This document shows, piece after piece, positions 1 to 64,000 of a stretch of 64,000 nucleotides of DNA. Source of the DNA: Blattabacterium cuenoti (GTDB lineage Bacteria; Bacteroidota; Bacteroidia; Flavobacteriales; Blattabacteriaceae); NCBI RefSeq assembly GCF_014251655.1, contig NZ_CP059225.1, positions 480,028-544,027 of the forward strand. The letters run 5' to 3'. The position numbers and the translations under genes were made by a program. Below the pieces are notes generated by a model. That model had not been told where the DNA came from. It saw only the letters and a program-made list of their open reading frames with translations, and made no database searches. Position 1 is the stretch's first letter, and each line of letters opens with the position of its first letter.

Positions 1-1125
1 AAGTTGAGATAAAGCTATTATAGGAATGTCAAGTTCCTTCGCTATAGACTTCAAACTTCTAGAAATAATTGATATTTCTTGTTCTCTATTTTGAAATTTT
101 GGACCATGATCATGTATTCCCATTAATTGCATATAATCTATCAATATTAATTTTATTCCATGTTTGGATATTAAACGACGACACTTTGTACGTAAACTGA
201 ATACAGATAAAGAAGGAGTATCATCTATAAATAAAGGAGTTTCTTTTAGATTATTAGTTTTATGAATTAAACATTCCCAATCTAAATTAGATAAATTAGC
301 TCTTTTAATTTTATCTGAAGAAATACCAGTTTCCAAAGATATAAGCCTTGTAATTAATTGAATAGAAGACATTTCTAATGAAAAAATGATAACCGGAATT
401 TTTTGTTTCACCGCAATATTATTAACCATGGATAACATAAAAGTTGTTTTTCCCATACCTGGTCTAGAAGCTAGTATAATTAAATCGGAGTTTTGCCATC
501 CAGAAGTAATCTGGTCCATTCTATGAAATCCAGAAGATATTCCACTAACCCCTTCTTTTTCCGTTTTTTTTATTTTATCAATAGCCTTTTTTATCAGAGA
601 TTGAGTAGTTTCATATCTTTTTGTAATTAAATATTTTTGGTTTACTTCAAATAGTTTAGATTCTGCAGAATCCAAAAGATCAAAAACATCTGTAGTTTCT
701 TCATAACATTTTTGAATAATATCAGAAGATATACTAATTAATTTTCTCAAAATAAATTTTTGTAGAACTATACGACTATGATATTCTATATGTGCGGAAG
801 AAATCACTTTTTGTGTTAATTCAACCAAATAAAATTCTCCTCCTATGAATTCTAATTTTCCAATTTTTCTAAGTTCATTGGATACAGTGTACAAATCAAC
901 AGGTTTAGAGTTATGATATAACCTTTGTATAGCTAAAAAAATAGCTTGATGTGCTTTTTTGTAGAAAACTTCAGGAAAAAGTATATCCATAATTTCATCT
1001 AAACCCTTTTTGTCTATCATAAGAGCTCCTATGATAGTTTCTTCCAAATCTAATGCCTGAGGGGGGATCTTTATTTTTTTATAATGAAAATTATTTCCTT
1101 GTTTGGAACTATCTATTTGATTCAT
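1..1125 (-). CDS. dnaB: Replicative DNA helicase DnaB, C-terminus cut by the window edge
   Basis: This is the hexameric helicase that unwinds DNA ahead of the replisome. About 375 codons are visible. The N-terminal DnaB domain begins with the typical PPQALDLEE segment at about residue 21. The RecA-like ATPase domain carries the Walker A motif SRPGMGKTT near residue 220 and a DYMQL Walker B-type motif near the window edge. The ATG at 1123-1125 lies just before the conserved N-terminal domain, so the start looks secure. The remainder, including the last helicase motifs, lies to the left of base 1. It follows accA by 36 bases on the same strand, a Bacteroidota arrangement, and is probably the last gene of the block running down from 6805. 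No frameshift is seen in the visible part. Confidence 0.95.
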   Translation of the reverse strand, partial: MNQIDSSKQGNNFHYKKIKIPPQALDLEETIIGALMIDKKGLDEIMDILFPEVFYKKAHQAIFLAIQRLYHNSKPVDLYTVSNELRKIGKLEFIGGEFYLVELTQKVISSAHIEYHSRIVLQKFILRKLISISSDIIQKCYEETTDVFDLLDSAESKLFEVNQKYLITKRYETTQSLIKKAIDKIKKTEKEGVSGISSGFHRMDQITSGWQNSDLIILASRPGMGKTTFMLSMVNNIAVKQKIPVIIFSLEMSSIQLITRLISLETGISSDKIKRANLSNLDWECLIHKTNNLKETPLFIDDTPSLSVFSLRTKCRRLISKHGIKLILIDYMQLMGIHDHGPKFQNREQEISIISRSLKSIAKELDIPIIALSQL

Positions 1126-1161
1126 AATAAAATTAAAAAAAATATGCAAATGAATAAAAAT

Positions 1162-2115
1162 TTATTCATCAAAAAAACCTATGGAAATATACTTATTTTT
1201 TCTATTTCTAATCATAGATTCTATATCAATTGAAGATAATTCTTTATAATACTTTACAATTTTCTTTTTAACAATTTTATAAGCTTTATTTGGACAAAAA
1301 TGTGCTCCACCTAATGGTTCTTTAATAATATCATCTATAAGATTTAGCTTATGCATATCTCCTGCAGTAAGTTTTAATGCTTCTGCTGATTTTTCTTTTT
1401 GATCCCAATTACCCCAAAGTATTGTTGAACAGCTTTCTGGAGAAATAACAGAAAACCATGAATTTTCCATCATAGAAACTATATCTCCTATTCCAATCCC
1501 TAAAGCTCCACCACTAGCTCCTTCTCCTATAATTAAAATAATAATAGGAACTTTCAAACACATCATCTCATAAATATTTTTACCTATAGCTTCCCCCTGT
1601 CCTCTTTCTTCCGCTTCAATTCCAGGAAATGCTCCTGGAGTATCAATGAAACTTACGATAGGTTTACGGAACTTTTCTGCTAATTTCATAAGACGTAAAG
1701 CTTTTCTATATCCTTCTGGATTAGGCATTCCAAATCTCCTGTACTGTCTATCTTTAGTATTTTTTCCTTTTTGTGTCCCTATTAACATAAAAGTATGATC
1801 TTCTATTTTTCCAAAACCACCTACAATAGCTTTATCATCTCCAAAATTCCTATCTCCATGTAACTCTATAAAAGTTTTTTTTGTAATAAACTCTATATAA
1901 TCTAAAGTATAAGGTCTATTAGGATGTCTAGATAATTGTACTCTTTGCCAAGGAGTTAAATTATGATGTACTTTTTGAATAGTTTTTTCTAATTTTAATT
2001 TCAATTGATTACAAACTTCTTTCATATCCACTCCACTTTTTTCTTGAATCATAACGCAGTTTATATATTGATCTTGAATTTCTTGTATCGGTTTTTCAAA
2101 ATCTAAATATTCCAT
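1162..2115 (-). CDS. accA: Acetyl-CoA carboxylase carboxyltransferase subunit alpha
   Basis: This subunit works with AccD to move the carboxyl group from biotin to acetyl-CoA, giving malonyl-CoA for fatty acid synthesis. The protein has the AccA hallmarks: an N-terminal FLDFE-like segment ([10 protein letters not shown]), a GGFGKI strand, the [14 protein letters not shown] segment, [21 protein letters not shown], and the glycine-rich [14 protein letters not shown] oxyanion region. I chose the ATG at 2113-2115 because the family usually begins at MEYLDFE. An in-frame ATG at 2140-2142 would add nine residues and overlap the end of sdhB by four bases. At about 317 residues it has normal length. 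It is translated after sdhB, linking fatty acid synthesis and complex II genes in one transcription unit. Confidence 0.95.
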
Positions 2116-2138
2116 TTTTAATACATTAAAAAAATTCA

Positions 2139-2903
2139 TCAAATAGTAAGTGAGTCTATATACTCATAATTCATGAAAGAAATATATTCTGTAGATATCC
2201 CCTTTGGACACTCTATTTCACATGCTTTAGTATTAGAGCAACTACCAAACCCTTCTTCGTCCATTTTATTAACCATATTGATTACTCTTCTTTTTCTTTC
2301 TATTTTACCTTGAGGTAATAAAGCAAATTGTGATACTTTTGCTGAAACAAATAACATAGCGGATCTATTTTTACATACAGCGACACATGCTCCACAACCT
2401 ATACATGTAGCTGCATCAAAAGCTTGATCTGCTTGATCTTTTGGTATAGGAATTATATTACCGTCTATCGTATTTCCAGATGTATTAACGGAAATAAATC
2501 CACCTGAAACCATAATTCTATCAAAAGAAGATCTATCCACTACAAGATCTTTAATAATGGGAAAAGGTTTAGCTCTCCATGGCTCTATATATATAGTTTG
2601 TTCATTACGAAAATGACGCATGTGCAATTGACAAGTTGTGGTTAAATTTTCTGGACCATGAGCTCTCCCATTAATATACAGAGAACACATTCCGCAAATT
2701 CCTTCACGACAATCATGATCAAATGATATGGAAGTATCTGATTCTTTTTTTTTACATATAATATGATCATTCAACAAATCTAACATTTCTAAAAATGAAC
2801 TATTAGGGGATATATTATATACTTGATAAGTTTTAAAAAAACCTTTTTCTTGATTATTGTTTTGTCTCCATATTTTTAACTTAAAATTCAAAAATTGATT
2901 CAT
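2139..2903 (-). CDS. sdhB: Succinate dehydrogenase / fumarate reductase iron-sulfur subunit
   Basis: SdhB passes electrons from the flavoprotein SdhA to the membrane quinone site through three iron-sulfur clusters. All ligand sets are visible: C65, C70, C73 and C91 for the [2Fe-2S] cluster; C167, C170, C173 and C177, then C222, C228 and C232, for the [4Fe-4S] and [3Fe-4S] clusters. The length, 254 residues, fits Bacteroidota type-B enzymes. It lies 11 bases downstream of sdhA on the same strand and just before accA. The order sdhC-sdhA-sdhB without sdhD is the usual Bacteroidota layout, in which one diheme SdhC forms the whole anchor. Confidence 0.96.
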
Positions 2904-2914
2904 AAAATTATATT

Positions 2915-4951
2915 TTATTTATAAGAACGGGATTCTACTTTCACAAAAGTATAATTTAAATTTTCTTTATGCATTACTTCATCAAAAATAGGTCTGTTTT
3001 TTCTATATTCCCATACAGAAACATATTGATAATGAATATCATCTCTAAGAGCTTCTCCTTCTTTCGTTTGATATTCTTCTCTAAAATGACTTCCACAAGA
3101 TTCTTTTCTACTTAAAGCATCCATAGCCATTAATTCTCCCAATTCTAAAAAATCTGCTACACGTATAGCTTTTTCTAATTCATAATTTAATTTATCCTCA
3201 ATTTTTCCAGGAACAAAAACATTTTTCCAAAATTCATTACGAAGTTCTTGTATATTTTTTATAGCTTTAGATAATCCTATATGATTCCTATTCATTCCTA
3301 CATATTTCCACATAATATTTCCTAATTTTTTGTGAAAAAAATCAACACTTTTGTTCCCTTTATTTTTTTTAATAAGTTGATGAATAAAATCTTTTATATT
3401 TCTCTCAGATTTATCAAATTCTATCTGTTTTATAGATATTTTTTTTGTTTTACCTATGAATATAGATAGGTAATCTGTTATGGTAGATGGTAAAATAAAA
3501 TATCCATCAGCTAATCCTTGCATTAATGCAGATGCTCCTAATCTATTAGCTCCGTGATCGGAAAAATTAGCTTCTCCTATTACAAAACAACCAGGAATTG
3601 AAGACATTAGATTATAATCAACCCATAATCCTCCCATTGTATAATGAACTGCAGGATAAATTTTCATAGGAGTATGATAGGGATTTTTATCCGTTATTTT
3701 TTCATACATATGAAATAAATTTCCATATTTAGATTCTAACATTTTTTCTCCTAATCTTTTTTTTTCTAAATGATTATAATTTTTTATTCCAAGTTCATTG
3801 GCTTTTTCTTCCCCGTATCTGTCTATAGCATCATGAAAATCTAAAAAAACCCCTTCTTTAGTTTCATTATTTTCCACTCCCAATCCATTATCACAACGTT
3901 CTTTAGCCGCTCTAGAAGCAACATCTCTAGGGACAAGATTCCCAAATGAAGGATAACGTCTTTCCAAATAATAATCTCTTTCTTCCTCACTAATATCTTC
4001 AGGTTTTTTAGTACAATTCCGTATAGAAATAGCATCTTCAATTTTTTTTGGGACCCATATACGTCCATCATTTCTCAATGATTCAGACATTAACGTTAAT
4101 TTAGATTGATAATTTCCATGTATTGGAATACAAGTGGGATGAATTTGTGTGTAACAAGGATTAGCAAAAAACCCACCTTTTTTATGAACTTTCCATATGG
4201 CACTTGCATTAGATCCCATAGCATTCGTAGATAAAAAAAATACATTTCCATAACCTCCTGATGCTATTACTATAGCATGGGCCGCATGTCTTTCTATTTC
4301 TCCAGAAACAAGATTTCTAGTAATTATTCCTCTAGCCCTACCTTCTACGACTACTAAATCAAGCATTTCATGACGATTATACATTTTTATTCTTCCTTTT
4401 CCTATTTGTCTAGACATAGCAGAATAACAACCTAATAATAGTTGTTGTCCAGTTTGTCCTTTCGCATAAAAAGTTCTAGATACTTTTGTTCCTCCAAAAG
4501 ATCGAGTTTCTAAATATCCGGCATAATCTCTGGCAAATGGAACTCCTTGAGCAACGCATTGATCAATAATATGGGAAGATATTTCAGTCAATCGATAGAC
4601 ATTCGCTTCTCTAGATCGATAATCTCCTCCTTTAATTGTATCATAAAAAAGTTGATAAATAGAGTCATTATCTCCTTTATAATTTTTAGAAGCATTGATC
4701 CCACCTTGTGCCGCCACAGAATGTGCTCTTCTAGGAGAATCTTGATAACAGAATGCTTTTACCTGATATCCTAATTCAGATAAAGAAGCACTAACTGAAC
4801 CTCCTGATAGTCCTGTTCCAACTACAATAATTTCTATATCCTTTCTATTATTAGGAGATATTAATTTTAAAGTAGATTTATGATTTTTCCATTTTTGATT
4901 CAGTGCCCCTAATGGAATTTTAGAATTTAATTTTAAATAATTTTTAACCAT
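2915..4951 (-). CDS. sdhA: Succinate dehydrogenase / fumarate reductase flavoprotein subunit
   Basis: SdhA oxidises succinate to fumarate at a covalently bound FAD. The dinucleotide-binding fold is seen at residues 43-60 (VVGTGLSGG). H77 in [11 protein letters not shown] is the expected FAD-linked histidine. Later segments [20 protein letters not shown] and [15 protein letters not shown] are characteristic of the family and contribute substrate and FAD contacts. At 678 residues it is longer than proteobacterial SdhA (about 590), as is normal for Bacteroidota type-B enzymes. It sits between sdhC (9 bases upstream) and sdhB (11 bases downstream). No broken motif is seen. Confidence 0.96.
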
Positions 4952-4960
4952 TGAAAAATA

Positions 4961-5611
4961 TTAGTTTAAAAAAAACCAAATAGCGATAATAGAAAAACCG
5001 GAACAAATAAACAAAAAGTAAATAAACCCTAATCTTTTTATCCATCCAAATCTTTTTCTATTGGATAATCCTAAAGATTGAAAGGAAGATTGAAATCCAT
5101 GATTTAAATGAATTCCCAAAATAAAGAAAGAAAATACATATATAAATGTATATAAAGGATTCTTAAATAAAGAAACCACAATATGATAATCCGAAGTTAA
5201 ATGATAATATTTCATAGGGATCATGAAATTGATAAGATGTAAAATCAAAAAACAAAGAATTAAAATACCTGTATATATCATGGAACGACTACTGAACGTA
5301 GTAGTTAAATAAGAGGTCATTCCATAATCTACTTCTCCTTTTATTCTTCTATTTTTTAAATGCAATTTAATTCCAAATAATATATGAGTAATAAAACCCA
5401 TAGCAAGTATATATTCCATCCCTCGAATAAATAAGTTATTCCTCATGAAATAAACAGCTTCATTAAAAGTTTTTTCTCCTGAAAAAAGAAAAAGATTAAC
5501 ACTCAAATGCAATAACAAAAAAAACATAAGAAATATCCCTGTAATGGCCATAACCACTTTTTTCCCAATAGAAGATTGAAATAAATTATTATGATTCACT
5601 GATGATTCCAT
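4961..5611 (-). CDS. sdhC: Succinate dehydrogenase cytochrome b subunit (type B, single anchor)
   Basis: This is the membrane anchor of complex II and carries b-type heme and the menaquinone site. The 216-residue protein shows about five hydrophobic helices, roughly residues 20-42, 62-82, 111-131, 145-172 and 190-214. Histidines suited to heme ligation occur in LLHLSVN, FITHILFG, LILHLIN and GIHLNHGFQS. Its length and single-gene anchor match the Bacteroidota and Bacillus type-B enzymes rather than the split SdhC/SdhD pair. It opens the sdhCAB cluster and follows the cysteine desulfurase gene by 21 bases, which suggests co-transcription with that gene. Confidence 0.92.
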   Translation of the reverse strand: MESSVNHNNLFQSSIGKKVVMAITGIFLMFFLLLHLSVNLFLFSGEKTFNEAVYFMRNNLFIRGMEYILAMGFITHILFGIKLHLKNRRIKGEVDYGMTSYLTTTFSSRSMIYTGILILCFLILHLINFMIPMKYYHLTSDYHIVVSLFKNPLYTFIYVFSFFILGIHLNHGFQSSFQSLGLSNRKRFGWIKRLGFIYFLFICSGFSIIAIWFFLN

Positions 5612-5632
5612 ATTAAATAAAATAAGATATTT

Positions 5633-6805
5633 TTAGGAAAAATTTTTTTTTGTTTTAATTTTTTCTAAAGCTGTTACTAAAACATCTATATCTTTTTTTT
5701 CGTTAAAAATTCCAAATGAAATTCGAATAGGCATCCTTTTTTTCAATAAAGATTCATCTGTGATAGATTGAATAACGGAAGAAACTTGTGGAATATTACT
5801 ATAACATGAATTCCCTTTAGAAACAGATACCCCCATCAAATCTAAATGAAAATAGAATAAATGATCTTTTTTTTTTATTGGATATAAAATATTTAATATA
5901 GAAGGAATACTTTTATCAATATCAGATGATAATCCATTAAAAATAATATCTGGAATAATTTTTTTTAATTCAGAAATACAATATAATTTTAAATCCCTTA
6001 TTTTTTCTATATTTTTATAATAATTGCAACAGGATAATTGTAAAGCTTCTGAAAGACCAGCAATCCCATATGTATTTTCCGTTCCTGAACGGATTCCATA
6101 TTCTTGTAATCCTCCACTGATAAAAGATTTTATTTTCTTTAAAAAATGTTTTCTTATAAAAACGAATCCTACCCCTTTCGGTCCATAGAATTTATGTGCA
6201 CTTGCAGTAGCAAAATCTAAGGATAATTTATCCATATGTATAGGAAAGTTACCGATAACTTGAATAGTATCTGAATGAAAATAAGCATTATATTTTTTAC
6301 ATAAGAAAATAACTTGATCTAATTCTAATAAGTTTCCAATCTCATTATTAGCATACATTAAACTAACAAGTGTTTTTTTTAAGTAATTTTTTTTTAAAAG
6401 ATCTTCCATATGATTTAAATCAAGAATTCCCTTTTTTTGAATTTGAATAAAATTAATACATACTTTATATTTCTTATATAAACCTAATACTGTTTGTAAA
6501 ACAGAAGGATGTTCTAATTTAGAAGTCAAAATATGTTGTACTCCAAAATCTAATATAGAAGATTGTAATACAAGATTATTTGCTTCAGTTCCTCCAGAAG
6601 TAAAAATAATTTCATGGGGAGATGCCTTTATATTTTTTGCTATACGAATTCTAGATTCTTCTATGATAGAACGAGCTTCTCTTCCATAACTGTGTTGTAC
6701 TGAAGAAGGATTCCCAAATGAATATTTTAATATATTGGTCATTATTCTGATCACTTCATTTCTTATAGGAGTTGTTGCTGCATTATCTAGATATACTCGT
6801 TTCAT
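5633..6805 (-). CDS. Cysteine desulfurase (NifS/IscS family, PLP-dependent)
   Basis: The enzyme removes sulfur from L-cysteine as a persulfide for iron-sulfur clusters and tRNA thiolation. The N-terminus YLDNAATTP is the class signature. K205 in SAHKFYGPKG is the expected Schiff-base lysine, and C334 in KGNSCYSN is the expected persulfide cysteine. Length (390 residues) and motif spacing fit the NifS/IscS group more than SufS. It heads the minus-strand block leading into sdhCAB, whose products need three iron-sulfur clusters, so the placement makes sense. I do not assign iscS or nifS because the two are hard to separate from sequence alone. No scaffold gene is next to it. Confidence 0.9.
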   Translation of the reverse strand: MKRVYLDNAATTPIRNEVIRIMTNILKYSFGNPSSVQHSYGREARSIIEESRIRIAKNIKASPHEIIFTSGGTEANNLVLQSSILDFGVQHILTSKLEHPSVLQTVLGLYKKYKVCINFIQIQKKGILDLNHMEDLLKKNYLKKTLVSLMYANNEIGNLLELDQVIFLCKKYNAYFHSDTIQVIGNFPIHMDKLSLDFATASAHKFYGPKGVGFVFIRKHFLKKIKSFISGGLQEYGIRSGTENTYGIAGLSEALQLSCCNYYKNIEKIRDLKLYCISELKKIIPDIIFNGLSSDIDKSIPSILNILYPIKKKDHLFYFHLDLMGVSVSKGNSCYSNIPQVSSVIQSITDESLLKKRMPIRISFGIFNEKKDIDVLVTALEKIKTKKNFS

Positions 6806-6902
6806 TTAAAATTTGAATTATTTTTATTAACTAACATTACAAAAATAAATATATTATACTCAAAATATGTTGAGTATAAATATTTGTAAAAAATCTCATT
6901 TT

Positions 6903-6910
6903 TAATTTTG
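6903..6910 (+). promoter_or_regulatory. Possible -7 promoter element upstream of rny
   Basis: TAATTTTG fits the Bacteroidota -7 consensus TANNTTTG. A TTTG at 6883-6886 lies upstream with a 16-base spacer, slightly short of the usual 17-23. The element lies within the 231-base divergent region between the cysteine desulfurase and rny and would give a leader of about 120 bases. In such AT-rich DNA a chance match is quite possible. Confidence 0.25.
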
Positions 6911-7036
6911 TATCTTTATCAAGATCATATAAAATCTTTTTTATTAACAAAAAAAATTTTATAGTTCGTACATATTTTTTTTAAAAATGTTATGAAAATC
7001 TCTATTTTATTTTATATTTAAATTGAGATAATAACT

Positions 7037-8608
7037 ATGAAAATAGATGTTGGATTTTCGATTCTGATGGGGGTTGTGATTGGAATTGTATCATGTTATT
7101 TTTTTGGAAAAAAAACCATTTTAAAAAAATATATTCATCTATTAGAAAAGGCTAATTTTCAAGCAACAAAAATCATCAAAAATGCAGAAAAAGAAGGTGA
7201 ATCTATAAAAAAAAAGAAAATGATTCAAGCAAAAGAAAAATTTATAGAACTGAAATATAAACATGAAAAAGACGTTCATTTTAGAGAAAGAAAGATAATA
7301 GATATAGAAAATAAAACAAGAGAAAAAGAAAATAGATTATCTAAAGAAATAGAAATATATTTTAAAAAAAATAATCGTTTAGAAACACAAATACATGATT
7401 ATGAAATAAAATATAAAATTCTTAAAAAAAAACAAGAAGAATTTAAAAATATACATAAAAAACAGGTAGAATTTCTTGAAAAAATATCTCATTATTCTTC
7501 AGAAGAAGCGAGAAATGAATTAATGGATATTTTTAAAGAAGAAGCTAAAGTGAAAGCTCAATCCCATATACAAAATATTATAGAAGAATCACAATTAACA
7601 GCAAAAATGGAAGCAAAAAAGATAGTCATTCAAGCAATTCAAAGAATTGGAACAGAAGAAACTATTGAAAATGCTGTATCTGTTTTTAATATAGAATCAG
7701 ATGATGTAAAAGGTCGTATCATTGGACGGGAAGGAAGAAATATAAGAGCTTTAGAAAAAGCTACAGGAGTAGAAATTATAGTAGACGATACTCCAGAAGC
7801 TATACTTTTATCTTGTTTTAATCCTATACGAAGAGAAATAGCTAGATTATCCCTTCATAAACTAGTAGTAGATGGACGTATTCATCCAGCGAGAATTGAG
7901 GAAATCGTGGAAAGAACTGAGAAACAAATTGAAGAAGAAATAGTAGAAATAGGAAAAAAAAATATAATAGACCTAGGTATTCACGGAATACATACGGAAT
8001 TAATTCGAATGATAGGAAGAATGAAATATCGTTCTTCTTATGGTCAAAATCTTTTACAACATTCCCGTGAAGTTGCACATTTATCAGGAATATTAGCTTC
8101 CGAATTAGGTTTAAATGCTAAACTCGCAAAACGAGCAGGATTTCTACATGATATTGGAAAAATTCCTGAAAGAGAATCTGAACAACCCCATGCCATTCTA
8201 GGGATGCAATGGGCAGAAAAATATGGAGAAAATATGGAAATTTGTAATGCTATAGGATCACATCATGATGAGATAGAAATGAAAGTATTGATATCTCCTA
8301 TAGTTCAAATTGCAGATTCTATTAGTGGAGCTCGTCCAGGTGTTAGAAGAAATTCTTTTGAATCCTATTCAAAAAGATTAAAAAACTTGGAAAATATAGC
8401 CATTAGTTTTTATGGAGTTAACAAAGCTTTTGCTATACAAGCAGGAAGAGAATTACGTGTTCTGGTAGAGAGTGATAAAATAGATGATAAAAAAGCTTTT
8501 CAATTATCTTGTGATATTTCAGAAAAAATCAAAAATGAAATGACTTATCCAGGTCAGATAAAAGTAACAGTGATAAGAGAAACTAGAGCTGTACAAATAG
8601 CTAGATAA
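7037..8608 (+). CDS. rny: Ribonuclease Y
   Basis: RNase Y is the membrane-bound endoribonuclease that starts mRNA decay in bacteria lacking RNase E. Residues 5-24 form a membrane anchor, followed by a long lysine/glutamate-rich coiled coil (about 30-200). A KH RNA-binding domain holds [12 protein letters not shown] at 226-237. The metal-dependent HD domain has H342 in the QHSRE segment and HD at 371-372 in GFLHDIGK. At 523 residues it is full length. It is the first plus-strand gene after a divergent promoter region, and the DHS-like gene follows 11 bases downstream. PNPase is also present in the window (51.3 kb), so a basic degradation set is retained. Confidence 0.96.
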
Positions 8609-8619
8609 AAATAAAAATT

Positions 8620-9594
8620 ATGAAAGACTCTTCCATTACTTCTTTTGTTGAAAAATACTTTCTTCATTTTAATGCTTTAACTTTATTAGAAGCATCGAAA
8701 GCATATAAGTATCATATTCAAAATGATGGAAAAATGATGATTACATTAGCAGGAGCTATGAGTACTGCAGAATTAGGTAAGATTTTAGCTGAAATGATAC
8801 GAAAAGATAAAGTTCATATTATTTCTTGTACAGGAGCTAATTTAGAAGAAGATATATTGAACTTAATAGCACATTCTCATTATATAAAAATTTCTAATTA
8901 TAGAGATTTAACCCCATATGAAGAAAAAAAATTTTTAAAACAAGGATATAACAGAGTTACAGATACTTGCATTCCGGAAAAACAAGCTTTTAAACAATTA
9001 CAAAAACATATTTTTAAAGTTTGGGTAAAAGCTAAAAAAGAATCAAAACGTTATTTTCCTCATGAATATATTTATCAATTATTATTGGAAAATATTTTAG
9101 AACCTTACTACAATATAGATTCCAAAGATAGTTGGGTGTTAGCTGCTGCAAAAAAAAATTTACCTATAGTGGTTCCAGGATGGGAAGATAGTACTATAGG
9201 TAATATATTTTCTTCATATTGTATGAAAAAATTATTCGACCCCATTATTATAAAAAACGGGATTGAATACATGATGTATTTAGCCAAATGGTATCAAAAA
9301 GAATCAGTTCAACACAAAATAGGTTTTTTCCAAATAGGAGGAGGAATTTCTGGAGATTTTCCTATTTGCGTCGTTCCAATGCTTTCACAAGATGTAGGAA
9401 TTTATCCAACTCCATTTTGGGCATATTTTTGTCAGATTTCTGATTCTACTACTAGTTATGGTTCTTACTCAGGAGCTATTCCAAATGAAAAAATTACTTG
9501 GGGTAAATTAGACGAAAATACTCCAAAATTTATTATAGAGTCAGATGCTACTATAGTAGCTCCACTTATTTTTGCATATGTATTAAATATGTAA
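8620..9594 (+). CDS. Deoxyhypusine synthase-like protein (bacterial DHS family)
   Basis: The protein belongs to the NAD-dependent deoxyhypusine/homospermidine synthase family. In eukaryotes and archaea these enzymes transfer an aminobutyl group from spermidine to a lysine of eIF5A. Visible family features are LAGAMSTAELG (43-53), TGANLEED (71-78), PGWEDSTIGN (about 177-186), GGGISGDF, the serine/tyrosine-rich SYGSYSGAIPNEK, and K296 in TWGK, the position of the catalytic lysine of human DHS (K329). At 324 residues it is somewhat shorter than the eukaryotic enzyme (about 370). Bacteria have no eIF5A, so the acceptor must differ; some bacterial homologues make homospermidine or related polyamines. 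It lies between rny and lpd, and no polyamine gene adjoins it. The fold is secure but the substrate is not. Confidence 0.85.
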   Translation: MKDSSITSFVEKYFLHFNALTLLEASKAYKYHIQNDGKMMITLAGAMSTAELGKILAEMIRKDKVHIISCTGANLEEDILNLIAHSHYIKISNYRDLTPYEEKKFLKQGYNRVTDTCIPEKQAFKQLQKHIFKVWVKAKKESKRYFPHEYIYQLLLENILEPYYNIDSKDSWVLAAAKKNLPIVVPGWEDSTIGNIFSSYCMKKLFDPIIIKNGIEYMMYLAKWYQKESVQHKIGFFQIGGGISGDFPICVVPMLSQDVGIYPTPFWAYFCQISDSTTSYGSYSGAIPNEKITWGKLDENTPKFIIESDATIVAPLIFAYVLNM

Positions 9595-9619
9595 CTTTAT
9601 TGAAAAATATTTTCTACTA

Positions 9620-11056
9620 ATGAATAATAATTCATATGATCTTGTGGTTATCGGTTCTGGTCCTGGTGGATATGTTTCTGCAATTAGAGCAAGTCAATTA
9701 GGATTACGTACTGCAATCATAGAAAAATATAAAAATTTAGGAGGAACATGTTTAAATGTTGGATGTATCCCCTCTAAGTCTCTTTTAGATTCTTCTAAAT
9801 ATTTTTTCTTAGCTAAAAATCATTATTCTTCACATGGAATTTTTTTCGAAAAACTATTTTTTGATCTCAAAAAAATGATGAATAGAAAAAATGAAATAGT
9901 TAGAAATATAAATAATGGAATAAAATTTCTAATGAAAAAAAATAAAATTGATGTATATCAAGGAACAGGCTCATTTAAAACAAAAAATATTCTTCTTATA
10001 AAGAACGAAACCTCGTTAATAAAAGAAAAACAAGAAATACAATTTAAATTTTGCATAATATCTACAGGATCTAACCCTTCATGGGGCCCCTCTTTAAATT
10101 TTGATATAAAAAATAAAATTATTTCTTCTACAGAAGCTCTTAATTTAAATGAAGTTCCTAATAAATTAATAATAATTGGAGGGGGTGTTATTGGATTAGA
10201 ACTTGGTTCTATTTTTAATAGACTAGGAAGTGAAGTAACTATCATAGAAACTATGGATAGAATCATATCAAATATGGATGATTCTTTAAGTATAGAAATG
10301 AAAAAAATTTTGGAAAAATATTCTATTAAAATAGAGACTTCTTTATCTGTAACCAATATTATTAAAAAAAATAATAATCATAAAGAAATATTAGTTGTAG
10401 CAAAACATAATCATAACGGAAATAAAATTCATATACTAGGAGATTATTGTATCCTATCAATAGGAAGAACTCCATATACAAAAGATCTTGGATTAGAGAA
10501 TGTTGGAATAAAAACAGATAAAAAAGGATTCATACTAGTGAATGAATCTTTACAAAGTGTAAGAAATAATATATATGCAATTGGAGACGTCATAGGAGGA
10601 AAAATGCTTGCTCATAAAGCTGAAGAAGAAGGATTATATGCAGTAGAACATATAGTTGGACAAAAACCAAACAAATTAAATTATAATTTAATTCCATCAG
10701 TAATTTATACTTATCCTGAAGTAGCTAGTGTTGGATTCACAGAAAAAGAAATAAAAAGAAATAAAATAGAATACAACATCGGTATTTTTCCTATGAAAGT
10801 TTTAGGAAGAGCTCGTGCAAGTGGATGTATTGACGGTTTTTTAAAAATCATTTCTCATAAAGAAACAGATGAAATACTAGGAGTTCATCTGATTGGAGAA
10901 CATGCTGCAGATATGATAATGGAAGCTACTGTTGCTATGGAATTTCAATCATCTTCAGAAGATATCTATAGAATTAGTCATCCACATCCTACTTTTAGTG
11001 AATCATTTAAAGAAGCCGCTTTACTAAGTTTTGAAAATCGTTCTATACATATATAA
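9620..11056 (+). CDS. lpd: Dihydrolipoyl dehydrogenase (E3)
   Basis: E3 reoxidises dihydrolipoamide on E2 of pyruvate dehydrogenase and related complexes, passing electrons to NAD+. The FAD fold begins at VVIGSGPGGYVSA (9-21). The redox disulfide is C44-C49 in GGTCLNVGCIPSK. A second dinucleotide fold, IIGGGVIGLELG, binds NAD. The C-terminal dimerisation domain ends with SHPHPTFSE, where H456 and E461 form the catalytic dyad. At 478 residues it is full length. Likely partners in this window are pdhA and pdhC at 58.8-61.0 kb; the gene itself is separated from them. It follows the DHS-like gene by 25 bases. Confidence 0.95.
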   Translation: MNNNSYDLVVIGSGPGGYVSAIRASQLGLRTAIIEKYKNLGGTCLNVGCIPSKSLLDSSKYFFLAKNHYSSHGIFFEKLFFDLKKMMNRKNEIVRNINNGIKFLMKKNKIDVYQGTGSFKTKNILLIKNETSLIKEKQEIQFKFCIISTGSNPSWGPSLNFDIKNKIISSTEALNLNEVPNKLIIIGGGVIGLELGSIFNRLGSEVTIIETMDRIISNMDDSLSIEMKKILEKYSIKIETSLSVTNIIKKNNNHKEILVVAKHNHNGNKIHILGDYCILSIGRTPYTKDLGLENVGIKTDKKGFILVNESLQSVRNNIYAIGDVIGGKMLAHKAEEEGLYAVEHIVGQKPNKLNYNLIPSVIYTYPEVASVGFTEKEIKRNKIEYNIGIFPMKVLGRARASGCIDGFLKIISHKETDEILGVHLIGEHAADMIMEATVAMEFQSSSEDIYRISHPHPTFSESFKEAALLSFENRSIHI

Positions 11057-11062
11057 TTTTTT

Positions 11063-11731
11063 TTACCATATAATTGTTTTTTTTCCTTTACTACTCAAAA
11101 AATTATTGGTTTTTAAGAAATGTTTAGATCCAAAAAAACCAAGATGAGCAGAAAAAGTCGATGGATGAGATGTTGTTAATACATAATGATCCTGATTAAG
11201 ATTGATTAAAGATATTTTTTTTTTAGCATATTTTCCCCATAAAAGAAAAACAATATTTTTTTTTTTATTGGAAATAGATTGTATAATCTGATCTGTAAAA
11301 AATTCCCATCCTATTTTTTTATGAGAACCCGGATTCCCTTTTCTTACTGTTAAGATAGAATTAAGTAATAAAACTCCTTGTTTTGCCCAAGGAATTAAAG
11401 ACCCACTAGAATGAAATGAATTGTTCTTAAAACAATTGTTCACTTCTATAAAAATATTTTTTAATGAAGGAGGAAAAGGAACTCCGAATGGAACAGAAAA
11501 ACAAAGACCATCAGCTTGATGATCCTTATAATAAGGATCTTGTCCTAGAATTACTACTTTCAATTTTTGGAAAGAACAATATTTTAAAGAAGATAAAATA
11601 TTTTGTTTTTTAGGAAAACAGGTAAAATTATTATATTCTATATTAATAGATTTCAATAATTTTTTTAAATAAGGTTTTTCATATTCCTTTTTTAAAAATA
11701 AATTCCAATTATAATTTTCTTTTTGATTCAT
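11063..11731 (-). CDS. ung: Uracil-DNA glycosylase
   Basis: Ung removes uracil arising from cytosine deamination, starting base-excision repair. The water-activating loop GQDPYY contains D65. The uracil-binding LNS segment is at about 123-125. The DNA-minor-groove loop SHPSTFSAHLGF carries the catalytic histidine H189 and the intercalating leucine L197. It is full length at 222 residues. It converges on lpd with a six-base gap and lies 12 bases downstream of the ferredoxin gene on the same strand. Its retention is notable in a lineage with strong AT bias and many lost repair genes, because cytosine deamination is a main driver of that bias. Confidence 0.95.
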   Translation of the reverse strand: MNQKENYNWNLFLKKEYEKPYLKKLLKSINIEYNNFTCFPKKQNILSSLKYCSFQKLKVVILGQDPYYKDHQADGLCFSVPFGVPFPPSLKNIFIEVNNCFKNNSFHSSGSLIPWAKQGVLLLNSILTVRKGNPGSHKKIGWEFFTDQIIQSISNKKKNIVFLLWGKYAKKKISLINLNQDHYVLTTSHPSTFSAHLGFFGSKHFLKTNNFLSSKGKKTIIW

Positions 11732-11743
11732 CTAAAATAGATT

Positions 11744-12058
11744 TTAATTTCCATGTAAAAAAATTTTTTTTTCAAAAAGTTTTTCTTTAGTTTCCATTTG
11801 ATCTGTAACACAACAATGAACTGGACATACGATCATACATTGTGGTTCATCATAAAAACCAATACATTCCGTACATTTTTCTGATACAATAAAGTATATA
11901 TCTTCTTTAATCGGTTTTTGATCAAAATAAAAATTTTTTTTTAAATAAGTTCCTTCTGACATATTCCATTTTTTACCCCCTTCGTAAATTGCTTGGTTAG
12001 GACATTCCTCTTCACAAGCTCCACAATTAATACATTCTTCTGTAATTTTTATGGACAT
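11744..12058 (-). CDS. 4Fe-4S dicluster ferredoxin (YfhL-like)
   Basis: A small electron carrier of 104 residues with two [4Fe-4S] sites. The first set is C10, C13 and C16 followed by C20 ([12 protein letters not shown]). The second set begins CTEC and ends with [10 protein letters not shown], separated by an insertion, as in the Alvin/YfhL-type ferredoxins. It is divergent from the LuxC-type acyl-CoA reductase gene, with 30 bases between the two starts, so both probably share a regulatory region. In Flavobacteriia the same two genes often occur together, which hints at a functional link, but no redox partner is established from this sequence. Confidence 0.9.
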
Positions 12059-12088
12059 TATATTTTATAATTTATAATTTTTGAATTA

Positions 12089-13135
12089 ATGATTAAAACT
12101 TTTGATAAACTAGGCTTTTTTTTAAGAGAATTTAAAAAATTTTATACAAATGATCAATATGATTCTAAAGATATCAGAATCTTTTTTCCTTTTTTTAAGA
12201 AAATATTTCAAAGAGTAACTATTACGAATAGTTGGTTTAGAACAGAAGATTTATTAATAACTATTTCCCATTGGGGAAAAATTCTTCAAAAAGAAAAAAT
12301 AAAATCTTGGATAAAGACATATTCTTTAAAAAAGAAAAAAAATCAATCCAAAAATGTACTTGTAATTATGCCTGGAAATATTCCTATGGTGGGATTTCAT
12401 GATTTTTTATGTGTTCTTTTGTCAGGACATAATATTATAATTAAACTATCTGAAGAGGATAATTTATTACTCCCTTTTTTATGTAAAGTAATAATACATG
12501 AAAACCCTATGTTAAAATATAAAATAAAATTTACAAACAATATTTTTTCTGAAAAATTTGACTATGTTATAGCCAGTGGAAACAATAATACAACTCGTTA
12601 TTTTGAATATTATTTTAGAAAATATCCTATCTTACTTAGAAAAAGAAAAACATCCATAGCTGTATTACAGAATAATGAACAAGAAAAGGAGTTAGTTGGT
12701 TTAGTAAAAGACATTATCACTTATTCTGGGAGAGGATGTAGAAATATAGGAAAGATATTTATTCCTTACTATTATAATATTCATTTGATTTTAAAAAAAT
12801 CATTTGTATCTAAATATATAATAAATAACTATAAATATATGGATAATTATAAATATTTTATTTCTATTTATTCTATGAATAATATTCCCGTTAAAAAAAA
12901 TAACTTTCTGATCTTTAAAGAAGAAAAAAATTATCATAGTCCAATATCTGTAGTTTATTATGAATTTTATAACGATTTAAATAAGTTAAAAAAAATAATA
13001 AAAAAAAATAATCAACATATACAATGTATAGTATCTAAAAACTTTTTAGAAAAAGAAATATGTTTTGGAAAAACACAATATCCTAATTTAGAAGATTATG
13101 CAGATGATATAGATACAATTCAATTTTTAAATTGA
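12089..13135 (+). CDS. Acyl-CoA reductase, LuxC-like
   Basis: The protein resembles the LuxC/aldehyde dehydrogenase-fold reductases that reduce acyl-CoA or acyl thioesters to aldehydes with NADPH. Visible features are MPGNIPMVGFHD (95-106) in the cofactor region, ASGNNNTTRYFEYYF (162-176), and the probable nucleophile C217 in SGRGCRNIGK. At 348 residues it matches Flavobacteriia homologues rather than the 480-residue LuxC of luminous bacteria. No luxD, luxE or luciferase genes are present. It is divergent from the ferredoxin gene and its 3' end overlaps ribD by 16 bases in convergent orientation. The substrate is unknown, and the family assignment is by motif. Confidence 0.8.
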   Translation: MIKTFDKLGFFLREFKKFYTNDQYDSKDIRIFFPFFKKIFQRVTITNSWFRTEDLLITISHWGKILQKEKIKSWIKTYSLKKKKNQSKNVLVIMPGNIPMVGFHDFLCVLLSGHNIIIKLSEEDNLLLPFLCKVIIHENPMLKYKIKFTNNIFSEKFDYVIASGNNNTTRYFEYYFRKYPILLRKRKTSIAVLQNNEQEKELVGLVKDIITYSGRGCRNIGKIFIPYYYNIHLILKKSFVSKYIINNYKYMDNYKYFISIYSMNNIPVKKNNFLIFKEEKNYHSPISVVYYEFYNDLNKLKKIIKKNNQHIQCIVSKNFLEKEICFGKTQYPNLEDYADDIDTIQFLN

Positions 13136-14184
13136 AGTTCGTCATTATTATATGAAGATAAAAAAATCAGTTTATCTTTATCAAGATTCATTTTTTTTAA
13201 TATTTTTCCTTCTATTAGAGGGGCTCTAAGCCCTCTTTTAAAGGTTCCATTTCTATTGTTACAAATAAAAATTCTACATTCATCCCAAATATTTTTTTTA
13301 ATAAAACTTTCCAATGTTTTTCTTCCTCCTTCTACAATGATAGACAATATTTTTTTTTTATATAAATAAAATAATATTTGGTTTACGATTTCGTTTTCAA
13401 AAGATATTTGAACATATTCTATATTTTTTTTATTTTCTTTCATTTTTTCTGTAAATACAATTGTACGTTGTGATCCGTCTAAAACAAAATAAGAAGAAGA
13501 AATACTTAATTTTTTATCGAAAAAAATTCGTATTGGATTTTTTCCAACCCATTCTCTAACATTTAACCTAGGATTATCATTTAACACTGTTTTTCTTCCT
13601 ACTAAAATACTATCCTCTTCAGATCTCCACTTATGGTTTAATTGTCTAGCATATATTCCGCTAATACAAATGTTTTTTTTATTCTTTAAATGAATAAATC
13701 CATCATTGCTTTGAGCCCATTTTAAAATAATATAAGGACGATTTTTTTCGAAAAAAGTAAAAAAACGTTTATTTAAAATTCGACATTGATCTTTTAAAAC
13801 ATCTTCTATAACTTCTATTCCGTATTCTCTTAATTTTTGAATACCTAATCCTTTTATTTTATCACAAGGATCCTGTATTCCTACTACTACTCTTGGAATA
13901 TGTTTTTTTATTATTAAGTCAACACAAGGAGGGGTTTTTCCAAAATGGACACATGGTTCTAATGTGACGTACAAAGTAGAATCAAGAAGGACTTCTTGAT
14001 TCTTTATTTTATTAATAGCATTTACTTCAGCATGATCCTTCCCTTTTTTATAATGCCACCCTTCTGAAAGAACAAAACCATTTCTTTCTATTACACATCC
14101 TACCATAGGATTTGGAGAAGTAAATCCTAATCCATTTTTTGCTAGTTGTAGAGCTCTCTTCATAAATATTTTTTGGTATTTCAT
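13120..14184 (-). CDS. ribD: Bifunctional riboflavin deaminase/reductase RibD
   Basis: RibD performs two consecutive steps of riboflavin synthesis: deamination of the pyrimidine intermediate, then reduction of its ribosyl side chain. The N-terminal cytidine-deaminase-like domain has the zinc site HAEVNAI and TLEPCVHFGKTPPC. The C-terminal reductase domain (about 145-354) contains ILKWAQSNDGFI, VGRKTVLNDNPRLNVR and VEGGRKTLESF. At 354 residues both domains are complete. It lies 16 bases downstream of aroE on the same strand, and its end overlaps the convergent acyl-CoA reductase gene. Provision of B vitamins to the host is a plausible reason for retention. Confidence 0.95.
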   Translation of the reverse strand: MKYQKIFMKRALQLAKNGLGFTSPNPMVGCVIERNGFVLSEGWHYKKGKDHAEVNAINKIKNQEVLLDSTLYVTLEPCVHFGKTPPCVDLIIKKHIPRVVVGIQDPCDKIKGLGIQKLREYGIEVIEDVLKDQCRILNKRFFTFFEKNRPYIILKWAQSNDGFIHLKNKKNICISGIYARQLNHKWRSEEDSILVGRKTVLNDNPRLNVREWVGKNPIRIFFDKKLSISSSYFVLDGSQRTIVFTEKMKENKKNIEYVQISFENEIVNQILFYLYKKKILSIIVEGGRKTLESFIKKNIWDECRIFICNNRNGTFKRGLRAPLIEGKILKKMNLDKDKLIFLSSYNNDELQFKN

Positions 14185-14200
14185 GAAGCATAAATTATTT

Positions 14201-14950
14201 TTATGAATTCCATATTTTCCAAGATTCTTCCGCTTGTAGATATAACATTTCTAACCCATTTTTAATTATGGCTCCTCTCTTTTCTGCTTTTTCTAAAAAA
14301 ATAGTTTTGTTGGGATTATAAATTAAATCATAAAAATAATGTTCAGGAGATACATATTGGTAAGGAATAGGAGGATAGTAATGAATATTAGGAAATGATC
14401 CTAAAGGAGTGCAATTAATAACAATTTTATATTGTTCTAATATATCTTTATTTATTTCTTCATAAGTAAAGAAATCTTTGTTTTTTTTTCTGGAAACATA
14501 TTGATAAGATATTTCTAATTTTTTCAAAACAAAAGAAACAGTTTTAGATACTCCTCCAGTTCCTAAAATTAATGCTCTTAAATCATTTTTAAACATTTTA
14601 TGAAGATTTTTTTTAAAAGATAATTCAAAACCTATAGCATCCGTATTATATCCTATTCTATGTCCATTACATATTTTTATAACATTTATAGATCCTATCA
14701 ATTCCGCTTCCGGAATCATTCTAGTTAGAAAAGGAATAATACTGATTTTATATGGAATGGTGACATTACACCCTTTTAAATATGGATTCTTAAACACAAT
14801 GGACACCTTTTCTATGTCTGGAATATCAAAAATTTGATAATCTGTATCAATAATAGTTTCCTTCTTAAATTTTTTCAAAAAAAAATCTCTTGAAAAAGAA
14901 TAATGAATATCTTTTCCAATTAGTCCAAAAATAAATTTATAATTTTTCAT
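14201..14950 (-). CDS. aroE: Shikimate dehydrogenase
   Basis: AroE reduces 3-dehydroshikimate to shikimate with NADPH, in the pathway to aromatic amino acids. The N-terminal substrate domain begins FGLIGKDIHYSFS and has NVTIPYK with the catalytic lysine. GYNTDAIGF supplies the catalytic aspartate. The nucleotide-binding loop reads GTGGVSKTV instead of the more usual GAGGA. At 249 residues it is slightly short, as is common in Bacteroidota. It follows rpsU by 22 bases and precedes ribD, all on the minus strand. Aromatic amino-acid synthesis is expected in an insect nutritional symbiont. Confidence 0.94.
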   Translation of the reverse strand: MKNYKFIFGLIGKDIHYSFSRDFFLKKFKKETIIDTDYQIFDIPDIEKVSIVFKNPYLKGCNVTIPYKISIIPFLTRMIPEAELIGSINVIKICNGHRIGYNTDAIGFELSFKKNLHKMFKNDLRALILGTGGVSKTVSFVLKKLEISYQYVSRKKNKDFFTYEEINKDILEQYKIVINCTPLGSFPNIHYYPPIPYQYVSPEHYFYDLIYNPNKTIFLEKAEKRGAIIKNGLEMLYLQAEESWKIWNS

Positions 14951-14972
14951 TATATATACAAAAAATAAAAAT

Positions 14973-15170
14973 TTATTCTTCTTTTTTCAATTTCATACGT
15001 TCTCTATATTTTGCTCTTAATATTTCATTTCTTCTTCCCTCAGAAGGTTTTATATATTGTTGTTTTTCTCTAAATTCTTTTAGAATACGAGTTTTGTCAA
15101 ATTTTTTTTTACATTTTTTTAAGGCTTTATCGATCGATTCTCCTTCTCTAATTGTGGTAATTAAAATCAT
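14973..15170 (-). CDS. rpsU: 30S ribosomal protein S21
   Basis: A small, highly basic ribosomal protein of 65 residues that binds the 3' region of 16S rRNA in the small subunit. The sequence REGESIDKALKKCKKKFDKTR and the following lysine/arginine-rich helices are typical of S21. It lies 27 bases downstream of tRNA-Val on the same strand and directly upstream of aroE, so it may be made from a transcript that begins with the tRNA. No anomaly is seen. Confidence 0.93.
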   Translation of the reverse strand: MILITTIREGESIDKALKKCKKKFDKTRILKEFREKQQYIKPSEGRRNEILRAKYRERMKLKKEE

Positions 15171-15197
15171 AAAATAAATAAACTAATAATTTTTTTG

Positions 15198-15272
15198 TGG
15201 ACACTATCGGATTTGAACCGACGACCTCTACTCTGTCAAAGTAGCGCTCTAAACCAACTGAGCTAAATGTCC
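15198..15272 (-). tRNA. tRNA-Val (GAC anticodon)
   Basis: Read on the minus strand from 15272 to 15198, the sequence folds as a standard tRNA. The acceptor arm GGACATT pairs with AGTGTCC (one G-U pair) and is followed by an A discriminator; no CCA is encoded. The D arm is GCTC...GAGC. The anticodon stem CTACT/AGTAG encloses the loop TTGACAG with anticodon GAC. The T arm contains GGTTCAAATCC. GAC reads GUC and GUU valine codons. Confidence 0.93.
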
Positions 15273-15283
15273 TTTAAAATCAA

Positions 15284-15291
15284 CAAAATTA
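15284..15291 (-). promoter_or_regulatory. Possible -7 promoter element for tRNA-Val / rpsU / aroE / ribD
   Basis: On the minus strand the bases read TAATTTTG, matching the Bacteroidota -7 consensus TANNTTTG, and end 12 bases before the mature tRNA 5' end. That spacing suits a start site just upstream of the tRNA. No clear -33 TTG is seen at the expected distance, so the call is tentative. Confidence 0.33.
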
Positions 15292-15331
15292 AGTATTTTT
15301 TAAACATATAACAGATCATAATTTATTTTGT

Positions 15332-17419
15332 ATGTTCTTCGATCCTTTACAAAAACCTATAGAATATTTAAAAAAATTGAATCAAAAAAAAGCTAATTTA
15401 TTCAAAACTGAACTAAATATTTACACTTACGAAGATTTACTTTTTTTTTACCCAAAAGGGTACATTCATCTATTAACACTAAAAAATATATCAGAATTAT
15501 CAAATAATAACAATAATAATTTTGTACGAATATTAGGTAAAATCACGAATATTGAAGAGATAAAAAATAAAAAAAGGAAAATATTGGTAGCCCGTTTAGA
15601 GGATCAAACGGGTTTTATAGAATTAGTATGGTTTAAAAAAATTCATTTTTTTAAAAATGTGAAAAAAAACATTCTAATAATAGTTTATGGAAAAGTAAAA
15701 TATTTTAGGCAAAAAATTCAAATCATCCATCCAATCATTCATACACATACAAATATTAAAAAATTTCAATCTTCAAAAAAAATTTTTTCTATATATCCTA
15801 TTTATTCTATACCGAATAATTTGAAAAAAAAAGGAATTAATAATTTGTTAATGATCAACTTATTAAAAAATATAATTGAAGAAATAAAAAATGATATAAA
15901 AGAATTTTTTTTCGAAGATTTTCTTGAAAAAAAATTAATGTCAAGAAAAAAATCTTTGATACAAATACATTTTCCAGAATCTTTGGATTACTTATTACAA
16001 GCTCAATATTCTTTGAAATTTGAAGAATTATTTTTATTACAACTTTTTCTTCTTTCAAAAAGAAAGAATGCAAAAAGCAACCAATTTTCAAAATTAGGAA
16101 AAAATTTTCATAATTTTTACAAAAATTATTTGCCTTTTACTCTAACAGAAGAACAAAAAAAAGTCTTTAAAGAAATATGGAATGATTTAAAAAAACCGAT
16201 TCAAATGAATAGATTATTGCAAGGAGAAGTAGGATGTGGAAAGACGATAATAGCTATATTATCAATGTTAATTGCATCAGATAATGGATTTCAATCCTGT
16301 TTGATGGCTCCAACTGAAGTTTTAGCCATTCAACACTATTATTCTATAAAAAAAATGTTTTCCGAAATTGGAATCAAAATTGCTTTATTAACGAGTTCTA
16401 CTTCTAACTCTGAACGAAAATATCTCTATCATGAAATATTTATGGGGACAATTTCCATTGTGATAGGAACTCATACTTTAATACAAGATAAAGTTAGATT
16501 TAAGAATCTAGGTCTAGCAATTATAGACGAAGAACAGCGTTTTGGAGTTATACAAAGAACTAAAGTTTGGAAAAAAAATAATAAATATCCTCATATTTTA
16601 ATTATGACGGCCACTCCTATTCCTAGAACCCTAGCAAAAATTATTTATCATGATTTAAATATTTCTATTATTAGAGAATCACCCTTAGGTAGAAAACCTG
16701 TAAAAACTATTCATTTTTGGAACAAAAATAGAGATCAAGCTTTTGATATAGTAAAAAATCAAATTTTAAAAGGAAGACAAATATATATTGTTTATCCTAC
16801 TATAAATACTTCTTACAAAAATAGAAATATAAGTTTGATGAAAGGATATAAAGAAATCAAAGAAAAATTTAAAGACTTAAAAATTGGAATTTTACATGGA
16901 GCAATGAACTGTAAAGAAAAAAATCTACAAATGAATCAATTTATATGTGGAAAAACTCAAATTTTAATAACTACTACGGTTATAGAAGTAGGAGTGGACG
17001 TTCCTAACGCTACAGTAATTTTAATAGAAAATGCAGATTGTTTTGGATTATCTCAATTACACCAATTAAGAGGAAGAGTAGGAAGAGGAATCTATCAAAG
17101 TTATTGTATTCTTATTACTACTAATAATAAAAAAATGAATACAGAAGGTTATCAAAGAATAAAAAAAATGAGTGAAACTAATGAAGGATTAAGAATAGCA
17201 AAGGAAGATCTTAAACTTCGTGGAAGTGGAGATTTAATAGGAACTAAACAAAGTGGAAAAAGTTATTTTCGTATGGTAAATCTGATAAAAGATTATAAAC
17301 TTGTAAGAGATGTTTTTCCAGTTGTAAAAAATTTTTTTATAAAAAATCCTAATTTTTTTAAAAATAGAAAAGACATTTTTTATAAATATTTGAATTTAAA
17401 TAAAAAAAGTAATAAATGA
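15332..17419 (+). CDS. recG: ATP-dependent DNA helicase RecG
   Basis: RecG reverses stalled replication forks and processes branched recombination intermediates. The N-terminal wedge/OB-fold domain covers about residues 60-170. The helicase core has Walker A LLQGEVGCGKT, motif II IIDEEQRFGV, TATPIPRTLA, and motif VI QLRGRVGRG. The C-terminal LRGSGDLIGTKQSG segment is characteristic of RecG and the related Mfd. At 695 residues it is full length. UvrD follows four bases downstream, forming a two-helicase repair unit. Retention in a reduced genome suggests fork rescue remains important. Confidence 0.95.
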   Translation: MFFDPLQKPIEYLKKLNQKKANLFKTELNIYTYEDLLFFYPKGYIHLLTLKNISELSNNNNNNFVRILGKITNIEEIKNKKRKILVARLEDQTGFIELVWFKKIHFFKNVKKNILIIVYGKVKYFRQKIQIIHPIIHTHTNIKKFQSSKKIFSIYPIYSIPNNLKKKGINNLLMINLLKNIIEEIKNDIKEFFFEDFLEKKLMSRKKSLIQIHFPESLDYLLQAQYSLKFEELFLLQLFLLSKRKNAKSNQFSKLGKNFHNFYKNYLPFTLTEEQKKVFKEIWNDLKKPIQMNRLLQGEVGCGKTIIAILSMLIASDNGFQSCLMAPTEVLAIQHYYSIKKMFSEIGIKIALLTSSTSNSERKYLYHEIFMGTISIVIGTHTLIQDKVRFKNLGLAIIDEEQRFGVIQRTKVWKKNNKYPHILIMTATPIPRTLAKIIYHDLNISIIRESPLGRKPVKTIHFWNKNRDQAFDIVKNQILKGRQIYIVYPTINTSYKNRNISLMKGYKEIKEKFKDLKIGILHGAMNCKEKNLQMNQFICGKTQILITTTVIEVGVDVPNATVILIENADCFGLSQLHQLRGRVGRGIYQSYCILITTNNKKMNTEGYQRIKKMSETNEGLRIAKEDLKLRGSGDLIGTKQSGKSYFRMVNLIKDYKLVRDVFPVVKNFFIKNPNFFKNRKDIFYKYLNLNKKSNK

Positions 17420-17423
17420 GTTT

Positions 17424-19529
17424 ATGTCTATCAATAGCTATCAACAACGTAAAATTATAGAAACCATTAATGGGCCTATACTTGTTATTGCTGGAGCAGG
17501 ATCAGGAAAAACTCGTGTTATTATACATCGTATTGTTTATATGATTAAAAATATAGGAATAAATCCTTCTAACATATTAGTTTTAACTTTTACCAAAAAA
17601 TCTGCTAAAGAAATGAGGGATCGCATTTCTAATATAATGGATAAAAAAAATTTAGATCAAATAACATTAGGAACTTTTCATTCCATATTTTCTAATATTC
17701 TTAGAATAGAATCTCATTGGTTGGGCTATAAACCTAATTATACTATTTATGATCAAAAAGATTCAGAAAATGTAATAAAAAAAATATTAAAAGAAATCAA
17801 TTTTAATATTTCCTTAACTCCCAGAGAAGTAAGAAATAGAATATCTGAATACAAAAATAACTTATATAATGATGATGTAAAAAATCAATTATCAGAATCT
17901 TTCACGAAGATATATAAATATTATATAAAACGTTGTTTCCAGGCAAATGCGTTAGATTTTGATGATATACTACTTCAAACTAATTATTTATTTTTTCATT
18001 TTCCACACATTCTTAAAAAATATCAAGAAAAATTTAAATATATATTAATTGATGAATATCAAGATACTAATTCTTCTCAATATACTATTATTAAATCATT
18101 AGCTTCTAAGTATAAAAACATTTTTGTGGTAGGAGATGATGCGCAAAGTATTTATGCTTTTCGTGGAGCAAATATTTCTAATATTTTAAATTTTCATATC
18201 GATTATAATAAAGCTAAAATTTTTCGTCTTGAACAAAATTATCGTTCCACTAATTATATAGTTCAAGCTTCTAACAACATTATTTCTTTTAATAAAAATC
18301 AAATATTAAAAAAAATATGGACAAATAATGAAAAAGGAGAAAAAGTAAAAATATACGGGGCTTCTTCTGATAAAGAAGAAGCACAGTATATCGCTTATTC
18401 TATTCTTTCAATGAAAGAAAAAAAAAAATTGAGTTTCAATAATTTTGCCATTCTTTATAGAGTAAATATACAATCATACATTATAGAATATGCTTTAAAA
18501 GAAAAAAATATTCCATATAAAATATATGGGTCTATTTCATTTGAAAAAAAAAAAGAAATCAGGGATTTATTTGCTTATTTTAGAATAATTACCAATCCAA
18601 ATGATGAAGAATCTTTATTACGTATTCTTAAAAAAGAAAATCAAAAAATTGTAAAAAATATATTAAACTTATCAAGAAGTAAAAAAAATTCTGTTTATGA
18701 AATTGTAAAAAATATTGAAAATTATCAATTTTTGTTGAAAATAAGTGAAAAAACGAAAGATAAACTTAAAAAAATAATTTTAACAATAGAAAAAATTAGA
18801 TCTTATCTAGAAAAAAAAAATGCATATGTTCTTTCAAAAGAAATTATCATTTTTTTATTGGAAAAATATGATTATTTCCATGAAGATTTTGAAGATATAC
18901 TTAAAAATATATGTTATTATGTTCATGAACAAAAAAAATTAAAAAATGGAGATATAAGTTTATCCGGCTTTTTACGACATTTTTATCTGGAAACATTTCA
19001 TGACTATAATAATGAAAAAAATAAAGTTTCATTAATGACGATTCATCTATCCAAAGGATTAGAATTTTCTATTGTATTCATTGCAGGATTAGAAGAAAAT
19101 TTATTTCCTTCCAAATCAAGTATAGATAATTTAAAAATAGAAGAAGAACGTCGTTTATTCTATGTAGCTTTGACTAGAGCACAAAAAATAGCTATCCTTA
19201 CTTATGCGAAGTATAGATTTTTATGGGGGATAAAAAAAAAAAACATTCCTAGTCGTTTCATGAATGAACTTAATAGAGAATTCATTAATGTGGAAAATGA
19301 TATAAATCATAGATTTAGTAATAAAAAAAAAGTAAATATTTTCAATGATGAATTTGATGAAAAAAAGAAAAAAAATTTAAAAAAAGGAGAAAAAGTATTT
19401 CACAAAAATTTTGGGACGGGTGTTATTGTAGATTTACAAAATAAAAATCAGATAGCGGTTATTGATTTTGAAAAATATGGAATAAAAAGAATTCTAGTAA
19501 AACTAGAAAAATTTATTATTTCTTCATGA
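17424..19529 (+). CDS. uvrD: UvrD/PcrA-type superfamily 1 DNA helicase
   Basis: A 3'-to-5' helicase used in excision repair, mismatch repair or removal of proteins from forks. Motifs in order: Walker A AGAGSGKTRV (about 24-33), DEYQDTNSSQ, GDDAQSIYAFRGA, LEQNYRST, MTIHLSKGLEF and VALTRAQKIA. The C-terminal GEKVFHKNFGTGVIVDL segment matches the RNAP-binding tail of PcrA. At 701 residues it is full length. The coding sequence holds four long A tracts in frame: 11 A at 18418, 11 A at 18544, 10 A at 18811 and 12 A at 19232. They make it prone to slippage. PcrA and UvrD are not clearly separable here. Confidence 0.93.
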   Translation: MSINSYQQRKIIETINGPILVIAGAGSGKTRVIIHRIVYMIKNIGINPSNILVLTFTKKSAKEMRDRISNIMDKKNLDQITLGTFHSIFSNILRIESHWLGYKPNYTIYDQKDSENVIKKILKEINFNISLTPREVRNRISEYKNNLYNDDVKNQLSESFTKIYKYYIKRCFQANALDFDDILLQTNYLFFHFPHILKKYQEKFKYILIDEYQDTNSSQYTIIKSLASKYKNIFVVGDDAQSIYAFRGANISNILNFHIDYNKAKIFRLEQNYRSTNYIVQASNNIISFNKNQILKKIWTNNEKGEKVKIYGASSDKEEAQYIAYSILSMKEKKKLSFNNFAILYRVNIQSYIIEYALKEKNIPYKIYGSISFEKKKEIRDLFAYFRIITNPNDEESLLRILKKENQKIVKNILNLSRSKKNSVYEIVKNIENYQFLLKISEKTKDKLKKIILTIEKIRSYLEKKNAYVLSKEIIIFLLEKYDYFHEDFEDILKNICYYVHEQKKLKNGDISLSGFLRHFYLETFHDYNNEKNKVSLMTIHLSKGLEFSIVFIAGLEENLFPSKSSIDNLKIEEERRLFYVALTRAQKIAILTYAKYRFLWGIKKKNIPSRFMNELNREFINVENDINHRFSNKKKVNIFNDEFDEKKKKNLKKGEKVFHKNFGTGVIVDLQNKNQIAVIDFEKYGIKRILVKLEKFIISS
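19232..19243 (+). repeat. 12-A homopolymer inside uvrD
   Basis: Twelve consecutive A encode the lysines of WGIKKKNIPS near the C-terminus of the UvrD/PcrA helicase. The frame is intact as read. Three other tracts of 10-11 A lie upstream in the same gene (18418-18428, 18544-18554, 18811-18820). Confidence 0.9.
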
Positions 19530-19734
19530 AAGAAATCCATATGAAAAATAGTTTATTTTTTGTTGGAAGATTACCAAAAAAAATTAGATTAAATTTTTTT
19601 ACTATAGAAAATAATTTGTTTTTTAGTTATTATTTTTCAATAAATTATTGTTTACTTTGAATTTGTTGTGTATTTGATCCTATTCACTTTCTCTATTTCC
19701 ATCGTATGATAGAAATTTTATTCTACTTATTAAT

Positions 19735-20330
19735 CAATGGATTTATTTTTATATAAATTAATAGATAAGTTTATTCAACTTTTATATATTTTATTTTTTC
19801 TATCAAGATAAAAATCATCTATATGATCATGAAAAAATAGAAAACTATAATTGATAATTTTTATTGCAGTAATTTTATCAATACTTTTAACGGATTAAAA
19901 AAAAACAAAGACCTCATATGAGTGGTGGTAATAAAATAAGATATTAATAGATAATTATATGGTCATTATTAGGATTAGTTTTACTGAAAATTATTACAAT
20001 ATTTTATCATTTCTATGATTTTTTCATACGAAATTTTTTATGCATAAGATTAAAATTATTAAAAAAATGGATGGATGATATTATAGCTGGATTAAATAAA
20101 ACTGATAAAAAAAACTTTTAAATAAAGTATTTATCGTTTTATATGAATGAAAAAAAAGATACTTATTGGATCAATCTTCATCTTGGATCAATCTTCATCA
20201 TTTAAAAACGATTATTCAATATAAAAGATTACATATTAATAATTGTCATTATTTAACTGTTTATTCTATGGTTTTTTATTATTAATATTAGATAAAAAAA
20301 TAATTCAATTAACTAAAACAAGTTGATATC
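19735..20330 (+). pseudogene. Remnant of a cation diffusion facilitator (CDF) metal exporter
   Basis: The 1005 bases between uvrD and the DUF4290 gene hold no open frame, but pieces of a CDF transporter can be read in shifting frames. At 19801-19842 YQDKNHLYDHEKIE matches the family's D-NHPYGHGK-E motif. At about 19957-20005 SLLGLVLLKIITIF resembles a membrane helix. At about 20054-20110 KKWMDDIIAGLNKTDKK matches the helix ending in IAGxMDEAD. At about 20157-20260 TYWINLH...HLKTIIQYKRLHINNCHYLT matches the cytoplasmic W-I-D-LHNLR-IKYG-LH-D-HLT segment. A 17-base tandem duplication inside the last piece, several stops and frame changes show it is dead. The flanks 19530-19734 and 20331-20534 look like further decayed ends with nothing identifiable. 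Edges are approximate. Confidence 0.62.
20166..20199 (+). repeat. 17-base perfect tandem duplication
   Basis: The unit TTGGATCAATCTTCATC occurs twice head to tail (20166-20182 and 20183-20199). Removing one copy restores a continuous reading frame YWINLHHLKTIIQYKRLH, which matches the cytoplasmic domain of CDF transporters. The duplication is therefore probably one of the mutations that inactivated, or followed inactivation of, the gene. Confidence 0.9.
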
Positions 20331-20534
20331 TAAATTTTATGTAGATATTATTATAATAAGTAGAATATATACGATTGATCTATCTAATAATCATGGTATA
20401 TTATTTTGTTCTAATAATTATTCATGGTAAAAAAATTTTTTTTGTACTTTATATCAAATATATAAAAAGTAAAAAGACTAAAGCTACCTAAATTAGATTA
20501 CTAGTTTTTTACATATCAAAAACATAAAATTAAT

Positions 20535-21194
20535 ATGGAATATAATACTAATCGTTTTAAATTGGTTATTCCAGGATATGGAAGGAATATTCATAAAATG
20601 ATAGATTATGCGATACAAATAAAAAGTAGAAAAAAAAGGAATAGATGTGCTTGGGGAATTATAAAATTAATGACTGATTCTATCAATTATAGATTTGATA
20701 AATCTATTCCTTATTTTCAACATAAATTATGGAATCAATTATTGATAATGTCTAAATTTAAACTAGATATTGACCCTCCTTTTCCTAAATCAAATCTAGA
20801 AAAAAAAAAAGTTTGTTTTTACAAAAAAATTGAATACCCTAAATATTTAACTAATTTTAGATATTATGGAAAAATAATAAGAAATATGATACATGTAGCA
20901 GTACAATGTAAGAATAAACAAAAAAAAGAGAATTTATTTTATGCTATAGCTAATACGATGAAAAAAAATTATTTAAGATGGAATAAAAATATCGTTGATG
21001 ATGATCTTATCTTTCAAGATTTAAAAGAACTTTCAAAAGGAAAAATTTGTTTAATGAATAGATATCCATTATTACAATGTTCTTATATTTTAAAATCAAA
21101 AAAAAAAAGGGTCATAATAAAAAATGAAAATGGGTACATTTCAAATAAAAGGAGGTTTTTCTTTAAAAGGAGAAATAAAACCACAAGGTGCTAA
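20535..21194 (+). CDS. DUF4290 family protein
   Basis: A Bacteroidota-specific family of unknown function that regularly lies directly upstream of murA, as here. The N-terminal MEYNTNRFKLVIPGYGRNIHKM and internal FRYYGKIIRNMIHVAV segments match the family; the two similar GRNIHKMI/GKIIRNMI blocks suggest an internal duplication of a helical unit. No catalytic motif is recognised. The C-terminus is odd: after an 11-A tract at 21098-21108 the frame runs on for about 26 codons, overlapping murA by 71 bases. One A fewer would give SKKKGS and a tandem TAATAA stop at 21115-21120, just before the murA start. The natural end is thus probably 21117, with the longer form reflecting tract-length change or sequence error. 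Confidence 0.8.
   Translation: MEYNTNRFKLVIPGYGRNIHKMIDYAIQIKSRKKRNRCAWGIIKLMTDSINYRFDKSIPYFQHKLWNQLLIMSKFKLDIDPPFPKSNLEKKKVCFYKKIEYPKYLTNFRYYGKIIRNMIHVAVQCKNKQKKENLFYAIANTMKKNYLRWNKNIVDDDLIFQDLKELSKGKICLMNRYPLLQCSYILKSKKKRVIIKNENGYISNKRRFFFKRRNKTTRC
21098..21108 (+). repeat. 11-A homopolymer controlling the DUF4290 stop
   Basis: Eleven consecutive A precede GGGTCATAATAA. As read, the DUF4290 frame passes through to 21194. With one A less (or plus two) it meets TAATAA at 21115-21120. A tract of this length is a known type of site for transcriptional slippage in AT-rich endosymbionts. Confidence 0.85.
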
Positions 21195-22449
21195 GAATGA
21201 AACTTTACAAGTATTATGTGCTGTATTGTTAACTACAGAAAAATTAAGAATCAAAAACATTCCAGAAATAGGGGATGTGGAATGTTTAATGAAAATACTT
21301 GGATATTTAGGAGTTATAATAAAAAAAAATGGGATTGGAGATTATACTTTTCAAGCAAAAAATATTAATATAGAATATTTAAATACGAAAAAATTCCGTG
21401 AGTATGGAAAATCCATTAGAGGTTCTATACTGATTGCAGGTCCTTTACTGACTAGATTTGGAAAAGTTTGTATTCCTATACCTGGAGGAGATAGAATAGG
21501 AAGACGTCGTATAGATGTTCATCTAACAGGATTAAAATTATTAGGAAGTTTTATTTCTTACCATAGAGATTATCAATATTTTGATTTACATACAAATAAT
21601 AAAAGATTAATAGGAAAATATATTTTAATGGAAGAAGCTTCTATTACGGGAACAGCTAATGTAATAATGGCTGCTACTTTAGCAAAAGGAAAAACTATTA
21701 TATATAATGCGGCTTGTGAACCATATATACAACAATTATGCAAATTGTTAAATAAAATGGGATCTAAAATTACAGGTATAGGATCTAATTTAATTCATAT
21801 AACCGGAGTAAAAGAATTGGGGGGAGGAACACATACTATACTACCTGATATGGTAGAAATAGGAAGTTGGATAGGGTTGGCTGCAATTACTTGTTCAGAA
21901 ATAAGAATTAAAAATGTCAGTTGGTATAATTTAGGAATTATTCCAAATATTTTTAGAAAAATGGGAATTCAATTAGAAAAAGAAAAAGATGATATTTATA
22001 TTCCGGTACAAAAATATTATCAAATTAAAAAATTATTAAACAATACAATATTAACTATATCAGACTCTCCATGGCCAGGATTATCTCCAGATTTATTGAG
22101 CATTTTAACTGTAGTGGCTACTCAAGCGAAAGGAAGTGTTTTAATTCATCAAAAAATGTTCGAAAGCAGGTTGTTTTTTGTAGATAAACTTATTGAAATG
22201 GGTGCACAAATTATATTATGTGATCCTCATAGGGCTACTGTCATTGGATTAAATCATGAATCTTATCTTCGTGGATCTATATTAAACTCTCCAGATATAA
22301 GAGCTGGAATATCCCTTCTCATAGCCGCCCTTTCAGCTAAAGGAACTAGTATTATTAAGAATATAGATCAAATAGATAGAGGATATGAAAATATTGATCA
22401 AAGATTACGTATCCTAGGAGCACAAATAGAAAGAATGGAAATAGAATAA
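21124..22449 (+). CDS. murA: UDP-N-acetylglucosamine 1-carboxyvinyltransferase
   Basis: MurA catalyses the first committed peptidoglycan step, transferring enolpyruvate from PEP to UDP-GlcNAc in the cytoplasm. GGFSLKGEIKPQGAKNETLQ near the N-terminus holds the lysine and asparagine that bind substrate. The mobile catalytic loop reads IPGGDRIGRRRIDVH: the usual cysteine (C115 in E. coli) is aspartate, D123, a natural form known to be insensitive to fosfomycin. RGSILNSPDIRAG and the C-terminal DQIDRGYENIDQRL are also typical. The family usually begins at MGTF, so the ATG at 21130 is an alternative start two codons later. At 441 residues it is full length. Confidence 0.95.
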   Translation: MKMGTFQIKGGFSLKGEIKPQGAKNETLQVLCAVLLTTEKLRIKNIPEIGDVECLMKILGYLGVIIKKNGIGDYTFQAKNINIEYLNTKKFREYGKSIRGSILIAGPLLTRFGKVCIPIPGGDRIGRRRIDVHLTGLKLLGSFISYHRDYQYFDLHTNNKRLIGKYILMEEASITGTANVIMAATLAKGKTIIYNAACEPYIQQLCKLLNKMGSKITGIGSNLIHITGVKELGGGTHTILPDMVEIGSWIGLAAITCSEIRIKNVSWYNLGIIPNIFRKMGIQLEKEKDDIYIPVQKYYQIKKLLNNTILTISDSPWPGLSPDLLSILTVVATQAKGSVLIHQKMFESRLFFVDKLIEMGAQIILCDPHRATVIGLNHESYLRGSILNSPDIRAGISLLIAALSAKGTSIIKNIDQIDRGYENIDQRLRILGAQIERMEIE

Positions 22450-22718
22450 ATATTTTTATTAAAAAATTTTCTTCTTTATTTAAGAAACAATATTGCTTTT
22501 TTTAAAGCATTCAAATCTACCACATCATAGCTTTTACTATAAAAAATATAAATAGAAAAAACGGAAAAAAATACAAAAATTTGCGATTTTAATAGATATA
22601 ATTAGAAAACTGATTTATGAAAAATGAGGTATTTTTTTATTAAAAAAATTGTTCACAAAATCGTATAACTTGTGTAAAACTAAAATGAAAAAATACAAAA
22701 AAATAAGAATGAAAAATT

Positions 22719-23201
22719 ATGGAAAAATTTGAGTATATAACTAAGGAAGGATTAATAAAATTACAAAAAGAAATAGAGAGATTAGAAAATATAGAACGAC
22801 CAAAAATATCAATGCAAATAGCCGAAGCTAGAGATAAAGGAGACCTTTCAGAAAATGCAGAATATGATGCAATTAAAGAAGCACAGGGTTTTTTAGAAAT
22901 GAATATAGCTAAATTAAAAAAAAAATTATCTAATGCACGTATTATAGACGAATCTCAAATAAATAGAACGAGAGTTTCTATTCTTTCTACAGTAAGAGTA
23001 AAAAATTTAACTCATGGAGGAGAACAAATATATACTTTAGTTCCAGAAGGAGAGGCTGATTTGAAATCAGGTAAAATATCTATAAATACTCCTATATCTA
23101 CAGGATTATTAGGAAAACAAGTAGGTCAAATTGCTCATATTAAATTACCTAATAAAATGATACTTGATTATGAAATTTTAGAAATAGCGTTTAGTGAATA
23201 A
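22719..23201 (+). CDS. greA: Transcription elongation factor GreA
   Basis: GreA rescues backtracked RNA polymerase by stimulating cleavage of the extruded transcript. The N-terminal coiled coil contains the tip acidic motif ARDKGDLSENAEYDA (about 36-50), whose aspartate and glutamate act in the polymerase active site. The C-terminal FKBP-like domain ends in ISINTPISTGLLGKQVG. At 160 residues it is full length. It follows a 269-base spacer after murA and overlaps the HIT gene by eight bases, suggesting translational coupling. Confidence 0.95.
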   Translation: MEKFEYITKEGLIKLQKEIERLENIERPKISMQIAEARDKGDLSENAEYDAIKEAQGFLEMNIAKLKKKLSNARIIDESQINRTRVSILSTVRVKNLTHGGEQIYTLVPEGEADLKSGKISINTPISTGLLGKQVGQIAHIKLPNKMILDYEILEIAFSE

Positions 23202-23598
23202 AAATATATTTCAAAAAATAATCAAAAATGAAATTTTTGCTTATAAAGTAGCAGAAAATTCTGATCATTTAGCTTTTTTGGATATTCATCCAGTAAAAAT
23301 AGGACATACTTTGGTAATACCAAAAAAAAGCAATAGAGATAAAATTTTTTCTCTTACTGAAAAACAATTTATCTCTATTATGTCTTTTACAAGAAAAGTC
23401 GCTATAGGTATAAAAAAAACAGTTCCTTGCAATCGTATAGGAATATTTGTAATGGGATTTGAAATTCCTCATGTACATATTCATCTTATTCCTATGGATC
23501 AAGAAAATGATGGAAATTTTTCTAAAGAAAGAATAATCTTATCCAAAACAAAATTTCAATTTTTATCAAAAAAGATAAAAAAATCTATTGAAATATAA
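23194..23598 (+). CDS. HIT family nucleotide hydrolase/transferase
   Basis: A histidine-triad protein of 134 residues, probably hydrolysing AMP conjugates or dinucleoside polyphosphates. The triad is H93, H95, H97 in PHVHIHLIP, and the family segment HPVKIGHTLVIPKK is present at about 32-45. It uses a GTG start inside the last codons of greA (the bases GTGAATAA contain both the start and the greA stop), so it is likely translated by coupling. The exact substrate cannot be given. The greA-HIT order is common in Flavobacteriia. Confidence 0.92.
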   Translation: MNKNIFQKIIKNEIFAYKVAENSDHLAFLDIHPVKIGHTLVIPKKSNRDKIFSLTEKQFISIMSFTRKVAIGIKKTVPCNRIGIFVMGFEIPHVHIHLIPMDQENDGNFSKERIILSKTKFQFLSKKIKKSIEI

Positions 23599-23604
23599 TT
23601 TTTT

Positions 23605-24375
23605 TTAATGATTACAATGAAATAGGATTTTTAATCCTTTGATTGTATGTAGTTTATCTTTTAAATGAATTTTATTTGTTAAAGGAGTATATATATGGGA
23701 AAGGCCTCCAGTTGCAATTACAAAACAATTTGTTTTTAATTCTTGATTTACCCTATTTATTAATCCTTCTACCATACTTAGATATCCATATATCATACCA
23801 CTTTGAATACATGTTTCTGTATATTGTCCTAATATACTGGAAGGTTTTTTTAATTCAATTTGTGATAACTGTGCCGTATTTCCAATCAAAGAGGTTAAAG
23901 AACTATTTACTCCAGGAGTAATAATAATCCCTTTAAGTTTACCATATTTATCGATGCAAGTAAAGCTTAATGCTGTTCCAAAATCGACTACTAAAATCGT
24001 ATTTTTATTCTTGTACAATGTATATGCAGCTATTGCATTGGAATACAAATCTGTTCCTAATTGATGAGAATGGTGTTTTATAGGAGAATATGAATATCTA
24101 TCTACTATCATAGGTTTTATTTTATGTATTTCATATAAAGATTCTTCTACAATACTTGTAAGAGAAGGGACTACAGATCCAATAACAATATTTTGTATTT
24201 TTTTTGAAAAAATACCATACTGTTGATATATATTTCTAAATAATAAAATATATTCATCTAATGATCTATGTGGATTACTATTAATAATCCATGAGTAATT
24301 ACATTTTAAATTATAATTATTATTGAATAGTCCAAAACGAATACTAGAATTTCCAATATTTATTGTTAATAACAT
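23605..24375 (-). CDS. coaX: Type III pantothenate kinase
   Basis: CoaX phosphorylates pantothenate, the first step of coenzyme A synthesis, and is the ASKHA-fold form not inhibited by CoA. The N-terminal phosphate loop is TINIGNSSIRFG. The pantothenate and second phosphate motifs are QLGTDLYSNAIAAY and VVDFGTALSFTCID, and TPGVNSS follows. At 256 residues it is full length. It converges with the HIT gene (six-base gap) and is divergent from the alpha/beta hydrolase gene across 82 bases. Confidence 0.94.
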   Translation of the reverse strand: MLLTINIGNSSIRFGLFNNNYNLKCNYSWIINSNPHRSLDEYILLFRNIYQQYGIFSKKIQNIVIGSVVPSLTSIVEESLYEIHKIKPMIVDRYSYSPIKHHSHQLGTDLYSNAIAAYTLYKNKNTILVVDFGTALSFTCIDKYGKLKGIIITPGVNSSLTSLIGNTAQLSQIELKKPSSILGQYTETCIQSGMIYGYLSMVEGLINRVNQELKTNCFVIATGGLSHIYTPLTNKIHLKDKLHTIKGLKILFHCNH

Positions 24376-24457
24376 GATTCATTAATAATAAATAGCGTAA
24401 TTTATAGGTAAAAATTACTTACAATATCTATATAGTTTATTTCTAATATTATTTATT

Positions 24458-25237
24458 ATGAATAATAAAATAAATTTAAAAATAGAAGGGATAGGGATTC
24501 CAATAGTATTATTACACGGATTTATGGAAAGTTTAGAAGTTTGGAATTTTATATATCATTCTTCTATTTCTAATAAATATAGAGTTATTTCAATTGATTT
24601 TCCTGGTCATGGAAAAAGTTGTTTTTCTTTTTCTAGAAAACAGATTTTTACTATGGAAGAAAATGCAAAAATAGTAAAGGAAATTTTAGATAAAGAAAAT
24701 ATACAAAAAGCAATTTTTGTTGGACATTCTATGGGGGGATATATCGCTATAGCTCTTGCAGAAAAGTATCCAGAAATTTTTTTAGGACTATGTTTTCTTC
24801 ATTCTACAGCAGAATCAGATTCCCTTAAAAAAAAAAAACAAAGAATACAATCAATTCAATTAGCCAAAAATAATTATCCTTTATTTATATCCACTAGTAT
24901 AAATAAATTATTTAATCCTAAAAAAATAAGTTTTTTTCAAAAAGAAATTACTTACATAAAAAAAATAGCTTATAATTTATCTATTGATAGTATAATTTCT
25001 TTTTTAAAAGGAATGTCGATTCGTAAAGATAGAAAATTCTTAATTCAGAATACTATTTTTCCGAAACTATATATCATTGGGTTATATGATTTAATCCTAG
25101 ATGAAAAAAAAATTCGTGAAGAAGCAAAAAATGGAAATAAAACTGATTTTGTTGAAATAGATACAGGACATATGGGGCATATAGAAAAACCAAAAGAAAT
25201 AATAAAAATATTAGAAAATTTTATCAGTTCTATTTGA
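24458..25237 (+). CDS. Alpha/beta hydrolase of unknown substrate
   Basis: A 259-residue serine hydrolase. The oxyanion region is LLHGFMES (18-25), the nucleophile elbow is GHSMGG with S91, the acid is probably D211 in GLYD, and the catalytic histidine is H238 in DTGHMGH. No signal peptide is seen, so it should be cytoplasmic. A menaquinone-pathway (MenH-like), lipid-esterase or detoxifying role is possible, but the sequence does not decide. The frame crosses a 12-A tract at 24827-24838 that encodes consecutive lysines, a potential slippage site. The cyclo-ligase gene follows 40 bases downstream. Confidence 0.85.
   Translation: MNNKINLKIEGIGIPIVLLHGFMESLEVWNFIYHSSISNKYRVISIDFPGHGKSCFSFSRKQIFTMEENAKIVKEILDKENIQKAIFVGHSMGGYIAIALAEKYPEIFLGLCFLHSTAESDSLKKKKQRIQSIQLAKNNYPLFISTSINKLFNPKKISFFQKEITYIKKIAYNLSIDSIISFLKGMSIRKDRKFLIQNTIFPKLYIIGLYDLILDEKKIREEAKNGNKTDFVEIDTGHMGHIEKPKEIIKILENFISSI
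24827..24838 (+). repeat. 12-A homopolymer inside the alpha/beta hydrolase gene
   Basis: Twelve consecutive A encode the lysines of SLKKKKQRI in the cap region of the hydrolase. The frame is intact as read, but any one-base change would remove the catalytic histidine and acid. Confidence 0.9.
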
Positions 25238-25277
25238 TCTAAAAAAATTGTTATATAGAGCTTAAATAAGGTCAATC

Positions 25278-25871
25278 ATGAATAAAGAAAAATTGCGTAA
25301 AAAATATTTTTTTTATAGAAAATCGATATCTCAAGAAGAAGTTACAAAAATGAGTTATAAAATATTTTTTCAGATAAAAAAAATATTGTATTTATGGGAA
25401 AAAAAATATTACCATATTTTTTTGCCTATACAAAAAAATAAAGAAGTAGATACTTTTATGATTATTGATTTTCTTCTAAAAAAAGGAAAATATATAATAG
25501 TACCATCCTCTAATTTTCATCTTATTTCCATAGAAAATTGTTTTTTTAATAAGAATACTTCATTATTCAAAAATAAACATGGAATTTTAGAACCTATATA
25601 TAAACATATTGTTTCCATATCTTTAATTGAAGTTATATTTATTCCATTATTGATCTTTGATTTAAAAGGATTTCGCGTAGGTTATGGAAAAGGTTTTTAT
25701 GATAGATTGATTCCTTTATGTAGAAAAAATGTAATTAAAATAGGGTTAAGTTTTTTTCCTCCTGTAAAAGAAATTATAAATATTCATGAAAAAGACCTAT
25801 TTTTAAACATAGGAGTAACAACTGACCGTATTTTTTTCTTTAAGAAAGGTTCAGTAAAAAAAAACTTTTAA
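25278..25871 (+). CDS. 5-formyltetrahydrofolate cyclo-ligase family protein
   Basis: The enzyme converts 5-formyl-THF to 5,10-methenyl-THF with ATP, returning a storage form of folate to one-carbon metabolism. The C-terminal signature GYGKGFYDRLI with the preceding FIPLLIFDLKGFRVG is diagnostic. The N-terminal RKKYFFYRKSIS helix is also typical. At 197 residues it is full length. Folate synthesis (folP at 55.8 kb) and metE at 43.7 kb give it a context. Its last 21 bases overlap the convergent rseP gene. Confidence 0.9.
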   Translation: MNKEKLRKKYFFYRKSISQEEVTKMSYKIFFQIKKILYLWEKKYYHIFLPIQKNKEVDTFMIIDFLLKKGKYIIVPSSNFHLISIENCFFNKNTSLFKNKHGILEPIYKHIVSISLIEVIFIPLLIFDLKGFRVGYGKGFYDRLIPLCRKNVIKIGLSFFPPVKEIINIHEKDLFLNIGVTTDRIFFFKKGSVKKNF

Positions 25872-27176
25872 AATATCCCAAATAACGATAAATATCATAA
25901 TTAAACTAATTATCAAAAATCCAAAAATGGTGCATCGTTCAATAATTTTTTCATTTATTTTCTTTTTTGATATCATTTCTATTATGATAAATAACATATA
26001 ACCTCCATCTAATGATGGAATAGGAAATAAATTTAAAAAAGCTATCCAAATGGATAAAGTAGCAGTAAAAGTCCAAAAAATATCCCAATTCCATTTAGAA
26101 GGAAATTCTTTAGCCATAGAAAAAAAACTTCCTATTTGTTTGTAAGCTTTAGTTTCTATATGAAAAATATTTTTAAAAAAAAATATTTGATGTTTTAAAA
26201 CATTCCAAGTTCTATTAATTCCATTAGGAATACTTTGAAAAAAAGTATAATTCTTTTTTTCAAATGAAAAAATACGATCTAATTCCATAAAATTTTTCAA
26301 GTAAATCCCTAATATTCCTCTCTGACTGATGAAAATATTTTTTTTTAAAAATCTTCCATTTCTATTGATAGAAATTAAAATATTTTCGTTTTTATATTTT
26401 GATAATAATTCTTTCAGTTGGTCAGAGAAAAGAATGAATTCTGAATTGATTCCTAATATTTCATCATTATTTCTTAATCCGTATTTTTCCGCTACGGAAT
26501 TTTTCATTACATAATGAATTATGGGAGGAACACGAGGTTGAATAAAAAAACTTAGTTTTTTCCTATCAAAAAAAAATTTTTTTTTCTGATGATTTAATGA
26601 TAGTTTAATGATTTTCCCCATACGATTTACAGTAACAGAATTTCCAAAAATAATGGCTTTAGGAATATCATTGAAATATGAAATATATTTTCCGTTTACA
26701 AATAAAATTTTATCCCCATTTTTTAATCCCATCTTTTTCCCCAAAGAATCTACTTCTATTCCGTATTTAACGTTTTTTGTAGGAAGATAAGTTTCTCCAT
26801 ATTGAAATATTAAACAAGTAAAAATGAAAATAGATAATAATATATTAAAAAGAATACCTCCAGAAATAATTAAAAATCTTTTTATTGCTGACTTAGAACG
26901 AAATTCCCAATCTTTACTTTCATTTTTTGACGTTTTATCATCTATCATCATTCCAGATATTTTAACATATCCTCCTAAAGGTAACCACCCTATTCCATAA
27001 ACAGTATGTCCTATTTTTTTTTTGAAAATGGAAAACCAAGGATCAAAAAATAAAAAAAATCTTTCTACACGAACTTTAAAAGCTTGAGCTATAATAAAAT
27101 GACCTAATTCATGAATAATAATTAATATAGAAATACTAAGTAATAATTGTATTGATCTAATCAAAATAGATATCAT
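25851..27176 (-). CDS. rseP: Site-2 intramembrane zinc metalloprotease RseP
   Basis: RseP cuts transmembrane segments of regulatory or signal-peptide substrates within the inner membrane. The zinc motif HELGH is at 22-26 in the first helix. The second motif, NLFPIPSLDGG, is near residue 385 with the metal-binding aspartate. Two PDZ-like segments (about 120-200 and 205-290, including GLKNGDKILFVNGK and GLRNNDEILGIN) lie between, and a C-terminal helix closes the protein. At 441 residues it matches the double-PDZ Bacteroidota form. No cognate anti-sigma factor gene is in the window. Its 3' end overlaps the cyclo-ligase gene. Confidence 0.93.
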   Translation of the reverse strand: MISILIRSIQLLLSISILIIIHELGHFIIAQAFKVRVERFFLFFDPWFSIFKKKIGHTVYGIGWLPLGGYVKISGMMIDDKTSKNESKDWEFRSKSAIKRFLIISGGILFNILLSIFIFTCLIFQYGETYLPTKNVKYGIEVDSLGKKMGLKNGDKILFVNGKYISYFNDIPKAIIFGNSVTVNRMGKIIKLSLNHQKKKFFFDRKKLSFFIQPRVPPIIHYVMKNSVAEKYGLRNNDEILGINSEFILFSDQLKELLSKYKNENILISINRNGRFLKKNIFISQRGILGIYLKNFMELDRIFSFEKKNYTFFQSIPNGINRTWNVLKHQIFFFKNIFHIETKAYKQIGSFFSMAKEFPSKWNWDIFWTFTATLSIWIAFLNLFPIPSLDGGYMLFIIIEMISKKKINEKIIERCTIFGFLIISLIMIFIVIWDILKVFFY

Positions 27177-27228
27177 TAAAAAGAATAAAAGAAATAAATT
27201 TAAAACTTTATTTTAAAATATATAAACT

Positions 27229-27454
27229 TTGAATCTATCTAATCTTAAAAAAGGAGAAAAAGGGATTATTAATTAAAGGATATAAAAATGAAGATTTTCC
27301 TATTAAACTATTAGAATTAGTAATTTTACCTGGAGTAAAATTTGAAATACTTTTCGTTTCTATTTTTTATGATCCACTATGTATAAGTTACGAAAATACT
27401 TGTTTAGTTTTACGTAAAAAATAAGCAGAAAATATTATAATAGAACCTATTTAA
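27229..27454 (+). pseudogene. feoA: Inactivated feoA (ferrous iron transport accessory protein)
   Basis: Read from a TTG at 27229, NLSNLKKGEKGII and then, after a one-base frame change near 27270, IKGYKNEDFPIKLLELVILPGVKFEI give the SH3-like FeoA fold. The frame continues with DPLCIS and LVLRKK, meets a TAA at 27421-27423 where a glutamate codon is expected, and resumes AENIIIEPI to a terminal stop at 27452-27454. One frameshift plus one nonsense change, and loss of an ATG start, make it non-functional. It is followed directly by the feoB remnant in the order of intact Flavobacteriia feo operons. Confidence 0.82.
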
Positions 27455-27493
27455 TCTTACATCTTTAATCTTCCATCAAATGAAAAACGAAGA

Positions 27494-28785
27494 ATGATTA
27501 TTAATAAATTAGCCATCATTGGAAACCCAAATGTAGGTAAAACTTCTTTGTTTAATAAAATTCACTGGACTTAATCAAAAAATAGGAAATTATCTTGGAG
27601 TTACGGTAGAAAAAAAATAGGATATTTCTATTATAATAATAAGTATTATCAAATTATAGATCTTCCTGTAATTTATAACATATATCCTTCTTATGAAGAT
27701 GAAGAAGTAGTTAAGTTAGTAAACTACTCAATAACAAAGAATATGTAAATGATCCAGATAAAATTTTATTAGTGGTAGATTCTTCTAATTTAAAAAAAAG
27801 TCTTTTATTATTTATTCAGTCAAATACAAGATTTAGGATTTCCTATTTTATTTATTTTGAATATGATAGACGAAGCAGAAAAAAAGGGAATATTTATTGA
27901 TATAAAAAAACTAAAAGAACTTTTTTTTACAGAAATTGTTACAATCAATGCCAGAAAAGGAATAGGATTAGAAAAAACAAAAAAAGTAATAAAAAATTTT
28001 AATCAAAAAACAAAAAAACATAATTTTTTTTAATCCAGGATTACAACGATATTCTATAGCCATCAATAATGTAAAAAATAATTATAAAGTAAATACTTAT
28101 AAAGCTTGGTATTATTTAGCTTATAATAGAAAATTATTAAAAGAAGATTCCTTTATAAATAAAATAAAAAATAAATATCATATTGTATCTAGAAGATTAC
28201 AAATAAAAGAAACATTAGATAGGTATGAAAAAATAGGTGAAATTTTATCTCATACAGTTTTCGTTTTTCTTTATAAAAAAAGAAAAAAATATTTAGAACT
28301 TTCTAAAAGAATAGATAATGCTTTAATTCTACATCCTTTACTTTCATTGGGCTATTTGATTTTTTTTCTTTTTTTTGTTTTTCATTTTTCAATGTGTATT
28401 TTTATGTACATAAATTACTAAAGAATTTATAGAATTTTTATTTTCTTTTATCCAAAAAAAAAACTAGATAATTTTAATACAGGTCCTTGTCCTTTAAATC
28501 ATTTTTTATTACGAGGATGATTCTATCTATAGTATAGAACAAAATACCTTAAAAAACATAATGAATAAAGAGATAGAATATCCACATACAAAAAAAACCT
28601 ATTTATAATGTAGCAACAAGTTTTTCTTTACTACTTTTTTATGCATTTTCTATGCAATGTATGACTACTTTATTCATAATAATAAAAGAAAAAAAAAGTC
28701 TTGGAAATGGCCAATCATCCAATTTATTTTTATGACTTTTTTAGCTTATCTTTCTTCCTTTTTAACCTATCAAATATTAAAATAA
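27494..28785 (+). pseudogene. feoB: Inactivated feoB (ferrous iron transporter), frameshifted and internally deleted
   Basis: FeoB is a GTPase-coupled Fe2+ importer of about 700 residues. Here its parts are spread over all three frames. From the ATG at 27494, LAIIGNPNVGKTSLFNK is the G1 motif. An extra base near 27563 shifts into TGLNQKIGNYLGVTVEKK. A short A run (27610-27617) shifts again into IIDLPVIYNIYPSYEDEEVV, where the G3 glycine is valine. Further pieces are DPDKILLVVDSSNLKKSLLL, then FPILFILNMIDEAEKKG (G4), the helical linker, SKRIDNALILHP and a first membrane helix. The gate core is missing. The C-terminus resumes with VATSFSLLLFYAFSMQCMTTL and SWKWPIIQFIFMTFLAYL. Roughly 0.8 kb has been lost. 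It cannot make a transporter. Confidence 0.88.
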
Positions 28786-28787
28786 AA

Positions 28788-28911
28788 TGTATCAATACTT
28801 AATAATAGGAATATTTTTTTTGTATTCAGTTATTTATTTATTCAAAAAATTATATATATTTTTTATGTATGATAAAAAAATTTGTAAAAAAAATGCAATT
28901 GTCATCCATGA
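28788..28911 (+). pseudogene. Remnant of FeoB-associated Cys-rich membrane protein
   Basis: Three bases after the feoB stop an ATG opens a small protein with one hydrophobic helix (YLIIGIFFLYSVIYLF) followed by a basic tail, as in the FeoB-associated Cys-rich proteins next to feoB in Flavobacteriia. In the annotated frame the expected Cys-rich end is lost after KICKK. One base change at the 8-A run 28886-28893 would give KCNCHP and a stop at 28909-28911, close to the family's terminal C-x-C-H pattern. With feoAB dead it has no partner. Confidence 0.6.
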
Positions 28912-28922
28912 GAAATATTTTT

Positions 28923-29900
28923 CTACTTTAAAGATGAATATATTGCATTTTTAAATAAATCAGACAAAGATATTCCATATATTTCTAATTGTTTAGGAAA
29001 AATACTTTCTTTTGAAAGACCTGGAACAGTATTAATTTCCAAGAAGAATGGTTCTTCATTCACAATGATATATTCAGATCTAGATATTCCAGATAAATTT
29101 AGAAATTGATATACTTTTTTCGCTAATTTTCGTATTTTTTTTTCTACACTTGGAAGTAATTTTGCTGGGGTTATTTCTTGAGATTTTCCAGAATATTTTG
29201 ATTCAAAATCAAAAAAATCGTTTTGACTAATAATTTCTGTTATAGGTAAAACATAAATTTTTTTATCGAATGAAAAAACTCCTACAGAAACTTCTCTTCC
29301 TTTAAGAAAAGATTCAATGATAATCTCTTCATCTTCTTGAAATGCCTTTTCTACTGCATTTAAAAAATATTTTTTTTCATAGACCTTACTGATTCCCAAA
29401 CTAGATCCTGATTTATTAGGTTTAACAAAACAAGGAAGTCCTACTTTTTTTAAAATTTTTTCTATACAAAAACATTGATTTTTTTTATTTAAAAAGAAAA
29501 ATTCTGCGGTATGAACCCCAAAATGTTTTAATAAAGTCAAACAATACTTTTTGTTAAAAGTCACATTAGCATGATGAAAATTACATCCTGTATAAGGTAT
29601 TTTTAATAACTCAAAATAAGCTTGTAAAATTCCATCTTCTCCTGGAGTCCCATGTATAGCATTAAATACACAATCAAACTGAATAACCCTATTTTTTCCT
29701 ATATTAACAGTAAAATTATATTTGTTGATAGGATATTCGTTGTTTTTTTCATCTTTCATAAACCATCTTTCTTCAAAAATATAAATCCGATAAGGATCAA
29801 ATTTATTTCTGCATAAATTTTCATAAACAACTTCTCCGCTTTTTATCGATACTTCAGACTCTTTTGTATATCCACCCATAACAACTGCTATTTTTTTCAT
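28923..29900 (-). CDS. ddl: D-alanine--D-alanine ligase
   Basis: Ddl makes the D-Ala-D-Ala dipeptide that MurF attaches to the peptidoglycan precursor. The N-terminus KKIAVVMGGYTKESEVS is typical. The ATP-grasp domain has KPNKSGSSLGISKV (the flexible serine loop), and the metal-binding end has FFLEINTVPGLSKES. At 325 residues it is full length. It starts 42 bases from the divergent PASTA-protein gene and ends 11 bases from the feo remnants. The window also has murA and murF, so peptidoglycan synthesis appears active. Confidence 0.95.
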   Translation of the reverse strand: MKKIAVVMGGYTKESEVSIKSGEVVYENLCRNKFDPYRIYIFEERWFMKDEKNNEYPINKYNFTVNIGKNRVIQFDCVFNAIHGTPGEDGILQAYFELLKIPYTGCNFHHANVTFNKKYCLTLLKHFGVHTAEFFFLNKKNQCFCIEKILKKVGLPCFVKPNKSGSSLGISKVYEKKYFLNAVEKAFQEDEEIIIESFLKGREVSVGVFSFDKKIYVLPITEIISQNDFFDFESKYSGKSQEITPAKLLPSVEKKIRKLAKKVYQFLNLSGISRSEYIIVNEEPFFLEINTVPGLSKESIFPKQLEIYGISLSDLFKNAIYSSLK

Positions 29901-29942
29901 GATTTATTTTTTTTTTTGTAGAAATGAATTTATTTTTTTACT

Positions 29943-30785
29943 ATGAATTATTCAAAATATGTCGTAATTTTTATTATAAACTTATTAGTCTCTGTATTAG
30001 CATTATACAAAATCACTTATTTTGCATTAAAATGGGTGGATATTTATACAAAACATGATTCTAGTGTCATAGTTCCTGATTTACGTCATCTAACTTTATC
30101 TCAATCTATATCCATTCTTAAAAAATTAGGATTAAAATATAACATAGATACATCACATTATGATCCTAATTTTAAACCTTACCAAATTATTTCTTTTACT
30201 CCAGGACCTGGAGATAAGGTTAAGGAAGGGAGACATATATATTTACAAGTAAATTCTAAATATACCCAATATACAGTTTTACCTAATATTATAAATAAAA
30301 ATAAAAATCAAGCTATAAAATTACTTCATGCTAATCACATAGCAGTAAAAGAAATTAAATATATTAATGATCTATATAATAAAGATTCAGTTTTGAAAGT
30401 TTTTTATAAAGACAAATTAATTCAATCTGGATATATATTCCCTCCTTATCAAGATGGAATTACTTTGATAATCGGAAAAGGATATGAAAAAAATAATTCA
30501 TTAGTTCCCAATGTTATTGGAATGTCATTAAATACTGCTACTTCCACTTTAAATAGTAGATTATTTTATGTAATAAATTTCTATTATGATCATACGATTT
30601 CTAATAATAATGCAAAGGTATATTGTCAAAAACCTTCTCCTGGAACAATGCAAGAAGATAAAAATAAACCTATCGAACTTTGGTTAAGTTCAAAAGAATT
30701 ATTAGATAGTTTAATACAAATAGAAGAGAAAACGGAAAAAGAGAAAATTTTATCCAAAAAAAATGAAAATGAAAAACATAAATAA
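29943..30785 (+). CDS. PASTA domain membrane protein
   Basis: A 280-residue protein with an N-terminal membrane helix (about 8-30) and an exported part built of three PASTA domains, roughly 40-105, 108-180 and 185-252. Recognisable units are VPDLRHLTLSQSISILKKLG, LPNIINKNKNQAIKLL and VPNVIGMSLNTATSTL. PASTA domains bind peptidoglycan-type ligands and usually cap Ser/Thr kinases or PBPs, but no kinase or transpeptidase domain is attached here. The ddl-PASTA-rluD order is a Bacteroidota pattern. A charged lysine/glutamate tail ends the protein and overlaps rluD by 23 bases. Confidence 0.88.
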   Translation: MNYSKYVVIFIINLLVSVLALYKITYFALKWVDIYTKHDSSVIVPDLRHLTLSQSISILKKLGLKYNIDTSHYDPNFKPYQIISFTPGPGDKVKEGRHIYLQVNSKYTQYTVLPNIINKNKNQAIKLLHANHIAVKEIKYINDLYNKDSVLKVFYKDKLIQSGYIFPPYQDGITLIIGKGYEKNNSLVPNVIGMSLNTATSTLNSRLFYVINFYYDHTISNNNAKVYCQKPSPGTMQEDKNKPIELWLSSKELLDSLIQIEEKTEKEKILSKKNENEKHK

Positions 30786-31794
30786 ATACAAAATATTTGC
30801 AGATAAAAATCAAGAAGAAATTAGAATAGATCAATTTTTGAAACAAAAAACAAAAAATTTCAGTAGAAATCAAATTCAAAAATTTGTTCATTCAGGAAAA
30901 ATATTAGTAAACCAACATATTGTAAAAAAGAATTATAAAATAAAACCTTTAGACCTTATAGAAGTAAAAATTTCTGATAATCTTGTTTCTATTCCTATTG
31001 TAGATCATTTAGAATATGAAAATATTTATGAAAAAAAAATGGATCTTGATATCATTTATGAAGATGAAGACGTTATTGTAATCAATAAACCTGCAGGAAT
31101 GGTCGTTCATCCAGGTTGTGGAAATGAAAAATTTTCATTAATTCATGGAATTAAATATCATTTAATAAACTCAAAATCAAATCATTCAAATTTATATAGG
31201 GTAGGATTGATTCACCGATTAGATAAAGATACATCTGGTTTATTAGTTTTAGCTAAAAATGAATTAGCTCAAAAATGTTTATTTCAACAATTTTATTATA
31301 GAACAATTCAAAGACAATATATAGCTTTAATATGGGGAGATCTTATTGAAGAAAAAGGAACTATAACTGGTTTTATTGGAAGAGATCCTAAAAATAGAAA
31401 AAGAATGACTCTTTTTAAAGATGAGAAATATTATAAAGGAAAATATTCAATAACACACTATCAAGTATTAGAACGGTTCAAGTATTTGACATATGTTTCT
31501 TGCCATATAAAAACAGGAAAAACACATCAAATTAGAGCTCATTTTAAACATTTAGGACATCCATTATTTCATGATTCAATTTATGGAGGAAGTAGAATAT
31601 TTACAAACAAAAAATGCTCTAATAAAAATAGAGAAGTTTTTAAAACTTGTCTACAAATTTTACAAAGACAAGCTTTACATGCTATTTCACTTTCTTTTAT
31701 CCACCCGAAAAATAGAAAATGTCATTTTTTTTGTCCCATTCCTGAAGATTTTAAAAAAGTTCTACAAACTTTTAGAAATAAATTATTAAAATAA
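30763..31794 (+). CDS. rluD: RluA-family 23S rRNA pseudouridine synthase (RluD-like)
   Basis: The enzyme converts uridines of 23S rRNA helix 69 to pseudouridine if it is RluD. An S4 RNA-binding domain (about 20-65, IRIDQFLKQK...FVHSGKILVN) precedes the catalytic domain. The active-site aspartate is D154 in HRLDKDTSGL. Later segments are TGRTHQIRVH-like KTGKTHQIRAHF and DSIYGG. At 343 residues it is full length. An ATG at 30769 is an alternative start two codons later. It overlaps the PASTA gene by 23 bases and the convergent mgtE by nine. Confidence 0.92.
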   Translation: MKMKNINKYKIFADKNQEEIRIDQFLKQKTKNFSRNQIQKFVHSGKILVNQHIVKKNYKIKPLDLIEVKISDNLVSIPIVDHLEYENIYEKKMDLDIIYEDEDVIVINKPAGMVVHPGCGNEKFSLIHGIKYHLINSKSNHSNLYRVGLIHRLDKDTSGLLVLAKNELAQKCLFQQFYYRTIQRQYIALIWGDLIEEKGTITGFIGRDPKNRKRMTLFKDEKYYKGKYSITHYQVLERFKYLTYVSCHIKTGKTHQIRAHFKHLGHPLFHDSIYGGSRIFTNKKCSNKNREVFKTCLQILQRQALHAISLSFIHPKNRKCHFFCPIPEDFKKVLQTFRNKLLK

Positions 31795-33156
31795 AATTCC
31801 ATGTAAAAGAACATAAGATATAGAAAAATATATAATTAAACCAATCACATCTACTAGTGTAGCAACAAAAGGGGCAGAAGAGCTAGCGGGATCTCCCCTA
31901 AATTTTTTAATTATAAAAGGAAACATAGATCCACTAAAGGTCCCCCATAATACTACTCCAATTAAAGAGAAAAAAACAGTAAGTCCTACTAACATACAAT
32001 GAGGTCCATAATCAAATAAATTAATATTATGCCATGCTATAACACGTATAAAACCTGTTAATCCTAAAATACAACCTAAAAAAAAACCACAAATAATTTC
32101 TCTTTTCATAACAATCCACCAATCTTTTATTTTTACTTCCCCCAAAGCCATTGCTTGAATAATTAAACTTGCTGCTTGAGATCCACTATTTCCTCCACTG
32201 GAAACAACTAAAGGAATAAATAAAGCAATAACTACCGCTTTTTCTATAATACTTGAAAATTCTTGCATAACTGTTGTTGTTAACATTTCTCCTATAAATA
32301 ATAAAACTAACCATTCAGCTCTTTTTTTTATTAATCTAAATAAAGGAACATTGAGATAAGATTTATTATTATTTAATAAAGGATAATCCTTAAAAGAAAA
32401 AGGATTTTTTATTTTTTTATTTCCTTTATAATTTTCATTTAAAATCCATAAAATATCGGATATAGTTACTACTCCTAATAAAAAATTTTTATCATCAATC
32501 ACTGGAAGTGATCCTCTTCTATTATTTATTATAGAAAAGGTTTTAAAAGCTCTCTTTTCTGTATCTTTAACATTTAAATATACGGGAGGATTTTTATGAT
32601 CTATTAAATGGAATATTTTAGTATTTATATCGACTAATAAAAATTCTTGTATTTTGATATCATTTATTAATCTACCTTTTTCATCAATTATATATATAAT
32701 ATCGATGATATCGATATTTTTCACTTTTTTCCGTATATAATCTAAAACATTTTGAACATTCCAAGTTTTTTGCACTGATACATAGCATGGTCTCATAAAA
32801 CGAGTTATACTACTTTTAGGATATCCTAAATAAGATATTAATGTATTTCGTTTATTATCTTCTGGATTTAAATATTTAATTAAATCTTTTAAAAGATCTT
32901 TAGGAAGATTTCTTAAAAAAACATGATCATAGATTACCAAATGATTTATAAATTCCATTTTTTTAAACGAAGATATTTCTTTTATAATTTTTTTTTTGAT
33001 AGAAAAATCCAACACTTTAAAAATAGATAGAGATTTCCATAATTCTAACAAATTTAATATTTGTACTACATCATTTGGATGAGACTGAATAATTTTTAAT
33101 AAGCTACTAATAGTTTGATTATTTATAAATTTACTATCATTTAAATTAATCTTCAT
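31786..33156 (-). CDS. mgtE: Magnesium transporter MgtE
   Basis: MgtE is a Mg2+-gated channel for magnesium uptake. The N-terminal helical domain (about 15-130) is followed by two CBS domains (about 135-265), including YIIDEKGRLINDIKIQEFLL and RGSLPVIDDKNFLLGVVTISD, which sense Mg2+. The membrane part has about five helices from residue 290 on, including the GGNSGSQAA segment that lines the pore. At 456 residues it is full length. It is the only intact metal transporter recognised in the window, in contrast to the decayed feo and CDF loci. It is divergent from leuS. Confidence 0.94.
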   Translation of the reverse strand: MKINLNDSKFINNQTISSLLKIIQSHPNDVVQILNLLELWKSLSIFKVLDFSIKKKIIKEISSFKKMEFINHLVIYDHVFLRNLPKDLLKDLIKYLNPEDNKRNTLISYLGYPKSSITRFMRPCYVSVQKTWNVQNVLDYIRKKVKNIDIIDIIYIIDEKGRLINDIKIQEFLLVDINTKIFHLIDHKNPPVYLNVKDTEKRAFKTFSIINNRRGSLPVIDDKNFLLGVVTISDILWILNENYKGNKKIKNPFSFKDYPLLNNNKSYLNVPLFRLIKKRAEWLVLLFIGEMLTTTVMQEFSSIIEKAVVIALFIPLVVSSGGNSGSQAASLIIQAMALGEVKIKDWWIVMKREIICGFFLGCILGLTGFIRVIAWHNINLFDYGPHCMLVGLTVFFSLIGVVLWGTFSGSMFPFIIKKFRGDPASSSAPFVATLVDVIGLIIYFSISYVLLHGILF

Positions 33157-33256
33157 TAAAGATTTTTCTTTTTTTTTCCCAAAATTTTTTTTGAATATTT
33201 ATTTCAATGAATTAAAATTACGTAATAAAATCATTGTAATTTTATATGTTAAAAAA

Positions 33257-36043
33257 ATGGACTATAATTTTCGTGAAATAGAAAAACGTTGGCAATTATA
33301 CTGGAAAAAAAATCAAACTTTTTATGTTAAAGAAGAAAATAAAAAACAAAAATATTATGTTTTAAACATGTTTCCTTATCCTTCTGGATCAGGGCTTCAT
33401 GTAGGACATTGTTTAGGTTATATTGCATCAGATATTTATACAAGGTATAAACGAACAAAAGGATATAATGTTATGAATCCTATAGGATTTGATTCTTTTG
33501 GTTTGCCTACAGAACAATATGCTATACAAACTGGAAAACATCCTAATGATACTACTATAGAAAATTCCAATAAGTATATAAAACAAATGAATAAAATAGG
33601 AATTTCTTTTGATTGGAGTAGAAAATTGAGTACTAGTGATCCTGATTATTATCATTGGACTCAATGGATGTTTATTCAAATTTTTAATTCTTGGTATGAT
33701 AAAAATAGTGAACAAGCTAAATCTATAAATATTTTGATTGAAGAATTTAATAAAAATGGAAATTATTGTATCAATGCAAGTTCTTCTTACCATGGTAAAT
33801 TTGACTCAGTAAAATGGAATCATTTAAATACTTTCGAAAAAGAATCTATTCTTTTAAATTATCGATTAGCTTTTTTATGTAAAAATATAGTTAACTGGTG
33901 TCCAGGATTAAATACAGTTTTAGCTAATGATGAAATAAAAAACGGAAAAAGTCAAAGGGGAGGGTTCCCCGTTTACAAAAAAAAAATGTTACAATGGCAC
34001 TTGAGGATTAGTGTATATGCAGAAAGGCTTTTAAAAGGATTAAAGTTTATTGATTGTTCTAAGTCTCTTAAAAAATCACAAATGAGTTGGATAGGTAAAT
34101 CATCAGGGGCTTCTCTTTTACTAGAAATAGCATATCCTATTCCTAAAATAAAAGAAATAGAATTATTTATTTCTTATCCAGAAATGATATTTGGAATGAC
34201 TTTTATTGTATTATCTACAAATCATCCATTTTCAGAAAAAATATCTATTTTCTTGTATAGAAAAAAAGTTTGTAGATATCTTTCAAAAAAAGAATCATCT
34301 ATATTGTCTGAAGACGTGAAAAATGTTTCTGGAGTTTTCACAGGTAATTATGTTTTTCATCCTTTTATTATAAAAAAACAAATTCCTATTTACATTAGTG
34401 ATTTTTTTTCCGTAGATGATAAAACTAAATCTAAAATAGGAATTCCTGGTCATGAAAAAAAAAGTAAAGAGTTTTCTGAAAAATTTGGATTAGAAATCAT
34501 AACTGTTTTAAACAATCATGAAATATGTATTAACTCTGATTTTTTAAATGGATTGAGTAGAAAACAAGCAAAAGAAAAAATAATAAAAATACTTAATAAT
34601 AAAAAAATAGGAGAAAAAAGAATTACGTATAAAATACGTGATGCTATTTTTTCTAGACAAAGATATTGGGGGGAACCTATTCCTATCTACTTTAAAGAAA
34701 AAGTTCCAAAAAATATTCCTATAGATAAATTACCTATTCTTCTTCCACAGATAGATAATTATCATCCAAAAAATGGAAAATCTCCATTAACTAGAGCAAA
34801 AAATTGGGCTTGGGATGAAAAAAACATGCAAATAGTTCCCAATAATTTGATTAATCATCAATTTATATTTCCAATAGAGACTAATACAATGCCAAGTTGG
34901 GCTGGATCCAGTTGGTATTTTCTGAGATATATGGACGTTCATAATCCTCAGTTTTTTCTTGATAAAAAGAAAGAAACTTATTGGAAAAATGTTAATTTAT
35001 ATATTGGAGGATCTGAACATAGTACAGGTCATTTAATTTATGCAAGATTTTGGCATAAATTTTTAAAAGATAGAGGATGGATTACTACTGAAGAGCCTTT
35101 TCAAAAAATATTGAATCAAGGAATGATCTTGAGTTATTCTTCCACTATATTAAAGGTGATAGGGAAAAAGGTCTTTGTATCTTATGGATTAAAAAATAAA
35201 AAAAATGTAAATTATTCATTTCAAGAAATGTATGTAGATCTTTGTTTCATAACAAATAATAATGAATTAGATATAGAAAAATTTAAACAGAATAATCCTG
35301 AATTCTTGAATTATACATTTATATTAGAATCAGGCATTTTTTTTTGTAATAGAAAACTGGAAAAAATGTCAAAATCCAAATATAATGTGATCAATCCTGA
35401 TAACATTTGTCAAGAATATGGTTCAGATGTATTTCGTCTTTATGAAATGTTTTTAGGTCCTATTACTCAATCAAAACCTTGGAATAATAATAATATTAAT
35501 GGAATAAAAAATTTTATAAATAGATTATGGCGTTTATTCCATAAAAATGGAAAATTTAAAGTAACTGAAACAATTCCAACATTTCAAGAATTGAAAATTT
35601 TACATTATACTATAAAAAAAATACAAGATAAAATGGAATCTTTTTCTTGGAATACATGTATAAGTACATTGATGATTATAGTGAATAAATTAACTATGTT
35701 GAAATGTAACAAAAAAAAAATATTAGAACCTATAGTTCAATTAATAGCTCCATTTTCTCCTCATATAGCTGAAGAATTATGGTATAAATTAGGGAAAAGA
35801 AAATCTATTATTTATTATTCTTTTCCTGTTTATGATTCGATATATATAAAAAATGAGGAAATTACATATCCGATCATGTTCAATGGAAAATTAAAATTTA
35901 CCAAAACATTTTGTTCTTCTACTCCAATAGAAAAAATAAAAAATAGGATTTTGAGTCATCCTAAAACAAAATTTTTTTTGAAAGAAAAAATGATCAAAAA
36001 ATTAATTATCATACCCAAAAAAATAATAAATATTTTATATTAA
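33257..36043 (+). CDS. leuS: Leucyl-tRNA synthetase with degenerate editing domain
   Basis: LeuRS charges tRNA-Leu. I start at the ATG at 33257 (MDYNFREIEKRW), the conserved N-terminus; an in-frame ATG at 33191 would add 22 unconserved residues. Numbering from 33257, HVGH at 48-51 is the HIGH signature and KMSKS is at 703-707. Length is 928 residues, with an insertion around 150-195 as in Bacteroidota enzymes. The CP1 editing domain lies at about 285-425 but its key motifs are gone: the threonine-rich TTRPDT is ISYPEM (305-310), and the G-TGA-MAVP-HDxRD region reads KTKSKIGIPGHEKKSKEF, losing the aspartate that binds the amino group of mischarged substrate. Synthesis motifs remain intact, so charging should work while post-transfer editing probably does not. 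Confidence 0.95.
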   Translation: MDYNFREIEKRWQLYWKKNQTFYVKEENKKQKYYVLNMFPYPSGSGLHVGHCLGYIASDIYTRYKRTKGYNVMNPIGFDSFGLPTEQYAIQTGKHPNDTTIENSNKYIKQMNKIGISFDWSRKLSTSDPDYYHWTQWMFIQIFNSWYDKNSEQAKSINILIEEFNKNGNYCINASSSYHGKFDSVKWNHLNTFEKESILLNYRLAFLCKNIVNWCPGLNTVLANDEIKNGKSQRGGFPVYKKKMLQWHLRISVYAERLLKGLKFIDCSKSLKKSQMSWIGKSSGASLLLEIAYPIPKIKEIELFISYPEMIFGMTFIVLSTNHPFSEKISIFLYRKKVCRYLSKKESSILSEDVKNVSGVFTGNYVFHPFIIKKQIPIYISDFFSVDDKTKSKIGIPGHEKKSKEFSEKFGLEIITVLNNHEICINSDFLNGLSRKQAKEKIIKILNNKKIGEKRITYKIRDAIFSRQRYWGEPIPIYFKEKVPKNIPIDKLPILLPQIDNYHPKNGKSPLTRAKNWAWDEKNMQIVPNNLINHQFIFPIETNTMPSWAGSSWYFLRYMDVHNPQFFLDKKKETYWKNVNLYIGGSEHSTGHLIYARFWHKFLKDRGWITTEEPFQKILNQGMILSYSSTILKVIGKKVFVSYGLKNKKNVNYSFQEMYVDLCFITNNNELDIEKFKQNNPEFLNYTFILESGIFFCNRKLEKMSKSKYNVINPDNICQEYGSDVFRLYEMFLGPITQSKPWNNNNINGIKNFINRLWRLFHKNGKFKVTETIPTFQELKILHYTIKKIQDKMESFSWNTCISTLMIIVNKLTMLKCNKKKILEPIVQLIAPFSPHIAEELWYKLGKRKSIIYYSFPVYDSIYIKNEEITYPIMFNGKLKFTKTFCSSTPIEKIKNRILSHPKTKFFLKEKMIKKLIIIPKKIINILY

Positions 36044-36087
36044 AAACCAAATGATCCTATTAAATTCTTTTATGTACATATAAAATG

Positions 36088-36095
36088 TAGATTTG
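36088..36095 (+). promoter_or_regulatory. Possible -7 promoter element for glutamate dehydrogenase
   Basis: TAGATTTG fits the Bacteroidota -7 consensus TANNTTTG and lies 49 bases before the start codon in the 101-base gap after leuS. The -33 region is T-rich without a clear TTTG, so support is partial. Confidence 0.35.
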
Positions 36096-36144
36096 TATTA
36101 TTCAATCAACATTCGTTTTAATTTTTTTCTAAAAGCAAAGAAAA

Positions 36145-37593
36145 ATGTGTAAATCCTTTTTTATGTACAAAAACAAACAAAGCAAAACTATTCCATGTAG
36201 TTTTTTTAATTGTATAGAAAAAAACTTCGATAAAGCTGCACGTTTTATTCCTATTGAAAAAGGACTTTTAGAACAGATAAAAGCTTGTAATTCTGTATAT
36301 CGTATGCACTTTCCTGTAAAAATAGGAAAAGAAATAAAAGTTATCGAAGCGTATAGAGTTCAACATTCTCATCACAAACTTCCTTGTAAAGGAGGAATTC
36401 GATATAGTATCAAAGTAAATCAGGATGAAATCATGACGTTGGCTGCTTTAATGACTTATAAATGTGCTATAGTTGATGTTCCTTTTGGAGGAGCTAAAGG
36501 TGGTATAAAAATAGATCCTCAAACTATATCAAAAGATAATATAGAAAAGATAACTCGACGTTATACTTCTGAATTAATTAGAAAAAATTTCATTGGACCA
36601 GGAATAGATGTTCCTGCTCCTGATTATGGAACTGGAGAAAGAGAAATGAGTTGGATTTTTGATACTTTTTCATCCATTTGTCCAGGAGATGTAAACGCAT
36701 TAGCTTGTGTTACAGGAAAACCTATTTCTCAAGGAGGAGTAAGAGGAAGAAAAGAAGCAACAGGATTAGGTGTTTTTTATGGAATTAGAGAATTATGTCG
36801 TATGAAAGAAGATATGTTATCTGTCGGTCTTGATGTTGGATTAGTTGGTAAAAAAATTATTATACAAGGATTAGGAAACGTAGGTTATCATGCTGCTACT
36901 TTTTTTCATGAAGCAGGAGCAATTATTGTCGCTTTAGCAGAAAGAGAAGGAGCTATTTACAATAAAAATGGATTAGATGTATCTCAAGTTATTTTTCATT
37001 TAAAAAATACTAGATCTATATTAAATTTTCCAGGAGCAAAAAATATTGATAATACAGAAAAAGCTTTAGAATTAGAATGTGATATATTAATTCCAGCAGC
37101 ATTAGAGAATGTTATACATAAAAATAATGTTAATCAAATTAAAGCAAAAATTATAGGAGAAGCGGCTAATGGACCTATAACTCCGGAAGCTGATGAAATA
37201 TTAGAGAAAAAAGGAGTAATTATAATTCCAGATATTTATTTAAACGCTGGAGGAGTCACTGTTTCTTATTTTGAATGGTTGAAGAATTTAAGTCATGTTC
37301 GTTATGGAAGAATCGAAAAAAGATTTAGTGAAAATATGAATGCAGAATTATTGCAGGTTATTGAAAATACTTGTAGAAAAAAAATTTCAATAGAGGAAAA
37401 AAAAATTATATTAAAAGGAGCTAGAGAAATAGATTTAGTTCGTAGTGGATTAGAAGATACAATGATTAGTGGATTTCATAAAATCCGTGATTTAAAAAAA
37501 TCATCAAAAATAAAAAATATGCGAACTGCTGCATTTGTGCTCGCTATAAATAAAATTATAGAATCTTATGAAAAATCAGGAATTTTTCCATAA
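36145..37593 (+). CDS. gdhA: Glutamate dehydrogenase (Glu/Leu/Phe/Val dehydrogenase family)
   Basis: The enzyme interconverts 2-oxoglutarate plus ammonia and glutamate. Substrate-site segments are LPCKGGIRYS, DVPFGGAKGGIKIDP with the catalytic lysine, and APDYGTGEREMSWIFDTF. The C-terminal Rossmann domain carries IIQGLGNVGYHAA, and GEAANGPITPEAD is also diagnostic. At 482 residues it is the hexameric type. An alternative ATG is at 36163. Cofactor use (NAD or NADP) cannot be read with certainty. In Blattabacterium, ammonia released from host waste by urease is held to be assimilated here; the urease genes are not in this window. It heads a plus-strand run ending at rpoN. Confidence 0.93.
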   Translation: MCKSFFMYKNKQSKTIPCSFFNCIEKNFDKAARFIPIEKGLLEQIKACNSVYRMHFPVKIGKEIKVIEAYRVQHSHHKLPCKGGIRYSIKVNQDEIMTLAALMTYKCAIVDVPFGGAKGGIKIDPQTISKDNIEKITRRYTSELIRKNFIGPGIDVPAPDYGTGEREMSWIFDTFSSICPGDVNALACVTGKPISQGGVRGRKEATGLGVFYGIRELCRMKEDMLSVGLDVGLVGKKIIIQGLGNVGYHAATFFHEAGAIIVALAEREGAIYNKNGLDVSQVIFHLKNTRSILNFPGAKNIDNTEKALELECDILIPAALENVIHKNNVNQIKAKIIGEAANGPITPEADEILEKKGVIIIPDIYLNAGGVTVSYFEWLKNLSHVRYGRIEKRFSENMNAELLQVIENTCRKKISIEEKKIILKGAREIDLVRSGLEDTMISGFHKIRDLKKSSKIKNMRTAAFVLAINKIIESYEKSGIFP

Positions 37594-37631
37594 TAAAAAT
37601 GCTTAACAATTTTTGAAAAAATATCTTTTTC

Positions 37632-38351
37632 ATGAAGTACAAAAGATCATTATTGAAATTAAGTGGAGAAGCTCTTATGGGGAAAAACGAATTTGGACTT
37701 CATTCTTCTACTAGTCTTAAACAATATGCTGAAGAAGTAAAAAATGTAGTAGATATGGGTGCTCAAGTGGCTATAGTTATTGGAGGAGGAAATATATTCA
37801 GAGGTTTTTCTAAAATCAAAGAAAAAACTATAAATCGTATAGAAGGAGATTATATGGGAATGCTTGCTACCGTTATTAACGGAATCGCTTTTCAAGCTTA
37901 CTTGGAAAATATAGGAATATGTGCTTACATCCAAACAGCTATTAGAATGGATGAAATAGCAGAACCTTTTGAAAAAGATAGAGCCATTCATCATCTAGAA
38001 AAAGGAAGAGTGGTTATATTTGTAGCAGGATTAGGAAATCCTTATTTTACCACAGATACTGCCGCTGTTTTACGAGCTATAGAAATAAAAGCTGATGTTT
38101 TATTAAAAGGAACTAGAGTTGATGGAATTTATACCACAGATCCAGAAAAAAATAAATATGCAAAAAAACTAAAAGATATATCTTTTGATATGGTATATCA
38201 AATGGGAATTAAAGTCATGGATCAAACTGCTTTTATATTAGGAAATGAAAATGATTTACCAATTATTATTTTTGATATAAACAGAAAAGGAAATTTTAAA
38301 AAAGTTATTTCAGGAGAAGAAATAGGAACTCTAGTTTATAAAAAGAAATAA
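37632..38351 (+). CDS. pyrH: UMP kinase
   Basis: PyrH phosphorylates UMP to UDP in pyrimidine nucleotide synthesis and belongs to the amino-acid kinase fold, unlike eukaryotic UMP/CMP kinases. Motifs: KLSGEALMG at the N-terminus, VIGGGNIFRG, RMDEIAEPF and GTRVDGIYTTDPEKNKYA. At 239 residues it is full length. It is followed four bases later by frr, the usual bacterial pyrH-frr pair, and preceded by glutamate dehydrogenase 38 bases upstream. Confidence 0.96.
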   Translation: MKYKRSLLKLSGEALMGKNEFGLHSSTSLKQYAEEVKNVVDMGAQVAIVIGGGNIFRGFSKIKEKTINRIEGDYMGMLATVINGIAFQAYLENIGICAYIQTAIRMDEIAEPFEKDRAIHHLEKGRVVIFVAGLGNPYFTTDTAAVLRAIEIKADVLLKGTRVDGIYTTDPEKNKYAKKLKDISFDMVYQMGIKVMDQTAFILGNENDLPIIIFDINRKGNFKKVISGEEIGTLVYKKK

Positions 38352-38355
38352 AATT

Positions 38356-38910
38356 ATGGATAATTTAAACAATATTTTTTATTCTTGTAAAAAAGATATG
38401 GAAACAATTTTTATACAATTAAAAGAGAAAATTCATCCTATTCGATTAGGGAGTAAATCAGTAGCTTATTCTTTGAGCAAAATAAAAATAAAATGTTACA
38501 AAGCTTTTTTTCCACTTGAGGAGGTATCGAATATCACTATCGTAGATAATATGAATCTTATTATTCGACCTTGGGATCCATCTATTCTATCACATATAGA
38601 TAAAGCTATTATAGATGCTAATCTAGGATTTTTTCCTACTAATAAAGGAGAATCTATCCATATACGTCTTCCTATTATGACAGAAGAAGGAAGAAAAAAT
38701 TTAATGAAAAAAATTAAATTACAAACAGAACATGCAAAAATTTTAGTGAGAAATGTACGAAAAAAAAATAACCAATTTATAAGAAAATTAAAAATATCTG
38801 AGGATTTTTACAAAACAGTAGAAAACCGTATACAAAAAATAACGAGTGAATATATAAAAAAAATAGAAGATTATCTTCTTGATAAGGAAAAAGAAATAAT
38901 AAAAATATAG
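38356..38910 (+). CDS. frr: Ribosome recycling factor
   Basis: RRF, with EF-G, splits the ribosome after termination. The three-helix-bundle domain is interrupted by the small beta domain. Recognisable parts are LKEKIHPIRLGSKS, the NMNLIIRPWDPS segment of domain II, and ANLGFFPTNKGESIHIRLP. The C-terminal helix holds many lysines. At 184 residues it is full length. It lies between pyrH and asnS, with spacings of four and two bases, so these genes are surely co-transcribed. Confidence 0.95.
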   Translation: MDNLNNIFYSCKKDMETIFIQLKEKIHPIRLGSKSVAYSLSKIKIKCYKAFFPLEEVSNITIVDNMNLIIRPWDPSILSHIDKAIIDANLGFFPTNKGESIHIRLPIMTEEGRKNLMKKIKLQTEHAKILVRNVRKKNNQFIRKLKISEDFYKTVENRIQKITSEYIKKIEDYLLDKEKEIIKI

Positions 38911-38912
38911 AA

Positions 38913-40304
38913 ATGGTAAAAAAATGTTCAATTAAAGAATTATTAGATAATGGAAATTTTTTTATAAATAAAAAAGTATTGGTTGAAGGTTGGATTCGTT
39001 CTTTTCGTTATTCTATTTTTATTTCTTTAAATGATGGATCCACAATTAAAAATTTACAAATTATTTTATCCAGAACATTGGAAAAGAAAATAATAAAAAA
39101 AATAACAATTGGAAGTTCCATTCAAGTTTTAGGAATTATAACAAAAAGTATTGGAAAAAAACAAAATATAGAATTACAATCTTTAGATATAAAGATATAT
39201 GGATATACGGATCCATGTATTATACATAAATCTATTCTTCAACCTAAAAAACATAGTTTAGAAAAACTTCGTGAACAATCTCATTTACGTTTTAAAACCA
39301 ACATTTTCGGTTGTATCATGCGAATCCGTCATCATTTAGCTTTTGGTATACATAAATATTTTCACGAACATGGGTTTTTTTATCTTCATACACCAATTAT
39401 TACTACTTTAAATTGCGAAGGTACAGGAGAAATGTTTCAAGTAACTACCTTAAAAAAAGGTACAAAAGATTTTTTTAAAAGAAAAACTTATTTAAGTGTT
39501 TCTGGACAATTAGAAGCAGAAACCGCTGCTTTAGGATTAGGTAAAGTGTATACTTTTGGACCTGTATTTCGCGCAGAAAATTCTAATACTTCACGACATT
39601 TATCTGAATTTTGGATGATAGAACCAGAAATTTCTTTCTATCATTTAGAAGAAAATATAAATTTAGCTGAAGATTTTTTAAAAGTTATTGTCAAATATAT
39701 CCTTGATAATAGTATTGAAGATTTATCATTTTTAAATGAATATTTAAAAAGGTGGAGTAAAAAAAAAACCAATTCACTTATGGAAAGATTAGAAATTGTA
39801 TTGAAATATCCGTTTCAGAGAATCAGTTATACAGAAGCTATAAAAATTCTTAATCAAGAAGAAAAAAAACAAAATATAAAATTTTTTCATTCTATTATAT
39901 GGGGGATGGATTTACAATCGGAACATGAACAATATTTAGTAAACAAATATTTTAAAATACCTGTCGTTATATTTGATTATCCTTCTTGTATTAAAGCATT
40001 TTATATGCGAATAAATAATGATGGAAAAACTGTTAAAGCTATGGATATTTTATTTCCAGAAATAGGAGAAGTTATTGGTGGTTCTCAAAGAGAAGAACGT
40101 TATGAAATGTTATTACAACGAATAAAAGACACAAATACAGATAAAAACAAACTTTGGTGGTATTTAGATACACGTCTTTTTGGTTCTGTTCCTCATAGTG
40201 GATTTGGTTTAGGATTTGATCGTTTAGTTCAATTTGTTACAGGAATGAGCAATATTAGAGACGTTATTCCATATCCCAGGACTCCAGATAATGCAAAATT
40301 TTAA
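38913..40304 (+). CDS. asnS: Asparaginyl-tRNA synthetase
   Basis: A class IIb synthetase that charges tRNA-Asn directly. The N-terminal OB-fold anticodon-binding domain (about 15-110) begins VLVEGWIRSFR. Catalytic motif 2 is FRAENSNTSRHLSEFWMIEPE in two abutting parts, and motif 3 is GFGLGFDRLV near the C-terminus. The segment FLEEEGFFYLHTPI-like HEHGFFYLHTPIIT belongs to motif 1. At 463 residues it is full length. Its presence means asparagine need not be made on tRNA through GatCAB. It follows frr by two bases and precedes rpoN by eight. Confidence 0.95.
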   Translation: MVKKCSIKELLDNGNFFINKKVLVEGWIRSFRYSIFISLNDGSTIKNLQIILSRTLEKKIIKKITIGSSIQVLGIITKSIGKKQNIELQSLDIKIYGYTDPCIIHKSILQPKKHSLEKLREQSHLRFKTNIFGCIMRIRHHLAFGIHKYFHEHGFFYLHTPIITTLNCEGTGEMFQVTTLKKGTKDFFKRKTYLSVSGQLEAETAALGLGKVYTFGPVFRAENSNTSRHLSEFWMIEPEISFYHLEENINLAEDFLKVIVKYILDNSIEDLSFLNEYLKRWSKKKTNSLMERLEIVLKYPFQRISYTEAIKILNQEEKKQNIKFFHSIIWGMDLQSEHEQYLVNKYFKIPVVIFDYPSCIKAFYMRINNDGKTVKAMDILFPEIGEVIGGSQREERYEMLLQRIKDTNTDKNKLWWYLDTRLFGSVPHSGFGLGFDRLVQFVTGMSNIRDVIPYPRTPDNAKF

Positions 40305-40312
40305 AATAACTT

Positions 40313-41782
40313 ATGTTAAAACAACAGCTATTACAAAAAGAACAACATAAACTTTCTCCACAACAAATTAAACTAATGAAATTAGTTCAACTATCTACTT
40401 TAGATTTTGAACAAAGGGTAAAACAAGAATTGGAAGAAAATCCAGCTTTAGAGTTAAAAGAAGAAGCTTCTGATTTAGAAAAAGAAGAAATATCAGAAGA
40501 AAATAATAATGATTTTGATCTTATAGAAAACAAAAATGAATCTATTGATCTATCTGAGATAGATGAATATTTAAGTGATGATGAAATAGAGGATTTTAAA
40601 AGTTATGCACAATATCAACAAAATTGTGGGGAAAAAGAAAGATATATTACTCCTATTGTTTCTGTAAATTCATTTCAAGATTATTTAAAAAGTCAATTGC
40701 ATACTTTTCGTTTAAATAAAGAAGATTTGTTGATAGCAGATTTTATTATAGGGAACATAGATGATGACGGTTACATAAGAAGAAAAATATCATCTATGGT
40801 AGATGACATTTTATTAATACTTGGAATATCAGTAACTGCGGAAAAAGTAGAATATTTACTTACAAATTACATACAAAAATTAGACCCTGTAGGCTTAGGA
40901 TCCAGGAATTTACAAGAATGTTTACTTATTCAATTAGAAAAAAATAAAATCAACCAAGATATTTTTTTAGCAAAAAAAATTATACAAGATAATTTTGAGT
41001 ACTTTGTAAAAAAAAACTACAAGAAGTTACAAAAAAAATTAGAAATAAACAAAAAAAAATTAAAAAAAGCTATTTTTCAAATAGAAAAATTAAATCCTAA
41101 ACCAGGAAAAATTTATTCTGAAAATGTTAAAAATTTAGATCATATTATTCCAGATTTTACTATTCGTATAGTAGATGAAAAATTAGAACTTTCTTTAAAT
41201 CAAAGAAATACTCCTGAGTTAAAAGTTTCCTCTCTATATTTAGATATGTTAAAATCTTATAAATCTTCCAAAGAAAAAAATAATGAAAATACTATTGTTT
41301 TTTTGAAACAAAAAATAGATTCTGCAAAATGGTTTGTAGATGCAATAAAAAAACGTAAGAATACGTTAATGTTAACAATGGATACTATTATGAATTATCA
41401 AAAAGAATATTTTTTAACTGGAGATCCAGTTAAAATAAAACCCATGATTTTAAAAAATATTTCCCAAAAAATTGGAGTAGGGATTTCAACCGTTTCCCGT
41501 GTAGCTAATAGTAAATATGTCAATACTCCATATGGAACTTTTTTGATCAAAAGTTTTTTTTCAGAAAAAATGATAAATAAAGAAGGAAAAGAAATTTCTT
41601 CTATTGAAATAAAAAAACTTTTAGGAGAATCCATTGCTAGAGAAAATAAAAAAAAACCTTTTACGGACGAAAAGCTATCTAAAATTTTAGAGAAAAAAGG
41701 CTATCTAGTAGCTAGAAGAACGATAGCTAAATATCGAGATCAAATGCATATTCCTGTTGCAAGAATGCGTAAGCATTTATAA
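40313..41782 (+). CDS. rpoN: RNA polymerase sigma-54 factor
   Basis: Sigma-54 directs RNA polymerase to -24/-12 promoters and needs an AAA+ activator to open them. The glutamine-rich activator-interacting region LSPQQIKLMKLVQLSTLDFEQR is at about 15-36 with QELEENPALE just after. An acidic stretch (50-95) separates it from the core-binding domain. The DNA-binding HTH includes VGISTVSRVANSKYV, and the RpoN box ARRTIAKYR lies at 467-475. At 489 residues it is complete. No activator gene is in the window. Its end overlaps the convergent aldehyde dehydrogenase by six bases. It is unusual for a strongly reduced symbiont genome. Confidence 0.95.
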   Translation: MLKQQLLQKEQHKLSPQQIKLMKLVQLSTLDFEQRVKQELEENPALELKEEASDLEKEEISEENNNDFDLIENKNESIDLSEIDEYLSDDEIEDFKSYAQYQQNCGEKERYITPIVSVNSFQDYLKSQLHTFRLNKEDLLIADFIIGNIDDDGYIRRKISSMVDDILLILGISVTAEKVEYLLTNYIQKLDPVGLGSRNLQECLLIQLEKNKINQDIFLAKKIIQDNFEYFVKKNYKKLQKKLEINKKKLKKAIFQIEKLNPKPGKIYSENVKNLDHIIPDFTIRIVDEKLELSLNQRNTPELKVSSLYLDMLKSYKSSKEKNNENTIVFLKQKIDSAKWFVDAIKKRKNTLMLTMDTIMNYQKEYFLTGDPVKIKPMILKNISQKIGVGISTVSRVANSKYVNTPYGTFLIKSFFSEKMINKEGKEISSIEIKKLLGESIARENKKKPFTDEKLSKILEKKGYLVARRTIAKYRDQMHIPVARMRKHL

Positions 41783-43138
41783 TTTACTTCTTATAATTAC
41801 AGTTTTACAATTAGAAAATTCTTTGATAGATAAAGTCGATAATTCTCTTCCATATCCAGATTTTTTTACTCCTCCAAAAGGAAAACGAGGATCTGATTTT
41901 ACAAGATCATTAATGAATATCATTCCTGTATTTATTCGTTTAGATAATTCTTCTGCTTTTTCTAAATCTTTCGTCCAAATAGATGCTCCAAGTCCATAAG
42001 ATGTATTATTAACAATATAAGGAATTTCTATTTCTTTATAAAAAATAGAAACAATTCCTATTGGTCCAAAAATTTCTTCTTTTTTTACTACTAAATTATC
42101 ATGTTCTACTTTCAATAAAGAAGGAGAAAAAAAATTTCCATCTTTACTAGTTTCTAGACATATTTTTCCTCCGTTTAATATTATATTCTTATACTGTTGA
42201 TATAGTTTTTCAGATAGATCAGAACGAGATATATATCCTATTTTAGTAGATTCTTTATATAAATCTTCTCTACAATATTTTTTCATTTCTTGAATGACTA
42301 TATCTATAAAATCATCAACAATCGATTCTTCTACAATGAATCTTTTTGCTGAAATACATGTTTGTCCTGTATTATTCAATCTAGATTCTGTAGCTAATTT
42401 TGCTGTTTTTTTTAAATTTTCAACATCTTTCATAACTACAAAAGCATCATTTCCTCCTAATTCCAAAACAGATTTCTTCACATATTTTCCAGCTAATGAT
42501 CCTATAATACTACCAGATAAAGAACTTCCTGTAAATGTAACCCCTTGTATTATGTCACTAGCTATAACTGATTCTATTTGATTATCTTCAATTAATAAAA
42601 TTTGAAAAACTCCTTTAGGAAAACCTGATTCTGTAAATATCTTTTCCAAAAGTAAAGCAGATCCAGCTGTATTAAGAGCTGGTTTAATAAGAATAACATT
42701 TCCTAATAATAAATTAGGAATAGTAGACCTAATAATTTGCCAAATTGGATAATTCCAAGGTATAATTCCTAATATAGATCCTATAGATTCGAATCGAATA
42801 TAAGATTTTTCATATTCAGTTAACATTTTTTTAAAAAAAATGGATTCTTTCAATTCACTATAATATTGACATAAATTAATACTTTTATTAACTTCTGCAA
42901 AAGACTGACTGATAGGTTTTCCCATCTCTTTAGTGATCAAATAAGCTATAATATCTATAGTTTCTTTCATACAAGAATATAATTTTATCAAAGATAAAAT
43001 TTTAGATTCAAAGGGATCATCCTTCCATTTTTTGTATGCATAAAAAGCTGTAGATAATTTATTATTAATCTCTTTTTCAGATAGGAAATAATAAGTATTT
43101 AAAACACTATTGTCTACAGGATTAATAGTTCGAAACAT
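41777..43138 (-). CDS. Aldehyde dehydrogenase, succinate-semialdehyde dehydrogenase-like
   Basis: An NAD(P)-dependent aldehyde dehydrogenase of 453 residues. IPWNYPIWQ (126-134) and KPALNTAGSA (152-161) are cofactor-site segments. The general base is E226 in LELGGNDAFV, and the nucleophile is C261 in NTGQTCISAKR. The C-terminal PFGGVKKSGYGRE is typical of the SSADH/GabD-Sad group, and family members of this length act on succinate semialdehyde. In a genome with reduced central metabolism such an enzyme could feed succinate to complex II; that link is inference. No transaminase gene adjoins it. It lies two bases from sufE on the same strand. Confidence 0.87.
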   Translation of the reverse strand: MFRTINPVDNSVLNTYYFLSEKEINNKLSTAFYAYKKWKDDPFESKILSLIKLYSCMKETIDIIAYLITKEMGKPISQSFAEVNKSINLCQYYSELKESIFFKKMLTEYEKSYIRFESIGSILGIIPWNYPIWQIIRSTIPNLLLGNVILIKPALNTAGSALLLEKIFTESGFPKGVFQILLIEDNQIESVIASDIIQGVTFTGSSLSGSIIGSLAGKYVKKSVLELGGNDAFVVMKDVENLKKTAKLATESRLNNTGQTCISAKRFIVEESIVDDFIDIVIQEMKKYCREDLYKESTKIGYISRSDLSEKLYQQYKNIILNGGKICLETSKDGNFFSPSLLKVEHDNLVVKKEEIFGPIGIVSIFYKEIEIPYIVNNTSYGLGASIWTKDLEKAEELSKRINTGMIFINDLVKSDPRFPFGGVKKSGYGRELSTLSIKEFSNCKTVIIRSKL

Positions 43139-43139
43139 T

Positions 43140-43619
43140 TCATTTTTTATTTAAAATTCTGTCATTTACATTCGATCCAAAAGAAATTTGAGCATTAAAA
43201 GCTATGGCATAAAATTTGATTTTTTTTAGAAATAAAAATATTCCATTAGCTCTAATAGGAGATAAAAATGTTTGAAATCCTATTTCATAAATGAAATTAG
43301 CATTTGATGAAATAATTTCAAATGGAAAAAGTCCTGAATAAACACGAATCATAAGGGCGGCTATTCCTCTAGGTAGGATAGCTTCACTATCTGCATCAAA
43401 AAAAATACGACGATTTTCCAATCTAGCATCTAGCCATACTTTAGACTGACACCCATTAATTAACTTATCCTCAGATCTAAATATATCTGATTTTTTTGGT
43501 AAATTTTTTCCTATTTCAATAAGATACTCATATTTTTCTTCCCAATTTTTTAATATATAAAATTCTTTTTTTATTATTTCTTCTTTTTTATGTAAAGTCA
43601 TTTCTAAATTTTTAGACAA
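43140..43619 (-). CDS. sufE: SufE-family sulfur acceptor
   Basis: SufE takes the persulfide from a SufS-type cysteine desulfurase and passes it to the SufBCD scaffold. The acceptor cysteine is C57 in INGCQSKVW, the family signature. EEKYEYLIEIGKNLP at the N-terminus and the NANFIYEIGFQTFLSPIRANG region are also typical. At 159 residues it is full length. No other suf gene lies nearby; the desulfurase at 5.6-6.8 kb is the only other sulfur-transfer gene in the window. It is read between metE and the aldehyde dehydrogenase. Confidence 0.92.
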   Translation of the reverse strand: MSKNLEMTLHKKEEIIKKEFYILKNWEEKYEYLIEIGKNLPKKSDIFRSEDKLINGCQSKVWLDARLENRRIFFDADSEAILPRGIAALMIRVYSGLFPFEIISSNANFIYEIGFQTFLSPIRANGIFLFLKKIKFYAIAFNAQISFGSNVNDRILNKK

Positions 43620-43666
43620 ATATAGAAATATACTTTCTATGTATTTTAAGTTGTAAATAACTAGAT

Positions 43667-45964
43667 TTACTTAGTAATAAGTTTTACTCTTGCTTTTTTA
43701 GCAGCTTCTGTCATATTTTTAAGAGATTCTAATACTTCTTTCCATTTTCTAGTTTTTAATCCACAATCTGGATTAATCCAAATATTTCTAATCGGCAATA
43801 TTTTTGAAGCTTTTTTTATTAAATCAAAAATTTCTTCTTTAGTAATAATTCTTGGAGAATGAATATCATAGACGCCTGGTCCTATTTCATTAGGATAAGA
43901 AAATTTAGAAAAGGCTTTTAATAGCTCCATCTTAGATCTAGAAGTTTCCATAGTAATAACATCGGCATCCATATCGGCAATATATTCTAATATATTATTA
44001 AATTCACTGTAACACATATGTGTATGTATTTGAGTATCATCTTTTACTCCACTCGAAGAAAGACGAAAAGCCTTAATAGACCAATCAAAATAAGATTTCC
44101 AATTTTTTTTCTTCAAAGGTAATCCTTCTCTAAGAGCAGGTTCGTCTATTTGTATAATTTTAATTCCAGATTTTTCTAAGGATAACACTTCTTCTCTCAT
44201 AGACCAAGCTATTTGATAAGCAGTATGAAAAATAGGTTGATCATCCCTAACAAAAGACCATTGTAAAATAGTAACAGGTCCCGTTAACATCCCTTTCATT
44301 AATTTTTTAGTTTTAGATTGAGCAAAACAAATCCAATCAACAGTCATATCTCCATTTCTACTAATATCTCCATAAATGATAGGAGGTTTAACACATCGAC
44401 TTCCATAACTTTGAACCCATCCGTTTTCAGTAGAAAGTATTCCTTTTAATTTATCTGAAAAATATTCTACCATATCAGTTCTCTCAAATTCTCCATGAAC
44501 AAGAACATCTAAATTCAAAAATTCTTGTTTTTTAATAACATCTACAATAAAACATTTAATTTTTTGATGATATTCTTTTTTACTTAATTCTTTTTTTCTA
44601 TATTTATTTCGTAAACTACGTATTTCTTTTGTTTGTGGAAAAGATCCTATCGTAGTAGTTGGAAATAGAGGAAGACGAAATTTTTCTTGTTGTTTCTTTT
44701 GTCTAATATAAAAAGGATTTTCTCTTTTTATATCATTTTCTGAAATTTTCATAGTTCTTTCTTTCACTTTTTTATCATGAATAATAGAAGAACCTTTGTT
44801 TTTTTCCATTAAATGAGAATTTTCAAATAGAAGATCCCTATTCCCTTCAATAATCTTTTCTAAGTCATTTAACTCATAAATTTTTTGTTTAGCAAAAGAC
44901 ATTTTATTTTTTACATCTTTATGAATAAAATTTTCATATTCTACATCTATTGGTACATGCAATAGTGAACAATTTGGAGCAATCATGACACGATTTTCTC
45001 CTATGTATTTTATTGTTTTTTCTATTTTTTTTATAGAACTATTATAGTTATTTTTCCATATATTTCTTCCATTAATAATTCCTAATGATAAAAACATTTC
45101 AGATTCTTTAACAAAAGAAAGAATTTTTTCTAATTGATTTGAATCTTCCACTAAATCTATATGTAAGGCCTTTACGAAAAAATCTGAAAGAAGAGAAATA
45201 TTTTCTGAAATTCCATCAAAATAAGAAGTTAGCAAAATATTCATTTCTGAACACAATATAGATATTTCTTTATAAGCATATCGAAAAACTTCTTTTTCTT
45301 TTTCGGACATATCTAAAACTAGAATAGGTTCATCTAGTTGAATCCAGTTAACTCCTTGATTTTTTAATTTATGAATAATTTCTATATAAACAGGAACAAT
45401 ATTTTCAATTAAATCCATTTTTTGAAAATATGGATCCTTTTCTTTTCCTAAAAAAAGATAGGATACAGGTCCAATTAGTACAGGTTTTATTTTTCTTACT
45501 GATTTTAATAATTTTTGGGATTCTTTTAATTCATCAAAAATTTTATTTGAAAAAATAGAAAATTTTTGATTTTTATTAAATTCAGGAACTATATAATGAT
45601 AATTAGTATTAAACCATTTAGTCATTTCCATCGCTTTTATATCCCATTTATTTTTTTGAAAACCTCTAGCCATAGAAAAATATAAGTCAATATGATCCTT
45701 AATAATTGGTATATCTAGATAAGATTCCGGAATTACTCCTAATAATAAAGACATATCTAGAACATGATCATAAAAACTAAAATCATTGCATGGAATTAAA
45801 TCTAAACCTGACCTTTCTTGCTCTTTCCAATTATCTTCTCTTATTTTATTTCCTATTTCAAACAAATTATTTGAATCAATTTTGTTTGACCAATAATCCT
45901 CACAAGCTTTTTTTAATTCTCTTCGTATTCCTATTCGAGGATAACCTAAATTATGTTTCAGCAT
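43667..45964 (-). CDS. metE: Cobalamin-independent methionine synthase
   Basis: MetE transfers the methyl group of 5-methyltetrahydrofolate-triglutamate to homocysteine, making methionine without B12. Two barrel domains are complete over 765 residues. The N-terminal half begins GYPRIGIRRELKKACEDYW. The catalytic C-terminal half begins TTTIGSFPQTKEIR at about 440 and holds the zinc ligands in HTHMCYSEFN and NPDCGLKTRKW, plus QIDEPALREG. The start at MLKHNLGYPRIG is standard. Methionine supply fits an insect nutritional symbiont. It is read after the GlmU-like gene, 21 bases apart, and before sufE. Confidence 0.96.
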   Translation of the reverse strand: MLKHNLGYPRIGIRRELKKACEDYWSNKIDSNNLFEIGNKIREDNWKEQERSGLDLIPCNDFSFYDHVLDMSLLLGVIPESYLDIPIIKDHIDLYFSMARGFQKNKWDIKAMEMTKWFNTNYHYIVPEFNKNQKFSIFSNKIFDELKESQKLLKSVRKIKPVLIGPVSYLFLGKEKDPYFQKMDLIENIVPVYIEIIHKLKNQGVNWIQLDEPILVLDMSEKEKEVFRYAYKEISILCSEMNILLTSYFDGISENISLLSDFFVKALHIDLVEDSNQLEKILSFVKESEMFLSLGIINGRNIWKNNYNSSIKKIEKTIKYIGENRVMIAPNCSLLHVPIDVEYENFIHKDVKNKMSFAKQKIYELNDLEKIIEGNRDLLFENSHLMEKNKGSSIIHDKKVKERTMKISENDIKRENPFYIRQKKQQEKFRLPLFPTTTIGSFPQTKEIRSLRNKYRKKELSKKEYHQKIKCFIVDVIKKQEFLNLDVLVHGEFERTDMVEYFSDKLKGILSTENGWVQSYGSRCVKPPIIYGDISRNGDMTVDWICFAQSKTKKLMKGMLTGPVTILQWSFVRDDQPIFHTAYQIAWSMREEVLSLEKSGIKIIQIDEPALREGLPLKKKNWKSYFDWSIKAFRLSSSGVKDDTQIHTHMCYSEFNNILEYIADMDADVITMETSRSKMELLKAFSKFSYPNEIGPGVYDIHSPRIITKEEIFDLIKKASKILPIRNIWINPDCGLKTRKWKEVLESLKNMTEAAKKARVKLITK

Positions 45965-45985
45965 ATAAAAATTTTTTCTTTTTTT

Positions 45986-47191
45986 TTAAATATCTAATGA
46001 ATTATACAAATATTCTAAAATGTTCCTGTCTAAAATAGAAAAATTTACATTCCTACGATCCATTGCAATTTCAGCAGTTTTACAAATATGATCAAAAGGT
46101 ATTTTTTCACGATTCTGTATTCCTCCTAAAGAAAATGAAGGAATAAATCTAGGTGGAAATCCAAATCCAAAAATACTAGAATTTACCCCTATCATCGTTG
46201 CTGTATTAAATTGAGTATTTATTGCGGATTTAGAATGGTCTCCCATAATTATTCCAAAAAATAGTATATCAACAGGAAAAAAATCTTTTTTTTCATAATT
46301 CCAAACTGTAACCTTACGATAATCATTTCTTAAATTAGAGATATTAGTTCCAGCTCCTAAATTACACCATTCCCCTAAAATAGCATTTCCTAAAAATCCA
46401 TCATGAACTTTATTAGAATAAGAAAAAATAACAGAATTTATAATTTCTCCTCCTATCTTACAAAAGGGACCAATAGATGTTCCTCCGTATATTTTTGATC
46501 CTATATTTAATGTCACATTTTTTCCAATAGAAACAGGTCCTATAATCACAGATCCTTCTCTAATGGTTACTTTTTTATCAATATAAATTGGTCCAAATTG
46601 AGCATTAAGAACAATATTATTAGTTTTTATATCTTCCTCCAAAAAAATTTTTTCTTTGCAAATAACATAGTTTTTACCCAATAAAGAAAAAGATTTTTTT
46701 CCTTTTGTTAAAAGCATAAAGTCCTTTTTTAATACATATTCATTATTAATAAATATATCCCATGGATATTGGATATGAACAATTTTTTTTATATTATATA
46801 TTTTACTATAATCATTTTTATTTCCAAGTTTCAAATGAATTTTTTTTTCATATTCTTCATAAGAAAAAAAATCTTTTCTGATAACTATAATTTTTTGATT
46901 AAAAAAAACGACCTCGTTTTCTTTTAAAGAAAAAATTATTTGAATTAATTCTTCATTCGGAATAAACGAAGAGTTAATCAATAAAATATTTTTATAATAT
47001 TTTTTAGTTTTTTTTGAATATTTCTTAGAAAGAAATGGCTGTGTAATAATGTCTACCGATTTTTCTCCCATCAATTTTTCCCATCTTTCTTTTATAGTAA
47101 ATAAACCCAATCTAATTTCAGATACAGGTCTAGTTAACGTTAGAGGAAACAAATTTTTCCATTCTATTCCATCGTATAATATGAAATCCAT
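45986..47191 (-). CDS. GlmU-like sugar nucleotidyltransferase with left-handed beta-helix
   Basis: A 401-residue protein related to GlmU-type bifunctional sugar-phosphate enzymes. The C-terminal half (about 185-380) has hexapeptide repeats of a left-handed beta-helix, for example IYIDKKVTIREGSVIIGPVS and IGKNVTLNIGSKIYG, and the acetyltransferase-like segment GAGTNISNLRNDY. The N-terminal half resembles the nucleotidyltransferase fold, yet the usual LAAGxGTRM loop is absent; it reads FPLTLTRPVSEIRLG. This form is typical of Bacteroidota and its reaction is not established. It could supply UDP-GlcNAc for murA, but that is inference. It lies between rpmE2 and metE. Confidence 0.8.
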   Translation of the reverse strand: MDFILYDGIEWKNLFPLTLTRPVSEIRLGLFTIKERWEKLMGEKSVDIITQPFLSKKYSKKTKKYYKNILLINSSFIPNEELIQIIFSLKENEVVFFNQKIIVIRKDFFSYEEYEKKIHLKLGNKNDYSKIYNIKKIVHIQYPWDIFINNEYVLKKDFMLLTKGKKSFSLLGKNYVICKEKIFLEEDIKTNNIVLNAQFGPIYIDKKVTIREGSVIIGPVSIGKNVTLNIGSKIYGGTSIGPFCKIGGEIINSVIFSYSNKVHDGFLGNAILGEWCNLGAGTNISNLRNDYRKVTVWNYEKKDFFPVDILFFGIIMGDHSKSAINTQFNTATMIGVNSSIFGFGFPPRFIPSFSLGGIQNREKIPFDHICKTAEIAMDRRNVNFSILDRNILEYLYNSLDI

Positions 47192-47206
47192 ATTTAATTA
47201 ATTACA

Positions 47207-47461
47207 TTAAAATTTTTTGTATTTCTCATACTTTTTCTTGAATTTTTCCGCTGGACCTGTTTTTACCAAATATTTTTTCTCTCCAGTAAAAAACGGATGA
47301 GAATAACTAGATATTTCCATTTTATATAACGGATAATTATCTCCATCTATTTGTATAAAATCTTTCGTATTTACAGTAGATCTACAAATAATAATTTTAT
47401 CATTATTAATATCTTTGAAAACAACAAGTCTATAATTTTCCGGATGTATTTTTTTTCTCAT
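47207..47461 (-). CDS. rpmE2: 50S ribosomal protein L31 type B
   Basis: A large-subunit protein of 84 residues in its zinc-free form. KKIHPENYRLVVFKDI at the N-terminus and SHPFFTGEKKYL are diagnostic for type B. The cysteines of the zinc-binding type A are absent (only one cysteine, outside the CxxC pattern). It is followed by the GlmU-like gene 15 bases downstream and preceded by the KAS III-like gene 11 bases upstream. Independence from zinc agrees with limited metal supply but is normal in Flavobacteriia. Confidence 0.94.
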   Translation of the reverse strand: MRKKIHPENYRLVVFKDINNDKIIICRSTVNTKDFIQIDGDNYPLYKMEISSYSHPFFTGEKKYLVKTGPAEKFKKKYEKYKKF

Positions 47462-47472
47462 ATTTATTAAAC

Positions 47473-48579
47473 TTATTTTTTTTCTTTTGGAAAACGGTAA
47501 ATCATTCCATTGATATTCATTCCAGCTCCTAAAGAAGTCATTAATATAGTATCTCCAGGTTTTATTTCATGAGGAGGCATTTTACCCTGTAAAATTAAAT
47601 CTAACAAAGTAGGAATAGTGGCTACAGAAGAATTTCCAAATTTTTGTATACTCATTGGCATAATTTTCGTATAAAAATCCATGTTTAAAGATGTACAATT
47701 ATACAATTTCAATAATCTTTTTAAAATAGCATAATCCATTTTTGCATTAGCTTGATGAATAAGAATTTTCTTAATATCTTTTAGATGTAAATTAACGTGG
47801 TCCAATATATTTTTCAACATGTTTGGAACTTCCGTTAATGCATATTCATATATTCTTCTTCCATTCATTTTAATATTAACTAAAGATTTTTTATAATTAG
47901 GATTTAAAGAAGGACCATTAGTCAAATAATATAATTCTTTATTATTGTTACATTGACTATCATAATGTATAATCCCATCTCCTTCATATTCTATATCTAC
48001 TTCTATTCCTGATAAAACGGCCGCTCCTGCCCCATCTGAAAAAATCATGGAATTTTTATCATGAGGATCAATCACTTTTGATAAAGTTTCAGAACTTGTA
48101 ATTAATATATTTTTAGCATATTTAGATCTCAATAGTTGATCAGCTAGAATCATCCCTTCTATCCAACCAGGGCACCCAAAAATCATATCATATGGTCTAC
48201 ATTTTTTATTTTTTATTTGAAGTTTATTTTTTACTCTAGCTGCTATAGAAGGCATTAAATCCGATTGAAAAGAAATGGGATGAATATCTCCATAATTGTG
48301 AGCGGATATGATATAATCTATTTTTTCTTTATAAATCTTAGAATTTTTTATAGCTCGTTTTGCTGCAATTGTAGCAATATCAGAGTTCAATAAATTTTTT
48401 TTTAGATATCTCCTTTCTTCTATTTCCGTTATATGTTGAAATTTTTTAATAATTTCTTCATTGGATTTTTCGATTATTACTCCTTTTTTATCATAAAACT
48501 TATGTTTAAAAAAATGATTATTTTTTATAATTCCTTTTGGCAAATAATGCCCAGTTCCTGTAATGATTGATCGAATCAT
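47473..48579 (-). CDS. 3-oxoacyl-ACP synthase III-like protein (KAS III / FabH fold)
   Basis: A thiolase-fold condensing enzyme of 368 residues. The catalytic triad expected for KAS III is present: C136 in FGCPGW, H275 in IHQANAKM and N316 in FGNSSVAT. SDGAGAAVLSG and TSLGAGMNINGM are also typical. It is about 40-50 residues longer than E. coli FabH and begins TGTGHYLPKG with an insertion near residues 25-50. It could prime fatty acid synthesis or serve another condensation. A canonical fabH would normally sit with plsX or rpmF, which are not here, so I give no symbol. It is divergent from ubiE/menG over 110 bases. Confidence 0.85.
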   Translation of the reverse strand: MIRSIITGTGHYLPKGIIKNNHFFKHKFYDKKGVIIEKSNEEIIKKFQHITEIEERRYLKKNLLNSDIATIAAKRAIKNSKIYKEKIDYIISAHNYGDIHPISFQSDLMPSIAARVKNKLQIKNKKCRPYDMIFGCPGWIEGMILADQLLRSKYAKNILITSSETLSKVIDPHDKNSMIFSDGAGAAVLSGIEVDIEYEGDGIIHYDSQCNNNKELYYLTNGPSLNPNYKKSLVNIKMNGRRIYEYALTEVPNMLKNILDHVNLHLKDIKKILIHQANAKMDYAILKRLLKLYNCTSLNMDFYTKIMPMSIQKFGNSSVATIPTLLDLILQGKMPPHEIKPGDTILMTSLGAGMNINGMIYRFPKEKK

Positions 48580-48689
48580 TTTTTTAATAATAGAATAAAA
48601 ATTTAAAAAAAATTAATGACAAAGTAAAAAAAATAAAATTATTTAACAAAGAATTAAATCCCATTTTTTATTCATAATTTTATAATCTT

Positions 48690-49424
48690 ATGAAAAAATA
48701 TTCTCTTTCTTCTAAATCTAAAGAAGTACAAAAAATGTTTAATCATATTTCTAGTAGGTATGATTTAATTAATCATATATTATCTTTTGGTATAGATTTT
48801 TTATGGAGAAAAAAAGTCATTCATCTATTGAATGTATTTAAGAAAGAAAAAATTTCTAATATACTAGACTTAGCTACCGGAACTGGAGATTTAGCCATAT
48901 TATTAGCAACTAAATTTAATAATGCTAATGTGATAGGTTTAGATCCGTCCAAAAATATGTTAAAAATAGCTGAAAATAAAATAAAAAATCATGATTTAGA
49001 AAAAAGAATAAAAGTAATTCAAGGATTTTCTCAAAAAATGCCATTTGAAAATAATATTTTTGATATAGTAACTATTTCTTTCGGATTAAGAAATTTTCAA
49101 TATATTCATTTATCTATGAGAGAAATATATAGAATTTTAAAACCTTTAGGAATATTAGGAATATTAGAATTTTCTAATCCTTCCAACTATTGGATAAAAA
49201 AAATATATAATTTCTATTCTCATTTCATAATGAGAAAAATAGGAGGGTTGTTATCTAACAATTATAACGCTTATAATTATTTAAAAGAATCTATTCAATC
49301 CTTTTCCTATTTTTGTGAAAAAAAAATGAATAAACTTTTAAAATATCATCAATTTGATACAATATACATACAAAAATATACTTTTGGAATTGTGACTATT
49401 TATTTTTATTTGAAAAAAACTTAA
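48690..49424 (+). CDS. ubiE: Demethylmenaquinone / ubiquinone C-methyltransferase
   Basis: An SAM-dependent methyltransferase that makes the last step of menaquinone synthesis (MenG activity), since Bacteroidota use menaquinone. The N-terminal MFNHISSRYDLINHILSFGIDFLWR is the UbiE/MenG signature in two abutting parts. The SAM loop is LDLATGTGDLA, and SFGLRNF lies further on. At 244 residues it is full length. It starts the plus-strand run that ends at rpoD. It would support electron transfer from complex II. Confidence 0.94.
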   Translation: MKKYSLSSKSKEVQKMFNHISSRYDLINHILSFGIDFLWRKKVIHLLNVFKKEKISNILDLATGTGDLAILLATKFNNANVIGLDPSKNMLKIAENKIKNHDLEKRIKVIQGFSQKMPFENNIFDIVTISFGLRNFQYIHLSMREIYRILKPLGILGILEFSNPSNYWIKKIYNFYSHFIMRKIGGLLSNNYNAYNYLKESIQSFSYFCEKKMNKLLKYHQFDTIYIQKYTFGIVTIYFYLKKT

Positions 49425-49459
49425 AAGATAATTTTTCATCTACTTTAAACTTTATTCCG

Positions 49460-50974
49460 ATGATCAAATATTTATGTGGATATTTTACATCTTCTTTTCT
49501 TAAAAAAAGAATAAAAAATATAGAATCTTTTATGCGTTATCCTATAGAAATTCAGAATCAATTAATTCATCAATTAATTTTTTACGCTAGAGATACTGAA
49601 TTTGGAAAAAAATATGGATTCCGTGATATAAAAAAATATCAACAATTTGATGAAAGAATTCCCCTATGTAAATATTCGGATTTAAAATCTATCATTAAAA
49701 GAATCCGAAAAGGGGAAAAAAATATCCTTTGGCCAGGATCCGTTAAATGGTTCGCTAAATCTTCTGGAACTACAAATGCAAGAAGTAAATATATTCCTGT
49801 TACTTCATTTTCTATGAACGAATGTCATTATAAAGCGGGAAAAGATCTATTATCTATTTATATACATAATCATCCAAAAACAAAAATATTTTTTGGAAAA
49901 GCAGTTCGTTTAGGAGGAAGCCATAAATTGTATAAAAATTATAATACGTTTTATGGAGACTTGTCTTCTATTCTAATTAAGAATATGCCTTTTTGGGCCG
50001 ATTATATTTGTATTCCTGGTAAGGAAATAGCTTTAATGAGCGAATGGGAAAAAAAATTAGAAAATATTATAATAAAAACCGTAAATAAAGACGTTCGTAT
50101 TATGCTTGGGGTTTGTTCTTGGATATTGATCCTTTTAAATAAATTTTTGAAAAAATTTAATAAAAAAAAAATTAACGAAATATGGCCTAACATAGAAGTA
50201 ATATTTCATGGAGGAGTAAGTTTAACTCCTTATATTCATCAGTATGAGAATTTGTTCGAAAAATCTATTAATTACTATAATGTATATAGTGCTTCAGAAG
50301 GTTTTTTTGCTGTTCAAGATAAGAAAAATGTAGAAGATCTTTTACTTTTATTAAATCATGGAATTTTTTATGAATTTATTTCTGTTAAAGATATAAATGA
50401 ACCAAATCCTAAAATTTTATCCCTTGATAAGGTTGAATTGAATAAAAATTATGCACTTGTTATTTCTACCAATGCTGGATTATGGAGATATATAGTTGGA
50501 GATACTATTAGATTTACAAATTTATCTCCATATAGAATATCTATTTCAGGAAGAACTTCACATTATATTAATTCTTTTGGAGAAGAATTAATTATCGAAA
50601 ATGCAGAAAAAGCTTTAAACGTCGCTTGTATAAAAACAGATTCTATTATTCATGAATATACAGCTGGACCTATTTATATAAATAAAAAAAATTCGGGAGC
50701 TCATGAATGGATTATAGAATTTAAAAAACATCCCAAAAATTTAGTCGATTTTAGAGATATTTTAGATAAAGAATTAAAATTTTTGAATTCAGATTATGAT
50801 ACTAAACGATATAAAGATATTGTTTTAGGTCCACCTATTATATATGTAGCTAGAAATGGTTTATTTTATGATTGGTTAAAAAAACATAAAAAACTTGGAG
50901 GACAAAACAAAATACCTCGTTTATCTAATGATAGAAAATATATCGATTCCATTTTAAAAATGGAAAGGATATGA
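49460..50974 (+). CDS. GH3-family acyl-adenylate-forming enzyme
   Basis: A 504-residue protein of the GH3 superfamily, named from plant auxin-amido synthetases that adenylate a carboxylic acid and join it to an amino acid. Motif 1, the ATP loop, is AKSSGTTNARSKYIPVT (about 99-115). Motif 2 is YSASEGFFAVQ, and motif 3 is YIVGDTIRFT. PLCKYSDLKSIIKRI near the N-terminus is also a GH3 feature. Homologues occur across Bacteroidota, where the substrate is unknown. There is no sign of breakdown: ORF length and motifs are complete. It stands between ubiE/menG and rpsO, without a metabolic neighbour that would point to a role. Confidence 0.85.
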   Translation: MIKYLCGYFTSSFLKKRIKNIESFMRYPIEIQNQLIHQLIFYARDTEFGKKYGFRDIKKYQQFDERIPLCKYSDLKSIIKRIRKGEKNILWPGSVKWFAKSSGTTNARSKYIPVTSFSMNECHYKAGKDLLSIYIHNHPKTKIFFGKAVRLGGSHKLYKNYNTFYGDLSSILIKNMPFWADYICIPGKEIALMSEWEKKLENIIIKTVNKDVRIMLGVCSWILILLNKFLKKFNKKKINEIWPNIEVIFHGGVSLTPYIHQYENLFEKSINYYNVYSASEGFFAVQDKKNVEDLLLLLNHGIFYEFISVKDINEPNPKILSLDKVELNKNYALVISTNAGLWRYIVGDTIRFTNLSPYRISISGRTSHYINSFGEELIIENAEKALNVACIKTDSIIHEYTAGPIYINKKNSGAHEWIIEFKKHPKNLVDFRDILDKELKFLNSDYDTKRYKDIVLGPPIIYVARNGLFYDWLKKHKKLGGQNKIPRLSNDRKYIDSILKMERI

Positions 50975-51007
50975 TTATTAAAAACATTTATTTATAACTT
51001 GATCATT

Positions 51008-51274
51008 ATGACTATTATAGAGAAAAAAAAAGAAATATTCAAAACTTATGGAAAATCTATTCATGATACAGGATCTGTACAAGGACAAATTGCTTTATTT
51101 ACTTATAGAATCAATCATTTAAGTAGACATCTAAAAAATAATAAAAAAGATTTTAATACGGAAAGAACTTTAGTAAAATTAGTGGGTAAAAGAAAAAAAT
51201 TGTTAAAATATATAGAAAAACGTGATTTCAACAGTTATAAAAATATAATTAAACATTTAGGATTAAGAAAATAG
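51008..51274 (+). CDS. rpsO: 30S ribosomal protein S15
   Basis: A primary 16S rRNA-binding protein of the small subunit. The DTGSVQGQIALFTYRINHLSRHLKNN segment, split here by its helix turn, and LVGKRKKLLKYIEKRD are diagnostic. I use the ATG at 51008 (MTIIEKKKEIF), giving 88 residues; a TTG three codons upstream is in frame but not needed. It precedes pnp by 32 bases, the conserved rpsO-pnp pairing in which PNPase often affects the shared transcript. Confidence 0.95.
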   Translation: MTIIEKKKEIFKTYGKSIHDTGSVQGQIALFTYRINHLSRHLKNNKKDFNTERTLVKLVGKRKKLLKYIEKRDFNSYKNIIKHLGLRK

Positions 51275-51306
51275 CGTTTTACTACATTATTATTTAAAAA
51301 GAAAAT

Positions 51307-53490
51307 ATGCAACAAGATATAGTAAAGGAAACCGTTTCTATGAAAGATGGACGAACTATCGTTATAGAAACCGGTTTATTAGCTAAACAAGCTGATGGAG
51401 CGGCTATTGTACGAGTACAAGATACCATGTTATTATCTACTGTAGTGATTTCTAAAGAAATAAAAAATAAAACAAATTTTTTTCCCTTAATTGTGGATTA
51501 TAGAGAAAAATATTCGGCTGGGGGAAAAATTCCTGGAGGTTTTATAAAAAGAGAAGGAAGACCTTCCGATGAAGAAATATTGACTATGAGATTGGTCGAT
51601 CGTGTATTAAGACCTATGTTTCCAAAATATTTAAAAAAAGAAATACAAATTATGATTTCTTTACTATCATATGATCATACTGTTTTACCAGATGGATTAG
51701 CAGGATTAGCCGCATCAACAGCTTTATCTGTATCAGGGGTTCCTTTTTATGGACCAATATCAGAAATACGTATTATTCGAATTAAAGGAGAATTTTTTAT
51801 TAACCCTAGTTTAGATCAATTAAAAGAAGCCGATTTAGATTTAATAGTAGGTGCGTCAAAAAATTCAATTATCATGATAGAAGGAGAAATGAAAGAAGTA
51901 AAAGAAGATGAATTTTTGAAAGCTATTATTATGGCTCATGAAGCTATAAAACCTCAAATAGAAGCTCAAATACGTTTATCTAATAAATTGATAAAAAATC
52001 GTTTTTATAGTGATGAAACGATGAAAAATACAGCTATAATAGAAACAGAATATGAATTTTTAGAAAAAAAACTTTTTACTTTTTCATATGAAAAAATAAA
52101 TGAAGTTTATAGCAATTTTTTAGATAAAAAAAACAGATCTATTCAAGAAAAAATTATCTTAAACAATTTTAAGAAACAATTTTTAATAGAAGAAGAAATA
52201 GAAAAAAAAGAAATTTTCATTGATCAATCATATGAAGAAATCAGAAAAAAAATAATCAGAAATTTAATTTTAGAAAAAGGGATTCGACTGGATGGAAGAT
52301 CTAATCGACAAATACGTTCTATTTATAGTATTGTTGATTATTTACCTGGAGTACATGGATCTGCTTTATTTTCAAGAGGAGAAACCCAATCTTTAACCAC
52401 AGTGACATTAGGATCGTCTTTAGATGCTAATAGAATAGATAATGTAATCATGGAAAATCAAGAAAAATTCTATTTACATTATAATTTTCCTCCCTTTTCC
52501 ACAGGAGAAATTCGTCCAATAAGAGGGATATCTAGACGTGAAATAGGTCATGGAAATTTAGCTCAACGTGCACTAAAAAATATGATTCCTAATAATCCAT
52601 ATACAATTCGTGTTGTATCAGATATTTTAGAATCTAATGGATCTTCTTCTATGGCTACAGTTTGTGCTGCTAGTTTAGCTTTAATGGATGCTGGAATTTC
52701 CATTAAAAATCCAGTATCAGGTATTTCTATGGGGTTATTCATGGAAAATGAAAAACAAGTTATTATATCCGATATACTAGGAGAAGAAGATCATTTTGGA
52801 GATTTAGATTTTAAAATAACAGGAACAAAAAATGGAATTACAGCTTGTCAAATGGATGTAAAAAAAATACAAGGACTCACATATAATCTTTTAAATGAAA
52901 TTTTAATACAAGCTTTAGAAGGTCGTCTATTTATTTTAAAAAAGATGCAAGAAACTCTTCCTAGATATAGAAAAAAAATGAAAACCAATGCTCCAAAAAT
53001 ATATACTTTTACTATTCCTAAAGATTTTATAGGTTTAGTAATAGGACCTGGTGGAAAGGTAATTCAAGAAATACAATCCTGTACAAATACAAATATAATT
53101 ATTGAAGAAAAAGGGAATGTTGGTTATATTGAAATTATTGGAAAAGATGATGAAAAAATAGAAAAAGCTATTAATAGGATCAAAAAAATAGCTTTTGTTC
53201 CTGAATTAGGAAAAATTTATAAGGCTAAAGTAAAATCTATAAAAGATTTTGGAGCATTCGTAGAGATAGCTAAAGGGGTAGAAGGGTTGTTACATATTTC
53301 AGAAATAAGATGGGAAAGACTAAATAATATAGAAGAAGAATTCCATATAGGGGACATTATCGATGTAAAATTTATGGGAATGGATGAAAAAAATAAAAAA
53401 ATGAAACTTTCTAGAAAAAGACTATTTCCTCGTCCAGTAAAAAAAGAAAGTATATTATCCAAAAAACAAAGAAAAGAAAAAAAAAGATAA
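51307..53490 (+). CDS. pnp: Polyribonucleotide nucleotidyltransferase (PNPase)
   Basis: PNPase degrades RNA 3' to 5' by phosphorolysis. Two RNase PH domains surround a helical linker. The second, catalytic PH domain has FSRGETQSLTTVTLG, SRREIGHGNLAQRAL and SDILESNGSSSMATVC. The KH domain has IGLVIGPGGKVIQEI, and the S1 domain begins YKAKVKSIKDFGAFVEI and GLLHISEI. At 727 residues it is complete. A lysine-rich tail ends the protein. It follows rpsO and precedes rpoD by ten bases. Confidence 0.96.
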   Translation: MQQDIVKETVSMKDGRTIVIETGLLAKQADGAAIVRVQDTMLLSTVVISKEIKNKTNFFPLIVDYREKYSAGGKIPGGFIKREGRPSDEEILTMRLVDRVLRPMFPKYLKKEIQIMISLLSYDHTVLPDGLAGLAASTALSVSGVPFYGPISEIRIIRIKGEFFINPSLDQLKEADLDLIVGASKNSIIMIEGEMKEVKEDEFLKAIIMAHEAIKPQIEAQIRLSNKLIKNRFYSDETMKNTAIIETEYEFLEKKLFTFSYEKINEVYSNFLDKKNRSIQEKIILNNFKKQFLIEEEIEKKEIFIDQSYEEIRKKIIRNLILEKGIRLDGRSNRQIRSIYSIVDYLPGVHGSALFSRGETQSLTTVTLGSSLDANRIDNVIMENQEKFYLHYNFPPFSTGEIRPIRGISRREIGHGNLAQRALKNMIPNNPYTIRVVSDILESNGSSSMATVCAASLALMDAGISIKNPVSGISMGLFMENEKQVIISDILGEEDHFGDLDFKITGTKNGITACQMDVKKIQGLTYNLLNEILIQALEGRLFILKKMQETLPRYRKKMKTNAPKIYTFTIPKDFIGLVIGPGGKVIQEIQSCTNTNIIIEEKGNVGYIEIIGKDDEKIEKAINRIKKIAFVPELGKIYKAKVKSIKDFGAFVEIAKGVEGLLHISEIRWERLNNIEEEFHIGDIIDVKFMGMDEKNKKMKLSRKRLFPRPVKKESILSKKQRKEKKR

Positions 53491-53500
53491 AAAAAGAAAT

Positions 53501-54364
53501 ATGAGACAACTTAAAATAACTAAACAAGTAACAAATCGTGAATCAGAATCCTTGGATAAATATCTTCATGAAATTGGAAAAATACCATTATTAACTCCAG
53601 AAGAAGAAGTGGAATATGCTCGTAAAGCAAGAAAAGGAGATCCTACCGCTATAACTAAATTGGTAAATGCAAACTTGCGATTTGTGGTTTCTGTAGCTAA
53701 ACAGTATCAAAATCAAGGATTAAGTTTATGTGATTTAATTAATGAAGGAAATTTAGGACTAATAAAGGGAATTTTACGATTTGATGAAACTAGAGGATTC
53801 AAATGTATATCTTATGTGGTTTGGTGGATAAGACAAGCTATTTTACAAGCTATAGCTGAACAATCACGTTCTATCAGACAACCTACAAACAAACTAGCTT
53901 TATTAAACAAAATATTAAAAACTTTTGCTCAATTAGAACAAGAATTACAAAGAACCCCTTCTACAAGAGAAATTGCAGACCATTTAAACATGAATGAAAA
54001 AGATGTCGAAGAATCTATAAAAAATTCAGGAAGACATGTATCCATGGATGCCCCTTTAATAGAAGGAGAAGATTCTAATTTATATGATTTGGTTAGATCG
54101 GATGAATCTCCTCGTCCAGATGAACATTTAGAGAAAGAATCTCTACGAAAAGATATAAAAAGAATTTTAGAAACTTTGAGCGAAAGAGAACGTCGTGTTA
54201 TTATTTTACATTTTGGGTTAAATGGGTCTCCTCCAATGACTTTAGAAGAAGTTGGACAATCATGTGATTTGACAAGAGAACGTGTTAGACAAATAGAAAG
54301 TATAGCGTTAAAAAGATTAAAACATTCTTCTAGAAGTAAAATTCTTAAACCTTATTTAGGATAA
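53501..54364 (+). CDS. rpoD: Primary sigma factor RpoD/SigA (Bacteroidota type)
   Basis: The housekeeping sigma factor, 287 residues and lacking region 1.1, as in the Bacteroidota sigma-ABfr type that reads TTTG / TANNTTTG promoters. Region 1.2 is SLDKYLHEIGKIPLLT. Region 2 includes NANLRFVVSVAKQYQNQGL and the -10-binding SYVVWWIRQAI. Region 3 follows, and region 4.2 ends EEVGQSCDLTRERVRQIE with the -35-recognition helix. The N-terminus MRQLKITKQVTNRES is typical for Flavobacteriia. It is read just after pnp. Confidence 0.95.
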   Translation: MRQLKITKQVTNRESESLDKYLHEIGKIPLLTPEEEVEYARKARKGDPTAITKLVNANLRFVVSVAKQYQNQGLSLCDLINEGNLGLIKGILRFDETRGFKCISYVVWWIRQAILQAIAEQSRSIRQPTNKLALLNKILKTFAQLEQELQRTPSTREIADHLNMNEKDVEESIKNSGRHVSMDAPLIEGEDSNLYDLVRSDESPRPDEHLEKESLRKDIKRILETLSERERRVIILHFGLNGSPPMTLEEVGQSCDLTRERVRQIESIALKRLKHSSRSKILKPYLG

Positions 54365-54379
54365 AAAGGATAAAAAAGG

Positions 54380-54453
54380 TGACCTCGAAGGGACTCGAAC
54401 CCATAACCTTCTGATCCGTAATCAGATGCTCTATCCAATTAAGCTACGAGGCC
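54380..54453 (-). tRNA. tRNA-Arg (ACG anticodon)
   Basis: On the minus strand from 54453 to 54380 the acceptor GGCCTCG pairs with CGAGGTC (one G-U pair), followed by an A discriminator without encoded CCA. The anticodon stem TCTGA/TCAGA encloses TTACGGA, giving anticodon ACG. The T arm has GGTTCGAGTCC. A34 is normally deaminated to inosine by TadA to read CGU, CGC and CGA. It lies between convergent rpoD and the downstream end of tpiA. Confidence 0.93.
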
Positions 54454-54490
54454 TATATTCAATTTCACTTAAATATACATACTACTTCAA

Positions 54491-55249
54491 TTATGATTGA
54501 ACAATTTTTAAAAATTGTTCTAATTTTAGAGAAGAATTTCCTACAATCCCTCCATCTATATCTTTTTGTGAGAATAGGTTCTTTGCATTAATATCATTGA
54601 TGCTTCCTCCATACAAAATAGATATAATTTTTGAAAAATTAACCCCATATTTATCGGAAAATAAAGAACGAATAAATTCATGCATTGTTTGAGCTTGTTC
54701 CAAGCTAGCAGTTTTTCCAGTTCCAATAGACCAAACTGGTTCATAAGCAATATGAAAAGATCTAACTTTATCTATAGAACATTGAAAAACAGTTTCTGAT
54801 AATTGTTTTTTTACTACGTGAAATTGTTGATTATTATTTCTTTCAACATTCGTTTCTCCTACACAAAAAATAATATTTAAACCATATTTTAATGCAATTT
54901 TTATTTTCTTTAGTAAAAGATCATTTTTTTCAAAAAAAAATTCTCTCCGTTCACTATGTCCTAATATAACGTTTTTGATTCCTATAGATTTTAACATAGA
55001 AGCTGATACTTCTCCTGTATAAGCTCCTTTATCCATGTAATGAATATTTTGAGCCGAAATATCTAAAATAGTTCCTTGTAATATTTGATTTGAAATATGT
55101 AAAAAAGGAAAAGAAGGAGCAATAATAATTTTCTTACTATGATTTATTTTTTTTTCATAAATAATTTGTAATAAATTCCTAAGAAAAGAAGTTGTTTCAT
55201 AAAAATCATGATTCATTTTCCAATTTGCAATAACAATTTTTTTTCTCAT
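54491..55249 (-). CDS. tpiA: Triosephosphate isomerase
   Basis: Interconverts dihydroxyacetone phosphate and glyceraldehyde 3-phosphate. The active site is complete: K11 in ANWKMN, the electrophilic histidine in ILGHSERREF, and the catalytic glutamate in AYEPVWSIGTGKTAS with its mobile loop. The C-terminal ILYGGSINDINAKNLF phosphate-binding segment is present. At 252 residues it is full length. It is read 17 bases after the DUF1599 gene on the same strand. Confidence 0.96.
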   Translation of the reverse strand: MRKKIVIANWKMNHDFYETTSFLRNLLQIIYEKKINHSKKIIIAPSFPFLHISNQILQGTILDISAQNIHYMDKGAYTGEVSASMLKSIGIKNVILGHSERREFFFEKNDLLLKKIKIALKYGLNIIFCVGETNVERNNNQQFHVVKKQLSETVFQCSIDKVRSFHIAYEPVWSIGTGKTASLEQAQTMHEFIRSLFSDKYGVNFSKIISILYGGSINDINAKNLFSQKDIDGGIVGNSSLKLEQFLKIVQS

Positions 55250-55266
55250 TTTTTTGTGTACAACAA

Positions 55267-55788
55267 TTAATAATTTTTTTTTACTAATAATAAAATGGTT
55301 TCAATTAATATTTGAAAATAAAATCCTTCTAATTTTTGAAATGATAGAAATGATATCTCTTTTTTCAAAGATAACATTTTATCTAAAATACTACTAATAG
55401 ATTGATTTTTAAAAACATATACATTAGTACAAATACAATTTGTTATCTTTTTAAATTTTTCATTATAAAGACGAATAACATCATTATGTGATATTTTATT
55501 AATATTTAATACAAAAAAAACATCTAATTTTATCAACATTATAATAATATAATTTATAACATCTATATATGTATCTATTATTTTTTCTTCTTTTACTTCT
55601 TGATATCCTTTAGATTCAATATTTTTTATTCTAATCACCTTAATCAAAATTTGATCGGTCATAGAAGAATGTTTCAAATATTTCCATGAAACATCATAAT
55701 ATTTTAATTTACTTAAAAATAATTTTCTACATTTTTGAATAATCAAATCAATAAAAGAATCATTCATATCATTTAATTTTACATACAT
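55267..55788 (-). CDS. DUF1599 family protein (nucleotide-modification-associated domain)
   Basis: A 173-residue protein of a Bacteroidota family found beside folP and tpiA. Recognisable segments are IIQKCRKLFLSKLKYYDVSWKYL in two parts, SSMTDQILIKVIRIKNIE and VINYIIIMLIKLD. The conserved tyrosine-aspartate (YYDVSW) and the arginine of VIRIKN suggest a nucleotide or nucleoside-phosphate site, but no activity is known. The C-terminal half (about 100-173) looks less conserved and hydrophobic. It is divergent from folP with only 23 bases between, so any promoter for either gene overlaps the other's 5' end. Confidence 0.78.
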   Translation of the reverse strand: MYVKLNDMNDSFIDLIIQKCRKLFLSKLKYYDVSWKYLKHSSMTDQILIKVIRIKNIESKGYQEVKEEKIIDTYIDVINYIIIMLIKLDVFFVLNINKISHNDVIRLYNEKFKKITNCICTNVYVFKNQSISSILDKMLSLKKEISFLSFQKLEGFYFQILIETILLLVKKNY

Positions 55789-55811
55789 AGTTAAAAATAT
55801 GTCTTTTAATA

Positions 55812-56648
55812 ATGATAATTAATTTTGGAGGATCTTTATTACATTTTAATGAACCAAAAATTATGGGAATTGTTAATATAACTCCTGATTCTTTCTATGA
55901 TGGTGGAAAATTAAATTCTGAATATCGAATATTACAACATGTTGAAATTTTATTAGATGAAGGATCTGATTTTATAGATATAGGTGGGTGTTCTACGAGA
56001 CCAGGATCAAAATTAGTTTCTGAAGAAGAAGAGTTAAAAAGAGTAATAAAACCTATTCGTTCTATCATAAAACATTTTCCAAATGTAAAAATATCTATAG
56101 ATACTTTTCGTAGTAAAATAGCAAAAATAGCTGTAGAAGAAGGAGTGATTATGATCAATGATATATCAGGAGGGGAATTAGACAAAAATATGTTTTCCTT
56201 ACTGGGACAGTTAAATATACCATATATATTAAATCATATGAAAGGAATTCCTGAAAATATGCAAAGTGATCCATTTTATAATGAAAATATAATCACCGAA
56301 ATAAATAAATTTTTTTCTAAAAAAATTTATTATTTAAAACAATATGGAATTCAAGATATTATTTTGGATCCTGGATTTGGATTCGGAAAAACATTAAAAC
56401 AAAATTTTCAATTATTGAAATATTTGTCTTTATTAGGGTTTCAAGATCATTTAATTCTAGTAGGAATTTCTAGAAAATCTATGATTAAGGATCTTTTAAA
56501 AATAAATATAGAAAATTCTCTCAATGCGACATCAATCCTTCATACTATGTCTCTTATAAATGGGGCCAAATTATTACGGGTTCATGATGTAAAAGAAGCT
56601 ATAGAATGCATTAAATTAGTACAATATTATTCTGGAAAAATTTTATAA
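55812..56648 (+). CDS. folP: Dihydropteroate synthase
   Basis: FolP joins p-aminobenzoate to the pterin pyrophosphate, making dihydropteroate for folate synthesis; it is the sulfonamide target. The first signature is MGIVNITPDSFYDGG (18-32). The second is DIGGCSTRPGS, followed by ISIDTFRS, MINDISGG and DPGFGFGKT, covering pterin and pABA sites. At 278 residues it is full length. It precedes cdaA by 22 bases, a conserved Bacteroidota pairing. Confidence 0.95.
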   Translation: MIINFGGSLLHFNEPKIMGIVNITPDSFYDGGKLNSEYRILQHVEILLDEGSDFIDIGGCSTRPGSKLVSEEEELKRVIKPIRSIIKHFPNVKISIDTFRSKIAKIAVEEGVIMINDISGGELDKNMFSLLGQLNIPYILNHMKGIPENMQSDPFYNENIITEINKFFSKKIYYLKQYGIQDIILDPGFGFGKTLKQNFQLLKYLSLLGFQDHLILVGISRKSMIKDLLKINIENSLNATSILHTMSLINGAKLLRVHDVKEAIECIKLVQYYSGKIL

Positions 56649-56670
56649 TTCATTAATATATATATTATTT

Positions 56671-57453
56671 TTGTGCATAAATCTTTTGTTTTTATCGAAA
56701 ATTTCTTTTATTGATATTTTAGATGTCTTTTTAGTTGCTATTATTTTTTTACAGATCTATAGATTAGTCTATAGCACTCCTGCTTTAAATATTTTTTATG
56801 GAATCATTGCTACTTTTATCTTCTGGAAAATAGTAGAAATCTATGAAATGAAATTTCTCAGCATAGTTATGAGTGCTTTTTTCAAAGGAGGTTTTTTAGC
56901 TTTAATTATTGTATTTCAACCGGAAATTAGGAAATTTCTTCTTATAGTGGGAAGCAGAATTTTTTTTAAAAAATTTATTTTTTCTCTTTTTAAAAAATCT
57001 GTAATTTCAATAAAAACTGAAACTATAGATAGCATAGTAAAAGCTTGTGCCATTTTCTCAGGAGATAAAACAGGTGTTTTAATAGTTATTCAATTACATC
57101 AAGATTTAAAAGAATTTATTCAAAATGGAGATGAAATGGATACTAAGGTAAATATTCCTATATTAGAAAGCATTTTCTATAAAAATAGTCCATTACATGA
57201 TGGGGCTGTGGTCATTATAGAAAACCGAATAAAAAAAACAAGAGCAATTCTACCTGTCTCTTACAATAAAGAAATCCCATCTCGTTTAGGATTACGTCAT
57301 AGAGCTGCTATTGGATTATCAGAAAAAACAGATGCCATCTGTCTGGTTATTTCTGAAGAAACAGGTTATATATCTTATATTAAAGATCAAAAAAGAACTA
57401 TCATTACTAATATTAATAATTTGAAAACAAAACTAGAAAAAGATTTACTGTAA
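56671..57453 (+). CDS. cdaA: Diadenylate cyclase CdaA
   Basis: CdaA makes the second messenger c-di-AMP from two ATP. Three membrane helices cover about residues 13-32, 39-55 and 62-82. The DAC domain has DGA at 177-179 (LHDGAVV) and RHR at 209-211 (GLRHRAAIG). Both active-site motifs are intact. Length is 260 residues. No ATG is available near the N-terminus; I use the TTG at 56671, though a TTG five codons later is also possible. It follows folP and precedes murF, so c-di-AMP synthesis is linked by position to the cell wall. No phosphodiesterase is in the window. Confidence 0.92.
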   Translation: MCINLLFLSKISFIDILDVFLVAIIFLQIYRLVYSTPALNIFYGIIATFIFWKIVEIYEMKFLSIVMSAFFKGGFLALIIVFQPEIRKFLLIVGSRIFFKKFIFSLFKKSVISIKTETIDSIVKACAIFSGDKTGVLIVIQLHQDLKEFIQNGDEMDTKVNIPILESIFYKNSPLHDGAVVIIENRIKKTRAILPVSYNKEIPSRLGLRHRAAIGLSEKTDAICLVISEETGYISYIKDQKRTIITNINNLKTKLEKDLL

Positions 57454-57464
57454 TAATTTTTTTT

Positions 57465-58763
57465 ATGAATATTAAGGATATATATCAATTATACACAACA
57501 TCTTCTGGAATAGAAATAAATAGCAAAAAAGTAAAAAAAGGATCTCTTTTTATAGCTTTGAAAGGAAAAAATTTTGATGGAAATAAATTTTCTCATGAAG
57601 CTATTTCAAATGGGGCCCTATTAGCCATAGTAGATAATAAATTTTTTTCCTGTAAAAAAACTGTTCTTGTAGAGAATAGTATAGATTTTTTACAAAAATT
57701 AGCTACGTACCACAGAGAAAAGCTTAATCGTATTCCTATCATTGCAATTACAGGAAGCAATGGAAAAACAACAACAAAAGAGATTCTAATTTGTATTCTT
57801 TCTAAGAAATATAAAAAAGTTCATTATACCAAAGATAATTTAAACAATCATATAGGAATTCCATTAACAATACTTTCCATGTCTATAGATACACAGATAT
57901 CTGTTATAGAAATTGGAGCTAGTCACGAAAAAGAAATAGAAAATATGTGCTCTATTATTAATCCAGATTATGGATACATTACTAATTTTGGAAAAGCTCA
58001 TTTGAAAGGATTTAAGAATATGAAAGGTGTTATTCGTGGAAAATTAGAATTATATGATTTTTTGAAAAAAAAGAAAAAAGTAGTATTTGTAAATGGAGAC
58101 GATCCTATCCAACTGTCTAATAGTATAGGAATGAATAGGTATATTTTTTCGGAAAAAAAAGAAATAAATCCCAATATCAATATTAAATACTTGTGGAAAA
58201 AAAGTAATTTGAAATCAATTTTATATGTTGATAATATCACAATAAGTTCTTCCTTAGTAGGAAATTATAATCTATACAATATAGCTTCTTCTATAGCTAT
58301 TGGTAATTATTTTAAAATTCCTTTTAACGATCTAAAAAAAGCAGTAGAAGAATACATTCCTAATAATAAACGATCTCAGGTTGTCGTAAAAAAAAACATT
58401 AAAATCATTATAGATTGTTACAATGCTAATCCTACTAGTATGATAAAAGCTTTGACGTTTTTTAACGATCATATAAAAGGAATAAAAATGGTTATATTAG
58501 GAGATATGCTAGAATTAGGAGTTTTTTCTAATTACGAACATCAAAAAATAGTTTCTTTTATAGAAAAAAGCAATATTGACGTAACATTTTTAATTGGAAA
58601 TATATTTTTTCATGTTAATACTTCTTACAGAATAAAAAAATTCCTGAATAAAAAAAATTTCATTGAATGGACCAAAAAATATATAATTCCAAAAACTGAT
58701 TATGTTCTTCTTAAAGGTTCAAGAGAATTAGCTTTAGAAAATCTTGTTTATTTCATTTCATAG
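57465..58763 (+). CDS. murF: UDP-N-acetylmuramoyl-tripeptide--D-alanyl-D-alanine ligase
   Basis: MurF adds D-Ala-D-Ala to the UDP-MurNAc-tripeptide in the cytoplasm, completing the pentapeptide. The N-terminal Mur domain holds the uridine-binding SKKVKKGSLFIALKG. The ATP loop is TGSNGKTTT (96-104). The central domain has IEIGASHEKEIE and NFGKAHLKGF, and the C-terminal domain has IIDCYNANPTSM and ILGDMLELG. At 432 residues it is full length. Its dipeptide substrate would come from Ddl at 28.9 kb. Confidence 0.95.
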   Translation: MNIKDIYQLYTTSSGIEINSKKVKKGSLFIALKGKNFDGNKFSHEAISNGALLAIVDNKFFSCKKTVLVENSIDFLQKLATYHREKLNRIPIIAITGSNGKTTTKEILICILSKKYKKVHYTKDNLNNHIGIPLTILSMSIDTQISVIEIGASHEKEIENMCSIINPDYGYITNFGKAHLKGFKNMKGVIRGKLELYDFLKKKKKVVFVNGDDPIQLSNSIGMNRYIFSEKKEINPNINIKYLWKKSNLKSILYVDNITISSSLVGNYNLYNIASSIAIGNYFKIPFNDLKKAVEEYIPNNKRSQVVVKKNIKIIIDCYNANPTSMIKALTFFNDHIKGIKMVILGDMLELGVFSNYEHQKIVSFIEKSNIDVTFLIGNIFFHVNTSYRIKKFLNKKNFIEWTKKYIIPKTDYVLLKGSRELALENLVYFIS

Positions 58764-58771
58764 AATAATTA

Positions 58772-58802
58772 TTTGTAAATTGGATCTTAAATATTAAATT
58801 TG
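58772..58802 (+). promoter_or_regulatory. Bacteroidota-type promoter for pdhA-pdhC
   Basis: TTTG at 58772-58775 and TAAATTTG at 58795-58802 are separated by 19 bases, matching the -33/-7 promoter pattern TTTG-N19-TANNTTTG read by the Bacteroidota primary sigma factor. It lies in the 76-base gap after murF and ends 37 bases before the pdhA start codon. This is the best promoter match I found in the window. Confidence 0.55.
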
Positions 58803-58839
58803 CATACGTTAAATAATTCATAAAATTATTTTTTCTTTT

Positions 58840-59847
58840 ATGAAAGAAATCACTATGGAAACCTATATCAAGTGGTTTAGAGATATGTCTTTTTGGAGAA
58901 AATTTGAGGATAAATGTCGTAGTCTTTATTTAAACCAAAAAATTAGAGGTTTTTTACATTTATACAATGGACAAGAGGCTATTCCTGCAGGATTAACTCA
59001 TGCTATGGATATGTCTAAAGATAAAATAATCACTGCTTATAGATGTCATATTTTACCCATTTCTATGGGAGTAGATCCAAAAAAAGTAATGGCAGAACTT
59101 TTAGGTAAAAAAACAGGGACTTCCCTTGGTATGGGAGGATCTATGCATATTTTCAGTAAAAAACATCGTTTTTACGGTGGACATGGAATTGTAGGAGGGC
59201 AAATACCATTAGGAGCTGGGATCGCCTTTGCTGATAAATATTTCAATCGAGAATCGGTTACTATCACGATTATGGGAGACGGAGCCGTAAGACAAGGTTC
59301 TTTACATGAAACTTTTAATATGGCTATGATATGGAAACTACCTGTTGTATTTATATGTGAAAATAATAAGTATGCTATGGGGACTTCTGTAAAAAGAAGT
59401 ACTAATATAGAAGAAATTTATAAAATAGGATTATCATATGGAATGCCATCTTATCCTGTGGATGGAATGAATCCTGAAAAAATAGCACAGGCAGCTTCTA
59501 CTGCGATAGAAAGAGCTAGAAAAGGAGATGGAGCCTCTTTCTTAGATATTAAAACCTACAGATATAGAGGACATTCAATGTCGGATGCAGAATCATATAG
59601 AAGTAAAAAAGAAGTATTTTTATATAAACAAAAAGATCCTATTCTAAAACTAAAAAATATTATACTAAAAAATAAATGGGAACCTGAAGAAAATTTAAAT
59701 TTCATAGAAAATGAAGTAAAGAAAGAAGTAGAATCTTGTGTTGAATTCGCTAATAAATCGGATTATCCTTCTTTGGAAGAGATGTATAATGTTGTTTATA
59801 ACGAAAAAAATTATCCTTTCTTAGATAAAGAAGTTATATCTTCATAA
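58840..59847 (+). CDS. pdhA: Pyruvate dehydrogenase E1 component subunit alpha
   Basis: E1-alpha with its beta partner decarboxylates pyruvate using thiamine diphosphate. The TPP motif begins GDGAVRQGSLHE and ends NNKYAMGTS. GHGIVGGQIPLGAGIAFA and the regulatory-loop segment TYRYRGHSMSDAESYR are also present. At 335 residues it fits the alpha2beta2 type. It is followed 19 bases later by the E2 gene; the beta subunit is not in this window. That split is common in Bacteroidota. Confidence 0.94.
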   Translation: MKEITMETYIKWFRDMSFWRKFEDKCRSLYLNQKIRGFLHLYNGQEAIPAGLTHAMDMSKDKIITAYRCHILPISMGVDPKKVMAELLGKKTGTSLGMGGSMHIFSKKHRFYGGHGIVGGQIPLGAGIAFADKYFNRESVTITIMGDGAVRQGSLHETFNMAMIWKLPVVFICENNKYAMGTSVKRSTNIEEIYKIGLSYGMPSYPVDGMNPEKIAQAASTAIERARKGDGASFLDIKTYRYRGHSMSDAESYRSKKEVFLYKQKDPILKLKNIILKNKWEPEENLNFIENEVKKEVESCVEFANKSDYPSLEEMYNVVYNEKNYPFLDKEVISS

Positions 59848-59866
59848 GAAGAAAAAAAAATATTAT

Positions 59867-61000
59867 ATGGCGAAAATAATATCTATGCCAAAATTAAGTG
59901 ATACTATGGAAGAAGGAACTGTAGTAAAATGGAACAAAAAAATAGGAGATAAAGTTTCGGAAGGTGATATTTTAGCTGAAATAGAAACAGATAAAGCCAC
60001 TCAAGATTTTGAAATAGACGTGAATGGAATTTTACTTTTTATTGGAGTAAAAGAAGGAGAAAAAACACGTGTTGATGATGTATTAGCCATTATAGGAAAA
60101 GAAGGAGAAAATATTAATCATCTTATTTCAAAATCAAAAAAACAAAAAGAAAAAAAAGAAGAAGAAAAAAAAGATGATAGGATATTTATTTCTCCTTTAG
60201 CAAAAAAAATGGCTAAAAGTAGAGGGATCTTTATAAATGATATAAAAGGCAGCGGAGAATACGGAAGAATCGTTAAAAGAGATATTGAATCTTATGAAAG
60301 AAAAAAATCCAAAAAAGATTTAGAAAGTAAGAGTCACAGTACTATGAGAAAAAGTATAGCCAAACATTTAACTTTTTCTAAATTTTCAGCCCCTCATTAT
60401 TATTTATTTAGTAAAATATGTGTAGATGAATTAATTGATCTTAGAAAAAATTTAAATGAAAAACTTTCTTATGAAGAAAAAATATCATTTAATGATATCA
60501 TTATAAAAGCTGTAGCTCTTTCTTTAAAAAAACATCCTGATATGAATGTATCTTGGGATGAAGAAAAAGTTTTATATCATTCTAATATTCATATAGGAGT
60601 GGCAGTAGCTGTTAAAGATGGATTAATAGTTCCAGTTATTAGAAATGCAGATAAAAAATCATTGTTACAAATATCAAAAGATATAAAAGATAAAATATCA
60701 CGTTCAAAATTAAAAAAAATACAACCGGAAGAAATAGAGAACAGTACTTTTACAGTTTCTAACTTAGGAATGTATGGAATAGAATCTTTTACTTCCATTA
60801 TTAACACTCCAAATTCATCTATTTTATCAGTAGGATCAATTATGAGGATCCCCATTGTTAAAAATTCTGAGATAAAAATAGGAAATATCATGAAAATTAC
60901 ATTGTCTTGTGATCATAGAATTATAGATGGAGTTATAGGTAGTAAATACATTGATTCTCTTATAAAATTTTTAGAAGATCCCATTAGAATATTGCTTTAA
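59867..61000 (+). CDS. pdhC: Pyruvate dehydrogenase E2, dihydrolipoamide acetyltransferase
   Basis: E2 forms the core of the pyruvate dehydrogenase complex and transfers the acetyl group to CoA. One lipoyl domain (1-80) has the lipoylated K43 in EIETDKATQDF. A charged linker leads to the peripheral-subunit-binding domain (about 107-143, ISPLAKKMAKSRGI). The catalytic domain ends with SCDHRIIDGV, where H350 and D354 are the active residues. At 377 residues it is much shorter than free-living Bacteroidota E2 proteins (commonly about 540, two lipoyl domains), so one lipoyl domain has probably been lost. Its 3' end overlaps the TerC-like gene by 17 bases. Confidence 0.93.
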   Translation: MAKIISMPKLSDTMEEGTVVKWNKKIGDKVSEGDILAEIETDKATQDFEIDVNGILLFIGVKEGEKTRVDDVLAIIGKEGENINHLISKSKKQKEKKEEEKKDDRIFISPLAKKMAKSRGIFINDIKGSGEYGRIVKRDIESYERKKSKKDLESKSHSTMRKSIAKHLTFSKFSAPHYYLFSKICVDELIDLRKNLNEKLSYEEKISFNDIIIKAVALSLKKHPDMNVSWDEEKVLYHSNIHIGVAVAVKDGLIVPVIRNADKKSLLQISKDIKDKISRSKLKKIQPEEIENSTFTVSNLGMYGIESFTSIINTPNSSILSVGSIMRIPIVKNSEIKIGNIMKITLSCDHRIIDGVIGSKYIDSLIKFLEDPIRILL

Positions 61001-61688
61001 ATTTTTTCTTGATCCAAGAAAAAAAAATGGAGAATCCAAATATTAAAAGAGTCAATAAAGAAAATATTCCTTCGGATGAAAAAAAACTAAGTTCCTTTTC
61101 ATTAAAAGAAGAAAGAATAAGTTTTATTCCAAGAATAATGATTATATAAAAAGAAGAATTTTTTAATTCTGGAAATCTATCCATTAATCGAATAAAAAAT
61201 TGTGCAATTAATCTTATTGATAAAATACCTATAAATACCCCTATAATAATCAATAACAAATTTTCTGAAATAGCAACAGATGCAAATATATTATCTATAG
61301 AAAAAGATAGATCCATCATCTCTATGAAAAAAATAATTTTCCAAAAAGAATATTTTTCTTTTCCATTTTTTGATAAAAAACTATTTTTTTTGATTAAATA
61401 ATTTAATCCTATAAAAATTAAATATAAACCACCTAATGGTTTGAACCACCATATTTTTATTAATGTAGAAGCAAAAAATAAACATAATCCTCTAAAGAAA
61501 TAAGCTCCAATCATTCCATATTTTATAGCTTTTTTTCTATCTTCTTTTCTTAGATTCGTAATCATAGAAGCCAATATAACTGAATTATCTATGGATAAAA
61601 TACTTTCTATCAAAAAAAGATTTCCTATAATAGCAATAGATAAAATAGGATGATCAATAATATCTTTAATATATTTTTCGATATTCAT
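60984..61688 (-). CDS. TerC/YkoY-family integral membrane protein
   Basis: A 234-residue protein with about seven hydrophobic helices. The TerC-family acidic motifs are present: SIDNSVILASM near residue 30 and SFSIDNIFASVA near residue 128, both with aspartates inside the membrane. Some family members export manganese or other metals, and others are tied to tellurite resistance or metal loading of secreted proteins. Which applies cannot be told. It is read three bases after the ABC exporter gene on the same strand and converges on pdhC. Confidence 0.85.
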   Translation of the reverse strand: MNIEKYIKDIIDHPILSIAIIGNLFLIESILSIDNSVILASMITNLRKEDRKKAIKYGMIGAYFFRGLCLFFASTLIKIWWFKPLGGLYLIFIGLNYLIKKNSFLSKNGKEKYSFWKIIFFIEMMDLSFSIDNIFASVAISENLLLIIIGVFIGILSIRLIAQFFIRLMDRFPELKNSSFYIIIILGIKLILSSFNEKELSFFSSEGIFSLLTLLIFGFSIFFSWIKKKFKAIF

Positions 61689-61691
61689 TTT

Positions 61692-63518
61692 TCAAAAATT
61701 TTTCAAAGATAGTAACTCACTATAAAATCCTTTTTTAGAAATTAGAGATTTATGTTTCCCTTGTTCTACAATTTTACCTTTTTCTAATACCATAATATGG
61801 TCTGCATTTTGTATAATAGTAGAGGATAATCGATGTGCTATTACTAAAGAGGTTCTATGATTTAAAGCTTTTTGAACTGCTAATTCTGATTCTGTATCTA
61901 AAGAATAAGTCGCTTCATCTAAAATCATAATTGGAGGATTTCTTAATATAGCTCTGGCTATACTGATTCTTTGTTTTTGTCCTAAAGACAGTTTATTTCC
62001 ATTATATCCAATAATTGTATCATATCCTTTTGGAAATCTTTTTATAAAACAATGAGCATTTGCAATTTTAGCCGCTTTTATAACAGAATTTAATGATATT
62101 TTTTTTTCTACTCCCAGTACTATATTATTAAAAAAAGAATCATTAAAAAGAACTGGTTCTTGAGTTACCATTCCCAATAATTTTCTATAATCTTTAATTT
62201 TTAAATATTTAATATTAATACCATCAACAATTATTTCTCCAGATGTTACATTATAGAAATTAGCTAATAAATTAGCGATAGTAGATTTACCACTTCCTGA
62301 TTTTCCTACTAAAGCTATAGTTTTTCCTTTTTTTAAAGTAAAACTAAGATTTTTGATTAAAAAAAATTTATTATGATTAAATGATACATTACGAAATAAA
62401 ATTTCATTTTTAAAACTAAAAATAGATTTAGATCGAATGATATTATTTCCATTTGAAATACATTTAGTATCCAATATTTCTACAATACGTTCCGCTGCAG
62501 CTTTTCCTTTCTGAATACTGGATATGGAATTCACTAAATTTTTTGCAGGATTAATAATTTGAAAAAATAATCCTATAAAAGGAAAGAGTATTTCCGGAGC
62601 CATTCCTTTTTTTTCTAGAAAAAGTTTTCCTCCATACCAAATAATTAAAATCATAGTAATAGAACCTAAAAGTTCACTGATTGGAGAAGCTAATTCCTTT
62701 TTTCTATTTACACGAGAAGATAGTATTTTTTGATATTCAGATACGTTTTCAAAACGTTTTTGCATCTTTTTTTCAGCATTAAATATGCTAATAATTTTAG
62801 TAGAATTTAAAGTTTCTTCTACAACAGAAAATAATTTTCCCAACTGATTTTGAGCTCCTCTAGCATCTTTTTTAAGACTATTTCCTATAATAGAAATAAA
62901 AGCACCCATTAAAGGAAGTAATAAAAGTACGAATAATGCTAATTGATAACTCATAAAAAATAAGGTTAATAAATGAAATGAAAGCATAATAGGAGAACTA
63001 ATTAGATTAGCTAAAGCATTAACAATAGATAATTCTATTTCATTCACATCATTAGATAATCTAGACATCAAATCTCCATTTCTTTTGTTTGAGAAAAAAA
63101 TGATGGGAAAAGACAATATTTTTTTATGAAAATCGTTTCTAATATTTCTAACAATAGAAGTTCTTATTCCAATTAGAAAGTATTCCGCTAAATATCGAAA
63201 AATATTACGAATGAAAAAAAGTAAGATAATAAAAATACAAAATATGGATAGAGTATTTATTTTTCCATATTCCTCTGATAATATTTTTATGTATTCGTGA
63301 AAATATTTAATGAAACAATCAAAATAACCATTAAAATAATTTAAAGATATTGTTTTATTTTTTTTTTCGGAAACTTCTAATAAAATACTTAATATAGGGG
63401 AAATAGATATAATAGACACCACTGAAAATAAAGAATGTAAAAAATTACATGATATATTAATAATGTAATGATATTTATAAGGTTTTGAATAAGATAAAAT
63501 TTTTTCAAGTGCATTCAT
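61692..63518 (-). CDS. ABC exporter, fused permease and ATPase (MsbA-like)
   Basis: A 608-residue half-transporter. The N-terminal membrane domain (about 1-335) has six helices. The ATPase domain has Walker A GKSGSGKST, signature LSLGQKQRISIARAI (LSLGQ in place of LSGGQ) and Walker B IMILDEATYSLD, with the switch histidine in IAHRLS. The closest general type is the MsbA/lipid-A or multidrug exporters, but the substrate is not evident. Blattabacterium has reduced outer-membrane functions, so lipid transport is only one option. It is divergent from secDF. Confidence 0.9.
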   Translation of the reverse strand: MNALEKILSYSKPYKYHYIINISCNFLHSLFSVVSIISISPILSILLEVSEKKNKTISLNYFNGYFDCFIKYFHEYIKILSEEYGKINTLSIFCIFIILLFFIRNIFRYLAEYFLIGIRTSIVRNIRNDFHKKILSFPIIFFSNKRNGDLMSRLSNDVNEIELSIVNALANLISSPIMLSFHLLTLFFMSYQLALFVLLLLPLMGAFISIIGNSLKKDARGAQNQLGKLFSVVEETLNSTKIISIFNAEKKMQKRFENVSEYQKILSSRVNRKKELASPISELLGSITMILIIWYGGKLFLEKKGMAPEILFPFIGLFFQIINPAKNLVNSISSIQKGKAAAERIVEILDTKCISNGNNIIRSKSIFSFKNEILFRNVSFNHNKFFLIKNLSFTLKKGKTIALVGKSGSGKSTIANLLANFYNVTSGEIIVDGINIKYLKIKDYRKLLGMVTQEPVLFNDSFFNNIVLGVEKKISLNSVIKAAKIANAHCFIKRFPKGYDTIIGYNGNKLSLGQKQRISIARAILRNPPIMILDEATYSLDTESELAVQKALNHRTSLVIAHRLSSTIIQNADHIMVLEKGKIVEQGKHKSLISKKGFYSELLSLKNF

Positions 63519-63571
63519 TTAATCAAAGGTAGTTATAAAATTTTTTAATGGAAATTTTTTATTTTTATAAA

Positions 63572-64000
63572 ATGCGTATAAAAAATTTTTATATTATTTG
63601 TATAACTATTATACTAACTATAATTTGTTCATATTATATATTTCTTAGTATAATAAATAAAAAAAGAATTTTGAATCTAGGTTTAGATTTAAAAGGGGGA
63701 ATTAGTATGATTTTAGATATATCCGAAAAAGATGTATTAAAACAACTTTCTGAAAATTCTAAAAATGTTTCTGAAAATTCTAAAAATGAATTTTTTGAAA
63801 ATGCATTAAAAAATGCAGATCATAAAAAAAAAGAAAATCCAAATACAGATTATGTATCTTCTTTCATTAATTACTTTGAAAATAGAAAAATTGGGTTATC
63901 ATCTTTTTTTGAAAATAAAATAGAAAAAATTGATTCCAATACTTCAAATACAGAAGTAGAAAAATTTATCAGAAAAGAAATAGAATCATCTATTATTTCT
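63572..64000 (+). CDS. secDF: Protein translocase SecDF, N-terminal part cut by the window edge
   Basis: SecD/SecF use proton flow to help pull proteins out of the Sec channel. 143 codons are visible with no stop. Residues 5-28 form the first membrane helix, and LGLDLKGGISMILDI, the SecD hallmark, follows at about 38-52. The following lysine/asparagine/serine-rich stretch belongs to the periplasmic domain and includes two copies of a seven-residue repeat. Bacteroidota usually carry SecD and SecF as one protein; the fusion itself lies beyond the window and is assumed from the group. It starts 53 bases from the divergent ABC gene. Confidence 0.9.
   Translation, partial: MRIKNFYIICITIILTIICSYYIFLSIINKKRILNLGLDLKGGISMILDISEKDVLKQLSENSKNVSENSKNEFFENALKNADHKKKENPNTDYVSSFINYFENRKIGLSSFFENKIEKIDSNTSNTEVEKFIRKEIESSIIS
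63747..63788 (+). repeat. 21-base tandem repeat inside secDF
   Basis: Two head-to-tail copies of a 21-base unit (63747-63767 and 63768-63788) encode the repeat SENSKNV/SENSKNE in the early periplasmic domain. The unit is a multiple of three, so the frame is kept. A third, weaker copy (ENALKN) follows. Confidence 0.85.

Follow-up and report, generated by a model that had tools for sequence, protein, structure and literature searches.

Decay of the feoA-feoB ferrous iron uptake operon in a Blattabacterium genome that retains an Nramp-type importer

The iron supply of long-term endosymbionts is poorly understood, and the locus between the rseP-like zinc protease gene and ddl in Blattabacterium cuenoti raises the question in a concrete form: is a ferrous iron importer still encoded there, and if it is not, by which route could divalent iron enter the cell and how was the loss tolerated? 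The window, meaning the whole 64,000-nucleotide stretch that was analyzed, spans positions 480028-544027 of a single 621,203-base contig of the genome labelled G000. This genome was compared with 48 relatives, for a set of 49 Blattabacterium-type genomes, and a phylogeny was built with FastTree from six flanking genes. Some nodes of the tree are weakly supported; the sister of G000 in it is G027, with a support of 0.986 and an amino-acid identity of 76%. Lesions in the locus were mapped by frame-aware alignment of the window DNA to the G027 proteins; the G027 fthC gene was left out of the comparisons because its extracted sequence had a frame problem.

The feo locus and its lesions

The arrangement of the locus is conserved throughout the set, with feoA, feoB and a small gene located between rseP and ddl, both on the reverse strand, in 49/49 genomes. 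The rseP-ddl block measures 1750 bases in G000, as opposed to about 2450-2670 bases in its relatives. Both flanking genes are intact in G000 (rseP at 25851-27176, ddl at 28923-29900, both on the reverse strand) and were used as controls for sequence quality. The original prediction described a whole feo operon in decay at 27229-28911, and these coordinates fit the results of profile searches and frame-aware alignment, both of which confirmed the assignment. The FeoA profile PF04023 (30.4 bits, E 2.1e-7, one internal stop) and the FeoB_N profile PF02421 (89 bits, E 8.1e-26, five internal stops) match where they had been expected, at the ancestral locus, identifying the relic as a former FeoAB system.

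The feoA pseudogene (27229-27448, forward strand) begins with TTG, the same start as in the relatives, and shares 88.7% identity with G027 FeoA over 71 aligned residues. The frameshift and stop foreseen in this gene were both located: in the alignment to G027, a 4-base insertion brings a TAA codon into frame at 27274, and a second lesion converts a Glu codon to a stop at 27422. The 5' part of the feoB pseudogene, comprising the G domain and the start of the membrane part, lies at 27506-28523 on the forward strand and exhibits 74% identity to residues 7-335 of G027 FeoB. The frame is broken here as predicted, although the "at least three" frame changes originally counted were an underestimate, with at least seven frame-shifting indels found in this interval; stop codons are present at 28411 and 28518. 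The expected glycine-to-valine change in the G3 motif was seen as well (DLPG to DLPV). The large internal deletion of the gate domains also proved to be real: about 263 codons (G027 residues 336-598) are gone at a junction placed approximately at 28522, and, by the domain positions of an intact relative's FeoB, the deletion removes the first Gate domain, FeoB_C and part of the second Gate. The sequence resumes in the 3' part of the pseudogene (28522-28782, forward strand), which corresponds to residues 599-685 and carries additional frame disruptions in its tail. The FeoB_C profile (PF07664) has no match anywhere in G000 and is present in 48/48 relatives. A functional FeoAB system would require one uninterrupted feoB frame encoding the G domain, Gate and FeoB_C, and G000 has no such frame. 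An additional feoB copy outside this locus was rejected on the same genome-wide lack of a FeoB_C match.

The small downstream gene (28787-28954, forward strand) encodes in the relatives a protein with one membrane span and a CxxxCxC tail; in the window a run of 8 A instead of 9 shifts the Cys tail out of frame. The loss of the Cys-rich end had been anticipated, but the proposed identity of the gene was not borne out by profile searches, as neither the proteins of two intact relatives nor the window's own protein matched a Cys-rich FeoB-associated family in Pfam or NCBIfam. The name "FeoB-associated" is therefore one of position and shape, the CxxxCxC tail being suggestive only. In G027 the Cys-rich tail of this gene is also out of frame, via homopolymer changes, with feoB open, indicating that loss of the small gene does not depend on loss of feoB.

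Relaxed constraint and the timing of the loss

Related strains had been proposed as the place to look for an intact operon, and feoB is indeed a single open frame in 47 of the 49 genomes, including G027. It is interrupted by a single homopolymer break in G016 and lost only in G000. The G016 gene (303-2350 after the rseP start) is divided into two overlapping frames at a run of T11, compared with T12 in its sister G017; this split may represent early decay, a gene read by slippage, or a miscall. Of 71 alignment columns that are invariant in the 47 intact copies, seven are changed in the FeoB relic, compared with at most 4 of 75 in any functional copy held out as a control. The same invariant-residue count in the flanks of the G000 locus yielded 0/71 changes for RseP and 0/86 for Ddl. 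The relic has thus lost constraint at residues that are invariant in functional copies, as expected of a pseudogene. At the protein level, change on the G000 branch amounts to 13.8% in the FeoB relic versus 8.5% in the neighboring genes (Fisher P 0.011), and in the sister lineage feoB and the neighboring genes have changed to the same extent, at 3.6% each. This pattern is that of relaxed constraint, not of miscalling.

Two explanations would leave the G000 operon working. Homopolymer miscalls or an assembly error could make an intact operon appear broken, and the genome is 75% A+T and rich in homopolymers, the third gene is a single A short in one of its runs, and the G016 feoB break is a T11 versus T12 difference. 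However, the other genes of the window form long open frames covering 90% of it, and only two ORF deserts longer than 400 bases occur away from the window edge, namely the feo block and the interval 19530-20534, which contains the exporter relic described below. The feo lesions themselves include a loss of ~789 bases, 4- and 5-base insertions outside of runs, point stops and the seven changed invariant residues. We reject this explanation as highly improbable, because miscalls do not produce such lesions. Slippage of the polymerase or ribosome might instead rescue the broken frames, so that FeoB is still made; poly(A) slippage rescues some genes in other insect symbionts, and it could fit the single T-run break of G016 and the third gene. 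As an account of G000 feoB it is scarcely credible, as at least seven shifts, the stops and the absent first Gate and FeoB_C are not bridgeable and the substitutions follow the pattern of relaxed constraint.

Since the G027 feoB is open over 685 codons, the loss is younger than the split of G000 and G027 and is assigned to the terminal G000 branch. The fraction of this branch spent without constraint, estimated from codon positions, is 0.23; its bootstrap limits, -1.15 and 0.84, are too wide for dating. The G+C content of the FeoB relic (21.1%) has not dropped below that of the corresponding G027 feoB segment (21.0%), which is consistent with a late loss on this branch. The original prediction of a "recent" loss agrees with the terminal placement, the undropped G+C content and the change of 7 of 71 invariant residues, and holds in a relative sense: the loss is recent only with respect to the terminal branch, which is itself long, and its dating is imprecise.

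Other metal transport genes

Either an alternative route for iron or reliance on host supply had also been predicted, and the alternative route is supported by a single Nramp gene, intact over 456 codons, outside the window (G000:C1, match 312152-313228). The protein scores 610 bits against the NCBIfam MntH model, for which the curated cut-off is 430, and carries the metal-site motifs DPGN in TM1 and MPHN in TM6, placing it in the Nramp/MntH family (NF001923, TIGR01197). Its best PDB chain matches are MntH structures, with residues 61-452 aligned. NCBIfam names this family as a Mn2+ importer, and we infer Fe transport for the G000 protein; as judged from its sequence, it is a likely alternative importer for G000. 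Among other iron routes, TonB-dependent receptors and FecCD proteins were found in none of the 49 genomes, Zip proteins were likewise absent above the cut-off in all 49 (with a single sub-threshold fragment in G046), and no ABC-3 protein was found in G000. Ferritin was considered as a potential third loss and proved intact in 49/49 genomes, so iron storage is kept. The complex II and ferredoxin genes are still present, as had been noted previously, with succinate dehydrogenase including its iron-sulfur subunit (2139-5611) and ferredoxin (11744-12058) both intact in the window.

Of the 49 genomes, 41 have an intact Nramp gene, seven have none (G006, G010, G014, G015, G023, G029 and G039) and G038 has one in decay. 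The Nramp site, which lies between pheA and rplI, retains nothing recognizable in the seven Nramp-less genomes, except for a weak trace in G014. All eight cases together correspond to six losses on the tree if loss is irreversible, a count that would fall with errors at the weakly supported nodes. All eight genomes with Nramp absent or broken keep feoB, and 0/49 genomes are without both importers, which is suggestive of an overlap between FeoB and Nramp; this overlap is incomplete, as many genomes retain both. The absence of any double loss is not significant by itself, because the Nramp-keeping lineages make up ~62% of the tip and cherry branch length and the single FeoB loss would land in one of them ~62% of the time by chance. 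Overlap of the two importers can occur elsewhere: in the account of Boyer et al. (2002) given in PMC3852070, loss of mntH alone left Salmonella fully virulent in one mouse model, and an mntH feoB double mutant was avirulent.

The window also contains the relic of a divalent metal exporter, which the original prediction had missed. This MntE/FieF-like CDF relic (19545-20498, forward strand) is located between uvrD and a DUF4290 gene, within the ORF desert at 19530-20534, where the relatives encode a CDF protein of 315-362 aa. The CDF profile no longer matches in G000, and homology to the intact CDF of the relatives at the same locus was established by frame-aware alignment, with scores of 362 with the G027 protein and 348 with the G030 protein versus 120 +/- 12 for shuffled DNA (shuffles run with the G030 protein). 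The relic exhibits ~52% identity to G027, with about 17 frame events over 950 bases, compared with 74% identity and 9 frame events over 1020 bases for feoB under the same alignment settings; the intact CDF and FeoB proteins show the same conservation between G027 and G030, at 83% each. The G+C content of the CDF relic is 17.7%, versus 23.4% for the gene in G027. Because the CDF relic is further decayed than feoB in identity, frame events and G+C, the exporter was probably lost before the importer in G000. With regard to its subfamily, the intact CDF of the relatives passes the CDF superfamily cut-off (TIGR01297), and of the equivalog models MntE scores best, followed by MamB, MamM and FieF, all below their cut-offs. 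The CDF gene is intact in 41/49 genomes and lost or broken in eight, namely G000, five in which Nramp is absent or decaying (G006, G014, G015, G023 and G038), and G007 and G040. CDF relics were observed in G007 (L264:2711-3177) and G040 (L265:1790-2657), both of which keep FeoB and Nramp.

Loss of the importer in relation to the exporter

We consider it probable that the feo relic represents a feoA-feoB operon that was inherited vertically and turned into a pseudogene on one terminal branch, by ordinary endosymbiont erosion that was tolerable through the overlap of FeoB and Nramp, and with the exporter probably lost first. Nramp, as an MntH-type member of a Mn2+/Fe2+ symporter family, would overlap with FeoB in the import of divalent iron, and either importer could then be dispensable without killing the symbiosis. 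In the G000 lineage, prior loss of the exporter would have reduced the usefulness of a high-capacity ferrous importer or made it mildly harmful, after which feoB, with no further role, may have decayed by drift. Divalent iron would diffuse passively into the periplasm by way of channels in the outer membrane, a route proposed because TonB-dependent receptors are absent genus-wide. The broken feo genes, the intact second importer and the earlier decay of the exporter suggest that G000 has been dismantling one of two overlapping metal-handling routes. The proposed exporter-first coupling is countered by G007 and G040, where exporter loss has also occurred and both importers are kept.

The bearing of the exporter on the loss of feoB can be weighed from the genus-wide pattern. 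Of the seven CDF-loss events, five lie in lineages where an importer was lost as well; with losses placed by branch length, this co-loss has a P of 0.02 over all branches and 0.04 over tips and cherries, and is treated as a lead because the test was picked after the pattern had been seen and the tree contains weak nodes. The post hoc character of these values, the lack of significance of importer exclusivity and the frequency of gene loss in Blattabacterium lineages would all suit plain drift, in which the loss of feoB is unrelated to Nramp or the exporter and host-supplied iron enters otherwise. We nonetheless regard plain drift as rather doubtful, as both sizeable pseudogenes in the 64 kb window handle divalent metals and at least one of the two importers is retained in every genome. 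Selection against iron overload, in which inactivation of feoB after the death of the CDF exporter was favored by a lower Fe2+ influx, would account for the same co-loss count and for the relic ages, which point to the exporter going first; it is unlikely given that exporter loss, complete or under way, is found in G007 and G040 alongside two intact importers, and that the loss of feoB is a single event. Returning to erosion tolerated through importer overlap, a wider pattern may be put forward tentatively, though the odds are somewhat against it: that Blattabacterium has two interchangeable importers (FeoB and Nramp) and one CDF exporter which are repeatedly dismantled, such that the exporter and one importer go and one importer always stays, G000 being the single case that gave up FeoB and not Nramp. 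The Nramp-less genomes are mostly the smallest ones, in which erosion is general; G000 is not small.

With respect to known systems, the relic resembles FeoAB (TIGR00437 for FeoB, PF04023 for FeoA) in gene order, G domain, remaining sequence and its position at the locus shared with 48 relatives, and differs from it in being non-functional, with many frame breaks and with the first Gate and FeoB_C gone. It also resembles the gene erosion known from obligate endosymbionts of insects, other Blattabacterium lineages among them, in that the pseudogene is specific to one lineage and lies at a conserved locus of a small genome rich in A+T; it differs in that the only recognized dedicated ferrous importer has been lost and a second divalent-metal importer kept. 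The process is therefore a known one, and the interest lies in the pairing of two importers and in the staged exporter and importer relics within one genome. In the literature searched, which left subscription papers largely outside, no paper pairs Blattabacterium with MntH, and a pairing with feoB occurs only in a tick-symbiont paper. A natural loss of FeoB set against repeated losses of Nramp makes the question of symbiont iron transporters testable by comparison or complementation, and the staged relics, with the exporter older and the importer younger, allow the order of gene loss to be read inside one physiological module. The converse state to that of G000 was observed in G038, where the Nramp gene (G038:C1:290711-291756) is in decay, with several stops, and feoB is intact.
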